This document shows, one piece after another, positions 1 through 64,000 of a stretch of 64,000 nucleotides of DNA. The translations under genes were made by a program, and so were the position numbers. Below the pieces are notes generated by a model. It saw nothing but the letters and a program-made list of their open reading frames with translations, searched no databases and was not told the DNA's origin. Within the stretch, counting starts at the first letter, position 1. Each line of letters begins with the position of its first letter. Origin of the DNA: Granulicella sp. (lineage in GTDB: Bacteria > Acidobacteriota > Terriglobia > Terriglobales > Acidobacteriaceae); the NCBI GenBank assembly GCA_025357875.1, contig JANYLK010000211.1, positions 1 through 64,000 of the forward strand. The letters run 5' to 3'.

Positions 1-2136
1 CTGCACCGTCGACGGCGAGATCGACGACGGGCCCGAAGTGGGATTCGTGACGGTGCCGGATGTGGTGTAGATGGTATTGAATGGCGCGGACTGGTCCAGG
101 CGATAGTCCAGCGTGTCGAGCAGCGCGTGGTGCATGCCGAAGCTGGCGCGGACGACGGTCTTGCCGGTCGAGAAAGGATCGTAAGAGATACCCAGTCGCG
201 GCTCGGGGAGGAACTTGGCGCGATTGGTTGTAAGGGCAGCGGAGCCGGTGGTAGGCGTGGTGTTGATCACTCCATTCGTAAATCCATATACAGGTGCGCG
301 GCCATGCGAAGCGTTCCATCCGTCGGTCGATTCCGAGCGGAGCCCAGCGCGAACTTCGAGGTTGGGCAGGACCTTTATGGTGTCTTCGATATAGCAATCG
401 GCGAAGGTGCTGCGCCAGCCGAGTTCGGTGGTCACGGGGACGTAGGCGAAGTTCTTGATCGTTCCCTGAAGGAAGGTGGCAAGCGAGGCAAAGCTGGCCT
501 GGCCGTATTGATTCTGCGCAAGGTTGTCGTTGGATTCCAGCAATTGAAGCCAACCGCCGGCCTCGATCTGCTGCCTGCCACGCGAGTAGTAGATGTGGTC
601 GTCGAAGGTAAACAGATTGCGCGTAATTCCGTTGTTGGAACCAACGTTGGCTCCTGCAGCGGTGATGAGCGAATTTCCGTTGGAGGCGGTAGAGCCAGCG
701 ATGACGATGGCGCCGGTTGGCTTGCCGGGCAGGAATGTGGGTGTGATGGCCTGGATCGCAGCGGGGACCGAGCCGAGGAAGTAAAAGTTGGCGCGCGATA
801 GGCCAATGCGGCCGGTGTTTAGCAGGCGCGGCGAGAAGACGTGTTGCTCCTGCACGCTTGCCACCTGCTCGCGAAGACTCTCATCGACAAGCGAGAACGG
901 GTTCTGCGTGGGCGTGTTGGCGACGGAATCGTCGATCGTGTAGACAGCGAAGAGCAGGTCATTGGGAGTGAGGTTTGCGTCAAAGCGTGCTGTGCCAAAG
1001 TCTTCGCGGATGTGCTGTGTGGGACTTGAGAATGCTTCGGCGAGCCCACCCCCGAGTTCCGGACCGTTCTGCACAGGCCACAGGTTCAGCAGTGGCCGAA
1101 CCGAGGCGACGGCAGCTGCACGCGAGGCGTTATCCGGGACGATAGTTACGTCGGAGATACCCAGATTTTGGCGGTAGCCTTCGTAGTTGGCGAAGAGGAA
1201 GAGCTTGTCTTTCTTGATGGGGCCGCCGACCGCCGCACCAAAGTTGTTACGCTGGAACCCCGGGATACGTGCAGGGTCAAAGTAATTGCGCGCGTCGAAG
1301 TACGAGTTGCGCACGAACTCGTACACGGAGCCATGAAGATTGTTGGTCCCGGAGGCGGTCACGATGGATACTTGCGCGCCCTGGCGCTTGCCGTAGGCGG
1401 CGGAGTAGGTATCCGTGATGACGTTAAATTCCCGGACAGCTTCGACGCCCAGGAGTTGGCCGGATGTTCCCCCCGGCGTAACGTTGATCAGCGATGCGCC
1501 CGTGTACTCGACGCCGTTGAGCAGGTAGAGATTGTCCTGAGGGCGGCGTCCAGAGACAGCGAACATGTTGCCAACCGACGAGTTCGATGTGCCTACCGAG
1601 CCGCTACGCTGTGCAGTGTAGTTGACGGTCGCAGGATTCAGCGTGATGAGCTGATCGTAACTGCGACCGTTCAGCGGAAGTTCTTTGACCTGGCGCGAGT
1701 CGACGAGGCCAGCCGTCTGCTGCGTGGTGAGATTGACCACGGGCGGGTCATCTTTCACGTTGACTGTCTCAGCTACTCCTGCGAGCGGGAGACTGAGGTT
1801 GACGTTCTGCGACTGCGCTATGGAGAGCGAAATTCCGGTGCGAGTCTGGTCACTGAAGCCATCGACTTTGACGGTCACGGTGTAGGTGCCAACGGGGACT
1901 GATGGCGCAGCGTAGCGTCCGTCGGCCCCACTGAGTAGACGACGCTCGTTGCCAGTCTCGTCGTTGTGGACAAGGACGTGAGCGTTGGCGATAACTGCGC
2001 CCGAGGAGTCGGAGATGGTGCCGGAGATAGTGCCGCCGACGACCTGGGCGTAAGCAATGAGGGCAGGGAAAAGCGCGAACAGGCCAACAATGACACTGGC
2101 GAAGGTGGACAAGGGCGTGCGAGTGCGGCGGATCAT
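1..2136 (-). CDS. TonB-dependent receptor, Oar-like, with carboxypeptidase-regulatory N-terminal domain (3' end beyond window)
   Basis: About 712 codons are visible and the frame is open to the left edge, so the C-terminal part of the barrel is missing. The start at 2136 is preceded by AGGAGA. A hydrophobic signal sequence ends near YAQ (about residue 30). It is followed by an Ig-like carboxypeptidase-regulatory fold (GGTISGTISDSSGAVI, then DGRYAAPSVPVGTYTVTV) and a plug domain (ELPLNGRSYDQL, GRRPQDNLYLLNGVEYTG, EAVREFNVITDTYSAAYGK). The rest looks like beta-barrel. This architecture is characteristic of the large Oar/TonB receptor family expanded in Acidobacteriota, usually linked to outer-membrane uptake of oligosaccharides or other large ligands. 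The substrate cannot be told from this sequence. Confidence 0.9.
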   Translation of the reverse strand, partial: MIRRTRTPLSTFASVIVGLFALFPALIAYAQVVGGTISGTISDSSGAVIANAHVLVHNDETGNERRLLSGADGRYAAPSVPVGTYTVTVKVDGFSDQTRTGISLSIAQSQNVNLSLPLAGVAETVNVKDDPPVVNLTTQQTAGLVDSRQVKELPLNGRSYDQLITLNPATVNYTAQRSGSVGTSNSSVGNMFAVSGRRPQDNLYLLNGVEYTGASLINVTPGGTSGQLLGVEAVREFNVITDTYSAAYGKRQGAQVSIVTASGTNNLHGSVYEFVRNSYFDARNYFDPARIPGFQRNNFGAAVGGPIKKDKLFLFANYEGYRQNLGISDVTIVPDNASRAAAVASVRPLLNLWPVQNGPELGGGLAEAFSSPTQHIREDFGTARFDANLTPNDLLFAVYTIDDSVANTPTQNPFSLVDESLREQVASVQEQHVFSPRLLNTGRIGLSRANFYFLGSVPAAIQAITPTFLPGKPTGAIVIAGSTASNGNSLITAAGANVGSNNGITRNLFTFDDHIYYSRGRQQIEAGGWLQLLESNDNLAQNQYGQASFASLATFLQGTIKNFAYVPVTTELGWRSTFADCYIEDTIKVLPNLEVRAGLRSESTDGWNASHGRAPVYGFTNGVINTTPTTGSAALTTNRAKFLPEPRLGISYDPFSTGKTVVRASFGMHHALLDTLDYRLDQSAPFNTIYTTSGTVTNPTSGPSSISPSTVQ

Positions 2137-2266
2137 ACGGTCTCCTGACAGGTGAGCGCGCGCGGATGAGCGGCGAAATGGGACGGTTGGATAAATTTCA
2201 GCGGGTCTGCGTGTTCTCGCTAAGGGCGACAACAACGAGGCGCGGCGAGCATTATGAAAATCGGAG

Positions 2267-3397
2267 TCATCGCGAGACTCCGTGGTTGTAGCTCCAGAAG
2301 ACGAGCCCAAGCGTAATCAACGCGATAAATATCTCGCCGAGCACGCCAACGACCAGCGGCCGCCAACCCTGGCCTACGAGGTCTTTCAAATTCGTGCGTA
2401 GACCCACGCCCGCGAATGCGGGAAGGAACGCCCAGCGCGACAGGTTCGAGATGCTGTCTAGCTGTCCACGGCTAAAGAAGCCAGCGGTTGCGAAGACCGA
2501 GATGGCAAGGAAACCGAGGATGAACTTGGGAAACTTCTGCCAAAGAAAGAGCGCCTTGTTCTCCACAACCGCGGCCTTGCCCTGCGACGCCCAATAAATT
2601 GCATAGCCCAGCACCACAAATCCGATGAAAGACGACCGTGCCGTCTTGGCGAGGATGGCCCATCGGCCCGCGTCCTGTCCGTAGAGTGAGCCGGTAACAA
2701 CCGACTCGGCAGTATTGTCGACTGCCAGCCCGGCCCACATCCCATAAGCCTGCTGGCTCAAATGAAGCAGATGCCCGATCGCCGGGAAGGTGAACAGAGC
2801 AATCGCACCTAGTGTGAGGATGGCGGCGATGGCGGTGGAGGTATCCTCTTCGTCGGGATCAATGGCCCCCTGCGCGGCCATGATTGCAGTGACACCGCAA
2901 ATGGAGGACCCGATGGCAAGCAAACTGGTAAGTTTGGGCGGCAACTTGAAGATGCGTCCCAGCAACGTCATCACCGACAGCGAAAGGATAAGCTCAACCG
3001 CGACCAGCCCCAGCGAGAGTCCGCCAATGTGCAGAACATCCTGAAGCAGAAAACGCGCACCAACCAAAACGATCCCAAGCTTGAGCCATAGTTCATAAGT
3101 GGCGATGCCGGGGCGGAAGATTCGCGCCACGCCTACTGAGTTCGAGACAACGAGGCCGAGGATTATGGCCCATAAAACATACTCGATCTGCGGCAGACGC
3201 AGATGATGCTGGGTACGGAGGATGCTGAACGCGTGTTCTAGCAACTTGCCGAGCAGTCCAATTCCGAAGAGGAGTGCGATGCCAGGAAGTGTGCCGATCA
3301 AGCTCGCCGGTTCCAGGGGACCGGTGGCGTCCCCGGGCGAAGTAGTGCTTGGCGGGGTGTCGGTGGCGGCAGGCATCGGGATGGTTTGGGTGGACAT
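2267..3397 (-). CDS. yeiH: YeiH/UPF0324 family membrane transporter (putative sulfate/sulfite exporter)
   Basis: A 376-residue polytopic inner-membrane protein with about ten hydrophobic helices. Family-typical stretches include FRPGIATYELWLKLGIVLVGARF, GSSICGVTAIMAAQGAI and AVDNTAESVVTGSLYG, and the length is normal. Members of this family (E. coli YeiH, COG2855) are annotated as putative sulfate exporters, and work in enterobacteria ties yeiH to sulfite stress; the substrate is not proven. It lies 48 bp downstream of a 47-residue membrane peptide and behind a cysteine-rich leader plus terminator, so expression is probably set by attenuation (see the leader entry). The ribosome site at this start is weak, which suggests translational coupling to the small upstream gene. 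Confidence 0.85.
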   Translation of the reverse strand: MSTQTIPMPAATDTPPSTTSPGDATGPLEPASLIGTLPGIALLFGIGLLGKLLEHAFSILRTQHHLRLPQIEYVLWAIILGLVVSNSVGVARIFRPGIATYELWLKLGIVLVGARFLLQDVLHIGGLSLGLVAVELILSLSVMTLLGRIFKLPPKLTSLLAIGSSICGVTAIMAAQGAIDPDEEDTSTAIAAILTLGAIALFTFPAIGHLLHLSQQAYGMWAGLAVDNTAESVVTGSLYGQDAGRWAILAKTARSSFIGFVVLGYAIYWASQGKAAVVENKALFLWQKFPKFILGFLAISVFATAGFFSRGQLDSISNLSRWAFLPAFAGVGLRTNLKDLVGQGWRPLVVGVLGEIFIALITLGLVFWSYNHGVSR

Positions 3398-3445
3398 AAG
3401 TCAGCGATGACCGGGTTTAGGAAGCCGGCGCTCTGGAAGCCTCGT

Positions 3446-3589
3446 TTAAAAACTGATCTGGTGAATGACGCCAAAACGTATGAGCGCGGCGAGCGTAAGG
3501 CCGAGCGCGATCGCGACCAGGTCCACATTGATGGGAAGCCTGAGACCGGAGTGCGACTGTGTCGTGCGATTGCTGTTCGTGGTTGCCAT
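3446..3589 (-). CDS. 47-residue single-pass membrane peptide upstream of yeiH
   Basis: Short gene with a strong ribosome site (AAGGAG, 5 nt before ATG at 3589) and a TAA at 3446. It encodes 47 residues: a polar N-terminus rich in Thr/Ser/Asn/His, then one membrane helix (about residues 22-42, NVDLVAIALGLTLAALIRFG) and a short tail ending HQISF. It sits between the attenuator hairpin and yeiH on the same strand with 48 bp to yeiH, so it is probably co-transcribed. I do not recognise a family. A small subunit or stabiliser of the YeiH transporter is a reasonable guess from position and size, but only that. Confidence 0.65.
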   Translation of the reverse strand: MATTNSNRTTQSHSGLRLPINVDLVAIALGLTLAALIRFGVIHQISF

Positions 3590-3644
3590 AAAGCTCCTTG
3601 GTGAGTGCCTTGCTTGATTTGTTTTCGGCTGGGAACGTGAAAAA

Positions 3645-3678
3645 GCCCACGTATAGCGCTTAGCGCTGATACGTGGGC
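3645..3678 (-). terminator. Intrinsic terminator / attenuator hairpin before the yeiH operon
   Basis: The arms 3645-3659 and 3663-3678 are complementary over 15 pairs with one bulged base (3668) and a 3-nt loop. In the minus-strand transcript the stem is followed immediately by five U residues (3644-3640). It lies after the Cys-rich leader peptide and before the first structural gene, which is where an attenuator belongs. The 5' arm (3672-3663) can instead pair with leader nucleotides 3738-3729 over 10 contiguous pairs, including two G-U pairs, giving a mutually exclusive antiterminator. Confidence 0.75.
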
Positions 3679-3715
3679 TCCAAATATTCTAAGGCTTATG
3701 TGCTTCTAAATTCGC

Positions 3716-3808
3716 CTAGGAGGAGGATGCACCAGCGCAGCAGCGGCTCTTGCCCATACAACAGAGGCAACAGCTACACATACACGCGGTGATGCACCTC
3801 AAACTCAT
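3716..3808 (-). CDS. Cysteine-rich leader peptide (30 aa) of a ribosome-mediated attenuator
   Basis: Thirty codons from ATG 3808 to TAG 3716. Nine of the 30 residues are cysteine, clustered as CMCSCCLCC (residues 9-17) and CC (23-24). A sigma-70 promoter (3816-3844) places transcription start within about one base of the ATG and no Shine-Dalgarno is present, so the message is probably leaderless. About 38 nt after the stop comes an intrinsic terminator, then the membrane peptide and yeiH. Mycobacterial sulfur operons are known to use leaderless Cys-rich leader peptides for cysteine-responsive attenuation; the layout here is the same. Inference: scarce Cys-tRNA stalls ribosomes at the Cys cluster and lets the yeiH operon be transcribed. 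Confidence 0.7.
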   Translation of the reverse strand: MSLRCITACMCSCCLCCMGKSRCCAGASSS

Positions 3809-3815
3809 AAACCAG

Positions 3816-3844
3816 AAGCTACCTGTTTCTGCGAGGCACGTCAA
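3816..3844 (-). promoter_or_regulatory. Sigma-70 promoter of the Cys leader / yeiH operon
   Basis: On the minus strand TTGACG (3844-3839), a 17-nt spacer, then TAGCTT (3821-3816). Seven nucleotides separate the -10 box from the ATG of the Cys-rich leader, predicting transcription start at or next to the A of that codon. Confidence 0.6.
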
Positions 3845-3867
3845 GCCGGCGGCAGGTTTATTTTGAC

Positions 3868-3981
3868 CTTAAAGAGGAAACCCACGCAGCGCGGTGGGGG
3901 CTGTTGCGTGGGTATTCCGGTAAAGCAACGAAGTGGGTGGACTTCGCTGTGACTAACTCAACCCGAAGGGAGTCTTGCCAC
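3868..3981 (-). ncRNA. Candidate structured small RNA with its own promoter and terminator
   Basis: Between pckG and the Cys leader. A promoter at 3988-4016 would start a transcript near 3981. The transcript can fold a GGGAGT/ACTCCC hairpin overlapping a CC-UUCG-GG tetraloop helix with ACUC/GAGU arms, a CGAAGU/ACUUCG hairpin, and a final 9-bp stem (3905-3913 with 3880-3888) followed by a weak U-rich run. A GUUGC/GCAAC pairing (3925-3929 with 3903-3907) competes with the last stem, which resembles a terminator/antiterminator pair. No reading frame is convincing and I could not match it to a known riboswitch. The final stem could alternatively be just the pckG terminator. Confidence 0.4.
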
Positions 3982-3987
3982 TCCCAT

Positions 3988-4016
3988 AGAGTAGAGCGGA
4001 ATGGGCATTGCGTCAA
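3988..4016 (-). promoter_or_regulatory. Sigma-70 promoter upstream of the candidate small RNA
   Basis: Minus strand TTGACG (4016-4011), 17-nt spacer, TACTCT (3993-3988). It lies in the pckG 3' region and points toward the structured element and the yeiH operon. Confidence 0.5.
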
Positions 4017-4084
4017 GGGAAATTGCTGTAAATATGAGGCGGCGAATCCAGTTTGGGACGTTGCCAATCTCTCTGTATCCCGCG

Positions 4085-5938
4085 CTAGAGACGGCAGATA
4101 AGTAGTTCACGCTCGTAAATCATCTCTGCAGGCAGATGGTCGTGGAGCGCGATAAAAAGTTCTTCATGATCCATCACTTCGCGCTTCCAGGCGGCAGTAT
4201 CGACCCGCTGAAGTTGCTCGAAAGTCGCACGCAATTCGGCTTTAGGAATGTCGAGGCCGGTCCACTCAATGTCCTCGAAATAAGGCGTCCAGCCAATCGG
4301 AGTTTCCTTAGTTCGGACGCGGCCGTGGATGCGGTCAACGATCCATTTCAGCACGCGCATATTCTCCGAATAGCCAGGCCATAGGAAGCGGCCATTCTCG
4401 TCTTTGCGAAACCAGTTGACGTGGAAAATGCGCGGCGTAACCGAGAGCGAGCGCTGCATCTTGATCCAATGGCGGAAGTAGTCGCCCATGTGATACCCGC
4501 AGAACGGAAGCATCGCCATGGGGTCGCGGCGAACTTTGCCGGCGGGCGCACCGGAGGCCGCCGTAGTCTCCGAGCCCATGGTCGCGCCGGTATAGATGCC
4601 GGAGGACCAGTTGAATGCCTGGTAGATGAGCGGGATTGTGGTGGGACGTCGCCCCCCGAAAAGGAATGCGGAGATGGGGACGCCATGGGGTTTCTCCCAG
4701 TCGCGGTCGATCGAGGGGCATTGGGCAGCAGGAGCGGTGAATCGGCCGTTGGGGTGAGCGGCGGGGGTCTTGCTTGCCGGCGTCCAATGCTTGCCGCGCC
4801 AGTCGATAAGTTGCGCTGGCGGCGTATCGGTCATGCCTTCCCACCAGATGCCGCCGTCGGGCTTGCCGTCCGTTCCTACCGTGAGAGCTACGTTGGTAAA
4901 GATGCTGTTGCGACTCAGCGTAATCATCGCGTTGGGATTGGTGCGCTTGCTGGTGCCGGGAGCGACACCAAAGAAGCCAGCTTCCGGATTGATCGCCTGC
5001 AGCTGGCCGTGGGCATCCGGCTTGATCCATGCAATATCGTCACCCACAGTCGTCACCTTCCACCCTTCAAAGCCGGCTGGCGGGATAAGCATCGCGAAGT
5101 TGGTCTTTCCGCAAGCCGATGGGAAAGCCGCAGCGATGTAAGTCTTCTCCGTATTTCCAGCAGCATTCGGCGGAGATTCCACGCCGAGGATAAGCATGTG
5201 TTCCGCCATCCATCCCTCGTCTCGAGCGATGTTCGAGGCGATGCGCAGGGCAAAACACTTCTTGCCCAGCAGAGCGTTCCCACCGTAACCAGAACCGTAG
5301 GACCATATCTCGCGCGTCTCCGGAAAGTGGACGATGTACTTCTCGTCGTTGCACGGCCAGGGAACATCCTTTTGTCCCGGCGCCAGCGGAGCACCGACAG
5401 AGTGCATGCAGGGAACAACGCGCTTCTTATCCTTGTCAATCTCGGCGAACACCTGCTTACCGATGCGAGCCATAATGCGCGTGTTGACCACAGCGTAGGC
5501 CGAGTCGGTCAGTTGTACGCCGATCTGCGACATCGGAGATCCGATCGGGCCCATAGAAAATGGCATCACGTACATGGTCCGTCCGCGCATGCAGCCGCGA
5601 AATATCTGCTTCAGCTTGCGATGCATCTCGTGCGGCTCGACCCAGTTGTTGGTTGGGCCGGCGTTGTCGCGCGAAAGGGAACAGATGAAAGTGCGATCTT
5701 CCACGCGGGCCACGTCGTTCGGCGCAGACCGCGCGTAGAAGCAGCCAGGCCACTTCTTGTCATCGAGCGGAAAGAAAGTGCCGGCCGCTACCAGTTGATC
5801 GCAGAGACGCTCGTACTCGGCCTGAGATCCATCGATCCAGTGGATAGCCGAGGGCTGCGTCAGGTCGGCCATCTTTTCCACCCAGCGGATCAGGTGCTTG
5901 TTCGTAGTGGGCGGAGTCGCGGCGCGCTTGGTCGTCAT
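4085..5938 (-). CDS. pckG: Phosphoenolpyruvate carboxykinase (GTP)
   Basis: GTP-type PEPCK converting oxaloacetate and GTP to phosphoenolpyruvate, the first committed step of gluconeogenesis in the cytoplasm. From the ATG at 5938 it is 617 residues, normal for the family. A TTG nine codons upstream (5965) is a possible alternative start. Diagnostic stretches are the P-loop region [15 protein letters not shown], the metal/nucleotide region [20 protein letters not shown], and the oxaloacetate-side [20 protein letters not shown]. No neighbour suggests an operon; the downstream stem at 3880-3913 may terminate it. Confidence 0.97.
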
Positions 5939-6108
5939 GGGATCCAGTGAATCCTCAAAGTTCAAGTCTTCGCCCTGGTGGATACACTGTCAACCCGTTT
6001 GCCTCTAAACATGCAAACACCGTTCAATCGGTGCGATTACCGGTGACGACGATAGAGTTGGCACCGAGCAGTTCACACGGCTGCCAGGCGTAAACTTTTG
6101 CAAAGGCT

Positions 6109-7641
6109 ATGACGATGATGGATGTCTGCGACAGATTTTCCCTAGCGGCTTACTTCATGGCAGGCGTGATGACTGCGAGTGCTATCGCGCAAGGCGATCC
6201 TGCGAAGGCCTTCGACACAGAGACTGCCGCGGTTCGGAGACCTGGAACCACCCTCCGCATCGATCTGATTGGCGATTCCACGCAAACCGATAACGCCGGA
6301 TATGGGCGCGGATTCTGTGCGAATCTCCCCTCCACCGTCGATTGCCTCAACATGGCCAAGGGCGGCGCCAGCACCAAGACGTATCGCGAACAGGGTTTAT
6401 GGCAGCGCGCACTTGAGACTAAGCCCGACTACATGGTCATCCAGTTCGGACACAACGATGCCGAGAAGGTAGATGGTGTCGCGGAGATGGATCGCCAGGT
6501 ATCGATGGCAGTCTACGAAGCCAACCTCCGGCAGTACGTCACGGAATCGCGCGCAGCAGGAATCAAGCCGGTGCTGTGCACTCCGTTGACGCGCAGATAC
6601 TTCGAGGCGGATGGCAAAGTGCATTCGGACCTGCTCGGCCATGCGGTGACGATGATGAGGGTCGCCAAAGAGATGAACGTCCCGCTGATCGATCTTCAGG
6701 CGGAGAGCATTGCCTATCTCAACAAGATTGGCGAGGACGGAGGCAACAAACTCGCGATCACTAAGAAAGATGATGCCGGTAAGACCGTCTACGACAAGAC
6801 TCACCTCGACTGGGCGGGTAGCTACATCTTCGGACGCATGGTGGCCGTCGACCTGGGTAAGGTAGAACCCGCCCTGAAGAAGTACGTCCGCGCGCAGGCC
6901 GCAAAACTCCCGCCAGATGGGGTGAAGGCGATGAAAATTATCAATGGCGCTTCGGTCAAGATCGTACTGATAGGCGACTCGACCGTAGCGACTGGTGGTG
7001 GTTGGGGCCCGGGCTTCTGCGCGGTGATGACGCCGAACGTCGCTTGCATCGACGACGCGCTGAACGGCCGCAGCTCGAAGAGCTTTATCAACGAAGGCGC
7101 GTGGAAGAAAGCCCTGGCAGAAAAGGGCGACTACTACCTCATCCAGTTTGGGCATAACGACCAGAAGACGGACGCGACCCGACATACGGACGCCGAAGGA
7201 AGCTTCAAGGACTATTTGCAGCGATACATCTCCGACGTGCAGGCAATGAGTGGGGTGCCCGTTTTGGTGACATCGCTCTCACGCAGAACGATGAAGGATG
7301 GCAAGATCGTCGAAGACTTGAAGGAGTATGCGACGGCAACCAAAGAACTCGGGGCAAAGAACGGTCTTGCGGTCGTCGATCTGAATGCGATCTTGACCGC
7401 AATGCTGAATCGCATGACGCAGGAACAAGCCGACCAATTTAACGCTGTCGGGCAGGCGAACGAAAGGGAAGTGGCAGGTAAGTCGGGCACCGACCGGACC
7501 CACCTGAACCCATACGGACAGAAGGTCTTCGGCCGAATCGTCGCCGAGCAGCTTGTAAGGACGCAGGTTGAACTTGGCCCTGACCTGATCGGAGCACCGA
7601 TGCAGATATCATCTCCTGCACCAACGCCAGGCCCCCGATAA
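6109..7641 (+). CDS. Secreted tandem SGNH/GDSL esterase (rhamnogalacturonan acetylesterase-like, two domains)
   Basis: 510 residues with an N-terminal signal sequence (ends near SAIAQ, about residue 28), then two SGNH hydrolase domains of about 230 residues each. Domain 1 has GDST (55-58), GGAST, FGHND and DKTHLDWAG. Domain 2 has GDST (from residue 289), NGRSS, FGHND and DRTHLNPYG. All four conserved blocks, including the catalytic Ser and the D-x-x-H pair, appear intact in both. The spacing and the NxAxGGxSxxxY-like block II fit rhamnogalacturonan acetylesterases, which remove acetyl groups from pectin. Family members are normally single-domain, so this looks like an internal gene duplication. 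Function in pectin breakdown is inferred. Confidence 0.85.
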   Translation: MTMMDVCDRFSLAAYFMAGVMTASAIAQGDPAKAFDTETAAVRRPGTTLRIDLIGDSTQTDNAGYGRGFCANLPSTVDCLNMAKGGASTKTYREQGLWQRALETKPDYMVIQFGHNDAEKVDGVAEMDRQVSMAVYEANLRQYVTESRAAGIKPVLCTPLTRRYFEADGKVHSDLLGHAVTMMRVAKEMNVPLIDLQAESIAYLNKIGEDGGNKLAITKKDDAGKTVYDKTHLDWAGSYIFGRMVAVDLGKVEPALKKYVRAQAAKLPPDGVKAMKIINGASVKIVLIGDSTVATGGGWGPGFCAVMTPNVACIDDALNGRSSKSFINEGAWKKALAEKGDYYLIQFGHNDQKTDATRHTDAEGSFKDYLQRYISDVQAMSGVPVLVTSLSRRTMKDGKIVEDLKEYATATKELGAKNGLAVVDLNAILTAMLNRMTQEQADQFNAVGQANEREVAGKSGTDRTHLNPYGQKVFGRIVAEQLVRTQVELGPDLIGAPMQISSPAPTPGPR

Positions 7642-7745
7642 TCTGATGGGCCCTCGCGGTTTGACCCTCCTTCGGCGGATGCTACATTCACGCATACATT
7701 AGCCAATCCTTGACGAATCCAAAGCTTGAACAACACCGCGGAAAA

Positions 7746-9165
7746 ACTGGCAGCGAAGTCTCAAGCGTGAGCTGGGGTTGTGGGATCTTGTGCCAATGCA
7801 GGTCCTGCTGGTAGTCGGAATTACGTGGGCAGGCATCGCAGCCAAGCAAGGTGGCAATCACGTCTGGTTCTGGCTGGCGGCAATTTAAACTCTATTTGTT
7901 CTGCTGGCGGCCGTGGTCGGATGGTGCGCCAGGGACTGGCCGCTCGAGGGCGGCGTCTATCAATGGGCAAAATTTGTGCTCGGTCCGTTCGCGGGTTTCA
8001 TGTGCACGTGAAACTTCGGCCTGTGCGCTTTACTAGCGGTCTCCAACATTGAGATCCTCACGGCGACCAGCCGCAGCTATGGCCTGGGATCGCATGCAGC
8101 GTGGATGGAGGATAACCACACATTGATAGCGGTATTCACGATCGGGTTGTTCGCGGTGATCCTGTGCGTAAACGTGCCAGGTTTTGGCATCGGCCGATGG
8201 GTGTCGCACTTCGGCACTGCGGTTACAGTCCTTGTGACGGTGCTTTTGACGGTGCTCTTTTTCTTCCATCCCCACGCTTCTGCGGCACACCCACATGTAA
8301 ATTCGTAGGCGTCGCTCAGTTTCGCGATGCCCGCTTTGACGCTCTTCAGCATGAACCTGTTTACGAAGTTCGCCTTCAACGCGCTGAGCGGTCTGGAGCA
8401 GGTGGCCGTGTTCGCCGGCGTGACGAGAAATCCAGGCAAGACCATCATGAGGTCCGCGTAGATTGCCGCTCCGGTTATCGCGGTGATCTACATTCTGATG
8501 ACGGGATCGGTGCTGGTGTATATTCCTGCGGCGAAGGTGAATCTGACTGGGCCAGTCCCGCAAATGCTGGCTGCTGCGTTTAGCGGGTGCGCAACTGCGT
8601 GCGGCACAAACTGGGGATTGATGCTTGGACGAGCAACCATCCTGGTGTTGGGGGTAGCGTTGATCGCACAGTATTCGGTCATCGTTGCGGAGACCAGCTG
8701 ACTGCCATGGTGGCGGGCTGGGACAGATTGATTTCCGCTTGGTTTACGCACCTCGATCCACGTTGGAAGACACCCAAACGATCGATTGCCGTCATTGTCG
8801 CGTAGGCGATTGGAAGGGCCTGCTCGCGACCTATGGAACGGGAGCGCCAAAGGCCTTCCAGGTGATCAACTTCGTAGGCAACATCGGCTACAAAATTTAC
8901 TACGTGATGATGTTCGCTATCCCGCTGGTCGCGGGCGACCGGTTCGGCGTGCGCGCCGGATTCTGGCTCAAGCTAGCATCCCATCAGCGGCCTGGTGGTG
9001 TCACTAGTGGCCATGGGATTCATGCTGCTGCCAATTGTCGACGTTGCCAGCAAGTTGGGCTTCGCTCTGAAAATCGCAGGAACTTCGCTCGTGCCAAACG
9101 CCGTGGGTGTCGCGATTTACTGGAAGGAAACAAGAATCGCGGGCCTGCGCATGCTATGGCTTTTT
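7746..9165 (+). pseudogene. Degraded APC-superfamily amino-acid permease
   Basis: Fragments of one permease appear in order across the three forward frames: LWDLVPMQVLLVVGITWAG, QWAKFVLGPFAGFM, NIEILTATSRSYGLG, an intact helix-rich block at 8105-8308, ALSGLEQVAVFAGVTRNP, then IAAPVIAVIYILMTGSVLVY, ATILVLGVALIAQYSV, VINFVGNIGYKIYYVMMFA and a last block ending IAGLRM. Several frameshifts and in-frame stops separate them, so no full-length product can be made. The order and spacing fit a roughly 470-residue amino-acid/polyamine/organocation transporter. The 3' end runs into the convergent SRPBCC gene. Confidence 0.8.
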
Positions 9166-9666
9166 AGCCCGCGCCTGGATGTCCTTCATATATTCATCGA
9201 GGTTGTGCGTTGGACCGATGATGCGCGCCATGATGAAACGATAGATCGGCGGCTTGATGAAGCCTGTTTCCGTGATGCGAAGCGTGGTGGTATTCGGCGA
9301 CGGTCCAGGGGACAGTTCGTAGATCCAGGTGCCGCCATACGAAGCACCGGGATCGTCAAGCAAGACCTCGCGCCGTGTGGGAGATTCGGTGCGGGTCGCC
9401 AGGAACGTCATAAACTGGCCATGATCAAGATGCTCCACCCAATGATCGCGCCCTTTGTCGGGTTCGAGCGTGCTGACAGACTTGACCGCCGGACGCCAGT
9501 CGGAGCCGCGCGCAACGTTGATAATCAGCGCGAAGACCTTTTCCTGTGGAGCGGCGACAACACCCGTGATCGAGACCCAGTGGTCGTAGGGCAGACGAGC
9601 ACCATCGGCGTAGATGGCTATGCCAGCAACCAAGAGGACGAGCAGGATTGCGCCAAAGACTTTCAT
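9154..9666 (-). CDS. SRPBCC (START-like) family protein, membrane-anchored or secreted
   Basis: 170 residues. A hydrophobic N-terminus (KVFGAILLVLLVAGIAIY) is followed by a polyketide-cyclase/dehydrase-like SRPBCC fold: VSITGVVAAPQEKVFALI at the start of the first strand and helix, WRPAVKSVSTLEP, and a long C-terminal helix region (IYRFIMARIIGPTHNLDEYM). Such proteins bind hydrophobic ligands; the ligand is not predictable. It is convergent with the permease relic and appears to be a single-gene unit. Confidence 0.75.
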   Translation of the reverse strand: MKVFGAILLVLLVAGIAIYADGARLPYDHWVSITGVVAAPQEKVFALIINVARGSDWRPAVKSVSTLEPDKGRDHWVEHLDHGQFMTFLATRTESPTRREVLLDDPGASYGGTWIYELSPGPSPNTTTLRITETGFIKPPIYRFIMARIIGPTHNLDEYMKDIQARAKKP

Positions 9667-9769
9667 GGTTTCTCTAAGTTCAAGATCGCAATTAGTCCAT
9701 TCGTCGCAGAAGAACTAGAAGGGTAACCCAGAGGACAAGGTTAGGGAAGTAGTTCTAGAATACTGATCT

Positions 9770-10204
9770 ATGAAAAGGCGAACTATGTTGCATGGTATGA
9801 GTGCGGGGGCAATTGTCTCGGCAATTGCAGGCGTTCATGGGTCGGCTCAGGTCGCAGGCGGCGCAAGCGAGGCTGCTGTATTCGAGCTACGCGTGTACCA
9901 CACGTTCGAAGGCAAGCTCGATGGCCTGCTGGCCCGCTTCCGCGACCACACGATGATCATCTTCAAACGCCACGGGATGGAGAGTGTCGCCTACTGGACG
10001 CCGACCGATGAACCACTGCAGGGCAAGACGCTGTTCTACATCCTTAAGCACCCAAGCCGCGATGCTGCGACTGCGAATTGGGCAGCCTTTCGCGCTGATC
10101 CTGAGTGGAAGCAAGTAAGCGCGGCCAGCGAAATGAACGGTAAGCTAGTCGAAAAGGTCGATTCGACGTTCCTCAAGCTGACAGTTTTTTCGCCTCGGCT
10201 CTAG
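9770..10204 (+). CDS. Exported NIPSNAP-family protein
   Basis: 144 residues. The N-terminus MKRRTMLHGMSAGAIVSAIAG resembles a signal peptide. The rest matches the ferredoxin-like NIPSNAP fold: FELRVYHTFEGKLDGLLARF, HTMIIFKRHGMESVAYWTP, LFYILKHPSRDAATANWAAF and DPEWKQV. NIPSNAP domains are dimeric alpha/beta barrels without a fixed enzymatic role. It is followed closely by the CADD-like gene on the same strand. Confidence 0.8.
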   Translation: MKRRTMLHGMSAGAIVSAIAGVHGSAQVAGGASEAAVFELRVYHTFEGKLDGLLARFRDHTMIIFKRHGMESVAYWTPTDEPLQGKTLFYILKHPSRDAATANWAAFRADPEWKQVSAASEMNGKLVEKVDSTFLKLTVFSPRL

Positions 10205-10296
10205 GTGTGAAGGGGAATAGCATCCTCGTAGGCATGCTTCGCAAATCTTCGCTACAATCAGTCCATCCGCAGCCAAATACAAACGGAGATATTGCC

Positions 10297-10998
10297 ATGT
10301 CTGACTCGTCCGCCGTTTTCTTCTCTGCTCTCGAAAGCCGTCTTGAGAGCTACGATCTGCTCAAGCACCCGTACTATCAGGCATGGTCGAACGGTGACCT
10401 GACTCGCGAAGATTTGCGCGAGTATGCGTCAGAGTACTGGCATCATGTTTCGGCGTTCCCTGCCTACCTGAGCGGGCTGCACTCGCAGTTGCCGGACGGT
10501 AAATTGCGCCGACTCGTACTCGAGAACCTGGCGGACGAAGAGGGCCTCGAAGACGGCGTGCCCCACAGCGATATGTGGATGGATTTCGCTCGAGGCATGG
10601 GCGCTTACGAGGCTGACGTGCGCGCACGCAAGATCGGCCCGGAGACGCAGGCTCTGCTTAACCATTATCGCGAGACCATGCAGCAATCTCCTGCGGCTGC
10701 GCTTGCGTCGCTCTACGCCTACGAATCGCGCGTTCCGGCAATCGCGAAAACCAAGGCCCAGGGGCTGGCTAACCACTATTCCGCTGACGATAGAACGCGA
10801 CGCTACTTCACCGTGCACATCACCGCGGACGTGCATCATGCGCGGGTCTGGCGCAATGCGTTGGCGGCTGAGCTTGCAGCGCATCCAGAAGAGACCGAAT
10901 CCGCCCTCACCGCAGGGGAAGATGCAGCCCGTGCACTCTGGACCGCACTTGACGGCGTAGAACACGCCCGGCAAGCACGAGTAACGACAACAGCATGA
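10297..10998 (+). CDS. CADD/TenA-like diiron oxygenase-fold protein, candidate p-aminobenzoate synthase
   Basis: 233 residues from ATG 10297, chosen for the ACGGAG ribosome site and because homologous sequence begins there. All-helical heme-oxygenase/TenA fold. Candidate metal ligands are Glu in LADEEG (about 81-82), His in VPHSDMW (90), Glu in YAYESRVP (143), and H174, D178 and H181 in HITADVHHARVW. This resembles the dimetal site of Chlamydia CADD, a self-sacrificing enzyme that makes p-aminobenzoate from its own tyrosine. The Tyr just before the third ligand and a Lys ten residues after it (K153) are also present, as in CADD. A role in folate synthesis is inferred. The next gene overlaps it by 4 bp (ATGA). 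Confidence 0.7.
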   Translation: MSDSSAVFFSALESRLESYDLLKHPYYQAWSNGDLTREDLREYASEYWHHVSAFPAYLSGLHSQLPDGKLRRLVLENLADEEGLEDGVPHSDMWMDFARGMGAYEADVRARKIGPETQALLNHYRETMQQSPAAALASLYAYESRVPAIAKTKAQGLANHYSADDRTRRYFTVHITADVHHARVWRNALAAELAAHPEETESALTAGEDAARALWTALDGVEHARQARVTTTA

Positions 10999-11702
10999 AT
11001 CGGCCGACGCCAGGCGGGCTGCGCTTTGTGCCAGCGGCCTGCCTGGCATTGGCTCTCGCTGCAGCGTGCGCTCTCGCGTCCGCGCAGGAAATCTGGCAAT
11101 TCGATCAAACGGCCTCGCTGGGCGGACACGCCACAAAGATGCTTGGGACACCGAAGGTGATCGAGACTCCCTTGGGCAAAGCGGTCGCATTCAATGGCGT
11201 GAACGACGTGCTTTTCGTCGACATTCATCCATTAGCCGGCGCGGTCACATGGACCTGGGAGATGATCTTCAAGCCTGATCGCGATGGCAAACCCGCGCAG
11301 CGTATCTTCCACCTACAATCTGTCGACGCCGCAACCGGTGCCGACATTGCTAACAAGCGCATGCTCTTTGAGATTCGCATCGTCAACGGGCAGTGGTGTC
11401 TGGACAGTTTTGCAACTGCGGGCGGCCAATCACGCGCGCTGCTGAACTGCGAAAAACTGAATCCATTCGGCAAGTGGTATCGCGTCACTGCCGTGTACGA
11501 CGGCAAGATGCTGCACAACTATGTAGGCGACGAGTTGCAAGGCGAGGGTGATCTGCAACTCCGCCCCGAACTGCCTGGCCGCGCCTCCGTAGGCACCCGC
11601 ATCGACCTCCGCGACTACTACAAGGGCGCGATGTACCAGGCCCGATTCACCCGCTGCGCCCTCGACGTGAAGGACTTTCTCAAGCTGCCGCCCGGCCAGT
11701 GA
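10995..11702 (+). CDS. Secreted LamG/concanavalin A-like domain protein
   Basis: 235 residues. Signal peptide (LALALAAACALASAQ, cleavage about residue 30), then a single jelly-roll LamG-like domain: GKAVAFNGVNDVLFVD, WEMIFKPD, KMLFEIRIVNGQWCLDSF, WYRVTAVYDGKMLHNYVG and GTRIDLRDYYKGAMYQARF. Such domains bind carbohydrate or protein and are not catalytic by themselves. The start overlaps the stop of the CADD-like gene (ATGA), so the two are translationally coupled although no functional link is obvious. Confidence 0.7.
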   Translation: MNRPTPGGLRFVPAACLALALAAACALASAQEIWQFDQTASLGGHATKMLGTPKVIETPLGKAVAFNGVNDVLFVDIHPLAGAVTWTWEMIFKPDRDGKPAQRIFHLQSVDAATGADIANKRMLFEIRIVNGQWCLDSFATAGGQSRALLNCEKLNPFGKWYRVTAVYDGKMLHNYVGDELQGEGDLQLRPELPGRASVGTRIDLRDYYKGAMYQARFTRCALDVKDFLKLPPGQ

Positions 11703-12107
11703 TTCAGCGTCCGAATTCCTTGGAGTAATGCGCCCCACTCATCGAAGACTCATGAACTTGCGTGGATCACCGATTCAAGCGGTGACGCGCTAATAGCGTA
11801 GAAGTCGCGGGGGATGACCTTCCCTTCTGGATTAGCGTGCTTCCAGCTACTCACAAACTCGGCCGTAAGGTGTCGGGAGTGGAGGCTTTCGCGAGGAGAC
11901 TTGAATCGAGAACACTTGATTTCTAAACAACATATGTCGATTCAGCGACCGGCGACATGCGTTGGCGAAGTTGCAGCAGCTCTGTGGAAATCGGGTAGTT
12001 TGGAAGTAGGAGCATTATGTCGGAGATTTGCCAGGAGACGGTCGATCCACGCATCCGGCGCACTCGTGTTTTACTTGAATAAACACTCACAAATTATTGC
12101 AAAATAG
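11703..12107 (+). other. Intergenic stretch, no convincing gene
   Basis: A 98-codon open frame (11814-12107) exists, but its composition is unlike neighbouring proteins and it has no clear ribosome site or recognisable motif. Its last codons run into the front of the TetR relic, so this may be degraded coding DNA. Confidence 0.4.
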
Positions 12108-12605
12108 ATACTTGATAAGGTCTATGTTAAAGATATTGCCAACGCTGCAACAGTAAACCGAGCCACATTCTACGACCACTACACAGATAAATTCGCCCTG
12201 CTGAAGTGCGTGTTCGGTACACGATTCGGCGAACTGCTGCAAGCGCGGGGTGTGCGTTTTGACGGAGACTGTCCTTCAGCCCTGCGCGGCATCATCCAAG
12301 GCGTATGCGATTACCTGGCTGCCACTCCCGGGCTGGGGTGCGAGCGCCAGTTGTAGATGGAGCCGCATATGGAGGCCGCTGTGATTGCCGTGGTGCGTGG
12401 CAGGCTACTACAGGGTATGAAACAGCATCCTCCGGCGAACGCAGTGTCATGCGAAATGCTGGCCGCCACCTTAAGATGGGCGATCTACGGCGCGGCGAAG
12501 GAGTGGGTGAAGACTCCATCAAAGTGTCCGCCTGAGTCAGGGGCGGACCAGGTGATGGGATTGGTCGGGCCGATATTCACCGCGGCCCATGCAACTGTCG
12601 CATAA
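12108..12605 (+). pseudogene. TetR/AcrR-family regulator relic
   Basis: The first in-frame block, KDIANAATVNRATFYDHYTDKFALL, is the recognition-helix half of a TetR DNA-binding domain. A ligand-domain-like tail follows. The frame is interrupted by TAG at 12354-12356 and resumes at once (MEPHMEAAVIAVVRGRLL) to TAA at 12605. At the front a stop (12105-12107) replaces helix 1 of the HTH domain. A TetR protein lacking helix 1 and cut in the middle should not be functional. Confidence 0.65.
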
Positions 12606-12610
12606 AGGTT

Positions 12611-14272
12611 TCACGCAATTGCCGCAGTGACCAATGCCTGCGCCTCCGTCTGGATTTGCTTCAAGTGAGTTTCGCCGTTAAAGCTCTCCGCATAAATCTT
12701 GTAGACATCTTCCGTCCCGCTTGGCCGTGCGGCGAACCAGCCGTTTTCCGTGGTGACCTTCAGCCCGCCGATGGAGGCATGATTGCCAGGTGCTTCGGTC
12801 AGAATCGCTGTAATAGGTTCGCCCGCCAGCGTCGTCACCGTGACCTGCGAGGGAGAGAGCTTGGCGAGCTTGGCCTTCTGTTCTTTGCTGGCCGCCGCGT
12901 CGATGCGCTGATAGACAGGCGAGCCGTATTTCGCAGTGAGGTCGCCGTACAGTTGGCCCGGATCTTTACCCGTGACTGCTGTCATCTCCGCGGCAAGCAG
13001 ACCCATAATCAGGCCATCCTTGTCCGTCGTCCAGACCGTTCCATTACGACGTAGAAAGCTCGCGCCCGCGGACTCTTCGCCGACAAAGCCAAGCGAGCCA
13101 TCGATCAGCCCGTCAACAAACCACTTGAAACCCACCGGCACTTCGAGCATGGTCCGGCCCAGTCCCTTGGCGACACGGTCGATGATGCTCGACGACACCA
13201 GCGTCTTGCCAATCCCCACCTTCGCAGACCACTTCGGCCGATGTGTGAAGAGGTACTGAATCGCCACAGCAAGATAGTGATTTGGATTCAGCAGGCCGGT
13301 CGTGCGAGTCACGATTCCATGGCGATCATGGTCGGTATCGCAAGCCCACGCCACATCGAACTTGTCCTTGTTTGCGATCATCGACGCCATCGCATATGGG
13401 CTGGAACAGTCCATGCGGATGCGCGAATCCCAATCCAGCGTCATGAATCGAAATGTCGGATCGACATACGGATTTAAAACATGTAACTGAAGGTGATACT
13501 TATCTGCGATCCGCGGCCAGTAGTACACGCCCGCCCCACCCAGAGGATCCACCCCCAGCATCAACTCCGTTCCAGCCAGCGGCGCGAAGTCGATGACGTT
13601 GGCGAGATCGCCGATATAGCTGCTGATGTAGTCGTGCCGATGCGTGGTGCCGGCGTTCAGCGCCAGGTTGTAGCTGAAGCGCTTGACCTCCGTCAGACGA
13701 TTTGCGATCAGAGTGTTGGCGCGATTCTCAATCCACTTGGTTGCAGTGGTGTCTGCCGGACCCCCGTTGGGCGGATTGTATTTAAATCCGCCATCTTCCG
13801 GAGGATTATGTGAAGGAGTAATAACGATCCCATCCGCTTGCGGCTTCGCCAGGTTGGCGGCGTTGTAGGTCAGGATCGCGTGCGAGAGCGCAGGCGTCGG
13901 CGTATACGCAAGCTGATCGTCAACCATCACATCGATGCCATTCGCAGCGAGCACCTCCAGCGCTGTGGCGAATGCCGGCTCAGAAAGCGCATGCGTATCC
14001 ATCGCCAGGAACAGCGGCCCACCAGTGCCCTGGCCGCGGCGATAGTCGACGATCGCTTGTGTGATCGCGGCGATGTGATCGTTATTAAAAGAGCCGTTGA
14101 ATGCACTGCCACGATGGCCCGACGTCCCAAACGCCACTCGCTGGGCGGCGTCGTCAGGGTCCGGGTGAATGGTGTAGTAAGCGGTGATCAGGTGCGGCAC
14201 ATTCACCAGCGTGTCGGGGGATGGAACTGTACCGGGCTTATTGGTAGCCGCCAGGGGCATCGCTTGCGTCAT
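12611..14272 (-). CDS. pgm: Phosphoglucomutase (alpha-D-glucose phosphate-specific)
   Basis: 553 residues from ATG 14272 (GAGG site 8 nt upstream), close to the 546 of E. coli Pgm. The open frame continues upstream but that part does not look coding. Interconverts glucose-1-phosphate and glucose-6-phosphate, linking glycogen/trehalose and envelope sugar synthesis to glycolysis. Signature features are FGTSGHRG near the N-terminus, the phosphoserine loop [19 protein letters not shown], the metal-binding [10 protein letters not shown], and the sugar/phosphate-binding region at the C-terminus ([19 protein letters not shown]). It ends just short of the convergent TetR relic. Confidence 0.96.
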
Positions 14273-14560
14273 GGTTGGAACCTCGTCACTGGTCTGCCTT
14301 CGCAGTCTATGTGATGCTGCGATTTCGTGCGAGCCTCCGTCGGAACGCAAGCCTCTAGCTGCAAACATCTCGATGAATTTCGAACACACTAGATTCATCT
14401 TGATTTCAGCGCACATCAGCCTAAGATGGTGTGGCTCCCAATTCTGTCCTTCGTCCGGCACTTCGACGGGCCGGGCCAGACACTGTGGCAGCGTGCATCG
14501 TTGAGCAGGGATCGTTGAACAAGGTGTGGATCGGATCGGCCAGTCTTCGTAAGGGCAGGC

Positions 14561-17500
14561 ATGGCTCCATTCCTCGAATGGGGCTTTTGGATGGGGAGTT
14601 TTCGGCATTCGCAGAAACTGAGCCACTGGCTGAGGCCGTGTGCAGCGGCGGCGTTGCTGGCCGCGTATACGTTGCCGGGCATAGACCAGGCGTGGGGTGC
14701 GCAGGCTACGCTGATCGCGGACGCGCACGTAAACAGCGCAATGCCCACAGTCAACAGCGGATCAATCTCCAATCTGAATGTAGGTGGCGGATATACGACG
14801 CTGATGCAATTTGACCTGTCGATGCTGCCGGCGGGTACGACCGCATCGCAAGTATCGCGTTCCGTGCTGCGGGTCTACGTCAATCGCGTGACGACGCCCG
14901 GACTGGTCGCGGTTGCCCCAATAACCGCCTCCTGGGGCGAGTACAGCACAAACTATGCAACTCTACCCTCCCGCGGAACAGCCGCCGGACTCATATCCGT
15001 CAGCCAGGCTGGCGCGTTCCTTGCCTTCGATGTGACCTCCCTGGTGCAGGGTTGGATCAGCAACCCGGCGACAAATAACGGCCTCGCGTTCTCGGCTGGA
15101 ACCGCAGTGGTGCAATTCGACAGCAAGGAGAATGACGAGACCGCGCACCCAGCTACGCTTGACGTGGAACTGGTGAACGCAGGGCCAGTGGGAACAACCG
15201 GAGCACCCGGGCCGCGCGGGCTGACGGGAACAAGTGGCGCCATGGGAGTAGGCGGACCAATCGGCCCGACCGGACCTCCGGGATTGACTGGCCCAGCCGG
15301 CCCAACAGGTCCAGCGGGCTCAGGCATCGGCGGCGGGTTGAACTACGCGGGCACCTACGCCTCAACCAGCAATTACGCCACGGGAGACACCGTGGTATAT
15401 CAGGGCTCTAGCTACATCTCCCTTATCGCCGCGAATCACGGCAACACACCCGGCCTGAATCCTGCTTACTGGGGACTGCTGGCCGCGGCGGGTGTAGGCA
15501 CGAACGGAACGGTCGGTCCATCCGGTGCGATGGGACCGCAAGGTCTCACCGGCGCAACCGGTGGGGCTGGGCTTGCCGGAATCGCCGGTACGACTGGAGC
15601 ACAGGGAGCCGCCGGACTTGTCTATCAGGGCGTCTACAACTCGATCCAGAATTACGCGCTGGGGGACACGGTGCTGTGGCAGGGCACGACCTACACTTCC
15701 CTCATCGCCTCCAACCATGGCAATACCCCTAGCCTCAGCCCGCAGCAGTGGGGAGTATTGTCCGCGCAGGGACCTGCGGGTCCCGCAGGCACCACCGGTG
15801 CTACGGGAACGCCCGGACCACAGGGATTGCCGGGAGGCGTCGGGCCAAACGGCCCAATCGGTCCTCAGGGTTATCAAGGTATCTCCGGCCAGGCCGGAGC
15901 GCAGGGAATACCTGGCACAACCGGCGCAACCGGGCTGTCCGGTCCAGAAGGTTCGCAAGGAATTGCAGGGCCGGTGGGGCTGTCGTTCCAGGGGATCTAC
16001 ACATCGACCTCCAACTATGCGCTGGCGGATGGCGTCTCGTACATGGGCGCCGGTTACGTCTCACTCACCGCGAGCAATCATGGCAACACCCCCGATCAGA
16101 GCCCAATGCAGTGGTCGCTCTTTGCTGCTTCCGGGACGTCTGGATCGATCGGCCCTCCCGGGGTCGCCGGACCCACCGGGTTCACGGGCCCTATCGGTCC
16201 GCAGGGACTCTCCGGGCCAACCGGCACGTCCGGTGCAACCGGGCAACAAGGACCTCCGGTGGCGAACTATCTCGGCAACTACCAGTCGCTGGTGAACTAC
16301 GATCGCAATGACGCCGTAAGTTGGCAAGGTTCGACGTATATCTCGATGATCGCCGGCAACGTCGGCAACAACCCATCGCTGAATCCGGCGCAATGGGGTG
16401 TCCTGGTGGCGCAGGGTCCCGCAGGATTGACCGGGACGGCAGGCCCGATCGGTGCCGCCGGACTGACCGGCGCGACAGGCACCACCGGATCTCCCGGCCC
16501 GCAAGGTCCGCCCGTAACCTTTCAGTCGGGATGGCTGATCGCCACTTCCTACGCTGTCGGCGATGTGGTTGCCTACGCGGGCTCCAGCTACATCGCGCTC
16601 TCCGCAAACGCAGGTCGCGAGCCAGACGTCAGTCCGCAATACTGGGGCGTGCTTGCCGCAGCAGGATTAACTGGACCAGTCGGCGCAACTGGAGCGACCG
16701 GAACGGAAGGCCCAACCGGCTATGCAGGTCTACCGGGCCCAACCGGCGCGCAGGGTCCGAACGGCCCCCAAGGTTCGACAGGCCCACTGGGAGTTACCGG
16801 CGCAACCGGGCCGGTAGGACCCACAGGAACAACTGGAGCCACAGGACTCGCGGGCATCATCTATCAAGGGACCTATGCTTCGACTGCTACCTACGGACTA
16901 AATGACGCAGTGTCCTATCTGGGTTCAACCTACATTTCCATCGCGAGCTCCAACGCCGGCAACACCCCCGGTCAGAGTCCAACCTTCTGGGCCGTTCTTG
17001 CATTGCAAGGCTCAGCAGGAACTTCAGGTGCGATCGGAGCCACCGGGCCGCAGGGCTCAAACGGATCGCCCGGAATTGCTGGAGCAGCCGGCTCGCCCGG
17101 AACATCCGGGCCCACCGGACCGGTCGGGATGATTTTCCACGGTGCATGGAACGCAGGAGTGGGCTACGTCATCAATGATTCTGTCGCCTACGATGGCGCC
17201 ACGTATATTGCCCAATTGAACAACAATTCATCGCGACCAGACCTTAATGCACAAGTGTGGATGTTGCTTGCAAGTGCAGGCAGCGTAGGCCCTTCGGGTC
17301 CAGCAGGCGCATCGGGAATTGCGGCCACGTTGACTATTGGTACGGTCACCACCGGAGCTGCCGGCGCATCAGCGGCGGTGACCAACACTGGATCAAACTC
17401 GGCAGCCGTACTCAACTTCACCATCCCACAGGGCGCTACCGGACCCGCCGGATCAGGAAGCGGCGGTGGTAGCTCACTATCGCTCCTGTCGATATATCAC

Positions 17501-17830
17501 GCGGTATCTTTCAACAGCTTTTTCTACTCCGTCAACAGCCCAACATCAGCCCTGATGGAACAAGGGAAAATCCTCACCTGGGTGCCGTTGGGATGCACCG
17601 CTACGACGTTGAACGTCTTGTCGCAACAGGCCAACCCAATTACGGTTACGCTGCGTACGGGCTCTTCGGGAAGTCTGACCAATACAACGCTCGCCTGTAC
17701 TGCTGCGCCAGGAACGTCTTGTACTGCGACTGGCAGCGTGACCATCTCCGCTGGCTCCTTCGTCGATCTCGGTATCAGCGGAGCCGACGGGACGTCAGCA
17801 AGCGTTTGGACTGTGCTCGCGTGCAACTAA
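14561..17830 (+). CDS. Large exported collagen-like protein with DNRLRE-type domain and seven repeated carbohydrate-binding-like modules
   Basis: 1089 residues; AAGGGCAGG lies just before the ATG. Signal sequence to about residue 46, then a DNRLRE-type adhesin domain (about 47-207: [38 protein letters not shown]). Seven modules of about 52 residues follow, starting near 259, 352, 472, 566, 651, 765 and 857. Their shared pattern is (Y/F)xGxYxSxxxYxxxDxVxYxGSxYxSxxxxNxGNxPxxxPxxWxxL, resembling ChiA/CBM5-12-type chitin-binding folds. They are separated by Gly-X-Y collagen segments ([19 protein letters not shown] and similar). The C-terminal ~110 residues are Cys-containing and unrepeated. Likely a filamentous surface or secreted adhesin; ligand unknown. 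Confidence 0.85.
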
Positions 17831-17898
17831 TACGCCGCCAGTAGGCGACCTTATCTGCCCTGAATCCGAGGGCCACTTACAGCGTAAGATTTCGCTAG

Positions 17899-18735
17899 AT
17901 GACAATGTCCGTTGCCCTAGTCACCAGCCGCACCAACCCACGCGTTAAGCAGCTCCGTGCTGCCTTCACCGGCAATGCACGCCTATCCGGCGGACTGGTC
18001 GCGATCGAAGGACAAACTCTGCTCAAGGAGGCCATCCGAAGCGGACTCCCGCTCAAGACCATCTTCGTCAGCGATCGTGTGGAACCGCCTCAATGGATCC
18101 CACGCGGCGTCGAATTGCTTCAACTCACCGACGACGTCTTCTCCAGCGTCGTTGACACGCAACACCCACAAGGCATCGCCGCCCTCCTCATTCCGCCTAT
18201 CTGGAATCTGGAATCGGCCCTTCCCGTTAGCGTTCCCGGCAAGCAGGCCTCGCTCCTGCTGATCGCAGCTGGCCTACAGGACCCTGGCAATCTTGGCACC
18301 CTCATCCGTTCCGCCGAGGCGTTTGAAGCAACCGCGGTCCTGACCACTCCAGGCACTGTCAGCCAGTGGAACCAGAAAGCCCTTCGCGCCTCGGCCGGCT
18401 CCGTCTTCCGCGTTCCCGTCGTAGCGATCACGCAAGCCGATATTTCAAGCCTGAAATCCCGCGGACTGCGAATCTACGCAGCCGTCGCCGACGACCCCGC
18501 GAATCCAAACGCACTTCCTTTGTCTGCGGCCGAGCTTACGAAACCCTGCGCCCTGATGATCGGCAACGAAGGCGCAGGCCTCTCCGCGAACTTGATCGCC
18601 GTCGCGGACGCACGCATCTCCATCCCCATGCCCGGCTGCGTCGAGAGTCTCAACGCAGCCATCGCCGGCTCGCTCCTCCTCTACGAGGCATCCCGCCAAC
18701 GTCAGAATGCCTCAAACCGAATACCTCGAACCTAG
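17899..18735 (+). CDS. SpoU/TrmH-family RNA 2'-O-methyltransferase
   Basis: 278 residues. An N-terminal substrate-binding domain (SRTNPRVKQLRAAF, AIEGQTLLKEAI) precedes a SPOUT methyltransferase domain with the three family motifs: AAGLQDPGNLGTLIRSAEAF (motif 1), ALMIGNEGAGLS (motif 2) and ISIPMPGCVESLNAAIAGSLLLYE (motif 3, forming the knotted SAM site). Probably modifies rRNA or tRNA (RlmB/TsnR-like); the exact nucleotide cannot be assigned. Only 9 bp separate it from rarA, so they are probably co-transcribed. Confidence 0.9.
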   Translation: MTMSVALVTSRTNPRVKQLRAAFTGNARLSGGLVAIEGQTLLKEAIRSGLPLKTIFVSDRVEPPQWIPRGVELLQLTDDVFSSVVDTQHPQGIAALLIPPIWNLESALPVSVPGKQASLLLIAAGLQDPGNLGTLIRSAEAFEATAVLTTPGTVSQWNQKALRASAGSVFRVPVVAITQADISSLKSRGLRIYAAVADDPANPNALPLSAAELTKPCALMIGNEGAGLSANLIAVADARISIPMPGCVESLNAAIAGSLLLYEASRQRQNASNRIPRT

Positions 18736-18744
18736 CACCTGTTT

Positions 18745-20088
18745 ATGAGCCTCTTCGACGCATCCCCCATCGCCGCCGCCGCATCCACTCTCCGCCAAAC
18801 CCCGCTAGCCGAGCGCATGCGTCCCCATACCCTTGAAGAGTTCGTCGGCCAGCAGCATCTGCTCGGCCCGGCCAAACCTTTACATCTCGCAATCCAGAAC
18901 GACGACCCCAACTCCATGATCTTCTGGGGTCCTCCCGGCACAGGCAAAACCACCCTCGCCAAAATAGTTGCAACGCTCACACATGCCACGTTTATCGAAT
19001 TCTCCGCCGTCATGTCCGGCATCAAGGAGATCAAGCAGGTCATGGTCGCTGCCGAGAAAGCCGCTGATTTCCAATCGCGCACGATCCTCTTCATCGACGA
19101 GATTCATCGCTTCAACAAGGCTCAGCAGGACGCCTTCCTGCCCTACGTCGAACGCGGTGCCATCCGTCTCATCGGCGCCACTACGGAGAATCCTTCCTTC
19201 GAACTCAACGCCGCGCTACTCTCCCGCTGCCGCGTCTATACCCTGCAGGCCCTCACCGAAGCCGACATCATCAAGTTGCTCCATCGCGCCCTCAACGACC
19301 GCGAACGAGGCCTCCGCGCAACTGGCATCGCAGCCGACGAAGATGCCTTGGCGACGATCGCCTCTTACGCCAGCGGTGACGCGCGCAACGCACTCAACGC
19401 GCTTGACGTTGCAGCTACTCTCGCCGCCGAACAAGCCGACCGTCGCATCACAAAAGAGATTGCCGCCGAGGCATTGCAGCGCCGCGTCCTGCTCTACGAC
19501 AAGCAGGGAGAGCAGCACTACGACATTATCTCCGCGCTGCACAAGTCCGTCCGCAACTCCGACGCCGACGCCGCACTCTACTGGCTGGGCCGCATGTTGC
19601 AGGCAGGCGAAGATCCGATGTACGTCGCACGCCGCATCGTGCGCATGGCGGTTGAAGACATTGGCCTCGCCGCACCGGAAGCCCTCAACCTCTGCCTCTC
19701 CGCTCGCGACGCCATGCACTTTCTCGGTTCACCGGAAGGCGACCTCGCCCTCGCGCAGGCGGTCGTCTACCTGGCGCTTGCACCCAAATCGAACGCCGTT
19801 TACACCGCTTACGGATCCATCCTTGGCGACATTGAGGCCACCGCAGCGGAACCTGTTCCGCTCCATCTGCGCAATACTCCCACAAAATTGATGAAGTCGC
19901 TCGACTACGGAAGGGACTATCAATACGCCCACGATGTGGAGGGTCGCGTGGCAGACATGGAATGCCTCCCACCCTCGCTCGCCAATCGCCGCTACTACCA
20001 TCCCACCCAAGAGGGTCGCGAAAAGGCTTTGGCTCAACGCATGGAAGAGATTACACGCATCCGCCAAAGCAAACGCGATCAGCGATAA
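18745..20088 (+). CDS. rarA: Replication-associated recombination protein A (AAA+ ATPase)
   Basis: 447 residues, typical RarA/MgsA length. Clamp-loader-like AAA+ protein acting at stalled replication forks. Near the N-terminus is RMRPHTLEEFVGQQHLLG, then Walker A GPPGTGKTTLAKIV, Walker B ILFIDEIHRFNKAQQDAFL, sensor 1 GATTENPSFELNAALLSRC, and the C-terminal tetramerisation region (YDIISALHKSVRNSDADAAL, ARRIVRMAVEDIGLA, YPHDVEG-like YAHDVEG). All catalytic motifs appear intact. Confidence 0.96.
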   Translation: MSLFDASPIAAAASTLRQTPLAERMRPHTLEEFVGQQHLLGPAKPLHLAIQNDDPNSMIFWGPPGTGKTTLAKIVATLTHATFIEFSAVMSGIKEIKQVMVAAEKAADFQSRTILFIDEIHRFNKAQQDAFLPYVERGAIRLIGATTENPSFELNAALLSRCRVYTLQALTEADIIKLLHRALNDRERGLRATGIAADEDALATIASYASGDARNALNALDVAATLAAEQADRRITKEIAAEALQRRVLLYDKQGEQHYDIISALHKSVRNSDADAALYWLGRMLQAGEDPMYVARRIVRMAVEDIGLAAPEALNLCLSARDAMHFLGSPEGDLALAQAVVYLALAPKSNAVYTAYGSILGDIEATAAEPVPLHLRNTPTKLMKSLDYGRDYQYAHDVEGRVADMECLPPSLANRRYYHPTQEGREKALAQRMEEITRIRQSKRDQR

Positions 20089-20139
20089 CCACTCACAGCC
20101 GAGGCTCTGCGAAGCAGACTGAATCCCGCGATACCGCTG

Positions 20140-20796
20140 TTAACGGTCCGCTGGTATGCCGATTTGCTTTTCCCTAACCGTGCGAAACTTTGAAGCCAGA
20201 ATCAGACACATACCTGCAAGTCCGGTTCCAACCAGCAGCAGAGCGGCCGGCTCGGGGACTGGACCTGGAGTGTCAATAGGAACGGCTGGTGCTACGGGTA
20301 CCGCGCTGCTGAACGTCGGGCCCCCGCCCAGAATTGGAGGTACGAACGGCAAAAGCGGTGGCCAGAATTCTTCAGGAGTAAGTTCAGCGACTTCCGGCGG
20401 TATCTCACTCGGGAAGGTGATCTGCGTGGACTCCATCGGAGGGAAGTTCACGATCGGCGGCGGGACATCCGCTCCCGCGAAGAGACCGTCGGTCGACATG
20501 TCAATCAGCGGGGCGCTGCAGGCGAACTCCACCTTTTGCACCGCCTCCTTCCGAGTCATTAAGTATTTCGGGCGATGAAGTTTCGGGTTTGCCTTCCAGT
20601 TGGGATGGCCAATACGCCACTGAGCCCAGGCCTCAGCAGTAGTTTTACTCACATGGTTACGGACTGGCGTAGTTATGTATGTTCGAACAAACCGCTCGCA
20701 GGTCGCAGACGCGCGAATGGCGACAATTCCAGTCGCTGCTGGTAGCAGAATAAAAGTCAGGGCGGCTGCTTGAATTCGTATTCGCGGACTTTTCAT
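20140..20796 (-). CDS. PEP-CTERM sorting-domain protein
   Basis: 218 residues. N-terminal signal sequence (AAALTFILLPAATGIVAI), a Pro-rich middle, and a C-terminal sorting signal beginning VPEPAALLLVGTGLAG with a hydrophobic helix and a basic tail (SKFRTVREK). Such proteins are handled by exosortase (EpsH/XrtA) and usually end up in exopolysaccharide or the cell surface. No exosortase gene is in the window, so processing would rely on one encoded elsewhere. The middle part shows no recognisable domain. Confidence 0.75.
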   Translation of the reverse strand: MKSPRIRIQAAALTFILLPAATGIVAIRASATCERFVRTYITTPVRNHVSKTTAEAWAQWRIGHPNWKANPKLHRPKYLMTRKEAVQKVEFACSAPLIDMSTDGLFAGADVPPPIVNFPPMESTQITFPSEIPPEVAELTPEEFWPPLLPFVPPILGGGPTFSSAVPVAPAVPIDTPGPVPEPAALLLVGTGLAGMCLILASKFRTVREKQIGIPADR

Positions 20797-21128
20797 CGTG
20801 CCTCCCGTTCAGCCATGCAAGTGCAAATCGACGAGACTCTTTAGGTCCCTAAGGGTTTGGATGCCAATTTTGGCGTCCACGGTCGACTTGCAGGCACTAA
20901 GGGGGCCAGGCTCGACACGTGACGGAAACTCGGATGGGTCTGCCTCTAGCGGCTAGCCGTCGAAGTGTATTACTGAGTCAACTGCAAGGATTTCAGGCTT
21001 CCGCCATATCGTCAATGAAAAACGTTGGAAGAACGGATTCAGGTTACCTCCGTGCTCTGAATTTGAAGTTACCCCACCAACCGCAGATCGGAAATACCAC
21101 TTTTGGAGTGCAGGTAACCGGCGCAATG
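20797..21128. other. Intergenic stretch upstream of two diverging/converging minus-strand genes
   Basis: No gene seen. It holds a perfect 12-bp palindrome GCCAATTTTGGC at 20863-20874 and a short CCCTAAGGG palindrome just before it, both 50-80 bp upstream of the PEP-CTERM gene start. These could be an operator, but nothing supports a named regulator. Confidence 0.3.
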
Positions 21129-23324
21129 TTACTGCGAGTCGCGCTCGATCGCCTTCAGAACCAGATCCTTCGTCAGCAACTCCGGCAGCACATCCGCTGC
21201 GCTTCCCGCCGCAGATGGATACAGCACATACGTAGGCACGCCCGCGCGTCCCACAGACGCTAGCTTCTTCGTAATCTCAGGATCGCTGTTGGTCCAGTCC
21301 GCTCTCATCGTCACCACGCCCCCGCGCGCTAACGCACGCTCCACGTCCGCTGACTTTAACACGGCCTTCTCGTTGAATTGGCAGCTCAAACACCACGCCG
21401 CCGTGAAGTCGATGAATACCGGATGTCCGGCGGCCCTCGCCGCATCCAGCCCTTGCTCCGAATAAGGTTGCCACACAACTTCACTGCCGGCCGCCGCAGC
21501 GCTAGTCTGCTCTGCAACTGGGGATCCCGCACTCGACCGTCCCGCTCCCCGTACTTGCGACAGGGGAATGGCCAGCCCTAACGCGATTAGTACAACAGCC
21601 GTAATTCCGCTCGCCCACTTCGCTGGCCATCGCCCCAGCGCCCAGCCCGCAATCGCCAGCAGAAGAAAGCATGCCAGCAGCAGCGCCAACTGATTTACGC
21701 CTTCCCCAGCCGCGTACAACTGCCCATATACCCACGCCAGCCAGATCACCGTAGCAAAGAAAATCGCAGCCGTAATCTGCTTGAAGACTTCCATCCACGC
21801 GCCCGGCTTTGGCAACATCCGCACCCAGGCAGGATGCCAGCTCAAGAGCACATACGGGGCAGCCAGCCCAAGTGCCAGCGCCGTGAACACCGCGAATGTC
21901 ACGCCAACCGTCTGAGCCAACGCAAAACCAATCGCCGCGCCCATCAGCGGAGCGGTGCACGGCGTAGCCACCACCGTAGCCAGCACGCCGGTAAAAAAGC
22001 TGCCCGCGTATCCCTGCTTCTCCGCCAGCGATCCGCCAACAGATGTAAGCGACAGCCCAATGTCAAACTGCCCCGCCAGCGACAGCGCGAAGAGGAAAAG
22101 GAATGACGCCAGCACCGCAAGAAACCCCGGCGACTGCAACTGGAATCCCCAGCCCGCATGACTCCCGCCTGCGCGTACGATCAGCAGCACCGCCACGATG
22201 GCCCAGAATGAAACCAGAATCCCCAGCGCATACACCAACCCATGCCGCCGCACATGCGCTCGATCCTGGCTGGAGCTCTGCATCAGCGAAAGCCCCTTCA
22301 AAAACAGCACCGGAAAGACGCACGGCATCAGGTTCAAAATTATGCCGCCAAAGAATGCCAGCGCAATTGCGCTCAACGCGGTAGTACCCGGAGCCGAACC
22401 GCTGACGGGCTTCGCGCCAACTACGGAGTCAACCTGCACAACCGGCGCGCTCACGTCGTACGCCACCGTATCCGACAATTTCAGAACCCCATGCAGCGTC
22501 GCCGGTAGCACCGCGAGATCAGGCGACCGCTTTACCCACAACCGCACTCCATCGCGCTGCACCTCAATGTTCTGTTCTTCAGCGTTCGCGATCACATCGG
22601 TAGGGTCTTTATCGAAGGGATAAAACTCGGCATCCTTTTCTTTCTTGCCATCGATCAACGTCAGCTCAAACTGCTGCTTATCGCCTCTAACGGAAAATTT
22701 CGTCCCCGCAGGCAGCGGCTTTGGGATCAGCGTCATCGCCGCAGCCAGCGCGCCGACATGCGGCTCTTGAGACGGCTGAGGCGCCCCCGGCTGCACCATC
22801 AAATCCAACCCCAGATGCGCCTTCCCCGGTATACATACCTGCGCGCACACCAGCCAATTCACCTGTGCATCCAGATGCACTGGCCCAGGCCTCATCATCG
22901 CAGCCGCGGAAATCGTCAGCGGGAACGCAACCTCATCCTCATACCCAAAATCCATCAGCGGCCCCAGCGGCAGCCGCTGCGGAATAGGGAACTGCATCTC
23001 CCCCGCTGTAATCCCCTCGGGCAAAGTCCACTTAATGTGCGGTGGCTCGCCTGAATCGCCCGCGTTAGTCCAGTACACGTGCCAGTGCTCGTCCATCGTC
23101 AGCACCAGCCCGACCTGCTGCGTCCCACCCGGCGCGATAGCCGAGCCCAGCGACACCAACTCCGCCGTCAGATGCTGCGCCTTCACCGGCCCCGGACCGC
23201 CATCGCCCACAGCCGCGATCTGCCCGCGCGACCAGGATGACCCTGCCAGCACCAATACCAGAAGCATCAGCAAACGTATCTTGCGCACAATCCTCACGTC
23301 TTTCAATTGCATACGGGCTTTCAA
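21129..23324 (-). CDS. dsbD: Thiol:disulfide interchange protein DsbD-type (cytochrome c biogenesis family)
   Basis: 731 residues with the three DsbD parts in order. A periplasmic N-terminal domain carries a Cys pair (VCAQVCIPGKAHL). An eight-helix membrane domain has the redox cysteines in NLMPCVFPVLFLKGLSLM and VATPCTAPLMGAAIGFALAQ. A C-terminal thioredoxin domain has AAWCLSCQFNEKAVL (CxxC) near residue 640. It passes electrons from cytoplasmic thioredoxin to periplasmic proteins for disulfide isomerisation and cytochrome c maturation. All expected cysteines are present. The nearby CoA-binding protein gene lies 21 bp upstream on the same strand. Confidence 0.9.
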   Translation of the reverse strand: MKARMQLKDVRIVRKIRLLMLLVLVLAGSSWSRGQIAAVGDGGPGPVKAQHLTAELVSLGSAIAPGGTQQVGLVLTMDEHWHVYWTNAGDSGEPPHIKWTLPEGITAGEMQFPIPQRLPLGPLMDFGYEDEVAFPLTISAAAMMRPGPVHLDAQVNWLVCAQVCIPGKAHLGLDLMVQPGAPQPSQEPHVGALAAAMTLIPKPLPAGTKFSVRGDKQQFELTLIDGKKEKDAEFYPFDKDPTDVIANAEEQNIEVQRDGVRLWVKRSPDLAVLPATLHGVLKLSDTVAYDVSAPVVQVDSVVGAKPVSGSAPGTTALSAIALAFFGGIILNLMPCVFPVLFLKGLSLMQSSSQDRAHVRRHGLVYALGILVSFWAIVAVLLIVRAGGSHAGWGFQLQSPGFLAVLASFLFLFALSLAGQFDIGLSLTSVGGSLAEKQGYAGSFFTGVLATVVATPCTAPLMGAAIGFALAQTVGVTFAVFTALALGLAAPYVLLSWHPAWVRMLPKPGAWMEVFKQITAAIFFATVIWLAWVYGQLYAAGEGVNQLALLLACFLLLAIAGWALGRWPAKWASGITAVVLIALGLAIPLSQVRGAGRSSAGSPVAEQTSAAAAGSEVVWQPYSEQGLDAARAAGHPVFIDFTAAWCLSCQFNEKAVLKSADVERALARGGVVTMRADWTNSDPEITKKLASVGRAGVPTYVLYPSAAGSAADVLPELLTKDLVLKAIERDSQ

Positions 23325-23345
23325 ATTACCATGAAAAACGGACCG

Positions 23346-23753
23346 TCAACCGCGTCTCCGATGCTCCACCATAATGCACCGGTCCATTACCACGCGAATC
23401 CCACCCTGCTCAGCCTTTTTCGCAGCTTCCAGGTTCACAATCCCTTGCTGTACCCATAAATCTTTCAGACCCAGCACCAGCATCTCATCCACAATCGCTG
23501 GAATCATCACGGGCAAGCGAAACACACTCACTACATCCGGCTTCACCGGCAACTCCGTCAGCGACGCATAACTCTTCTCGCCCAGCACGCTTGCAATCGA
23601 AGGATTTACCGGATAAATCTTGTATCCATGCTGCTGCAAGTAAGCCGAAACATAGTGGCTCGGCTTGCCCGGATTCTCCGACAACCCCACCACAGCAATC
23701 GTCCGCCCGCGCCCATCGCCCAACATCTCATTCAACACTTCAGGTTCGTTCAT
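23346..23753 (-). CDS. CoA-binding domain protein (YccU type)
   Basis: 135 residues from ATG 23753, which follows an AAGGAC ribosome site; the frame extends a few codons further upstream into an interspersed repeat. Rossmann-like CoA-binding fold: TIAVVGLSENPGKPSHYVSAYLQQ, GYKIYPVNPS, KPDVVSVFRLPVMIPAIVDEML and LWVQQGIVNLEAAKKAEQGGI ending in VMDRCIMVEH. Small stand-alone members such as E. coli YccU have no defined role. Confidence 0.85.
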   Translation of the reverse strand: MNEPEVLNEMLGDGRGRTIAVVGLSENPGKPSHYVSAYLQQHGYKIYPVNPSIASVLGEKSYASLTELPVKPDVVSVFRLPVMIPAIVDEMLVLGLKDLWVQQGIVNLEAAKKAEQGGIRVVMDRCIMVEHRRRG

Positions 23754-23765
23754 CGTTGTCCTTTT

Positions 23766-23821
23766 TGTCATCCGCAGCGAAAAGTTTGTCATCCCGCAGC
23801 GAAGCGAAGGGATCTGCTTTT
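23766..23821. repeat. Interspersed repeat family A, intergenic copy
   Basis: Two head-to-tail units beginning TTTGTCATCCCGCAGCGAA; the second continues to GGGATCTGCTTTT. It lies between the DinB and CoA-binding genes. The same unit recurs as three partial copies at 26601-26681 inside the glycosylase gene. Confidence 0.6.
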
Positions 23822-23835
23822 GCCGCTCGTCCCAC

Positions 23836-24348
23836 TCACTTCTTCCAAGCCCCCAGCAACCGCCGTACCACTATCAATTCGCCCACATGATACGCATTGT
23901 GATCCGCAATCAGCAGAGCCTCGCGCAACAAATTCTGCCCCGTCCCCCAAAGAAACGCCTTCGCCAGATCAGCCCCCGGCCTTAATATCAGCGCCTTGAA
24001 CTTTGCACGATCCGCTTCAACCGCCGCAACAGACCGATCCCACGCATCAGCCGAACTAGGTGCGGCCTCCGATGGCCAATAGGCGTCCGGCCACTTCAGC
24101 CCGTGATATCCGCCTGTCGGAGGCGCAGAAAAATTCAGAATGTCCTGCTGTGTAATCCGTATATGCTCCACAATCTGCCACGCCGAATACGGCAACCCAT
24201 CCGGCACAACCCCGCGCAACTTAGCCGGAAAATCGGCGACCGCATTCCCAAACGTTGCATGAGCCTGCCCACCATCCAGCAGCGCCACCAACTGAGCCCG
24301 CAACTCCTCGTTTTCGCTAGCCGGATTCTTCACATCCGCCTTTGCCAT
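23836..24348 (-). CDS. DinB-like (DUF664-type) four-helix-bundle protein
   Basis: 170 residues. DinB/YfiT-type helical bundle with three metal-ligand histidines in the expected places: VEHIRITQQDIL near residue 63 and DHNAYHVGELIVVRRLLG near the C-terminus. In this family the histidines bind a divalent metal, and members act in thiol transfer (bacillithiol/mycothiol S-transferases) or are uncharacterised. Nothing here selects a particular thiol. Confidence 0.8.
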   Translation of the reverse strand: MAKADVKNPASENEELRAQLVALLDGGQAHATFGNAVADFPAKLRGVVPDGLPYSAWQIVEHIRITQQDILNFSAPPTGGYHGLKWPDAYWPSEAAPSSADAWDRSVAAVEADRAKFKALILRPGADLAKAFLWGTGQNLLREALLIADHNAYHVGELIVVRRLLGAWKK

Positions 24349-24485
24349 TCCGCGACACCCTCATTCCCACTCAGTTTTGGATGCCCAACAACCGAAAACC
24401 GACCACGGATCTTTCAGATCCTCACGGAAAACCATTCGTTCTTCAATCCGTGTCATCCGTTCTTATCCGTGATCGCCTCCTTCAA

Positions 24486-25617
24486 CTAATCCACATCTTC
24501 GCCATCAATCGGAGCCGGCAAATTGCCCTCCCGCCGCATCCTCAAATAGCCACGAATAAATGGCTCCAGATCGCCGTCGAGCACCTTGTCCACATCGCCG
24601 ACTTCCACCCGCGTCCGCAGGTCCTTCGCCATCCGATAAGGCTGCAACACATAGCTCCGAATCTGCGACCCAAAACCAATCTCCAGCTTCGAATCCTCAA
24701 TCTTTCGAGTAGCCGCCTTCTTTTTATCCAACTCGTACTCGTACAATTTCGACCGCATCATCTTCATCGCACGATCTTTATTTTTATGCTGCGAGCGTTC
24801 GTTCTGGCAGCCCGTCACCAGCCCCGTAGGAAGATGTGTAATCCGCACCGCCGAATCGGTCGTATTCACATGCTGCCCACCCTTGCCGCCCGATCGATAC
24901 GTATCGATCCGCAGGTCTTCCACCTTGATGTCGATCACAATCGTGTCGTCAATCTCCGGACTCACAAACACGCTCGCAAAACTCGTATGCCGTCGCTTCG
25001 CCTGGTCGAATGGCGAGATTCGCACCAGACGATGCACGCCAGACTCGCCGTGAATCAGCCCATACGCGAAGTCGCCTGTAATCGTAAACGTGGCCGACTT
25101 GATCCCCGCCTCGTCGCCATCCTGAATCTCGTTGATCTCCGTCTTGAACCCCTGCCGCTCGGCCCAGCGCAGATACATCCGCATCAGCATCTCGGCCCAG
25201 TCCTGGCTCTCCGTCCCGCCGGCGCCAGGATGCACGGTCATGATCGCGTTCAACCCGTCGGTATCGCCCGACAGCATCGTCTTCGATTCCAGCTTCTCCG
25301 AAAACTCCACCAGCGCCGGAATCTCACGCTCCAGCTCTGGCTCAACCGCCTCGCCTTCCTTGGCCAGCTCGAAGTAAGCCGCAATGTCATCTTGCCGGCG
25401 CGCCAACTCCGCATCGTCCGCCAGCAGCGTCTCCAGACGCTTCCGCTCGCGCATCAAAGGTTGCGACCGAGCCCCATCCGCCCACACCGCCGGATCGCCA
25501 ATCTTCTCTTCAATCACCGCCAGCTCGCGCTTCAGCCGAGCCGAGTCAAAGATACTCCCGCAGCTCGCGAACCCGCTCGCGCACCGGGGAGTATCGATAT
25601 TCCAGATCATCAATCAT
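24486..25617 (-). CDS. prfB: Peptide chain release factor 2, with programmed +1 frameshift
   Basis: RF2 releases peptides at UGA/UAA. Translation starts at ATG 25617, reads 23 codons (MIDDLEYRYSP... REYL), meets an in-frame TGA at 25548-25546, and must shift +1 within CTT TGA C to continue at 25547 to the stop at 24486 (376 residues in total). A Shine-Dalgarno-like CGGGAG lies just before the slippery CUU, as in E. coli prfB, where low RF2 stalls at the UGA and promotes shifting. The body carries SPF (anticodon-mimic tripeptide, RISPFDQAKRR) and GGQ (RSGGKGGQHVN). The gene is intact as an autoregulated frameshift gene and is not a pseudogene. Confidence 0.95.
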
Positions 25618-25650
25618 CCACTTAGTCTACCCCGTTCAAGCCACGAACTC

Positions 25651-25709
25651 GGGTGCCCCATCCTAGCGCAGCTTCATCGCGCAGGGTGGGGGTATCGAGC
25701 GAAGCTCGA
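25651..25709. repeat. Interspersed repeat family B, intergenic copy
   Basis: GGGTGCCCCATCCT at 25651-25664, a variable 18-nt stretch, AGGGTGGGGG, then TATCGAGCGAAGCTCGA, an inverted repeat. A second, more diverged copy (GAGTGCCCATCCTTCGCG ... CGAAGAGTGG) lies at 25799-25831. A close copy at 26493-26559 sits within the adjacent glycosylase gene. Confidence 0.6.
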
Positions 25710-25859
25710 CCGCTTTCCTCGGAATGCGCCAACATGCTGCGTGCGGCTTCAAGCAGCGGCGTACCGCTACAAGTTTTCCTTCACCAGACGACCACGCGAG
25801 TGCCCATCCTTCGCGCCTTGCGAAGAGTGGAATTAGCCTAGAAGGCTGGGCATGCAGAC

Positions 25860-26999
25860 CTAACACCCAACCTTCCGCCGCACCCCACCCTTGAACACAT
25901 TCCCAACCGGTGCCGCCCCATCCCCCACCCACCCCTGGCACTCCGGACACCAATAAGTAGATCGCGCCTGCTCCCCCTGTTTCCGCATCATCACCTTAGC
26001 CCCACACCGCCGACACTCCTGCCCCTGCCGCCCATACACCCAAAGCCGTTCTTCCCGACTCATCGAATGAGTAGTCCGCCGATTGCCAGCGTAGGTCACA
26101 ATCCCATCACCCTTGCCGTCGATAACATTCGCCCGCATATACCGCAGCGAAAACTCCACCATCTTCTCTATCTCTGCATGGGTCACCGTCCGCATCGCCC
26201 GCCACGGATTCACACCGGCCGCAAACGCCACCTCGCTCTTATAAACATTCCCCAACCCAGCCAGCACTCGCTGATTCAGCAGCACCACAGCCACCTCTGC
26301 CTCAGGATGCTCCCGCCCATAAGCCTCTAGCCGAGCCACTCCACCCTCAACCGTAAACTCATCTGCCAACACATCCGGCCCCAGTTTCGGCACCTGCGAG
26401 CTTCGTTCCAGCGACCGCGCCGTGTGAAACTCCGCAATCGGCACATTAAATGCCACCGCCTCCCACCCCACCGTGGAACTCGCATCTCGATTCGGGTGCC
26501 CCATCCTCACGACGGCTCCATCATCGTAGGGTGGGGTATCGTTTGCGGCAGCAAACGATCGCACTTCGTGCACCGCTCCGCCCGTATCCTGCCAGATTGA
26601 TTTGTCATCCCGCAGCTTTGGTTTGTCATCCCTCAGCCCATTTAGGTTGTCATCCCGTAGCGAAGCGGAGGGATCTGCTTCTTGCCCCGACACCGCCGCC
26701 CCAACCCGCACAACAACCCGCATCCGCGACCGCCCCATCCGCCACCGCTCGCCGGTCCGATACAGATGCCAGCTCCCACTCATCAACATATGCGTCACCA
26801 GAATCAGATCGCCAGAGAAATAAATCAAGCACCACTTTCCACGCGACTCCACCTTATCCACCACCCGCCCCACCAGCGGAGTGTCGTCATTCACTCGCGC
26901 CAGCTTCGCCAGTCCTGTATCGAATCCTGTCACCACTCGCCCAGCAAGCGCTCTATTCAGCGCCCGAGCCGCCCGATAAATTGTGTCTCCTTCAGGCAT
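25860..26999 (-). CDS. Formamidopyrimidine-DNA glycosylase / endonuclease VIII-like (Nei2 type) with repeat-derived insertion
   Basis: 379 residues from ATG 26999 (GGAGGGG site; processed N-terminus PEGDTIYRAA with the catalytic Pro-Glu). Removes oxidised bases and nicks abasic sites. The C-terminal half has the H2TH helix region (LNQRVLAGLGNVYKSEVAF) and a four-Cys zinc finger (ECRRCGAKV ... STYWCPECQG). The family is usually about 270-300 residues; here some 65-75 extra residues (about 105-178) lie between MRVVVRVG and AFNVPIAEFHTARSLE. They are encoded by interspersed repeats, giving the repetitive LRDDN / LRDDK / LRDDK string. The insertion stays in frame, so the enzyme may still work. 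Confidence 0.85.
   Translation of the reverse strand: MPEGDTIYRAARALNRALAGRVVTGFDTGLAKLARVNDDTPLVGRVVDKVESRGKWCLIYFSGDLILVTHMLMSGSWHLYRTGERWRMGRSRMRVVVRVGAAVSGQEADPSASLRDDNLNGLRDDKPKLRDDKSIWQDTGGAVHEVRSFAAANDTPPYDDGAVVRMGHPNRDASSTVGWEAVAFNVPIAEFHTARSLERSSQVPKLGPDVLADEFTVEGGVARLEAYGREHPEAEVAVVLLNQRVLAGLGNVYKSEVAFAAGVNPWRAMRTVTHAEIEKMVEFSLRYMRANVIDGKGDGIVTYAGNRRTTHSMSREERLWVYGRQGQECRRCGAKVMMRKQGEQARSTYWCPECQGWVGDGAAPVGNVFKGGVRRKVGC
26493..26681. repeat. Interspersed repeats (families A and B) inside the glycosylase coding sequence
   Basis: 26493-26559 is a family B unit (GGGTGCCCCATCCT ... AGGGTGGGGTATCG plus TTTGC/GCAAA hairpin). 26601-26681 holds three family A heads (TTTGTCATCCCGCAG, TTTGTCATCCCTCAG, TTGTCATCCCGTAGCGAAGC), only the last running on to GGGATCTGCTT. 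Both match intergenic copies at 25651 and 23784. Confidence 0.65.
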
Positions 27000-27074
27000 A
27001 CCCCTCCGCTGACCTTGCAAATGGAGAAGGACCGCACCGCGCGGCCCTCTCTATCGGCTTGCAAACTTTGCTGC

Positions 27075-28076
27075 TCAGACTGTAACCACAATTTTTCCAA
27101 CCTGAGCGTTCGATTCCATGTATCGATGCGCCTCAACAATTTCAGCTAACGGAAACGTTGTATCGATCTTCGGCTTGAAGTCCCCCGCGGCTAGATGCTC
27201 GAAGACATACTGCTTCGCCTTGGCAAATGCTGCTGGATCCATTACAACCTCGAAAAGGGTATATCCCTTGACCGTGAGGTGTTTAGTCAACGCTGCGAAT
27301 AATGGAAATGGCGTCGCATCGTTCGCCAACGCACCATACTCGAAAATAATTCCACTTTGAGCCGCTGCTCCAGCAAGCAATTCCAAACCCTTTCCGCCCA
27401 CGGAATCGAACGCGATGCGTGTTCCCTTGCCAGATGTAATCTCCATCACGCGCGCCACCAGGTCTTCTTCTTCGGTTGCGATCACATAATCCGCGCCTAG
27501 CGCCAGCAACTCCGCCTTCTTCTTCATAGTCCGGGTCGTAGCAATGCTAACCGCGCCTTCGGCCTTGGCAATCTGAATTGCCGCAAGCCCTACACTGCTG
27601 CTTGCCGCGGTGATCAATACGAAGTCACCCTTTGCAACGTGGCCCTGCTGAATTAGCGCTCCATACGCGGTCAAATACTGCATCCAGATGCTGGTTCCTT
27701 CCTCGGGCGTCAGCCGCGCCGGGTACTCCGCCAGCGCGTGTGCCGGCACAATCGCAACCTCGCCGTACACGCCGTAAACATCTGCCGCAAACGCCGGAAC
27801 CGTGCTCACTGTTTCGCCCATCCAGCTTGCGTCCACACCTTGGCCGACCGCCTCGACAACTCCCGAAGCCTCGTACCCAAGCTTGGATGGAAGCTTTGGA
27901 GTGACCAGGTATCGCCCCATCCGAAACATGACTTCAGCGCGATTCAGCCCAATCGCCTTCACTCGCAGCCGCACCTCTCCCTCACCCGGTTCTGGCACGG
28001 GAAGTTCTTCTATCTTCAACACGTCCGCTGCGCCTGTCTCATGGAAGCGCACAATTTTCACCAACTGATCTGCCAT
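27075..28076 (-). CDS. NAD(P)H quinone oxidoreductase-like medium-chain dehydrogenase
   Basis: 333 residues. GroES-like N-terminal domain (PGEGEVRLRVKAIGLNRAEVMFR, KLGYEASGVVEAVG) and Rossmann domain (GDFVLITAASSSVGLAAIQIAKAEGA). The nucleotide-binding loop is AASSSVG rather than GxGGVG. The structural-zinc cysteine cluster and catalytic zinc ligands are absent, placing it with the zinc-independent quinone oxidoreductase branch. Probably reduces a quinone or enone with NADPH. Stand-alone gene between the glycosylase and lhr, all on the minus strand. Confidence 0.88.
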   Translation of the reverse strand: MADQLVKIVRFHETGAADVLKIEELPVPEPGEGEVRLRVKAIGLNRAEVMFRMGRYLVTPKLPSKLGYEASGVVEAVGQGVDASWMGETVSTVPAFAADVYGVYGEVAIVPAHALAEYPARLTPEEGTSIWMQYLTAYGALIQQGHVAKGDFVLITAASSSVGLAAIQIAKAEGAVSIATTRTMKKKAELLALGADYVIATEEEDLVARVMEITSGKGTRIAFDSVGGKGLELLAGAAAQSGIIFEYGALANDATPFPLFAALTKHLTVKGYTLFEVVMDPAAFAKAKQYVFEHLAAGDFKPKIDTTFPLAEIVEAHRYMESNAQVGKIVVTV

Positions 28077-28209
28077 TTGACTTACTCCTTTTCGTACAAA
28101 CCTTCTGATGCGCAGCAGTCCGCGAAGACTCGCACCAGAACAAGATCACGTGCTTAAGAGATCTCGGCATGCTCTGGATACATGCGAGAAATTCGAAAGC
28201 GAAAGTTTC

Positions 28210-31200
28210 CTAACTACCAATTCCCACTCGCGGCAAAATTCGCCGTACATTGAACCCCATTGCTCCCGCTACAAAGCCAGCGTCAAGCAGCGCCCGCGCC
28301 ATCTCGCTATCCGCCGCCGCGATTCCGTTCACCGTCGCGATCAGCATCCCCGCACGCCCCGCCGCATCGTCCTCGCGAGCGCCGCGTATCTGTCCCGCGA
28401 AAAACACCGCCAGCGCCCGCGCGACGTTCCCGCGTCCAGGTTCCTCTTCCGGCAGAAATACCTGCACATTCGGATTTCCGCGCCGCAGATACGCCACCAA
28501 TGCTCCATCGCACAGCACCACTCTCGCTCCAACGCTGCGGGTAAGGGAACTGGCCGCATCGCCGCCCGCAGGCCACCGCAGCAGCGCTCCATACGGATTA
28601 GCCGGATCCGTCGCCGCGAGCATCAGCATCTCGCATCGTTCGCCATCGCGCTCGGCTCGCAAGCTCCGCAGCAAATCTACCGCCGCAGGCATCGCAAACT
28701 GCGTCGCTCCAAGATCCGCCGCAAAGTATCCGCGCCGCACGCGCCCACTCTCCTCCAGCGCTTTCAGCACGTCATACACTACGGAAAATCCGCCGACAAG
28801 ACCTTCCGCATGCGCAGTCTCTCGAAACACCACGCCATACCGCGTCAGCAACTGCTGTGCGATCGCATGGCTCCATGCGGTGGCATTTCGTCCTTCCTCA
28901 AACGCAGCAGCATTCAGTGACCAGCGTCCCTGTGCCGTCGGCGGAGTCGTTCGTCGCGACCGGAATCCCGCTCCCTGCCCATGCCCTCGCAATGGTTTCC
29001 GCGAGCTGCGCTCAGGTCGCGCACAATATGCCCGCAATGCATGGAACGAATCGTTCGTCAGCTTTCCCTGCCACACCAGGTTCCAAACTGCATCCAGCGT
29101 CTCTCCCGGGTACCCGCCGCCAACGCCATCGTGCACCTGCTGGAAGAACGAAGCCCCATGTGCCTTCAGATATTCAACAATCGCAGCCTCCTTGTCCTCT
29201 ACCTCCGCCTTACCTGGTTGTTGGGACTTTGCGCCAGGCGCCGCCTGCACAGGCCACAACATTTGCAGCTTCTCCGTTAGATACAGTCCCACCCGCCCAT
29301 CCCGTTCCCCAATCGAATCAAGGCCAACCCAAGTCACTTCACCCGCCGCAATCAAAGTATCCAGGTCTGCCGAACGATACCCGCTCAACCGTGCAGGCAG
29401 AATCTCCGTCTCCAGAACCGAAGCCGGCAGCGGCGCACCCTGTAAATTTTCAATCACATCCAGCAGCGCATCCAGCCCACGTCGCGGTTGCACCACGCCT
29501 TGCCAGCGGGTAAGGAGACGCGCCAACACACGCTGTTCCACCGGCTCAACTTCTTTACGTAACCGCGCCAGTGACTTTCTGCGAATCGTCCGCAGCACTT
29601 CAACTTCACACCACTCGCGATGCACGCCGCCTGGCCGGAAGCCGCCCTCCACGACCCGGCCCATTCCCACCAGCCGCTCCAGCGTCGTCTCCACGCCTGC
29701 CACGGGAAGTCCGAACCGCCGCGCCACTTCTCCCGTCGTGAACGGCCCATGCGTCCGCGCGTATCGCCGTACCAGGTCCAGCCCAGCTTCGGGCACCGTC
29801 ACAAGGAATGCGGACGGCAATCCCGGCGGCAGCGGCACACCCAGCGCGTCCCGATATCTCCCCGCATCTTCTACCGCGATCAAGCGCCGCTCACCAGCGA
29901 TCGAAACTTCCATCAACCGCCGAGCTCGAACAAGTTTCGCTAGAAATTCACTGACATCCTCCACGGAAGCCCGCTTCTGTAACTCATTGCGGGACAAATC
30001 TCCAAGCCGCAGAAGAAGATCATGCACTCCATCCAGATTGCGCGCCTTGTATCCATCCATGAGCCCCTGCAACTGCTCCTCGGTCTCCTCAATCGCGCCA
30101 AGATCCAGCAGCTCGCGCAGGTCCGCATCGCCCATCAGCTCCCGCAATTGGTCTTGATCGATCGATAGCGCCTGCGCGCGCCGCTCGGCCAGTGGAGCGT
30201 CGCCATCGTAAATGTAGTTCGCCACATAGCTAAAAAGTAGTGCCGCCGCAAACGGCGAAGGAGTCCGTGAATCCACCGTATGCACACGCAACGATCTGCT
30301 CCCAACGCCGCGCAGAATCTCCATCAGCGCAGGCATGTCGAAAACATCGCGCAAGCACTCGCGATACGCCTCAAGCAAGATAGGAAAGGACGCATACCGT
30401 GAAGCAACCGCCAGTAAGTCATACGCCCGCTTCCTCTGCTGCCACAACGGAGTTCTCCCATCCGCGCGCCTACGCGGCAGCAATAGCGCCCGCGATGCAC
30501 TTTCGCGGAACTTCGCCGCAAACAGCGCAGTCGAACCCAACTGCCGCATTACAAGTTCCGCCGCCTCTGCCGGCTCCATCAACAGCGTCTCCACATCGGG
30601 CGGAGCGTCCGCCTCAGGAAACCGCAGCACGAAGCCATCTTCACTCCACATCGTCTCCACATCCGCGCCGCCATTTGCGCGGATCTTAGCGGTCGCCGCC
30701 ATCGCCCAGGGCGCGTGAATCCTGCTGCCAAACGGAGTCAGCACGCAAACACGCCAATCTCCTAACTCGTCACGGACTCGTTCAATTACGATGTTCCGAT
30801 CGTCCGGAACAATTGTGGTTGCAAGCTCCTGATCGGCGAGATAGCGCATCAGGTTCTCCGCGGCAGAAGCCTCAAGGTCGTGATCCTTCACCAGCCTAGT
30901 CACCGCAACCGATCTCGGCACCTCGCGCAACTCGCGCATCAGCGCACCAATCCTGCGCCCGAATTCCATCGGTCTTCCCGCACGATCACCATGCCAGAAC
31001 GGCATCTTTCCCGGATCGCCCGGCGCAGGCGAAACCAGAACACGATCATGCGTTATCTCTTCCACGCGCCAAGTCGAAGCACCAAGAATAAAAGTGTCGC
31101 CCGTCCTCTGCTCGAACACCATCTCCTCGTCCAGTTCACCCACACGAACCGGTTTGCCCGAAGCAGTTCCCGCAAGAAACACACCATAGAGCCCACGGTC

Positions 31201-33105
31201 GGGAATAGTCCCACCGTTCAGAATCGCAATCCGCTTCACACCTTGTCTCGGCGTTAACCAGTTGCGTGTCCTGTCCCATGTCACGCGCGGCCGCAGCTCG
31301 GCAAACTCATCAGACGGATAGCGTCCCGCCAGCATATCCAGCACGCCATCGAACACCGCACTACTCAGCGCAGCGAACGGAGCCGAGCCGCGCACCAGTG
31401 CGAACAGCGCCCCGTAGCTAATCCCGGGGCTCGCCTCCTCATCTGACTTCGCCTTCGATCGCCGATCTCCTTCGATCGGATTCAGCGGCGGATGCGCAAT
31501 CACCGCCACGATCTGCTGTGCCAACACGTCCAGTGGATTGCGCAAAAATCGCGTCGACTCCACATGACCCTCATGCATCGCGCTCGTCACCGCAGCGCAC
31601 GCCACAAGGTCCGCGCGGTACTTCGGGAAGATAATTCCATGCGAAGGCGCGCCCACCTGGTGTCCCGCGCGCCCGATTCTTTGCATCCCACTGGCGACAC
31701 TCGGAGGCGCTTCAATCTGAATCACCAGGTCGATCGCACCCATATCAATGCCTAACTCCAGTGAGCTCGTGGCGACTAGCGCCTTGATCTTCCCAGCCTT
31801 CAGCAGCTCCTCGATCTCCACACGCTGCGCCGCCGCAAGCGATCCGTGATGCGCGCGTGCGATCGGCTCGCCGGCAAGATCGTTCAACGCACCCGCCAAT
31901 CGCTCCGCCACCCGCCGCGCATTGACAAAGATCAGCGTCGACGTCCGCCCACGGATAATCTCAAGCAGTCGCGGATGAATGCTCTGCCATATAGAGGTCC
32001 GCTTAGGCCCCTGCGAAGCCGGTCCACTGGGCTGCTCCTCAATCTGTCCAAGCCGCGCCATATCCTCAACCGGCACTTCTACCTTCAACTCCAACGTCTT
32101 CCTCGCCCCCGCATTCACAATCGTCACAGGCCGGAAGTGAGTAGCGGCAACACCTGCTGCACCTTCGTTCGCGTCCTCCTCCGACTGCGCCAGTGCGGCG
32201 ATAGGATCAGCCCCGCTGCTGCCCACCGTCGTACTCTCCGACGAATCAGAACCGTTAGGTGGCGACAATTCTGCGGCTTCGGCACCGCCGAGAAACCGGG
32301 CAACTTCCTCCAACGGCCTCTGGGTCGCCGACAGCCCGATGCGCTGCAAACGGCGTCCTCCACTCGCTTGCACCAGCGCCTCAAGCCGCTCCAGCGACAG
32401 AGCCAGGTGCGCACCGCGCTTGCTGGGAACAAGCGCATGAATCTCATCTACGATTACCGTCTCGACCGTGCGCAATGCCTCGCCAGCCTCACTCGTCAGC
32501 ATCAAGTAGAGTGACTCCGGAGTCGTGATCAGAATGTCTCCAGGATGCCGCCTGAATCGTGCCCGATCGCGTGCGGGAGTATCGCCTGAACGCATGCTGA
32601 TCTCCGGCATTCGTACTGCGACGCCTGCCTCTCGCGCGATGTTGGCGATGCCCACCAGAGGAGATCGCAGATTACGCTCGACATCCGCCGCCAGCGCCTT
32701 TAAAGGAGAGAGGTACACCACCTTGCATCCCTGACTCTGTTGGCCCGTGTTGCTTTGGAGCATGATCTTATCGAGACACCACAGAAAAGCTGCAAGCGTC
32801 TTTCCGGTGCCTGTGGGCGCAAGGATTAGAGTCGACTCGCCACGCGCAATCGCAGGCCAGCCTTCACGCTGAGGCGCGGTTGGACCGTCGAACACGGCGT
32901 TAAACCACGCCGCGGTAATCGGATGAAACAGGGACAGTGCTGCCTCAGCGCTTGCCGTGGCCGCACTGCTCGCCAACTCTTCCTCGCCCCTTACGTCCAA
33001 ATTGCGCTTGCTGGGGGTTTGATGTTTCTTCGATTTGGATGAGGTCGTCGGCATCGCTCCATTGCTATCACAGCAAATATCCGCCGCGACAATCGTTGGA
33101 TGCAA
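28210..33105 (-). CDS. lhr: Large ATP-dependent helicase Lhr
   Basis: 1631 residues (or 1614 if the ATG at 33054 is used; the AAGGG before 33105 is the better ribosome site). Superfamily 2 helicase of the Lhr family. Q-motif-like GWPAIARGEST, Walker A LAPTGTGKTLAAFLW, DEIH box VIVDEIHALVPSKRGAHLALSL, SATQRP (motif III), and motifs IV-VI (LIFVNARRVAERLAG, VATSSLELGIDMGAIDLVIQ, QRIGRAGH). After these come the winged-helix and Lhr-core domain 4 and a long C-terminal extension, as in E. coli Lhr (1538 residues). Such helicases unwind RNA:DNA hybrids and are linked to DNA repair. It is co-directional with, and 9 bp from, the cheR remnant. Confidence 0.95.
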   Translation of the reverse strand: MHPTIVAADICCDSNGAMPTTSSKSKKHQTPSKRNLDVRGEEELASSAATASAEAALSLFHPITAAWFNAVFDGPTAPQREGWPAIARGESTLILAPTGTGKTLAAFLWCLDKIMLQSNTGQQSQGCKVVYLSPLKALAADVERNLRSPLVGIANIAREAGVAVRMPEISMRSGDTPARDRARFRRHPGDILITTPESLYLMLTSEAGEALRTVETVIVDEIHALVPSKRGAHLALSLERLEALVQASGGRRLQRIGLSATQRPLEEVARFLGGAEAAELSPPNGSDSSESTTVGSSGADPIAALAQSEEDANEGAAGVAATHFRPVTIVNAGARKTLELKVEVPVEDMARLGQIEEQPSGPASQGPKRTSIWQSIHPRLLEIIRGRTSTLIFVNARRVAERLAGALNDLAGEPIARAHHGSLAAAQRVEIEELLKAGKIKALVATSSLELGIDMGAIDLVIQIEAPPSVASGMQRIGRAGHQVGAPSHGIIFPKYRADLVACAAVTSAMHEGHVESTRFLRNPLDVLAQQIVAVIAHPPLNPIEGDRRSKAKSDEEASPGISYGALFALVRGSAPFAALSSAVFDGVLDMLAGRYPSDEFAELRPRVTWDRTRNWLTPRQGVKRIAILNGGTIPDRGLYGVFLAGTASGKPVRVGELDEEMVFEQRTGDTFILGASTWRVEEITHDRVLVSPAPGDPGKMPFWHGDRAGRPMEFGRRIGALMRELREVPRSVAVTRLVKDHDLEASAAENLMRYLADQELATTIVPDDRNIVIERVRDELGDWRVCVLTPFGSRIHAPWAMAATAKIRANGGADVETMWSEDGFVLRFPEADAPPDVETLLMEPAEAAELVMRQLGSTALFAAKFRESASRALLLPRRRADGRTPLWQQRKRAYDLLAVASRYASFPILLEAYRECLRDVFDMPALMEILRGVGSRSLRVHTVDSRTPSPFAAALLFSYVANYIYDGDAPLAERRAQALSIDQDQLRELMGDADLRELLDLGAIEETEEQLQGLMDGYKARNLDGVHDLLLRLGDLSRNELQKRASVEDVSEFLAKLVRARRLMEVSIAGERRLIAVEDAGRYRDALGVPLPPGLPSAFLVTVPEAGLDLVRRYARTHGPFTTGEVARRFGLPVAGVETTLERLVGMGRVVEGGFRPGGVHREWCEVEVLRTIRRKSLARLRKEVEPVEQRVLARLLTRWQGVVQPRRGLDALLDVIENLQGAPLPASVLETEILPARLSGYRSADLDTLIAAGEVTWVGLDSIGERDGRVGLYLTEKLQMLWPVQAAPGAKSQQPGKAEVEDKEAAIVEYLKAHGASFFQQVHDGVGGGYPGETLDAVWNLVWQGKLTNDSFHALRAYCARPERSSRKPLRGHGQGAGFRSRRTTPPTAQGRWSLNAAAFEEGRNATAWSHAIAQQLLTRYGVVFRETAHAEGLVGGFSVVYDVLKALEESGRVRRGYFAADLGATQFAMPAAVDLLRSLRAERDGERCEMLMLAATDPANPYGALLRWPAGGDAASSLTRSVGARVVLCDGALVAYLRRGNPNVQVFLPEEEPGRGNVARALAVFFAGQIRGAREDDAAGRAGMLIATVNGIAAADSEMARALLDAGFVAGAMGFNVRRILPRVGIGS

Positions 33106-33114
33106 GCCAGACCC

Positions 33115-33957
33115 TTATCTGCTCCGAGATTCCGGCTTTGCAATCGGCCGGTAAAAGTAGCATTGCTTTGTAAATTCCGCGTGAAATAGCGTGGTCGAGT
33201 CCTCTGCCTGCTCCGACGCTCCCAGCATCACATATCCACGTTCAGAGGTATGCTGATGCACTCCGCGGAATACCGATTTCCGGTCCTGCGGAGTGAAGTA
33301 GAGCAGTACATTCCGCAGCAGAACCAAGTCGAATGTAGGCAGTGCAGGCAGCGTCGCGCACAGGTTGGCATACCGAAACTCGCACATCGACTTGAGCTTC
33401 GGCGCGATCTCCCACTCCTCGCCGTCGCGCGTCAAGTATTTCACCAGCATGCGGGCCGGAAGGCCACGATTCACCTCAAGACGCCGGTACGATCCGCGCC
33501 GTGCACACCCAATTGCCGGTCGGGAAATATCAGTCCCAACGATCTTCACATCCCAGCTTTCCAGGGTCAGAAAATGCTCACACAGCAGCATAGCGATGCT
33601 GTACGCCTCCTGCCCGGTCGAGGCAGCAGCACTCCAGATCCTCAGCTTTCGTTCCGCCGAGTTGGATTTGATTAGTTGAGGAACAACCGTCTCTCGCAAC
33701 GCATCGAACAGGCAGTGGTCGCGAAAAAAACTGGTCTCGTTGATCGTCATTGCCTCCGCCACCGCGCAGTGCAGGTGAGGCTACTGATCGTGACGCAGAA
33801 TGTTCACAAACTCCGCAAGATTGGAAGCGCCCACATTCCGCACCATCGGTTTCAACTTCGAGTCGAATAGCCCGTTGCGCGATGGATCAATCAAGTTGGC
33901 TGACTGAGCGTGTACCAGTTAACGAAGGTAATCGTAGTCGGAATCAGAATAGTCCAT
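33115..33957 (-). pseudogene. cheR: cheR chemotaxis methyltransferase gene with two in-frame stops
   Basis: The original gene would start at ATG 33957 (GAGGTG site) and run 280 codons. The N-terminal alpha domain is still readable (MDYSDSDYDYLR, LVHAQSANLIDPSRNGLFDS, GASNLAEFVNILRHDQ) but is broken by TAA at codon 13 (33921-33919) and TAG at codon 59 (33783-33781), both in the correct frame. The SAM-binding domain is intact from EAMTINETSFFRD through WSAAASTGQEAYSIAMLL, VGTDIS and FDLVLLRNVLLYF. A GTG at 33762 could start a methyltransferase-only product, but the receptor-binding half would be missing. Each stop is one base from a sense codon. Confidence 0.8.
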
Positions 33958-34009
33958 CGATCACCTCACTTCCCGATTCGCAAAATATTGCTGGCTCGAA
34001 GGCCCGCCA

Positions 34010-34378
34010 TTACGCCGCGTGTCCAAGCATTATTAACTTCTCGCGAAGGCCCTCTAGAGTAAAGGGCTTTATCAGAAACTCGTCCGCACCATACTCCAGT
34101 GCACGGCATATGAACGAATTGTCCGCCTCCGAGGTCACCATCATCACTTTCATCGAAGGATGCAGTCCAGCATCGCGCAGCGTCTTCACGCACTCCAACC
34201 CACTCATGTGCGGCATGTTAACATCCAAAAACATAAAGTCGAACGCATCCGCGCTCTCAAGCAATCTCAACGCTTCACGCCCGTCCGTGGCCTCTTCACA
34301 ACTCAGCCCTATACGTTGCAAAAGTTGGCGCATGTGCTGGCGAATGAAACGTGAATCGTCGACGATCAATGCTCTCAT
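34010..34378 (-). CDS. cheY: CheY-like single-domain response regulator
   Basis: 122 residues from ATG 34378, whose first bases overlap the cheW stop (ATGA). Receiver domain with the acidic pocket at VDDSRFIR, phospho-acceptor Asp in FMFLDVNMPHMSG (about residue 53), Thr/Ser in VMMVTSEAD and Lys in EFLIKPFTLEG. No output domain. In this cluster it would receive phosphate from CheA and signal to a motor or other output. Confidence 0.9.
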   Translation of the reverse strand: MRALIVDDSRFIRQHMRQLLQRIGLSCEEATDGREALRLLESADAFDFMFLDVNMPHMSGLECVKTLRDAGLHPSMKVMMVTSEADNSFICRALEYGADEFLIKPFTLEGLREKLIMLGHAA

Positions 34379-34890
34379 CTCTGCTTTCCACTTCGGTCCC
34401 GTGCCGCTGCCCCAAACAACCCGTTCTCTGCCAGGCGCGATGGCCGCAGCCGCTGAGAATTCAGACGTACCATCAAACCCAGTTCGGTCCTGCATATGCC
34501 GTCAAACAAAGCCAGGCTCCGCGCATCCAGCGCGCTGGGATTCGGCTCCACCCCGCTCCTCGCCATGACGATCACTCCTCCCACTCCATCGACTACCAGC
34601 CCAAACCGTTCCTCATTGATGTCATCGTCAAGAACAATCACACAGCTTGCAGCCGCGCATCGCTGCAACCCCAGCAGCACGCGCAAATTGACCGTGGTCA
34701 GCACGTCTCCGCGGTATGGCATGATTCCGTCGATGTACTCCGGAGCAAGCGGCACGAGACGTATCTTAGTCGCTCCCAGCACCTCCCGAATCTGAGTCGT
34801 CTCAAGCCCAAATAATGCAGCGCCGGCTCGGAGAGAGCACATCAGCAGCGTATCGACCGGGTCCACTCCAGTAGCGTCCAGGCTGCTCAC
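34375..34890 (-). CDS. cheW: CheW-like coupling protein
   Basis: 171 residues if translation starts at GTG 34890, which overlaps the cheA stop as GTGA; the frame is open further upstream inside cheA. One CheW/SH3-like domain: LLMCSLRAGAALFGLETTQIREVLG, VPLAPEYIDGIMPYRGDVLTTVNLRVLLG, ERFGLVVDGVGGVIVM. It ties receptors to CheA. Some 30 basic residues form an unusual tail after the domain. Confidence 0.85.
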   Translation of the reverse strand: MSSLDATGVDPVDTLLMCSLRAGAALFGLETTQIREVLGATKIRLVPLAPEYIDGIMPYRGDVLTTVNLRVLLGLQRCAAASCVIVLDDDINEERFGLVVDGVGGVIVMARSGVEPNPSALDARSLALFDGICRTELGLMVRLNSQRLRPSRLAENGLFGAAARDRSGKQR

Positions 34891-37113
34891 GCAACCTCCT
34901 GCAGCGGCACTACAGCTTCGCCGAACCGCAGTCCAAACTTTCGATTCACGCACGTCGCCCGACCCTTAACCAGCACTAGTTCCGCTTCGCTCCATGTCGC
35001 TTTTCGAGCTAGCGGTGTACCTGCCGATACGTCGAGTACACGCCGCACCACCAGGCCAACACGTTTCGCCGAACGCTCTTCATTCCGCAAACAGATCAGC
35101 ACTGTAACCATTGCGACCTGCGCCGCTTCCATCTCCAGCAATACTCCGTCCTCGTCCTCAAGCGGAAGCAACTCGCCTCCGTATTGCAGGACGGCATTTC
35201 CGTCCACGTACTCGACCTCGCTCATAGGCACGAGTTCAATCCTCTCCACGGTCGACAAAGGCATGGCCATTTGCTCGCTATGACTGGTCTCCGCCGTCCC
35301 GTGGCTTTTCGTCTCGTAAATCACCATAGAGTCTTTCAACTCGATCCGCCTCTCGCTGGCCTGCGCTGGTAGCTCAAAGCTTTCGCCTATCATCGCGTCG
35401 GCTTCGGGCACGGGCCGCACTCCTGCGCGCGCTCCAATTGCGGCTGTATCCAGAATCAGCGCAAGTGATCCATTTCCAAGCAATGTCGACCCCGAAAATA
35501 TGCCAATCTCGCGCAGCGCAGTCGACAGCGGCTTTACGAAGATCTCTTCGGGCGTCTTCAAATCGTCCACCACAAGCCCGAACCGGCGTCCTCCAGCCTC
35601 GATGCCTGCAATATATAATCCTCGCTTCTTTGCGCTTTCGCTTTGCTTCAGGGCAAGCAGGCGGTCCAGCCAAACCAGCGGCAGCAACCCCTCGCGCAGC
35701 CTGTAAAGTTCTGCGGTGCCAATCCGCTCTATCGCCGTTTCGGCGTCGCGGCCGGGCACATACACAAGCTCGCTCAAACAAGCCTGTGGCAAGGCAAAAC
35801 TCTGCCCCCCACTCCCCACCACGAGTGCTGGTACGATCGCCAGCGTCAGCGGAACCCGCATCCGCAGCGTTGTCCCCAGTCCCACCCCCGACTCCACCTC
35901 AACGCTACCGCCAACCCGCTGCACATTGGCGCGCACCACATCCATTCCTACACCCCGCCCGGACACGCTGGTCACCTGCTTCGCAGTCAAAAATCCCGGC
36001 ACAAAGATCAACTGCAATGCCTCACGCTGGGTCATCGATGCTGCATGCTCCGCAGTCACCAGTCCACGTTCAATGGCCGTTGCCATCACCCGCTCGGTCG
36101 AGATTCCGGCCCCATCGTCGATCACCTCGATCACCTCGATCACCACCGAGCCGCTGCGCTGGAAAGCCCGCAGACGCACTACGCCTTCGGCAGCCTTGCC
36201 CGCCTTTATCCGCACCTCCGGCGGCTCGATCCCATGATCGACTGCGTTGCGCACAGCATGCGTTAAAGGGTCGCGGACCGCCTCGATGAGGCTTTTGTCC
36301 AGTCCCGTATCCTGTCCTTCAAATTCGATTCGCACCTTCCGCCCGCAAGTCTCGCCGAGGTCCCGAACCATCTTCGGAAATTTTCCAAATAGATGCCCCA
36401 CAGGCTGCATCCTCACCTGCATCACGGATTCACGAAGGTCTGAAGTGACACTGCTCAGCCTGCGAGCAAGTTCGAGAACATTATCCGTGCCTTGGGAACA
36501 CTGCAGAATCTGGTTGCGCGTTAGCACAAGCTCGCCCACCAGGTTCATCATCCGGTTCAATACTTCGACGTCGATGCGCAGAGTTTTGCTCTGACTCGAC
36601 AAAGCTGTCCCAGCAAAATCCATTGGGACCGGCCGATCTCTCCGCCCGACCTGATCCTCGGCTCCACCTTGTCTGTAGGTGACCATTGCTGGAGTTGTGG
36701 ACTCTCCCTCTCCCATCTTCAATCGGGTCAACAATCCAATCAGCCGGGTGTAATCCAATCAGCCGGGTGTCGTCATCCGTCCACCGATCCCCTTCGATGC
36801 CAGTGCACTCTATCAAGCGAAGAATCGTTCTAAGTCCATCCACCAGTGCCAGTAGCCCGCTGATCAGCCCGGATGTGACCGTGACCTTCCTATCGCGCAA
36901 GGCCGCCAGCAGTCCCTCGCCCGTGTGCGCCAGCATCCCCAGACGCCTAAATCCCAAAAATCCGGTTGTCCCCTTGATGGTATGCACCGCGCGGAATATC
37001 TCCGCCACCAACTCCCCATCCTCTGGACGCTTCTCCAACTCGGTCAGGCACAGCCCCATCCGTTCCAGCCCGTCGTTGCTCTCCGCAAGGAACTCCTTCG
37101 TCAGGTCATCCAC
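34887..37113 (-). pseudogene. cheA: cheA chemotaxis histidine kinase, split by a 19-bp tandem duplication
   Basis: The first part (GTG 37113) encodes the Hpt domain (FLAESNDGLERMGLCLTELE; phospho-His in IFRAVHTIKGTTGFLG) up to WTDDDTRLIGL. A second copy of a 19-bp unit then throws the frame off. The other frame carries the rest: dimerisation domain (NRMMNLVGELVLTRNQILQ), HATPase (HAVRNAVDHGIEPP, DDGAGIS, GRGVGMDVVRANV) and two CheW-like domains, ending at 34887. Deleting one 19-bp copy restores a continuous 735-residue CheA, so the break is recent or reversible. Without Hpt the downstream fragment (an ATG exists at 36758) could bind ATP but not carry out His phosphotransfer. Confidence 0.85.
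36733..36770. repeat. 19-bp perfect tandem duplication in cheA
   Basis: AATCCAATCAGCCGGGTGT occurs twice in a row (36733-36751 and 36752-36770). Nineteen is not a multiple of three, so the extra copy shifts the cheA frame. Confidence 0.95.
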
Positions 37114-37221
37114 CTCTCCCTTATCGGTCCACTACGGCCAAACATTAACAGCATGAACATAGGTCTATCGATTGCCCATTTATTGCAGAAAGTTGCTTTG
37201 GTGCGAACTGGCAGGGGATGA

Positions 37222-37881
37222 TTGAATGCTATGCAGAATTCGCCATACCGAACAGAACCACGCTGGCCCGCCATGCTGGCTCTTCTTGCCGTTAGCGGAC
37301 TGCGGCTGGCCCTTCCTGAAGCTCTGTCGGTTGGTCCTCGCTGGCTGCTGCTTGTCGTGGTTGGCTTGCTCCTCATTCCAACCGTGTGGGCGCGACTTCG
37401 CGAAAATGACAAGCTCAATCAAAGGTTTGGATATCTCCTCAATGCCATCGTCACCATCGATATGGTCTGGTCACTCGGCCTCCTGATTGCAGCACTCCCT
37501 GCTCATAAGCAATCCCCGGGCGCTTTGTTGCGGTCGGCCGCAGCCTTGTGGATCGCGAACATCCTCGTCTTCGCATCCTGGTACTGGCGGCTTGACGGAG
37601 GCGGACCCAGGGCTCGAGAGTTGAGCGGCGTGCATAAGGACGGCGCTTTTCTGTTCCCGCAGATGACTCTCAATTCGGAAACGAAACTGGAGATGGGCGA
37701 GCAATACTGGAGTCCCGGATTCGTTGATTACCTGTTCCTAGCCTTCAACAGCAGCACCGCATTCTCACCGACAGACTCGCCCGTCCTCTCGCGCTGGGCG
37801 AAGGTCCTGATGATGGTGCAGGCGCTCATTTCCTTTATGACCGTGGCGTTGCTCGCCGCCAGAGCCGTCAATATTCTTTGA
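37222..37881 (+). CDS. Multi-pass membrane protein of unknown function
   Basis: 219 residues; starts at TTG 37222 (AGGGG 5 nt upstream) or ATG 37231. Hydrophobic helices near residues 14-30, 38-52, 72-92 and 102-122 are followed by a polar segment and a hairpin GFVDYLFLAFNSSTAFSPTDSP with a last helix (LMMVQALISFMTVALLAARAVNIL). The C-terminal pattern loosely resembles DUF1345-type proteins or an ion-channel pore loop; I cannot decide. Divergent from cheA. Confidence 0.7.
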   Translation: MNAMQNSPYRTEPRWPAMLALLAVSGLRLALPEALSVGPRWLLLVVVGLLLIPTVWARLRENDKLNQRFGYLLNAIVTIDMVWSLGLLIAALPAHKQSPGALLRSAAALWIANILVFASWYWRLDGGGPRARELSGVHKDGAFLFPQMTLNSETKLEMGEQYWSPGFVDYLFLAFNSSTAFSPTDSPVLSRWAKVLMMVQALISFMTVALLAARAVNIL

Positions 37882-38099
37882 GATTAGAGTGCCCGAGCAT
37901 TACCTCAAAGTTTCCTTGACCGAAAAAAGGCTAACAACGCCAAGACTCTAAACGACGGTACGAACTGCCACTCGACTTCCCAGCGTTGCACTGTACCAGG
38001 ATGCTTGTCATTGTGAGCGCGCAGTTTCCTGCAACGCGTGTAGGCAAAACTTTGGCCACCACTTGCTTGTGCGTAGCCCACAAAGTACGCTCATCCTCT

Positions 38100-38534
38100 A
38101 TGCCTTCCGCACTTACACCTGACGAGATTGCAATCCTCCACGATCACGCCATCGAAGCTGCACAGAATTCGTACTCTCCCTACAGCCATTTCCGCGTGGG
38201 CGCCGCCATCCTCCTCCATCCCGACGACCGCCAGAGCGGCAAGATCGTAGCAGGCACCAACGTCGAAAACGCCTCCTACCGTCTCACCTCATGCGCCGAG
38301 CAGGCAGCCATCGCCGCCGCTGTAACCTTGTACGGTCCCGCGATAAGAATCCAGGCCGTCGCCGTAGTCAACCTCAACGGCTCAGCGTGCATGCCATGCG
38401 GAGCCTGCCGTCAGACCATCCTTGAATTTGCCTCCCCCGAGACGCCCATCTTCTATCCCTCAGCGACCGGAGACACAATTTCCACCACCCTGGCCGATCT
38501 ACTGCCCGCCGCCTTCAGCCTGATCCACAAATAG
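38100..38534 (+). CDS. cdd: Cytidine deaminase
   Basis: 144 residues from ATG 38100; sequence upstream in the same frame does not look homologous. Homotetrameric-type zinc cytidine deaminase converting (deoxy)cytidine to (deoxy)uridine. Motifs: SPYSHFRVGAAI, NVENASYRLTSCAEQAAIAAAV (CAE with the zinc Cys and catalytic Glu) and CMPCGACRQTILEF (two zinc Cys). Stands at the head of a nucleoside-salvage group with the phosphorylase and nucleoside transporter downstream. Confidence 0.93.
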   Translation: MPSALTPDEIAILHDHAIEAAQNSYSPYSHFRVGAAILLHPDDRQSGKIVAGTNVENASYRLTSCAEQAAIAAAVTLYGPAIRIQAVAVVNLNGSACMPCGACRQTILEFASPETPIFYPSATGDTISTTLADLLPAAFSLIHK

Positions 38535-38930
38535 CATGGGCCGAAGTCTCTGATTCGGCTAGGGAACCAACCTCCCGTGCTTTGCCTGAACTATTTGTTG
38601 TGTTTTTGCTAAGTAAAATAGCGTGTCAAGCCCCTAAACGACACAAACTGCTGAAACAAAATGGAATAAACTTGGCGTAACAGTTTGGGTCGAGTCGCTA
38701 TACTTAAATCAGTTAGAGTTCCCGGGCGCACCTAACCCCAGTTTCGCTTTTACCTCTTCGGGAAATACACCGTTTCTAAGAATGGAGCAGTAACTCTATT
38801 AGAATGTTTATTTTCCGAATGTGGTATCAGCTAAGATGTTTGGAATCTATATTTTGCCGATTTCGAGGGGGGGAGGGGGGCCACCCGTATCCCTCAAATC
38901 GCCCAATCACTGAGAACGAATCGAGATCAA
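38535..38930. other. AT-richer intergenic stretch
   Basis: No gene recognised. It holds a TATACT box near 38697 and a G-rich run (38866-38881) shortly before the phosphorylase start. The composition is noticeably more AT-rich than neighbouring coding DNA. Confidence 0.4.
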
Positions 38931-40322
38931 GTGACCATTCACCCCATCGATGTGATCCAGCACAAACGCGACGGCCTCACTCTCTCCGACGGAGAGATTC
39001 ACGCCTTCATCAGAGCGCTGGTAGCACGCAAGTCTCCGACCGATAGCCCAACCGACGCCCAGACGGCCGCTCTCCTGATGGCCATCTTCGTGCGCGGACT
39101 CATCCCGCAGGAACTTGCCGCCCTCACCCAGGCGATGCGCTTTTCAGGAGAAGTCTTCAATCCAACTCCTCTGCAAGCCTTTACCGTCGACAAGCATTCT
39201 ACCGGCGGCGTCGGCGATAAGACCTCCATCCTGATCGCGCCAATCATCGCGGCAGCCGGGCTCAAAGATCCAATGATTTCGGGCCGCTCGCTCGGCCACA
39301 CCGGTGGCACACTCGACAAGCTGGAGACGATTCCAGGATTCCGCACTCAGCTTCCTCTACCCGAGTTCCTATCGATCATTCAGCAGTGCGGCTTCGCTAT
39401 GGCCGGCCAAACGCCGACCCTGGTCCCAGCCGATCGCATCCTCTATGCGCTCCGCGACCACACTGGAACCGTTGAGTCGCCCTACCTGATCACTGCCAGC
39501 ATTATGAGCAAGAAGCTCGCCGCTGGCCTCAACGCTCTTGTGCTGGACGTAAAAACCGGCAGCGGCGCCTTCATGTCCAAGTACGAGGACGCCCAACTTC
39601 TCGCGCACCTTATGGTCGATACCGGCGAGTTGGCCGGAACCCGTACCGTCGCCCTGCTCACCTCCATGGATCAGCCGCTCGGCCGATTCGCCGGCAACTG
39701 GGTTGAGATAGAGGAGTGTATCGAACTCTTCCAACACTTCTCGCCCGACTTCGCCTTTACGCTCACGCCGGAAAAGCTCCGTCTCTCTCAGGATCTGCTC
39801 GATCTTACTTACGCCCTCGCAGGCCATATGCTCTGCCTCGGCGGCAAAGCTCAATCGCCCAAGGCCGGAGCGCAACTCGCAGCCAAACTTCTCGCCGACG
39901 GATCAGCTTTCCAGCACTTTCTTGAGATGGTCGAGTTGCAGTCGGACGATCTGCCTGCCGCAGTCAATGCATTCGCCGATCCTGAAGGCTTTCACAAGCC
40001 CTCGGTGACTCGAAAGCTTACCGCTGATCGCGAAGGCTTTCTCTCCGCGATGGACTGCACCCAGGTTGGATGGGCCGTGCAGCGCCTAGGAGCTGGCCGC
40101 ACAAATCCCGGCGAGCCCGTCAGCGCCCACGCCGGCATCGAGATGCATGCCAAACTTGGGGACCGCATCGCCGCTGGCCAACCCCTAGTCACCCTCTTTA
40201 GTGAGGACCCCGCACTCCTCGACGAGCCAGAATCCATGCTACGCGAAACCCTGAAAATCACCGCCGAGCCACCCGCCACCATCCCTCTGGTCCGCGAGAT
40301 TGTTGCCAAGGATCAACAATGA
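38931..40322 (+). CDS. Pyrimidine-nucleoside (thymidine) phosphorylase
   Basis: 463 residues starting at GTG 38931. Cleaves thymidine/uridine with phosphate to base and (deoxy)ribose-1-phosphate. Family motifs: VDKHSTGGVGDKTSILIAPI (phosphate loop), MISGRSLGHTGGTLDKLETIPG (signature), VRGLIPQELAALTQAMRFSG and VLDVKTGSGAFM. The C-terminal domain has LGAGRTNPGEPVSAHAGI. Whether it is deoA (thymidine only) or pdp (broad) cannot be set from sequence alone. It works with cdd upstream and the nucleoside transporter downstream. Confidence 0.93.
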   Translation: MTIHPIDVIQHKRDGLTLSDGEIHAFIRALVARKSPTDSPTDAQTAALLMAIFVRGLIPQELAALTQAMRFSGEVFNPTPLQAFTVDKHSTGGVGDKTSILIAPIIAAAGLKDPMISGRSLGHTGGTLDKLETIPGFRTQLPLPEFLSIIQQCGFAMAGQTPTLVPADRILYALRDHTGTVESPYLITASIMSKKLAAGLNALVLDVKTGSGAFMSKYEDAQLLAHLMVDTGELAGTRTVALLTSMDQPLGRFAGNWVEIEECIELFQHFSPDFAFTLTPEKLRLSQDLLDLTYALAGHMLCLGGKAQSPKAGAQLAAKLLADGSAFQHFLEMVELQSDDLPAAVNAFADPEGFHKPSVTRKLTADREGFLSAMDCTQVGWAVQRLGAGRTNPGEPVSAHAGIEMHAKLGDRIAAGQPLVTLFSEDPALLDEPESMLRETLKITAEPPATIPLVREIVAKDQQ

Positions 40323-40346
40323 ACGTCGTCGGGATGGAGAGATTAG

Positions 40347-41069
40347 TCACGGCTTCGTCATCTTCAAGTTCGTCACGATCGCATCAGTGTTGTGCGCAAA
40401 ACGGATGCCGTAGACACCGTCGGTCGACTTCAGTTTTCCAGCGCCAACCACGTCGGCCTTGCCATAGATCGCGACCACAGTTCCATTGATCAAGCACGAA
40501 ACTTTATCGCCCTTTACCGACATCGCGATGTCCTGTGAAACCGGCTGTCCCGGTCCCTTTGCTTTGTGAACGGCGTCGTTAGCCGTCGGTCGTCGTCCAC
40601 CCACCTGGAACGCGATCGGCCCAAATCCGCGTACGATGAATGTGCCATTTCCGTATGCCGCGCAATACATCAGGCTCTGCTGGTCCGTCCCCAGGACGTC
40701 GCCGCCAATCACGATTCCATAAGGATGAGGATGGTCGTTCAGGTTCATGTACTTCTGCTCGCTGAAGGTTGCTGAAACGGTGTAGTCGCCGGTAGCCACG
40801 TTCTTCGGATTCCAGTAGGTTACCGCGGGTCCAGTCGTAACGCGCATTCCCTTATCTTCGGGAGCGAGCTTGGCATCCCTAATAGTCTGCCCTTGTTTCT
40901 CGGCGCCAGCGTCGATCTTGCCCTCCCAGGCCGGCACCAAAATTCCTCCACCAGAAACACTTCTGCCAGCCTCATCGGAGGCGGCACCGGCAGGCGGTTG
41001 AGCGATGCAGATACCAGCGAGCAGACCACTGAGAACGACAGAAGAAGCGAGGCGGAAGGCAATGCGCAT
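40347..41069 (-). CDS. Exported protein, DUF1080/3-keto-disaccharide hydrolase-like fold
   Basis: 240 residues from ATG 41069. Signal peptide (ASSVVLSGLLAGICIAQ), then a jelly-roll-like region: VTYWNPKNVATGDYTVSATFSE, HPYGIVIGGDVLG, LMYCAAYGNGTFIVRGFGP, DIAMSVKGDKVSCLINGTVV and VYGIRFAHNTDAIVTNLKM. The pattern of WxGKID, YxVSATF and xCxxNGxxV resembles DUF1080-type domains, which bind or hydrolyse glycosides. No catalytic assignment is possible. It is antisense to the nucleoside-salvage genes. Confidence 0.65.
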   Translation of the reverse strand: MRIAFRLASSVVLSGLLAGICIAQPPAGAASDEAGRSVSGGGILVPAWEGKIDAGAEKQGQTIRDAKLAPEDKGMRVTTGPAVTYWNPKNVATGDYTVSATFSEQKYMNLNDHPHPYGIVIGGDVLGTDQQSLMYCAAYGNGTFIVRGFGPIAFQVGGRRPTANDAVHKAKGPGQPVSQDIAMSVKGDKVSCLINGTVVAIYGKADVVGAGKLKSTDGVYGIRFAHNTDAIVTNLKMTKP

Positions 41070-41218
41070 AGGGTTCTCTCCAGAACGGAAAATTGTGTCC
41101 AGATTATAGCCGCGATCACCGAAGCCTGTCCGCTGCGGCAAACAAACTCCACCGCCGCGCGTTCTCATCCGTTACACTCTGTTGACACCTAATAACCTTG
41201 CCCGCTTGGAGCGCACTC

Positions 41219-42454
41219 TTGGCACGATTTACCGGTCTACTCGGTCTCATCACATTCATTGGCCTTGCGTACGCGCTCTCCGTCAATCGCCGTGCTATCA
41301 AATGGCGTACGGTCGCCTGGGGTCTGGGACTCCAGATTGTCTTTGCGTTCCTGGTCATCAAGTGGAACTACGGCCAGATCATCCTATCCAGAATCTCGGG
41401 CGTTATCACTGGCCTACTTGGACACTCTGCCGACGGCTCCTCGCTCGTCTTCGGGCGCATCGGTACTCCTGGTGACTCGCTCGCTACCCTCGCCTTTGCG
41501 GTTCTCCCGACAATTATCTTTGTCTCAGCGTTTTTCGCCATCCTGTATCACATTGGCCTGATGCAGCAAGTCATCAAAGTGGTCGCATGGATTATGCAGC
41601 GAACCATGGGTACGAGCGGCGCAGAGAGTACCAACGTCGCGGCCAGCATCTTCATGGGTCAGACCGAGGCGCCGCTCACCATACGACCGTTCCTCTCTGG
41701 CGCGACGAACTCCGAACTGATGACCATCATGACTTCCGGCATGGCGCATGTCTCCGGCGGGATCATGGCCGCGTATATTTTGTTTGGCATCAACGCCAAG
41801 GACCTGCTCTCCGCCGTCATCATGACAGCGCCAGGCACCATCCTAATCGCCAAGATGCTTGTCCCCGAGACTGAGGTCGCAGCCACGGCGGGCACCGTCC
41901 GCATGCCTCCCAATGAGGAGCACAAGAACGAGAACTTCATCGCCGCAATTGCCCGCGGCACCATCGACGGCGGTCAGCTGGCATTTAACGTCGCCATCAT
42001 GCTGATCGCCTTTGTAGCTCTCGTCGGCCTCTTCAACGCGATGATGCTCGGCACATCAAATGTGCTGTGGGCTCACGGGATTAGATTTCCCCACACCCTG
42101 AATGCGATCCTCGGGGCAGTTGGCGCACCTGTCGCCTGGCTGATCGGCATTCCCTGGCACGAGTGCCGCACCATCGGCAACCTGCTCGGCACTCGCACCA
42201 TCATCAACGAATTCGTAGCGTTCCAGCAGTTAGGCCCACTCAAAGCCACCCTGTCTCCGCGCACCTTTTCCATCGCGACCTTTGCCCTGTGCGGCTTTGC
42301 GAACGTGGGATCGATAGGTATGCAGATCGGCGGCATCGGTGCCCTGGTGCCTAATCGGCGCGATGATCTAGCCCGTTTAGGACTTCGCGCGATGTTAGCT
42401 GGAACAATGGCAAACTTAATGTCAGCGAGCATCGTCTCTATATTGATCAAATAA
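41219..42454 (+). CDS. Concentrative nucleoside transporter (NupC/CNT family)
   Basis: 411 residues if the TTG at 41219 is used (GGAG 7 nt upstream); another TTG lies at 41198. About ten membrane segments. CNT hallmarks: FVSAFFAILYHIGLMQQVIKVVAW, GTSGAESTNVAASIFMGQTEAPL, MTSGMAHVSGGIMAAYILFGI, ESxxxA-like ATAGTVRMP and SPRTFSIATFALCGFANVGSIGMQIGGIG. Imports nucleosides with Na+ or H+, feeding the deaminase and phosphorylase encoded just upstream. Confidence 0.92.
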   Translation: MARFTGLLGLITFIGLAYALSVNRRAIKWRTVAWGLGLQIVFAFLVIKWNYGQIILSRISGVITGLLGHSADGSSLVFGRIGTPGDSLATLAFAVLPTIIFVSAFFAILYHIGLMQQVIKVVAWIMQRTMGTSGAESTNVAASIFMGQTEAPLTIRPFLSGATNSELMTIMTSGMAHVSGGIMAAYILFGINAKDLLSAVIMTAPGTILIAKMLVPETEVAATAGTVRMPPNEEHKNENFIAAIARGTIDGGQLAFNVAIMLIAFVALVGLFNAMMLGTSNVLWAHGIRFPHTLNAILGAVGAPVAWLIGIPWHECRTIGNLLGTRTIINEFVAFQQLGPLKATLSPRTFSIATFALCGFANVGSIGMQIGGIGALVPNRRDDLARLGLRAMLAGTMANLMSASIVSILIK

Positions 42455-42628
42455 TTTGATCACGCAACGCTAAGATTCTCGGGCCTGAATAGGGATTACG
42501 GAATGGGGGGCGCTGCAGGATCGACCGCGTCCAGTCGCGATTTGTTGTCGAAAATCGTCCCATCTTCAAGTATGCTGAGCGATCGAGTCGTTTGAACTAA
42601 ATCAGTTTTGAACCAAGAGGATGCGCAT

Positions 42629-43753
42629 ATGAGTGCGAGTCGACGGGATTTCTTGCAAAATGCCTTGATGAGTGGAGGGCTCGCTCCTTTCCTGGGAACG
42701 GCTTCTGGTAGCCGTTTCTTTGAACGCCTTTTGAATGCTTCGGATCAGGTGAACGGTGCCAATGTTGGTCAGGCTTCTGTCGGTTCGCATGACTCGCAGA
42801 AGTTCTGGGCCAGCTTTGGGGCCAACGTAAACCAGGCGTCCGGAAGCACCGAAAACCGGACACGCGGTCTGTTTCCCCACAAGAAGCCTGACATGAGTGC
42901 GGCGGCAATGGATCGTCAGATTGATTTCTTCCATTACGACCCTGTCGACAAAAGGATGCGGTTTGCCACCAGTATCGAACCCAAGGAACTGCTCGATCAT
43001 CCAGGCGATGTGACGGCCAGTCTGAACGTGAATGGCTTTCGCATGGCGCAGGAAGATAGAACCAAGTTCCAACAACTGCAGTCGGCTCAATTGCGCATCG
43101 ATGTTGTGCAGACGAAGTCACTTTTCCAGACGCTTCTCGACCCGATGGCGTGGACTTCGCTTGCCTCATTATTTCCTGACAGTTCGGGCACTCTGCCTCC
43201 TATGCAGAACCTAAGTTTCAACCCTGGCGCGGCCTCACAAAAAATGAAGAAGGTCATTCTGCCGGGTGGTTCGGGGCAATGGGCGGTCAATCTCTCGATG
43301 GCGCACAAGCAGTCCACGTTTTGCGCTGTCTTGCAGGGCCTCACGACTGTGGTCGGCAAGTTTGCGCCCATCATCGGACTACCGGCAATCAGTGTGGAGG
43401 CGCTGCAGGGCTTCAGTAGTTTGTATGGCGCCTTTGAGCAGAGAACGACGTTTCTGATCAACAGCTTTCCGCAACTGGCTTACGCAACGCAGCAAGCACG
43501 CAAGGGCGTCGTCAGTAACCAGGGAGTCAACCTAGTCTCTGGCGATTACGTTCTAGTGCCGCACCTCTACACCGCTGAACTGACGCCGCATCTCGAAGAT
43601 CTGGAGTTGCGGCAGGGGTACCTGGTGCCAAAGGGATCGTCGACTAACACTTCCATCATCGATCTGGCGCTTGGACTGAAGCCGGACATAACCTATCTGT
43701 CAGCGACGTTTGGCTTGAAACCGCTTGCGCCTCAGGCTCCTGACGCTGGCTGA
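42629..43753 (+). CDS. Tat-signal exported protein of unknown function, caspase neighbour
   Basis: 374 residues from ATG 42629 (AAGAGG 8 nt upstream). The N-terminus MSASRRDFLQNAL carries a twin-arginine motif, but the following hydrophobic stretch is short. No known domain is recognised. Visible features: a polar region with FHYDPVDKRMRFATSIEPKELL, a hydrophobic patch GKFAPIIGLPAISVEALQGFS, and SGDYVLVPHLYTAEL near the C-terminus. It lies 151 bp before an exported caspase on the same strand, so a role in that system is possible. Confidence 0.6.
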   Translation: MSASRRDFLQNALMSGGLAPFLGTASGSRFFERLLNASDQVNGANVGQASVGSHDSQKFWASFGANVNQASGSTENRTRGLFPHKKPDMSAAAMDRQIDFFHYDPVDKRMRFATSIEPKELLDHPGDVTASLNVNGFRMAQEDRTKFQQLQSAQLRIDVVQTKSLFQTLLDPMAWTSLASLFPDSSGTLPPMQNLSFNPGAASQKMKKVILPGGSGQWAVNLSMAHKQSTFCAVLQGLTTVVGKFAPIIGLPAISVEALQGFSSLYGAFEQRTTFLINSFPQLAYATQQARKGVVSNQGVNLVSGDYVLVPHLYTAELTPHLEDLELRQGYLVPKGSSTNTSIIDLALGLKPDITYLSATFGLKPLAPQAPDAG

Positions 43754-43904
43754 TGCTTGCGCGTTGATCAATCTCAACGTGGTTCAGACTTATAGATGGG
43801 ACAAATGGTTTCCGGGGGCCGGATATAAGATCGGGCCTTCGGAAGTCCCCTATTTTATAAAGTCTAAGTTGCGGTTCGGCACGACATATCAAGGCGAGGC
43901 TTCA

Positions 43905-46367
43905 ATGAAGCGGTCTGTTCCTTTCCTCAGTATTTTGCTGTGTCTGGCTGCTATTGCGCCGGCGCAGTCTAAGCGTGCGTTGATCGTCGGCATCGATACC
44001 TATCAGCCGGCGGGCACGATTGCGCAGCACGAGGCTGGCTGTACCTATGGGCGTTGTGAACTGGGGAGCTTTGAAAATCTTCAAGGTGCTGTTAACGATG
44101 CACAGTCGATTGCCGACGTGTTGACCGGGCCGAAGTTCGGTTTTCCGGCGGACAACGTGGTCCTGTTGACGAACCCCGCACCACGCCAGAGCCGTACCGG
44201 CGTGATTTTGCTTCCGGCCGCAGATACAACGCACGACGGGATTCTGGCCGCGATGAAGAAGTACCTGGTCGATACGCCAGAGCGTGGCGATACAGTCGTG
44301 TTTTACGATGCGAGTCACGGGTCTCTGCGCGTGAATACCGCGGGCGAAAAGCTCACGGTCCGCGACGAAGGCGGCAAGCTTGTGACCGTCGACAGTACCT
44401 TGGTGCCGTCTGACGCGTACAAGGGCGGCTTCGACATACGCGATCGCGAGATGACTCGTATCTTCAATGCTGCGCTGGACAAGGGTATTCATCTGTCGGT
44501 CATCTTTGATAGCTGTCATAGCGGCGGTTCGACGCGGGGTCTGTCGGCCGGACGAAAGCGCTCTCTGCCGTATGACCCGCGGCCGGTGAATGACCCGCCG
44601 GACAAACTTCCCAATGGGGAGCGCGCGACTCCGCCCACTGAGCGGCTGGACAATCCCGCGCTGGTCTTCACCGCGGTACAGCAAGACCAGGCCGCGAACG
44701 AGGCCGATCCGTCCGAGAACATGCCGGAGGCGCATGGAGCTTTTACCGCGGCGTTGATTGAGACATTGCAGGTGTTACCGGCCGACGCACCGGCGTCACT
44801 TGTGTATCAGCGGGTAAAGGCAATGCTCGAAGGTAGCGGGTTTCCGGACCAGGAGCCAGACCTGGACGCAAATCCTATTCGTAGATCTCAGTCGCTTTTT
44901 GGCGGGGCGACGGGTGCGGCGAACGCGGACAAGGTGCGGACGGCAGCGTTGAAGGTCGACACAGACGGCAGCGTCTGGCTGGATATTGGGATGGTCTCCG
45001 GCATTGGTCCGGGGAGCGAGTTTACGGCGACTACTTCTAACTCTGGAAATCCGCCGGTGAAGTTGCGTGTGAACAACGCGCTCGGCGTCGCTCGATCGAG
45101 TGCAAACATCCTAAGTCCGGCTGGAGGCAAGGTTCGGATGGGAGATATTTTTGAACTGAGCCGCCTGATACCGGGGCAATCCAACCCGCTGCGATTCTGG
45201 ACTGGGCCATCCAATCTTTCCAGCATGGAAATCAGCTCCGCAACTTCGCAGGTTAAGGTATCCGGTGTTGCGATGATCTCGGATCCCGCGGAGGACCTGT
45301 ACACCGACGTTCTCAGTTGGAATGGCGCTGCATGGAGTTTGCGCCACGTTGCCGCCGATTCGGCGGTGCCGACTGGGCACACCTTCCTTAGCGTTGGAAA
45401 ATTAGCCGGTCCCATAATCCTCGGAGCGAGCATATCCGCGGAGTCCCTAAAGACGCATCTCTCACCAACGGCCAGATTGTGGGTCGACCTGCCTGCATCC
45501 CGTGAGTTGACGGAAAGTCTGAAGTTAGGTGATTCAAACAGCGAGGCTCAGCCTGCGAATACGATTGCCGACGCCAACTATGTGCTGGCTGGGTCCGTGA
45601 TCAAAAGCGCCGCCAGCTACGCGTGGTTTCATAAGAGCGAGTTTTCGTCTGGACCGCGTGCGTCTCCTACATCCGACCATAGTCCCGGCTGCTCGACAAC
45701 CTCTTCATACCCCGTGCGAAGCGATTGGGTGGCTGTCGCGGACGGTGCCGCTGCGCCTGTCGCTGCAGAGACGCTGAGCAGTTACTCGACACGACTCGCG
45801 AAGGTTCATGGATGGTTGCAACTATCGAATAATGCGGTCGCGGGATCGTCTGAGGCAAATTACTTCAAGCTGGCGTTCGTGCCGATGACCAGTACAAATC
45901 CGCTGGATACCAACAACCCGGTGCATGAAAACGACCGTATGCGACTCGCGCTGCAAGCAGATCGCGCGGTGAGGGAGCCGCGCTGGGTCTACATTCTGGA
46001 CATCGATTGCCACGGCAAGGGAAGCTTGATTTATCCCCTGAACTACTCGGAGAATCAGTATCCCGGTGATGGAGACCAGGATAATCAGGTAATTCTTCGC
46101 CACGCACCGACCTTGAAGGTGGGTCCGCCCTTCGGAGTCGACACCATGATTCTGCTGACCACCGCGCAGCCTCTGCCCGATCCGTCAGTGCTGAACTTCG
46201 AAGGTGTCGCACGCACAGTTACTCGCGGTGTAACGTCGCCCCTGGAACGGCTCCTGTCGAGCGCCAGTAGCGGGTCGCGGGGATTGGGCGCCGAGGTGGA
46301 AGTTCCGACAAACTGGGGTATCGAAGTGAAATTACTGCGAAGCGTCCCTAAAGACGCCACACATTGA
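43905..46367 (+). CDS. Exported caspase-family (C14) protein with C-terminal DUF4384-like region
   Basis: 820 residues from ATG 43905 (GAGG site). Signal peptide (FLSILLCLAAIAPAQ), then a caspase p20-like fold: KRALIVGIDTY, NDAQSIADVLTGPKFGFP, TVVFYDASHGS with the catalytic His at residue 138, and VIFDSCHSGG with the catalytic Cys at residue 204. The usual YxSGHG is changed to YDASHGS. A middle region of beta-rich sequence follows. The C-terminal region (WVYILDIDCHGKGSLIYPLNYSE, PPFGVDTMILLTTAQPL) resembles the DUF4384 domain that often accompanies bacterial caspases. Probably periplasmic or secreted; the substrate is unknown. Confidence 0.82.
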   Translation: MKRSVPFLSILLCLAAIAPAQSKRALIVGIDTYQPAGTIAQHEAGCTYGRCELGSFENLQGAVNDAQSIADVLTGPKFGFPADNVVLLTNPAPRQSRTGVILLPAADTTHDGILAAMKKYLVDTPERGDTVVFYDASHGSLRVNTAGEKLTVRDEGGKLVTVDSTLVPSDAYKGGFDIRDREMTRIFNAALDKGIHLSVIFDSCHSGGSTRGLSAGRKRSLPYDPRPVNDPPDKLPNGERATPPTERLDNPALVFTAVQQDQAANEADPSENMPEAHGAFTAALIETLQVLPADAPASLVYQRVKAMLEGSGFPDQEPDLDANPIRRSQSLFGGATGAANADKVRTAALKVDTDGSVWLDIGMVSGIGPGSEFTATTSNSGNPPVKLRVNNALGVARSSANILSPAGGKVRMGDIFELSRLIPGQSNPLRFWTGPSNLSSMEISSATSQVKVSGVAMISDPAEDLYTDVLSWNGAAWSLRHVAADSAVPTGHTFLSVGKLAGPIILGASISAESLKTHLSPTARLWVDLPASRELTESLKLGDSNSEAQPANTIADANYVLAGSVIKSAASYAWFHKSEFSSGPRASPTSDHSPGCSTTSSYPVRSDWVAVADGAAAPVAAETLSSYSTRLAKVHGWLQLSNNAVAGSSEANYFKLAFVPMTSTNPLDTNNPVHENDRMRLALQADRAVREPRWVYILDIDCHGKGSLIYPLNYSENQYPGDGDQDNQVILRHAPTLKVGPPFGVDTMILLTTAQPLPDPSVLNFEGVARTVTRGVTSPLERLLSSASSGSRGLGAEVEVPTNWGIEVKLLRSVPKDATH

Positions 46368-46395
46368 TCTGAGCGTCTGCAGTACCGCGATCAGC

Positions 46396-47328
46396 TTACT
46401 CCCAGTGGTGGTGCGCGTCGCCGCCCTGTCCAATGTCGATCACGAGTGTGCTGTTCTTGCAGGAGTGCGTTGCCGAGAGTTGGTAGATGGTCTCACGGGA
46501 TAGTTTGTACGGCGCATCATTGATGGTGAACTGGAGCAGCAGCGGACCTTCAGGAGCTTGAAAGCTGCTCACTCCATCCAGGATGGTGGTGGACTGATCG
46601 AGACCGTTGGCTGTGAGCGTGTAGGAGTGCGACACGCTGTGTTTATAGTTGTAGGTTATCCGCGTATGCATCAAGCATGGAGCGGATGCTGCGGCCTGGG
46701 GGAAATCGGAAGCCTTCTCGGACAAGGCTTTGGCGAAGCCGGAAAGATGAGCTGGTAGGGTGTCGCGGATCATTTCGGCGAGGTGCGCGGTTGTCTTTCC
46801 GAGAGGCTGCTTTGCGAAGTCCTGCGAGGCGTCAATCCCAAGTCCGAACTTTCCAGTTCGCTCGTTGACGGCGGATGCAATAGCCGCTTGTCCTTTTTGG
46901 AGCCACGCGTTCTTCGCTTTGATCGTCTCGGATACGGTCCAGGTACTCTTCGCATCGCCGGTGTGCACGTCAAGCAAAGACAGCTCGACGGTGATGGTCG
47001 AAGTGGTCCCTTTGTCGGTAGTAATTGTGGGCTTTAGCGTGGGCACAAGAAGCAGATCGAGATCGGGACGGTCCTGCACATATTCGGTGAGCCAGCTTGT
47101 ATCGAGCGGCGTATAAACACCGCCCGGGCTGAGCAGGGAAGGGGCAAACTGTTTGCCAGCCAGTAGATCCTGATAGATGTTGAGGGTCAGGTGTTCAGCG
47201 ACGGCCGGTCCGTAATCATCGCCCCCGGCGTCAAATCCGGGAGCGATTCCGATGGAAGTTTTCTGCGCTGATGCAGATGCAACAAGGATTACAAAAACAA
47301 GGTTATTCTTAAAAGCGGCAAGTCTCAT
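46396..47328 (-). CDS. Exported protein coupled to an M48 protease
   Basis: 310 residues. Signal peptide (NNLVFVILVASASAQ), then IGIAPGFDAGGDDYGPAVAEHLTLNIYQDLL and DLDLLLVPTLKPTITTD, a pattern of alternating strands and helices faintly like the CsgG/LpoB-type periplasmic fold. Two Cys near the C-terminus might form a disulfide. Ends in HHHWE. Its ATG overlaps the stop of the M48 gene by 4 bp, so both are made from one message. No function can be assigned; partner or regulator of the protease is the simplest inference. Confidence 0.6.
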   Translation of the reverse strand: MRLAAFKNNLVFVILVASASAQKTSIGIAPGFDAGGDDYGPAVAEHLTLNIYQDLLAGKQFAPSLLSPGGVYTPLDTSWLTEYVQDRPDLDLLLVPTLKPTITTDKGTTSTITVELSLLDVHTGDAKSTWTVSETIKAKNAWLQKGQAAIASAVNERTGKFGLGIDASQDFAKQPLGKTTAHLAEMIRDTLPAHLSGFAKALSEKASDFPQAAASAPCLMHTRITYNYKHSVSHSYTLTANGLDQSTTILDGVSSFQAPEGPLLLQFTINDAPYKLSRETIYQLSATHSCKNSTLVIDIGQGGDAHHHWE

Positions 47329-48980
47329 TGACCGCCCGTCTTCTTCCCGCGTGACTTCACCGGTATGGGTTTTGCCTGAGATGCATCATCAACCGGCGCC
47401 GGTGCCGCACTCGTTGGCAAAAGGGTGACCGCGGACGAGATGACCTGCGGACCTGTCAATGGCCCTGAGCCCCCTAAGGAATTGATGCGAATTGCATCTA
47501 CATTTTTGGTTGAAACGACTGCAGCGGGGGCGGCATACCAGTTGGTGTCGCCGACCAGCGTGAGGTAGTCGTACAGGATTGCCATGTTGTTAGGCAGCGA
47601 GCCCATGTGCTCCCGCTGATAGAGCGCTACGTAGGCTTGGATCTCGTTATTTATCTCGGATTTTTCGCCGTTCTCGCCGATCAGATGAAGCGCGTGTTCC
47701 AGGTGTGGATCGGGATAAGCTCCCCGAGTTCCGTCGTACTGGATCGACTTGAGGAAGTGACCTTCCGCGTCTGTGCGGTCCTGTGGTGTGCGTGCTGTAA
47801 GCGAGATAACCTTGCCGAGGTAGAGCTGGGCTCGCGGATCGTTGGACCGCAGGTTGACAGCGTCTTCAAGATTGTCCCGGGCCATGGCAAACAGATCGTA
47901 GTCGATTGCGATAACCCCGTTATCGCGCTTAAGGGCGGACATAATGAGAGAGAACTCGCCGCTCGAACCTGCGAGCCCGCCGGATTTTAACTTCGCTTCC
48001 CACTGCGGTCTAAACTCACCTGTGAGCACGGTCTGGATTCGCGCTGTGCGAGCCTTCATGCGGGTGCCTTTGGCCATGAATCCTAGGCCTATGCGCGGAT
48101 CGCGGGCTGCAGCGGTTTCAAGACGGGCATATAGGCGTGGAGCTTCGCGCACGTCGTAGGCCTGAGCTAGCATGTAATGTAACGATGCTTCGTCCGCCTC
48201 GTTCTCGTACACATCGCCCCATTCGGTAACGGTATTGTGATCGCGGAAGATGAGGTTGCTGCTCACGATTCCTCCGGCCAGTCCGGCAAGGCCGCCAACG
48301 ACTGCGCCGTTCCAGCCGTTCGTGATTCCGCCGAGGCCGCCCGTAGCAAACGTTGTTACGGCGGTGAGCACTGCACGCTTTTCCTTCGTCTCCTTTTCCT
48401 TTTCCGCGTTGAGCGCTGGCTCGAGTACCTGCATGCGCACGATCGTGTACGCGTGGTTTCGTTCTACGTGAGCTATCTCGTGTCCGAGAACATAGGCGAG
48501 TTGGGCCTCGTTGTCCAGCATCGAGACCATGCCGGTGCTAATCAGGATCGTACCGGTGGACAGTGCTTCGGCCTTTGGGATGGGGTCAAGCAGAAGCTTG
48601 AACGAATAAATGTTTGGAGAATCCTTAGGAACGAGGCGCTGACCAATCGCATTGATGTAGCGCTGCAACATTGGGTTGTTGTACAGTTGCCCGTAATGTT
48701 CGCGGAAGGTCGCGAACTCCGGACCGCTCACATCAGAGAAGTGTGCCGAGGAGTTGATGTTGTAGATGTAGTCAATGTCGGCGCGGCGCTTGACGTCCCA
48801 CGCGGCCTGGATGGACGCTTTGACCTCAGGCCGCTGCTCAAGATCAGCCATTTTTTTCTTATCTGCGTCGGAAAATTCCGGGGCCTTTTCCGGATTAGAA
48901 TTGGGCTTCTGAGCGAAGGCTAGGGCGCCAGTGAATGCGAGAACACAAAACGCTAACGATAGCTTAGACGAGGTTGACAT
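47325..48980 (-). CDS. Exported M48 (BepA/HtpX-like) zinc metalloprotease
   Basis: 551 residues from ATG 48980; the signal peptide is LAFCVLAFTGALAFAQ. An M48 peptidase domain starts with a lead helix (YINAIGQRLVPKDSPNIYSF), followed by the zinc motif LGHEIAHVERNHAY (HExxH, about residue 165) and the third-ligand region (EWGDVYENEADEASLHYML). A glycine-rich segment between them (FATGGLGGITNGWNGAVVGG) may contact membrane. The C-terminal part contains TPR-like helices (NDPRAQLYLGKVISL). Such periplasmic proteases (E. coli BepA) assemble or degrade outer-membrane proteins. It lies between two caspase genes and upstream of its coupled exported partner. Confidence 0.87.
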   Translation of the reverse strand: MSTSSKLSLAFCVLAFTGALAFAQKPNSNPEKAPEFSDADKKKMADLEQRPEVKASIQAAWDVKRRADIDYIYNINSSAHFSDVSGPEFATFREHYGQLYNNPMLQRYINAIGQRLVPKDSPNIYSFKLLLDPIPKAEALSTGTILISTGMVSMLDNEAQLAYVLGHEIAHVERNHAYTIVRMQVLEPALNAEKEKETKEKRAVLTAVTTFATGGLGGITNGWNGAVVGGLAGLAGGIVSSNLIFRDHNTVTEWGDVYENEADEASLHYMLAQAYDVREAPRLYARLETAAARDPRIGLGFMAKGTRMKARTARIQTVLTGEFRPQWEAKLKSGGLAGSSGEFSLIMSALKRDNGVIAIDYDLFAMARDNLEDAVNLRSNDPRAQLYLGKVISLTARTPQDRTDAEGHFLKSIQYDGTRGAYPDPHLEHALHLIGENGEKSEINNEIQAYVALYQREHMGSLPNNMAILYDYLTLVGDTNWYAAPAAVVSTKNVDAIRINSLGGSGPLTGPQVISSAVTLLPTSAAPAPVDDASQAKPIPVKSRGKKTGGQ

Positions 48981-49132
48981 CGGGGACTCCGCACAGCTGA
49001 ATTGGACGTACGGGGAGGTGGCAGAAACGTCAGCATAACCGGCTAGGGAAGCCCCTGTCAAAAATAAAATGTACACCAATGAAAAGTAATTTTAGGGAAT
49101 ATATAACGCATTGTGATCCAGGGTGCACAATT

Positions 49133-50473
49133 ATGGGAATTAGCAGGTTGCTGTTGATGATGGTTGGCGCGGCACTTCTCACCCTGGGAGGGAGAGCCAG
49201 TGAACCCATTCCCACCAATGAGCCCTGGCTGGAATTGCCACAGGCAAATCAACGTGTGGCAGTCGACGGTTCGCTTGTTCTAGACCAGCCTCCTAGTTCA
49301 GTTCAGCAACTTGTGCTGCACATCCCCGCCGGCGGTCCAAGGATCAATTACGGGACAATTCATACTAAAGTGAACACCGAGGCGACCGACGTGGCCATGA
49401 AGAGCGCCAGCGGCCTCGACGGAATGGTGCTGAACGTCGACCTGACGGGCGCAGGGGGTTTTCCGATGTTGCCGGGACGGAACTCGATTGAACTCGAGTT
49501 TCAGGATCAGTTCGGCCGGGCGAAGTACTACAACTTTCTGCTCGATTTTTCGAGTTCATCTTCGTCTCTCAAAGGGCGTGGTTTCGAGACAATTCCAACA
49601 TCTCCTGTTCCCGAAAAGCGGGCTGGCCGCTTGTTCGCCGTCGTGATTGGAATCTCTCACTACACCAAAGGGGATGGCCAGATCAACGATCTCCAGTTCG
49701 CCGACAGGGATGCAACGGCGATGCTGGATTTCCTTAAGTCTCCCGCAGGGGGCGGCGTATCAGACCAGGATGCTTTGCTCCTACTGAATGGCGATGCAAC
49801 CGCCGAGAACATTCGTCACGCGCTGTTTTCCTTCCTCACCAAGCCGCAGGAGCAGGATACGGTCGTGATCTACATTGCGGGACATGGCGCGCCCGACCCA
49901 CTCGATTCGCGAAATTTGTATCTGATCACTTCGGATACAAAGCCTGACGATATGGGTGGCACCGCGTTTCCTATGTGGCAACTGCAGGATGTGTTTGAAC
50001 GAGTGCTGAAGGCAAAGCGGGTTCTCACTTTTGCCGATACATGTCATAGCTACGGTTTCAGCGGAGCGCGCGCAGGGGCGGGAGCCAAACGCGCAAACAA
50101 TCTGGTCAACCAATATCTCCAACGCTACGCCTCCAAAGGGCAAAGGGCTGTAATTACTGCCAGCGATATAAGCGAGTCTTCGTTTGAGGACGCCAAGTGG
50201 GGAGAGGGCCACGGCGTCTTTACCTACTTCCTGTTACGGGGATTGAAGGGCGAGGCAGATCTAAACCATGACGGCACAGTTACCGCCGGTGAACTGTTCA
50301 CATATCTCAAGCAGTCGGTTCCGCAGGCGACTGCGGGCAAGCAAAACCCGCGCGCAATGGTGGGCATCGACAATGGATTGACAGTGAGTACGCTAGCCAG
50401 AAAAAATGCCGGTCTCGAATTTCCTGCATTACTTCCGGCGAAGAAGCACCCTGCCTATCGTGACGGCCCGTAG
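49133..50473 (+). CDS. Exported caspase-family (C14) protein with EF-hand-like loop
   Basis: 446 residues from ATG 49133; the frame is open to 49079 but no ribosome site is seen there. Signal peptide (LLLMMVGAALLTLGGRAS), a beta-rich N-terminal domain of about 130 residues, then the caspase core: GRLFAVVIGISHY, LQFADRDATAMLDFL, VIYIAGHGAPDP with the catalytic His at 251, and VLTFADTCHSYG with the catalytic Cys at 304. Near residues 375-387 is an EF-hand-like DLNHDGTVTAGEL, a possible calcium site. Both catalytic residues are present. It shares the neighbourhood with the first caspase and the M48 protease. Confidence 0.85.
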   Translation: MGISRLLLMMVGAALLTLGGRASEPIPTNEPWLELPQANQRVAVDGSLVLDQPPSSVQQLVLHIPAGGPRINYGTIHTKVNTEATDVAMKSASGLDGMVLNVDLTGAGGFPMLPGRNSIELEFQDQFGRAKYYNFLLDFSSSSSSLKGRGFETIPTSPVPEKRAGRLFAVVIGISHYTKGDGQINDLQFADRDATAMLDFLKSPAGGGVSDQDALLLLNGDATAENIRHALFSFLTKPQEQDTVVIYIAGHGAPDPLDSRNLYLITSDTKPDDMGGTAFPMWQLQDVFERVLKAKRVLTFADTCHSYGFSGARAGAGAKRANNLVNQYLQRYASKGQRAVITASDISESSFEDAKWGEGHGVFTYFLLRGLKGEADLNHDGTVTAGELFTYLKQSVPQATAGKQNPRAMVGIDNGLTVSTLARKNAGLEFPALLPAKKHPAYRDGP

Positions 50474-51411
50474 TCGCCGGGACTGTATGGTCGCTGTCCA
50501 TACCCTCCACTAGCCCCGCCGTTCACCGCATTTTGGTATCCAGACGCGAAGCCCCGCCGGTATTCCTGTTTCCATTGGCCCTTGTTTCCGTACGAAGAGT
50601 TGTAACCGGGAGCATCCTCATAGCTTTCGCTCTTTGTCGGATCGCTACGTTTCCCGCGTTGCAGGTCACCCTGTCCGCTGCGCATCCCGTCGTCAAACCC
50701 GCGCCGGTAACCTGGGTCATCGCCGTACCGAGGCTGACCGTTGTCCCGTTGGTCATACGGTCTCTGCACATACGCTCCATCGGTCCCGCCGTCCATCGCA
50801 CGCTGGTACCCCGATGTGAAACCCTGCCGGTATTGCTGCTTCCATTGCCCTTTGTCTCCGTAGGAAGAGTTGTAGCCGGGAGCATCCTCATAACTTTCGC
50901 TCTTTCTAGGATCGCTGAGCTTCCCACGTTGCACGTCGCTCTGGCCGATCCGCATCCCATCATCGAATCCTTGCCGGTAACCCGGGGCATCCGAATACTG
51001 CGTCTGACCATAGCCTCGCTGGTCGTAGCTATTTCGGTCATAGGGCCTCTCCCCATACCCTCCGTTGGCCCCGCCGCTCATCGCATTCTGGTACCCCGAC
51101 GTGAAGCCCTGCCGGTATTGCTGTTTCCACTGCCCCTTGTCTCCATACGAAGAGTTGTAACCAGGAGCATCCTCGTAGCTTTCGCTCTTCGTCGGATCAC
51201 TGCGCTTACCGCGTTGCACGTCACTCTGTCCGCTCCGCATCCCGTCGTCAAATCCACGCCGGTAACCTGGATTATTCTCATATGGACCGCCGTATTGGGG
51301 ATTGATCCCATCGTTGCCGTACTGCCCATATTGCGGTTGACCCACCATGAGTGTTCCAGAACTTAGCACCGCCAACAGAAACACACGCATTACGGAGAAT
51401 GACGAGGACAT
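50455..51411 (-). CDS. Exported Tyr/Gly-rich protein built of three ~90-residue repeats
   Basis: 318 residues from ATG 51411. Signal sequence (VFLLAVLSSGTLMVGQ), then three repeats of about 95, 90 and 85 residues, each built as PGYRRGFDDGMRSGQ, RGKRSDPTKSESYEDA, PGYNSSYGDKGQWKQQYR, GFTSGYQNAM and a Gly/Tyr/Pro linker. The paired GY(R/Q)xGFxxGY motifs look like short helical hairpins seen in small acid-stress or desiccation-type proteins; I do not recognise a named family. The last 19 bp overlap the end of the convergent caspase gene. Confidence 0.7.
   Translation of the reverse strand: MSSSFSVMRVFLLAVLSSGTLMVGQPQYGQYGNDGINPQYGGPYENNPGYRRGFDDGMRSGQSDVQRGKRSDPTKSESYEDAPGYNSSYGDKGQWKQQYRQGFTSGYQNAMSGGANGGYGERPYDRNSYDQRGYGQTQYSDAPGYRQGFDDGMRIGQSDVQRGKLSDPRKSESYEDAPGYNSSYGDKGQWKQQYRQGFTSGYQRAMDGGTDGAYVQRPYDQRDNGQPRYGDDPGYRRGFDDGMRSGQGDLQRGKRSDPTKSESYEDAPGYNSSYGNKGQWKQEYRRGFASGYQNAVNGGASGGYGQRPYSPGDYGPSR
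50480..51290. repeat. Three tandem coding repeats, periods about 285 and 270 bp
   Basis: The marker GGTAACC (or GGTAACCC) recurs at 51261, 50976 and 50706, i.e. 285 and 270 bp apart, with long stretches of near-identical DNA. Both periods are multiples of three, so copy loss or gain would keep the frame. Confidence 0.8.
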
Positions 51412-51643
51412 AAAAACCTCCATCGAATCGGCTTCTCAACTGATTCAAGAACTCGGATGGTCACAGACCGGACCACGTTGCCACGGCCAACTATTCATAT
51501 CACTCGCAGTACCGAATCAGCATCGTCGTACTCGCGACTCAGCCTCATCTGCAAACCCGGCCGCTAAGTTAAAGTTCTTCCATATCTGGACTCACCATAC
51601 TGAGCCTTACGTAATTCGCATCGATTGAGCGCTTTAGCTACTC

Positions 51644-52396
51644 TTACTCCCAACGAAACACTTTCGCCGAGAGCGCAGTGTAAGCGACAAACACCAAAGC
51701 AAGGGCCGCCACGTTGCCCAGGTGGGTTGACCACGCATCGCCACTCCAGATTCCCTGAAGCAGAGGTACAGCGTAGGTTAGCGGCAACACCCGAGTGACC
51801 GCGTGGAGTACCGGCGGCAGCGATTGGATGGGTACGAAGAGGCCCGACACGGCGAACATCGGGTACAGAATAGCCGCTCCGATTGGCTGCGCAAAACGCG
51901 CCGTGGGCACGATGCTGGCAATGAGAAAGCCGATCGATAAGATACTCCAAGTACTGATCAGCAGCGCAATGGTAAACGAGAACAAAGGAACGTGAACGCC
52001 AGCGGGATAGTAGCGTTTGCCCGCCACGACCATGAGGGCCAGCGTAGACGCAGTCAGCATCAGCTTCACGATGACGTGGGCAATCAGGATCGTCTGCGGG
52101 CGCAGCGGCGTGGCGCGCAGTCGCTTCAGAATGCCACCTTCGCGGTAGATGGAGATGATCGTGACCAGGGAGAGCACGGCGCTGACGGCGATTAGAAGCG
52201 ATGCGAAAACCGGAAGATCTACACGCATGAAACTGCTGGAGGCGGCAGCAGGTGCCTGCAATCTGCGATTGGCCGCACGACCCACCAACAGGAAAAACAG
52301 CACTGGAAAACCGATCGTACCAAATGCCCCGAGCGGCTCGCGCAGAAAGATCTTGATCTCGATCCAGGTAAGTTTCCAGAGTCCAAGCAGCATCAT
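51644..52396 (-). CDS. ABC-2 type transporter permease
   Basis: 250 residues with six hydrophobic helices in the ABC-2 exporter pattern: TIGFPVLFFLLVGRAANR near the N-terminus, LLIAVSAVLSLVTIISIYREGGILKRLRATPLRPQTI (the family's characteristic cytoplasmic segment), and AILYPMFAVSGLFVPIQSLPPVLHAVTRVLPLTY (external loop). Pairs with the ATPase encoded 8 bp upstream on the same strand; substrate unknown. Confidence 0.9.
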   Translation of the reverse strand: MMLLGLWKLTWIEIKIFLREPLGAFGTIGFPVLFFLLVGRAANRRLQAPAAASSSFMRVDLPVFASLLIAVSAVLSLVTIISIYREGGILKRLRATPLRPQTILIAHVIVKLMLTASTLALMVVAGKRYYPAGVHVPLFSFTIALLISTWSILSIGFLIASIVPTARFAQPIGAAILYPMFAVSGLFVPIQSLPPVLHAVTRVLPLTYAVPLLQGIWSGDAWSTHLGNVAALALVFVAYTALSAKVFRWE

Positions 52397-52404
52397 CGTC
52401 GAGC

Positions 52405-53322
52405 CTATTCGCGAATTGAGTGACCAGTAAGCTTGAGGAAGACGTCCTCAAGGTTCGGGAGAATTGTGCGGAAATCCGTAACCCGCATGCGATTCTCGGA
52501 CAGACAACGAATCACCTCTGTCACCAGGTCCTCGCCCCGACCGCGAATCATGAGCCGCATGTCAGTTGAAGTCACCGCATCTACTCCGGGGATCGACCGA
52601 AAACGCTCTTCAGCCATCGGGTCGTCCGTAGCGACGATGACGGTTCGCTCAGGACAGTGACGGCCGACAAGCCTCTCCGGACTGTCAATGTCGATGATCC
52701 GTCCGTGCTCGATGATTGCGACCCGGTCGCACAACCGCTCGGCCTCCTCCATGAGATGAGTGGTCAGAAAGACAGTCTTTCCGCGATCGCGGATGTTGCA
52801 AACAAGGTCCCAGATAGCTCGTCGCGACTGCGGGTCCAAGCCGGTTGTCAACTCGTCAAGAAACACCAGCTCAGGGTCATTGATCAGCGCAAGTGCTATA
52901 AAAAGCCGTTGCTTCTGGCCTCCGGAGAGGTTCATAAACCAGGCCTCCCGCTTGTCGGTGAGGCCGAGTTGCTCAAGTAAGTGGTCAGCGTCGACTGCCT
53001 TCTTCTGATAGAGCGAAGCCCAGAGGTCCATGGCCTCCCACACTTTGATCCGCTTTTGTAGTTGCGCCTCCTGGAGTTGAACGCCGATTCTGTGTTGCAG
53101 TTTGTAGATCTGACGAAAGGGATCAAGACCTAGAACCGAGATCGTGCCTCGATCTGGCTTGCGCAAACCCTCAATGCACTCCATCGTGGTGGTCTTACCC
53201 GCCCCGTTCGGTCCAATTAACCCAAAAATTTCACCATCATTTACCTCGAACGACACCTCTTCGACAGCCACCGTTCGGCCGTAGGTCTTGCGAAGTCCAG
53301 ATACTTGAATAACTGAATGCAC
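52405..53322 (-). CDS. ABC transporter ATP-binding protein
   Basis: 305 residues from GTG 53322, where homologous sequence starts (IQVSGLRKTYGRTVAVEEVSFEV). Walker A GPNGAGKTTTMECI, Q-loop VQLQEAQLQKRIKV, signature LSGGQKQR, Walker B LVFLDELTTGLDPQSRR, H-loop TVFLTTHLMEEAERLCDRVAI. The D-loop glutamate and other ATPase residues are intact. The C-terminal 80 residues form the usual DUF4162-like tail. A TATAAT box (53336-53341) lies only 13 nt before the GTG with no Shine-Dalgarno, so the message may be leaderless or nearly so. Works with the downstream permease. Confidence 0.93.
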   Translation of the reverse strand: MHSVIQVSGLRKTYGRTVAVEEVSFEVNDGEIFGLIGPNGAGKTTTMECIEGLRKPDRGTISVLGLDPFRQIYKLQHRIGVQLQEAQLQKRIKVWEAMDLWASLYQKKAVDADHLLEQLGLTDKREAWFMNLSGGQKQRLFIALALINDPELVFLDELTTGLDPQSRRAIWDLVCNIRDRGKTVFLTTHLMEEAERLCDRVAIIEHGRIIDIDSPERLVGRHCPERTVIVATDDPMAEERFRSIPGVDAVTSTDMRLMIRGRGEDLVTEVIRCLSENRMRVTDFRTILPNLEDVFLKLTGHSIRE

Positions 53323-53624
53323 GATCGTTCGCAAGATTATACTGTCCGGCAATTTCAAGCACATGGAGGACCGCTGTTTCTCGCAAGCGGTCTTCTTGCG
53401 GAGTAGCACCGATCAGGCCCTTGGAATGCCCCGCGATCAATCGGCAGAATCAAGGTTTAATGGGGCCTGTCACGAAAATAACGTTGCCGCCCAGTGTAAC
53501 GTTTGAAGCCTTGACTGGCATTATTCTGTCAGGTACTCGCGGCTGCAGTCCGCCCGAGTGACTGGATCAAACCGGTAATTTCGAACGAAAAGCGTTTGTT
53601 GCAACAGCCATCAGGGAGGGCTCA

Positions 53625-54346
53625 GTGGGTCCCAGTTCCGAAACGATGTACATGCCAATTGGCAATCCGTTGCTAAGCGAGGCTACTCAGATTGCTTTAT
53701 GTGGCGTCACGCGAGTTCTGGCGTTGGTGGGACGGGCGTTTGTCTGCCTCGATGCGGACTTCCGGATTGTGCATGCTCCCTTTCTTCTAGACGAACTGCT
53801 TGGGAGCGGAACCTCCCGTGAATTGGTCGGTCGCGGAATCGAAGAGTTGCCGGGATCTGGCCTCTTTGGATTGGGGGTTCGCTACGCGAGGCGTTGATGG
53901 AGGGCAAAAGACGAGAAGGCTGGAGGGCCATTCTGCAATTCAGAGAAATTGCATCGCGGTTGGCTTCGATAACTGCGGCTCCGGTGGTTCATGAAGCCTC
54001 AAGCATCTGCGACCCGCGCAAGACCTGCGTGGTTTTGCTTCGCCCGGCGGAAGAGCAGAAGATATGTTCCAATTCGCCCACGTTCTGAGCCGGCGCGATC
54101 GCCTGTTCGCCAGCCATGCAGCGTATCTTTCGCTTGGTAGACACGCTGCGACACAGCGAAGCCGCAATACTGATAAGCGGCGAAAGCGAAACCGGCAAGG
54201 AAGTAGTAGCCTTCGCCATTCGCCAGAGTTCGCCGCGAAGCAGCGGCTTATTCGTTGCCGTTAACTGTGGTGCTTTGCCCGCTGACCTTCTGGACTCCGA
54301 GTTGTTCGGCCACGTCCGCGAAGCATTTACTGGAAGACCGCATTGA
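53625..54346 (+). pseudogene. Remnant of a PAS/AAA+ sigma-54-dependent regulator
   Basis: Forward-frame pieces read in order: a PAS-like N-terminus (LVGRAFVCLDADFRIVHAPFL), LREALMEGKRREGWRAILQF, a short linker, then the AAA+ start MQRIFRLVDTLRHSEAAILISGESETGKEVV, VNCGALPADLLDSELFGHVREAFTG. At least two frameshifts separate the pieces. The Walker A GESGTGKE is altered to GESETGKE, and the sequence stops in the GAFTGA loop, lacking the rest of the ATPase and the DNA-binding domain. The 3' break abuts the DUF1641 remnant, so a deletion joined two genes. Confidence 0.72.
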
Positions 54347-54353
54347 AGACCGC

Positions 54354-54860
54354 ATGGCCCACTTGGATCGAAAGCTGGACTTCATTGTCGAAGAGCTTAG
54401 TCATCTGAAGCGCGTTCGCAACAGCGCCGAGGATCTCGTGGCCGATCTCACCCTGGTGGGCGAGGAGGCCATGGGAGATGCGGCGGAGGCGCTCGGCTCT
54501 GCAGCGCTGCGGCCCCAAGAGATACTTCACCTGTTCAAGAGTTTCTTACTTGATGCGAAGCTACTGAACGTTGGAGAGGGCCGCCGATTTCGTAGAAGAT
54601 GCTCAGCCTATAGTTCGTGACCTGTTTCGCCAAGCGGTTGCGGGCTGCCAGCGACTCCAGGAGAGGGGCTACTTTGAAGCAGCCAAAGCGGGAATGCGAA
54701 TCGGCGATGTGTTCGTCCAGTCGCACTCCGCGAGCGATCTCAAACAGGTAGAGGCGAGCGTTCCTCAACTCACCGAATTCCCGCGAGAGTTGACACATCC
54801 AGAGGTGCTGCAGGCCCTTCAGGGTTATTCATAGTTTCGGAAGAGTCCAGGTCACGATGT
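54354..54860 (+). pseudogene. Remnant of a DUF1641-like protein
   Basis: Block 1 is MAHLDRKLDFIVEELSHLKRV, NSAEDLVADLTLVGEEAM and LRPQEILHLFKSFLLDAKLLN. After a +1 break near 54576, block 2 is ERAADFVEDAQPIVRDLFRQAV and LKQVEASVPQLTEFPRELTHPEVLQAL. After another break, block 3 is IHSFGRVQVTM, ending at 54860, where it runs straight into the TusE remnant. DUF1641 proteins occur with DsrE/TusE-type sulfur-transfer genes. Assignment is from remembered family patterns, so moderate. Confidence 0.55.
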
Positions 54861-54863
54861 TGG

Positions 54864-55145
54864 AAGGTTTATTGAATTGCATACAGACGGGAATCTTGCC
54901 AATCGAAACGATTGGAATAAAGATCTGGCCCGTGGACTCGAGGCGCAGGAGTTGACGTCGCAGCACTGGTCGGTCATTAATTTCACGCGCCCGTCTTCGA
55001 AAAAGAGGGAGACTCACCCTCGATCCGCCACCTGACCAAGGAAAGCGGCGTCGATACGAAGACTCTGTATCAGCTCTTCCCCAAGAGCCCTGCAAAGCGC
55101 GCGGCCAAGATCGCAGGGCTTCCAAAACCGAAGGCCTGTGTTTGA
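54864..55145 (+). pseudogene. Remnant of a TusE/DsrC-type sulfur-carrier protein
   Basis: Reads [35 protein letters not shown], then after a frame change [41 protein letters not shown] and the terminal KACV with the sulfur-carrying Cys next to last. The HW and LFPxxPAK...AGLPKPxxC motifs are diagnostic of DsrC/TusE. The N-terminus is fused to the DUF1641 debris and at least one frameshift lies near 55005. Confidence 0.75.
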
Positions 55146-55158
55146 GAGAGGTGGGACC

Positions 55159-55647
55159 ATGGCAAACGCAGAAGCAGACCAAATCTTGGGGAGAACTTTG
55201 AGCAGAGTGGAAAAGACTGCGCCTGAACCTACAACAAAAGTAGCCATCGTCGTATCGCGTAGCTCGCTGGAGAGAGTATATCTCGGCCTCATCATGGCGA
55301 ATGGCGCGCGCATGGAAGGCATTAACGCTTCACTCTTCTTCACCTTCTTTGGGCTGGAGACGATCATCGACAAACGGATGAACAACCTTAAAGTGGCTAC
55401 GGTGGGGAATCCCAGCATGCACATGCCGACTCTGTTAGGAGCTTTACCTGGCATGTCTGCCTTTGCCACTTCGATGATGGAAATGGAAAAGATCGACATT
55501 CCCCCGGTCGCCGAATTTATTACCATGATTCACGACGCGGGCTGTGATATCTATGCCTGCAAGGCTAGCGTGGACATGTTCCATCTAAAACGCGCGGACT
55601 TTTGCCCTGAACTCGACGATGTCATTTCGATTGGTCGGTTTTACTAA
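55159..55647 (+). CDS. DsrE/DsrF/DrsH-like sulfur-relay family protein
   Basis: 162 residues from ATG 55159 (GAGGTGGG upstream). Rossmann-like DsrE fold: KVAIVVSRSSLERVYLGLIMANGARMEG, ASLFFTFFGLETII, MPTLLGALPGMSAFATSMM, and a C-terminal half with Cys in HDAGCDIYACKASVDMF and RADFCPEL. Proteins of this type pass persulfide sulfur and usually neighbour TusE/DsrC, DUF1641 and rhodanese genes, remnants of which flank it. It is the only intact member of the group and may be orphaned. Confidence 0.85.
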   Translation: MANAEADQILGRTLSRVEKTAPEPTTKVAIVVSRSSLERVYLGLIMANGARMEGINASLFFTFFGLETIIDKRMNNLKVATVGNPSMHMPTLLGALPGMSAFATSMMEMEKIDIPPVAEFITMIHDAGCDIYACKASVDMFHLKRADFCPELDDVISIGRFY

Positions 55648-55696
55648 AAGGCGGCGGGCGCACAAATCATCTTCACGTAATCGGAATATCGATACC

Positions 55697-55984
55697 CGGT
55701 GGGCGGCGACAAAAAGTCATTTGACCATCAAGGCCGCAAAATTTGCAATGTCGTATTCTTCCACCGCGTTGGCAGTCGGCAGCTGGACGGCATCCATGAG
55801 CCGCAGCCCGACGGCATTGTCAATATTTATTGTTCCCGTCCTGCTCACCAGGATTCTGCAGCAGGCCCTCGCGTTGCCCCAACGCTTTCCGCGGGTACGC
55901 GTGTTTGATTTTAGCCAGGACATACGCAAGGGGGCAACGACCCGGAGCCTGTATTTCGAACTCGGCGTATATGGTCACCGGTGA
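55697..55984 (+). pseudogene. Possible rhodanese-like remnant
   Basis: Two forward frames carry what looks like one domain. One reads DGIHEPQPDGIVNIYCSRPAHQ followed by SAAGPRVAPTLSAGTRV; the other continues RVRVFDFSQDIRKG. The IVxxYCSxP...SA..VA.tL..G..RV pattern resembles the active-site loop of rhodanese-type sulfurtransferases. No continuous frame. The sulfur-relay neighbourhood makes this plausible, but it is a weak call. Confidence 0.3.
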
Positions 55985-56039
55985 ACTTATTTCACATTCT
56001 TTGTAACGAAAGCCATGCTTTGTGGATTTATTCCTATGA

Positions 56040-57422
56040 ATGCGTCAGCCAAAGAAAATACGTCTAAAGAATTTCGGCCTTTACATATCCCTTAGTTTGT
56101 ATCTCCTTTTTCGTTGGGGGCAACCTGCTGCCGCTGGCCAGTCCCCTCTGACGCTGCGGCAGGCCATTGATCATGCCTTGAAGCAAAGTCCCCAGGCTGC
56201 TATCGCTCGCGCAGACAATCAGGAAGCTACATCGGCGGCGGCAATCGCCCGCAGTCAATTGCTACCCCACCTCAGCTTCACGGAAGACATCTCCCGTGGA
56301 GATGACCCCGTCTATGCCTTCGGTACCCGTCTGCGGCAAGGACAGTTCACGCAAGCTGACTTTGCTCTGGATGCGTTGAATCATCCCCCGTCAATCGGTA
56401 ACTTCTCAACCCGCTTCTCCGGTTCCTGGACTGCATTTGATTGCTTCAAAACAAAGAGGGAGATTCGCACTGCCGATCTATTGCGAGAAAGCGCATCATT
56501 GTCCGCGAAGGCCGTGGACCAGCAGATCGTGCTTCACGTTGTCGAGGCGTACCAGTCTGTGCTCTACGCACAGCGTGCGATTGACGTTGCACAGCATGAA
56601 CAAGAGACCGCATCGGCGCTACTGACTTCGGCGCAGGCGCACGTCAAGGCTGGTCTTGCGGTGGAGTCGGATCAAATGTCAGCCGAGGTCAATGTGGCCT
56701 CACGCATGCAGGATCTGATTGCAGCGCAGGGAGAGCTGGAGTTGGCATGGGCGCAGTTGCGTGAGGCTATGGGCGTTCCGGACCTCAAAGCATCCGAGCT
56801 GAAGCCGATCGAGCCCCATACATTCCCCCAACTACTGCTCGAAGAGGAGATTGCGACCGCCGCAAAGACTCGTCCCGACCTGACGGCCCTGGCACAGACG
56901 CAATCCGCCCAGGCTTCCGCGGTTGGCGCGGCAAAGTCGAGCTTTGGCCCGAGTGTGAACGCCTACGGAAACTGGGAAGAGGACCAGCGATCGCTGGGCA
57001 GCTCAGGAGGAAACAATTGGGTGGCTGGCGTTCAGGTCAGCATCGACATTCTGCCGGTACGCAAACGCGCCCAGTTTGCACAGGCGACCGCCGCAAAACA
57101 AAAGATCGACGCTCAACTTTCTGCCTCGCAACAGCATGTGCGGCTGGAAGTAAGCCAGGCGCACATTCACCGCAAGACGGCAGAACTTTCGCTTACGACC
57201 GCGCGAGCTGCGATGGATCAATCAGCCGAGGGTCTGCGCATCATCAAGAACCGTTACGGTGCGGGACTTGCCACCATCACTGATCTGCTGCGGGCTGAAG
57301 ATGCAGAGAGACAGAGCCACTCCAGCTATTGGCATGCCGTGTACGGAAATGCCATGGCCTATGCGCAACTGCTTTACGCAACAGGGACACTGACTCCCGC
57401 TGCGGCGGAGGATTTGCAATGA
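56040..57422 (+). CDS. TolC-family outer-membrane efflux channel
   Basis: 460 residues. N-terminal hydrophobic signal (FGLYISLSLYLLFRW), then paired OEP repeats: SPLTLRQAIDHALKQSPQAAIARADNQEA, coiled-coil helices, and a second repeat with QLLLEEEIATAAKTRPDLTALAQ and GAGLATITDLLRAEDAERQ. TolC-like trimers form a channel through the outer membrane for RND pumps. Its stop overlaps the adaptor start by 3 bp (ATGA). No ribosome site is obvious. Confidence 0.9.
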   Translation: MRQPKKIRLKNFGLYISLSLYLLFRWGQPAAAGQSPLTLRQAIDHALKQSPQAAIARADNQEATSAAAIARSQLLPHLSFTEDISRGDDPVYAFGTRLRQGQFTQADFALDALNHPPSIGNFSTRFSGSWTAFDCFKTKREIRTADLLRESASLSAKAVDQQIVLHVVEAYQSVLYAQRAIDVAQHEQETASALLTSAQAHVKAGLAVESDQMSAEVNVASRMQDLIAAQGELELAWAQLREAMGVPDLKASELKPIEPHTFPQLLLEEEIATAAKTRPDLTALAQTQSAQASAVGAAKSSFGPSVNAYGNWEEDQRSLGSSGGNNWVAGVQVSIDILPVRKRAQFAQATAAKQKIDAQLSASQQHVRLEVSQAHIHRKTAELSLTTARAAMDQSAEGLRIIKNRYGAGLATITDLLRAEDAERQSHSSYWHAVYGNAMAYAQLLYATGTLTPAAAEDLQ

Positions 57423-58527
57423 AGATCGTGCTATCGGGTTATTTATTTGCAATTTCCGCAGGGATGATGGCTGGTTGTCATGGCGGCGAAGCAGTTTCGC
57501 CCGCTGTGGTTGAAACCATGCAGGCGCGGGTCGTCGAGAGTAAGCAGCAGGAACTCCCCCTGAACATTCGTTCCACGGGAACCATTCATGCCCGGCAAAC
57601 GGCGATCGTGTCGGCGCAGGTTGTAGGGCGAATTCAGCAGGTCCCGGTGCGCGAGGGAGACCTGGTACGCGCCGGACAAACTCTGGTTGTGATTGACGGT
57701 GCTGCCGAACGGGCCTCGGTGGACCAGGCACAGGCAGGGGTGAAGGCCGCACAAAGCCAGCAAGCTGCTGCACAGACGGATGCGAAGCTGGCGGCCAGCA
57801 CACTGGAACGCTACCGGCAACTGGAGGCGCAGAAGAGCGTAAGTCCGCAGGAGATGGATGAGGTCACACAGCGGGCGGCCGCCGCGAATGCCAGGCTTGA
57901 GGCAGTCGGCTCGCAGACCGACGCAGCGCGGGCCCAAGTAGCGGGCGCACATACATTGCTTGGCTACACTCGTCTGGTTGCGCCATTTGGCGGTGTGGTT
58001 ACTGCGCGTATGGCCGATCCGGGGACGATGGCCTCGCCGGGCGTGCCTCTGTTGCAGGTGGATCAGGCGGGAGCATTGCAACTGCAAGCCACGGTGGATG
58101 AGTCGGCGATCGCCACAGTCCGCAAGGGGATGAAGGTTCAGGTTGCGATCGATGGAGCGTCCTCCGCTGATCTTACGGGAACTGTGGCCGAGATCGACCC
58201 AGCAGCCGACCCCGGCAGCCATAGCTTTACTGTCAAGATTGACCTTCCTTCTTCAATCCATACGCGAGCCGGCATGTACGGAACGGCGGCGTTTGCTAAC
58301 GGCGTCCGCCAGGCGATTGTTATTCCCCGTTCCGCTGTTGTTCTTCGCGGCTCTCTGGCATGTGTGTATGTCCTCGACGCCCAGGGAATTGCTCAGCTCC
58401 GTTACCTCACGCTGGGCGCAACACAAGGCAATCTCGTGGAAGTTCTGTCGGGCATATCCGCTGGCGAGAAGCTCGTGGACGATCCCTCCGACCGTGACCT
58501 CGCCGGCAAGCGCATCGAGGTATTGCG

Positions 58528-58531
<4 letters not shown>
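57419..58531 (+). CDS. RND efflux periplasmic adaptor (membrane-fusion protein)
   Basis: 370 residues from ATG 57419; the N-terminus has a lipoprotein-like signal (LFAISAGMMAGCHGG, lipobox Cys near residue 20). Typical adaptor layout: HlyD/biotinyl-lipoyl half-motifs IHARQTAIVSAQVVGRIQQ and VREGDLVRAGQTLVVID, a coiled-coil hairpin (about 90-165), the second lipoyl half (TRLVAPFGGVVTARMADPG), and a beta-barrel ending IVIPRSAVVLRGSLACVYVL. Overlaps TolC upstream and the RND pump downstream (ATGA each). Confidence 0.92.
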
Positions 58532-61769
<3,238 letters not shown>

Positions 61770-61773
<4 letters not shown>

Positions 61774-61979
61774 CAGTAGAACGCGGTGTGCGCCTGATGG
61801 CAGGCGTGATAGTGCTGGTGTCGGCTGTGCTGGCACATTATGTATCGTCCTATTGGCTGTGGCTGGCGGTATTTGTCGGACTCAACCTGTTGCAGTCGGC
61901 CTTTACAAACTGGTGCCCGGCGATGGCAATCTTCCGTGCGATGGGTCTGAAGAGTTCCAACTGCTGCGGGCCCCGGTGA
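61770..61979 (+). CDS. DUF2892 (YgaP-type) small membrane protein
   Basis: 69 residues from ATG 61770, overlapping the pump stop by 4 bp, with AAGGAG 7 nt upstream. Two membrane helices and the family end motif FTNWCPAMAIFRAMGLKSS. DUF2892 domains form the membrane part of YgaP-type rhodaneses and occur alone beside sulfur-metabolism genes. Coupling to an RND pump here suggests a role with it, unproven. Confidence 0.85.
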
Positions 61980-61998
61980 GAAGGGGAAACGAAAGAAT

Positions 61999-62271
61999 AT
62001 GACTGTTCGAAAAGCTTCGATCAATGCTCTCCGAAATCATGGCGATCAGCTTAAAGATGAGGTCTATCGCCAGATGTTTCGCCTGGAGGCAAATCGGCGA
62101 GGCGCTGACTTAGACCTTGCAATGGCATTACTGCGCGGATGGCTATCGTTATCCACCGAGCCCGAAGTATCCAAATTGCGTGAGTGGCTAACGAAGATCA
62201 GCCCACTCTGTCTGCGTATGATCGAACTGAAGCAGCAGGCGAGCGACGCTGGTCAGCAGTGTATCCAGTAA
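61999..62271 (+). CDS. Small hypothetical protein
   Basis: 90 residues, 19 bp after the DUF2892 gene, with GAAAG just before ATG 61999. All-helical, charged, no signal: LKDEVYRQMFRLEANRRGADL, MALLRGWLSLSTEPEVSKLREWL. Not recognised. Position suggests the tail of the pump operon or a product linked to the sigma-factor gene that follows. Confidence 0.5.
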   Translation: MTVRKASINALRNHGDQLKDEVYRQMFRLEANRRGADLDLAMALLRGWLSLSTEPEVSKLREWLTKISPLCLRMIELKQQASDAGQQCIQ

Positions 62272-62314
62272 GTGGCCGAAGAATATACTTGGCTTGTTTG
62301 TGAGAACTCGATCG

Positions 62315-63238
62315 ATGCGACCTGAACTGATCCAAGCTGCCGATCTCCTGCGCCTCAACACTCCCGAAGCCGTCGAAGAGGCCATGGGCTTGCTGCAGCA
62401 CACGGTCTATTCCTTCAGTATGAAGGTCTGCGGGCATCCGGAAGACGCGGAAGATACGATGCAGGAAGTGCTCTATCGATCGGTCGGACACCTCGCCACG
62501 ATCCATGGACCCCAAGCTCTTGCGGTGTGGCTGTATACGGTCACCAGAAACCGTTGTTGGCGCATGCGTCGTAAAGGCGCTTCTGCTCCAAAGCATATGC
62601 TGTCGCTGGATGACTTGATGCCGGACGAAGCGGAGATGGGGCGACTATTGCAGGATGCTGCCGAGAGCCCTGAAAGCCATCTCCTCCACGCCGAGCAGCA
62701 CCACCTGCTCCATCAGGCGGTCTTGCGAATCCCCGCCCAATTGCGTATTGTCCTTGTACTCCACGACATGGAAGAACTGAAGACCGAACAAGTCGCGCAG
62801 ATTCTTGGCCTGCAGCAAGGCACAGTAAGAGTTCGCCTCCATCGGGCGCGCTTGTTCGTCCGTAAAGAGATGAGCAAGATGCTGGATGACACGTCCCAAA
62901 ATTTGGATAAAGGCGTGCCCGCTGGGAAGAAGTCCAGGAGTATCCGGGCGAAAGACGGGCAGCGCCCCACCGAATGTCGCAAATTGTTTTCCAACCTCTC
63001 GGAATATTTAGATAACCGAGTTGAACCTGCTACTTGCGAGGAGATGCGAGAGCATATTGAGGCGTGTCCGGCTTGCGTTGCATTCCTCCGCGACCTGCGT
63101 GCCGCCATCGACCGATGCCGCTCACTGGAGATTCCGTGTGACGCTGCTGTTGCGCCCCGTTTGCGATCCATCCTCACCCAGGAATACCTGCGCCTACTAG
63201 GAATGCCAGGCACAGGGAAAATATCTGCCTTGATGTAA
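62315..63238 (+). CDS. ECF sigma factor fused to a C-terminal zinc-finger anti-sigma-like domain
   Basis: 307 residues from ATG 62315 (the frame extends a few codons upstream). Sigma region 2 covers about residues 22-90 (TVYSFSMKVCGHPEDAEDTMQEVLY, VWLYTVTRNRCWRMRR) and region 4 about 130-180 (LRIVLVLHDMEELKTEQVAQIL, GLQQGTVRVRLHRARLFV). After a basic linker comes a zinc-finger element TCEEMREHIEACPACVAFL (C-x5-H-x3-C-x2-C), the motif of ZAS anti-sigma factors. Such fusions can self-regulate; the inducing signal is unknown. It follows the pump operon on the same strand. Confidence 0.82.
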   Translation: MRPELIQAADLLRLNTPEAVEEAMGLLQHTVYSFSMKVCGHPEDAEDTMQEVLYRSVGHLATIHGPQALAVWLYTVTRNRCWRMRRKGASAPKHMLSLDDLMPDEAEMGRLLQDAAESPESHLLHAEQHHLLHQAVLRIPAQLRIVLVLHDMEELKTEQVAQILGLQQGTVRVRLHRARLFVRKEMSKMLDDTSQNLDKGVPAGKKSRSIRAKDGQRPTECRKLFSNLSEYLDNRVEPATCEEMREHIEACPACVAFLRDLRAAIDRCRSLEIPCDAAVAPRLRSILTQEYLRLLGMPGTGKISALM

Positions 63239-63910
63239 CGAATCGACTACCGCGTCTTTATTCCTATAAAGGGTAAAGACCATTATGGAAGTCAAAATTA
63301 CGAGGCTCGATCATGCGAAGTTTGCCGTCAAGCGACGATCGCACACAATTATTTGCGATCGGCCGGCGACATCATTCGCTGGTAAATGTCTTCAGCACGA
63401 AGTTGCTGTACTCGATCTTCAAAGCTGGTACCCCCCCCAAAAAAAGTCCTAGAGTCTTCGAAAGAGGAGTGTTAAGTCCGGACTTGATAGGTGCAATTGG
63501 AAATGCTTGGCCTGCTGCCGGAGTATTTTATACATGGTTAGCATAGCCCCCTTGTCAAGTTACTCCACCTGATTTGAAGGGGGTAGAGTGGGTGGTGAGC
63601 AACGGCTGTGCGTAGCCGTGCTTCTGGTGTTCGGTTGCGAAGTGGGACGGGCGGCTCTGGACTTCTTCGTATCACAAACTCAGGGAGTTGAGTCTGCTAT
63701 GGAACTGACCCGTCGCCGTGGATTTGCGCTCTTTCTGTCACTAACCGAAAACCACAAAGTCACTTGTGCGGGGCAGAAGCCAGCGGCCCAGTATCGGAAT
63801 TACATTGAAGGCAATGATGGCGTAGCGGCGAATGTCTGTCGGCAACTACTGGTTGCGGAAGGGCCGGACTTGGGTGTCCGGCCCCGGGGTAGTACACGAG
63901 GTGTCTGTGC
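63239..63910. other. Long intergenic stretch
   Basis: No gene supported. A C8-A7 tract lies at 63431-63445 and an inverted repeat CCCCCTT ... AAGGGGG at 63547-63583. An open frame at 63588-63974 lacks family similarity and overlaps the dehydrogenase end on the other strand, so I left it out. Confidence 0.4.
63861..63884 (-). terminator. Hairpin 3' of the alcohol dehydrogenase
   Basis: Perfect 9-bp stem GGGCCGGAC/GTCCGGCCC with a 6-nt loop, 27 bp after the dehydrogenase stop. The following run is only weakly T-rich on the minus strand, so it is a moderate terminator candidate. Confidence 0.5.
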
Positions 63911-64000
63911 TTATGCGGCGGGGCGGAGGATGACCTTGGTCCAGCCTTCGTCCCGGTTATCGAAGTGCTTGTAGGCGTCGGGCGCCTCGGCAAGAGGAAT
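63911..64000 (-). CDS. C-terminal end of a zinc-type alcohol dehydrogenase family protein (5' part beyond window)
   Basis: Twenty-nine residues before TAA at 63911 read IPLAEAPDAYKHFDNRDEGW then TKVILRPAA. The LxxAPxAYxxFDxRxxGxxKVxLxP pattern is the standard C-terminus of zinc-dependent medium-chain alcohol/formaldehyde dehydrogenases. Catalytic parts lie outside the window. Confidence 0.7.
   Translation of the reverse strand: MPLAEAPDAYKHFDNRDEGWTKVILRPAA

Follow-up and report, generated by a model that had tools for sequence, protein, structure and literature searches.

A predicted cysteine-responsive attenuator before a YeiH-type transporter gene and related cysteine leaders at sulfur genes of Acidobacteriota

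A YeiH-type transporter gene of Granulicella sp. is very probably under ribosome-mediated transcription attenuation that senses charged tRNA-Cys, and switched on in cysteine starvation. The gene lies in a window of 64,000 nucleotides (contig JANYLK010000211.1), which is the whole stretch of DNA that was analysed, and the leader ORF, its codon bias, the terminator, their conservation and the gene neighbourhood can be read from the letters themselves. A sequence-only reading of this DNA had suggested cysteine-sensing attenuation in Acidobacteriota, and this suggestion is supported by the recurrence of the Cys ORF, the promoter spacing, the terminator and the antiterminator before yeiH orthologues. 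The features of the locus, with their positions in the window, are as follows:

5965-4085, upstream of the leader: PEPCK gene
3816-3844, minus strand: predicted promoter; most relatives also have TTGAC and a -10 located approximately 6-8 nt ahead of the ATG
3716-3808, minus strand: Cys-rich leader ORF MSLRCITACMCSCCLCCMGKSRCCAGASSS, predicted to be leaderless; such an ORF is found at 28/29 orthologous loci
3758-3784, minus strand: presumed sensor, the first Cys cluster (codons 9-17), UGU-rich across relatives
3720-3806, minus strand: hairpin spanning the ORF (regions 1:2) in whole-leader folds, which might protect the 5' strand of the antiterminator
3725-3744, minus strand: 5' strand of the antiterminator (region 2), predicted by folding, which overlaps with the second Cys cluster
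3689-3719, minus strand: stem P2, enclosing the stop codon and forming the apical part of the antiterminator, predicted by locus-by-locus folding
3665-3681, minus strand: 3' strand of the antiterminator, predicted by folding, which overlaps with the 5' arm of the terminator (region 3)
3640-3679, minus strand: intrinsic terminator (regions 3:4) with U-run, predicted by folding and recurring in relatives
3446-3589, minus strand: 47-aa mini-protein, hydrophobic by eye, ending in ...AALIRFGVIHQISF
2267-3397, minus strand: YeiH-like transporter, by profile match to PF03601
2220-2270, minus strand: second Cys mini-ORF MTPIFIMLAAPRCCRP, the ATG of which overlaps the yeiH stop codon (ATGA)
1-2136, minus strand: gene for a TonB-type outer-membrane receptor (OMP_b-brl_4, CarboxypepD_reg) that continues beyond the start of the window and contig

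The leader ORF extends from the ATG at 3808 to the TAG at 3718-3716 and contains nine Cys codons in a total of 30, the last of which is codon 24. The ORF described in the sequence-only reading was confirmed on the minus strand, as was the lack of a Shine-Dalgarno-like motif before its ATG. Such a motif was found before 1/28 leaders of yeiH group 1, 0/18 of yeiH group 2, 1/28 of sulfite reductase and 4/26 of cysD genes. The sigma-70 promoter that had been described is present as well, with a -35 sequence TTGACG at 3844-3839 (5/6 consensus) and a 17-nt spacer that recurs before yeiH orthologues; its -10 sequence, TAGCTT at 3821-3816, matches the consensus at only 3/6 positions, and this weak -10 is a point against the attenuator explanation. 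The distance between the -10 and the ATG is 7 nt, and from the position of the promoter we infer that transcription starts at or beside the ATG. A generic promoter and terminator scan listed neither the leader promoter nor the leader terminator, and gives no support.

When 150 related genomes were searched with the protein, YeiH matches were obtained in 96 of them. The best loci (L001-L027, with 74-100% identity and the window's own locus included) contained a leader in 26 of the 27 cases, with no leader at L002, and the addition of two further loci (L031 and L032) resulted in a set of 29 orthologous yeiH loci. Using a uniform rule for a Cys-rich ORF (ATG start, 10-45 codons, at least 3 Cys, a CC pair and at least 10% Cys), 28 of these loci scored positive, compared to a mean of 0.9 in shuffled sequences and 3 on the opposite strand, and the same rule found 3/20 in the regions of distant YeiH-like genes and 0/27 downstream of yeiH. 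The leaders of this group, yeiH group 1, are all followed by a terminator (28/28), and the median distance between their last Cys codon and the stop is 6 codons. The expectation that yeiH homologues share a Cys-rich upstream ORF is borne out. In a set of named genomes (the best 80 of 211 relatives, with GTG starts allowed and approximately 700 bases upstream considered), a Cys ORF was present at 53 of the 80 loci: 29/30 with at least 70% identity and 24/50 below this value, where some matches may be due to chance. Among the leader-bearing species are Edaphobacter aggregans, E. modestus, Granulicella mallensis, Terriglobus albidus and Bryocella elongata. The counts are not independent events, since the loci are related to each other and the two locus sets have some genomes in common. 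The Cys leader at yeiH is real and exceeds what is expected by chance, as is confirmed by these comparisons.

The choice of Cys codons differs between the two clusters of the leader. Of the 137 Cys codons in the first cluster, 115 (84%) are UGU, compared to 17 of the 90 in the second cluster, where part of the sequence has to pair as antiterminator. In the longest ORFs of loci L001-L160, on the other hand, UGU accounts for 60/509 Cys codons (12%), and the yeiH and cysD reading frames contain 6/44 and 17/141, respectively, thus the presumed sensors use a codon that these genes avoid. UGU was found at 50/65 Cys codons in the leaders of yeiH group 2, 102/165 in those of sulfite reductase and 126/170 in those of cysD.

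This codon bias bears on another explanation, namely that the nascent peptide itself is the sensor, and that metal binding or oxidation of its Cys-rich sequence stalls the ribosome, as has been proposed for the copper-responsive uORFs CutF and CruR. The leader peptide is indeed Cys-rich, comparable to the Cys-containing CutF and CruR, and CruR also precedes a gene for a TonB-dependent transporter, according to the available part of PMC9973294. However, according to the same text these uORFs have a motif for metal binding and an end rich in Pro instead of clusters of Cys codons, and both a signal sequence and a Pro-rich end are absent, by eye, from the window's peptide. Moreover, the UGU bias at the presumed sensor codons speaks against a peptide sensor, the Cys codons are common to the leaders of yeiH, sulfite reductase and cysD while there is little resemblance in the rest of their peptides, and the genes under control belong to sulfur assimilation. 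We therefore consider peptide sensing highly unlikely, and codon reading by the ribosome the better explanation.

The terminator at 3679-3644 consists of 16 core pairs with one bulged base, or 18 pairs when the G-U pairs at its base are counted; a terminator with U-run before the structural genes had been described correctly, with the exception of its length, which was given as 15 pairs. When the leader RNA was compared with shuffled sequences, none of the 200 shuffles folded as well (z -5.3). Behind a stalled ribosome, the terminator 5' arm is predicted to pair with GCUG-C-UGCG...GG of the second Cys cluster, with P2 (CUAGGC at 3719-3714 paired with GCCUUAG at 3695-3689) inside. A helix of 10 pairs between 3738-3729 and 3672-3663 had been put forward as antiterminator. 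This helix can form, and behind a stalled ribosome no better fold was obtained for the RNA of the window's own locus, but the register that recurs in relatives is a different one, in which 3744-3725 pairs with 3681-3665 and encloses the covarying P2 at the stop codon.

In the folding calculations, placing the ribosome at the first Cys cluster gave a mean probability of 0.80 for upstream pairing of the arm, and placing it at the stop codon gave 0.19; when the upstream sequence was shuffled, the mean was 0.46. The first position gave the higher value at 28/28 loci, and the observed pairing was reached in 51 of 1120 shuffles, 23 of which came from L023 and L027 (13/40 and 10/40, respectively). 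The idea that stalling at the earlier Cys cluster frees an antiterminator is favoured by these folds in general, although barely at the window's own locus, where the values were almost the same (0.75 for the first cluster versus 0.73 for the stop) and where the structure with the ribosome at the stop is weak (-4.8 versus about -30 kcal/mol). When the stall was placed at the middle Cys, little antiterminator was formed at 5/26 loci. The hairpin over the ORF appeared in whole-leader folds and was not consistent in shortened transcripts, and in ribosome-free transcripts ending before the terminator 3' arm, the 5' arm was paired with a probability of at least 0.5 at 11/26 loci, thus a protector role of this hairpin is not established by the modelling.

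Standard pairs were found in 93.1% of the cells of the alignment for the antiterminator with P2, and in 93.5% for the terminator. P2 showed double changes at 4 of its 6 pairs, in 6 cells, and its inner pair was broken in 10/28 leaders. Cognate antiterminator duplexes were better than shuffled ones (mean z -2.4), but their energy gave no covariation signal when compared to non-cognate duplexes (-18.95 versus -18.85 kcal/mol), because both strands are nearly invariant. Of the covarying terminator and antiterminator pairs that had been anticipated, those of the terminator and P2 were found, and the covariation comes mainly from these two elements, whereas the antiterminator strands show no cognate advantage. 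RNAalifold recovered the terminator and a hairpin in the first Cys cluster from the full alignment, and did not recover P2, which has a loop of variable length. From a set of 14 divergent leaders, with other peptides in which the Cys clusters are kept, 11 were folded, leaving out L193 and L200 (ORF misplaced) and L195 (no terminator found). A GCUG-type pairing to the arm was predicted in 11/11, with a probability of 0.60-0.78 and with CAGC as partner (L192 and L205 have a G-U variant of it), and a stem of different sequence was located near the P2 position. Rfam release 15 (4227 families) gave no match in the window at gathering score, and three matches below this score near the leader (E 3.9-9.7).

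Based on these predictions, the switch might operate as follows. Transcription would begin at or next to the ATG, and the ribosome would enter without a Shine-Dalgarno sequence. With ample Cys-tRNA, the ribosome would reach the stop codon and cover both the antiterminator 5' strand and P2, as a consequence of which the terminator would form and the operon would be off. With Cys-tRNA scarce, the ribosome would stall at the UGU-rich first Cys cluster and open the hairpin over the ORF, which would free GCUGCUGCG...GG to pair with the 5' arm of the terminator and so enclose P2, and the resulting antiterminator would allow read-through into the genes for the mini-protein, YeiH and the receptor. The tRNA-Cys signal and the direction of control are what we infer from this arrangement.

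The direction could be the reverse, in that stalling lowers expression and YeiH is made in cysteine excess to export a sulfur compound, which would agree with the protection against sulfite provided by Salmonella YeiH and the annotation of some orthologues as putative sulfate exporters (available part of PMC12880088). This inverted logic appears very improbable, since the antiterminator is favoured in the stalled state at 28/28 loci by folding, and a TonB-type receptor is encoded in the same operon. In addition, Cys leaders precede sulfite reductase and cysD genes, and these enzymes are required when cysteine is short.

A covariance model built from the 28 leaders was used to search 299 genomes, and gave 29 matches with E below 1e-20, of which 28 were at yeiH and one (L081) was located before the gene of a large TonB-type-receptor-like protein. 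The latter place and those of 19 weaker matches were fetched, and 16 of these 20 places contained a Cys-rich ORF, whereas L094, L096, L097 and L098 did not. The 16 ORFs precede genes for TonB-type receptors (8, by sequence resemblance), nitrite/sulfite reductase (3), cysDN (1) and a yeiH of another genus (1), and what we take, from its motif, to be a sulfatase-like gene (1); of the two others, one is at a contig end and one precedes a gene without assignment. Pfam confirmed one reductase, the CysD and the receptor of the window. On the strand of the gene, a Cys ORF was found at 27/30 sulfite reductase and 24/30 cysD loci, compared to 6/30 and 3/30, respectively, on the opposite strand, and yeiH group 2 carries such an ORF at 18/21 loci, with three missed by the uniform rule. 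The genome of the window also has these leaders: the one of sulfite reductase (L125) has a GTG start and a terminator, and is counted as a miss under the ATG-only rule, and the one of cysD (L133) has no terminator. These distributions suggest that the yeiH leader is one member of a cysteine and sulfur-assimilation regulon of Acidobacteriota.

The leaders of this putative regulon are not built in the same way. A terminator follows 25/28 sulfite reductase leaders and only 5/18 yeiH group 2 and 4/26 cysD leaders, and the last Cys is 0-3 codons away from the stop in group 2 and at a median of 2 codons (range 0-12) in cysD leaders. The sequence after the stop is C-rich and G-poor, with a C/G of 2.05 for group 2 and 1.54 for cysD, which would fit Rho-dependent control, but this is weak evidence because the sulfite reductase leaders, mostly with a terminator, show 1.61. 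This value, together with the 1.57 measured upstream of the yeiH group 1 leaders, rules out a C-rich stretch as mark of terminator-less leaders. Nevertheless, the scarcity of terminators in group 2 and cysD leaders, and the Cys codons close to the stop with C-rich, G-poor sequence thereafter in group 2 and the internal mini-ORF discussed below, could mean that cysteine acts through translation or Rho, in line with what has been proposed for Actinobacteria, and that the terminator is incidental. For the yeiH leader of the window this seems exceedingly improbable, given the terminator in every group 1 leader and the larger distance between their last Cys and the stop, and transcription attenuation is the reading that we retain here.

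The transporter matches PF03601 (YeiH superfamily) with 245.4 bits, well above the gathering score of 24.5, and TIGR00698 (YeiH putative sulfate exporter) with 112.5 bits, which is below the curated cut-off of 232.6. YeiH of Salmonella gives protection against sulfite, and the function of YeiH is presented as unsettled in the available part of PMC12880088. The sequence-only reading had proposed a sulfur-oxyanion transporter and had pointed to a tie of YeiH with sulfate/sulfite export; the link with sulfur is kept, and export is opposed by the regulation and the linked TonB-type receptor. A related receptor is encoded behind yeiH at 24/27 loci (57-73% identity) and at 22/30 of the closest named loci (from the best 80 of 211 relatives), some of which are on short contigs. 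In five genomes with only group-2 yeiH (G003, G017, G018, G036 and G045), a Cys leader of its own precedes the receptor gene, which adjoins cysD. When the receptor with Cys leader of a relative (L086) was compared to the genome of the window, the best match was the gene right behind the window yeiH (67% identity), followed by a fragment with 63% identity that lies at the end of a different contig and may be the missing part of the window receptor, and a next match of 34%. An apparent regulon that also includes cysD and sulfite reductase, together with the presence of a TonB-type receptor in the operon, suggests that this clade of YeiH would serve in uptake of sulfur rather than in export. The mini-protein encoded before yeiH has no Pfam or NCBIfam match, and a counterpart is present at the same place in group-2 yeiH loci (e.g., ...LLVRFGILKVVPW in L040, with the DNA read by eye); it is possibly a small partner of YeiH.

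The gap between yeiH and the receptor gene contains a mini-ORF with a CC pair at 32/38 loci, and at 25 of the 38 it starts at the yeiH stop, in 23 cases by an ATGA or GTGA overlap, compared to 0.6 expected from shuffling. Four loci (L196, L201, L203 and L208) are apparent duplicates of L022, L024, L025 and L021, respectively, with identical peptides, and without them the numbers are 28/34 and 21/34. The Cys codons of these mini-ORFs are 90 UGU and 11 UGC, the last Cys is 0-3 codons away from the stop, and C exceeds G in the sequence thereafter at 20/20 loci measured (C/G 2.14). The mini-ORF looks like a second cysteine checkpoint. A switch based on occlusion of a Shine-Dalgarno sequence was considered for it, and eight loci showed no consistent difference. 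A combined reading, in which the leader attenuator is complemented by a re-initiated poly-Cys mini-ORF that gates the receptor, probably by means of Rho, and in which the YeiH clade is an importer, is plausible, and we put it forward tentatively. If this two-checkpoint arrangement is true, the receptor and YeiH would form an uptake route for a sulfur compound across two membranes, and the stop-overlapping poly-Cys ORF would be an unusual placement of a second amino-acid checkpoint within an operon.

Like the trp/his-type attenuators of Proteobacteria, as these are commonly known, the predicted switch combines clustered regulatory codons with mutually exclusive antiterminator and terminator. 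It differs from them in its Cys codons, the predicted leaderless start, the occurrence in Acidobacteriota and an antiterminator built around an extra stem that holds the stop codon, and also in that a protector hairpin is not established. Polycysteine short ORFs that are leaderless have been reported for mycobacteria (Canestrari et al. 2020, as cited in the available parts of PMC9031893 and PMC13236596), and these and other actinobacterial leaders encode Cys-run peptides before cysteine and sulfur genes, as does the leader of the window. In the actinobacterial leaders, the Cys runs are near the stop, no conserved terminator was found and Rho has been suggested (available parts of PMC1262725 and PMC9031893), whereas terminator and antiterminator recur in acidobacterial yeiH group 1, which places the window switch closer to the trp/his attenuators. 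The likeness to mycobacterial leaders that had been pointed out covers Cys-rich leaders before sulfur genes and the predicted leaderless start, and does not include the position of the Cys runs and the terminator. The actinobacterial layout is approached more closely by the acidobacterial leaders of yeiH group 2, by many of those of cysD and by the internal mini-ORF. The NCBIfam model for the Ms5788A-type Cys leader (NF042933) does not match the peptide of the window, and a composite of the relatives' peptides scores 12.7 bits, below the cut-off of 45. The uORFC-8-2 motif upstream of cysS in Rhodobacterales has a predicted Cys-codon uORF with an intrinsic terminator; it differs in its two UGC-dominated Cys codons, its gene and its phylum, and the available part of PMC8632094 mentions no regulon.

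A search of freely licensed papers gave no cysteine leader peptide or attenuator for Acidobacteriota. The kind of attenuation is already known, and the phylum, the complete switch, the regulon and the internal Cys ORF were not found in this literature. In a survey from 2010, attenuators were predicted in phyla such as Acidobacteria, almost all without an associated function (available part of PMC2965389). The leaders described here would provide Acidobacteriota with a regulon that responds to cysteine and for which the predicted switch is nearly complete, and add a regulatory argument to the discussion on the role of YeiH-like proteins.

Several other observations were made along the way. At L045 (G136), 639 bases before the end of the locus, another leader design (MIHRACTCCYDGCCRACCRNSMPVCRCVSK) with a strong terminator precedes a group-2-like yeiH. 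Between the PEPCK gene and the leader of the window lies a stretch on the minus strand (3880-4000, GCGAAGTCCACCCACTTCGTTG...CCCACGCAACAGCCCCCACCGCGCTGCGTGGG) that has no Rfam match at gathering score. A 34-nt match to its end is present in 48/62 genomes of the same genus, often away from yeiH, and similar stretches occur in L094, L096 and L098; an unrecorded small RNA may have its 3' end here. On the plus strand, an ORF of 1089 aa at 14561-17830 contains, by eye, long collagen-like Gly-X-Y repeats. Finally, a minus-strand ORF at 24486-25613 resembles peptide chain release factor 2, and its start looks out of frame, which is possibly a programmed frameshift.
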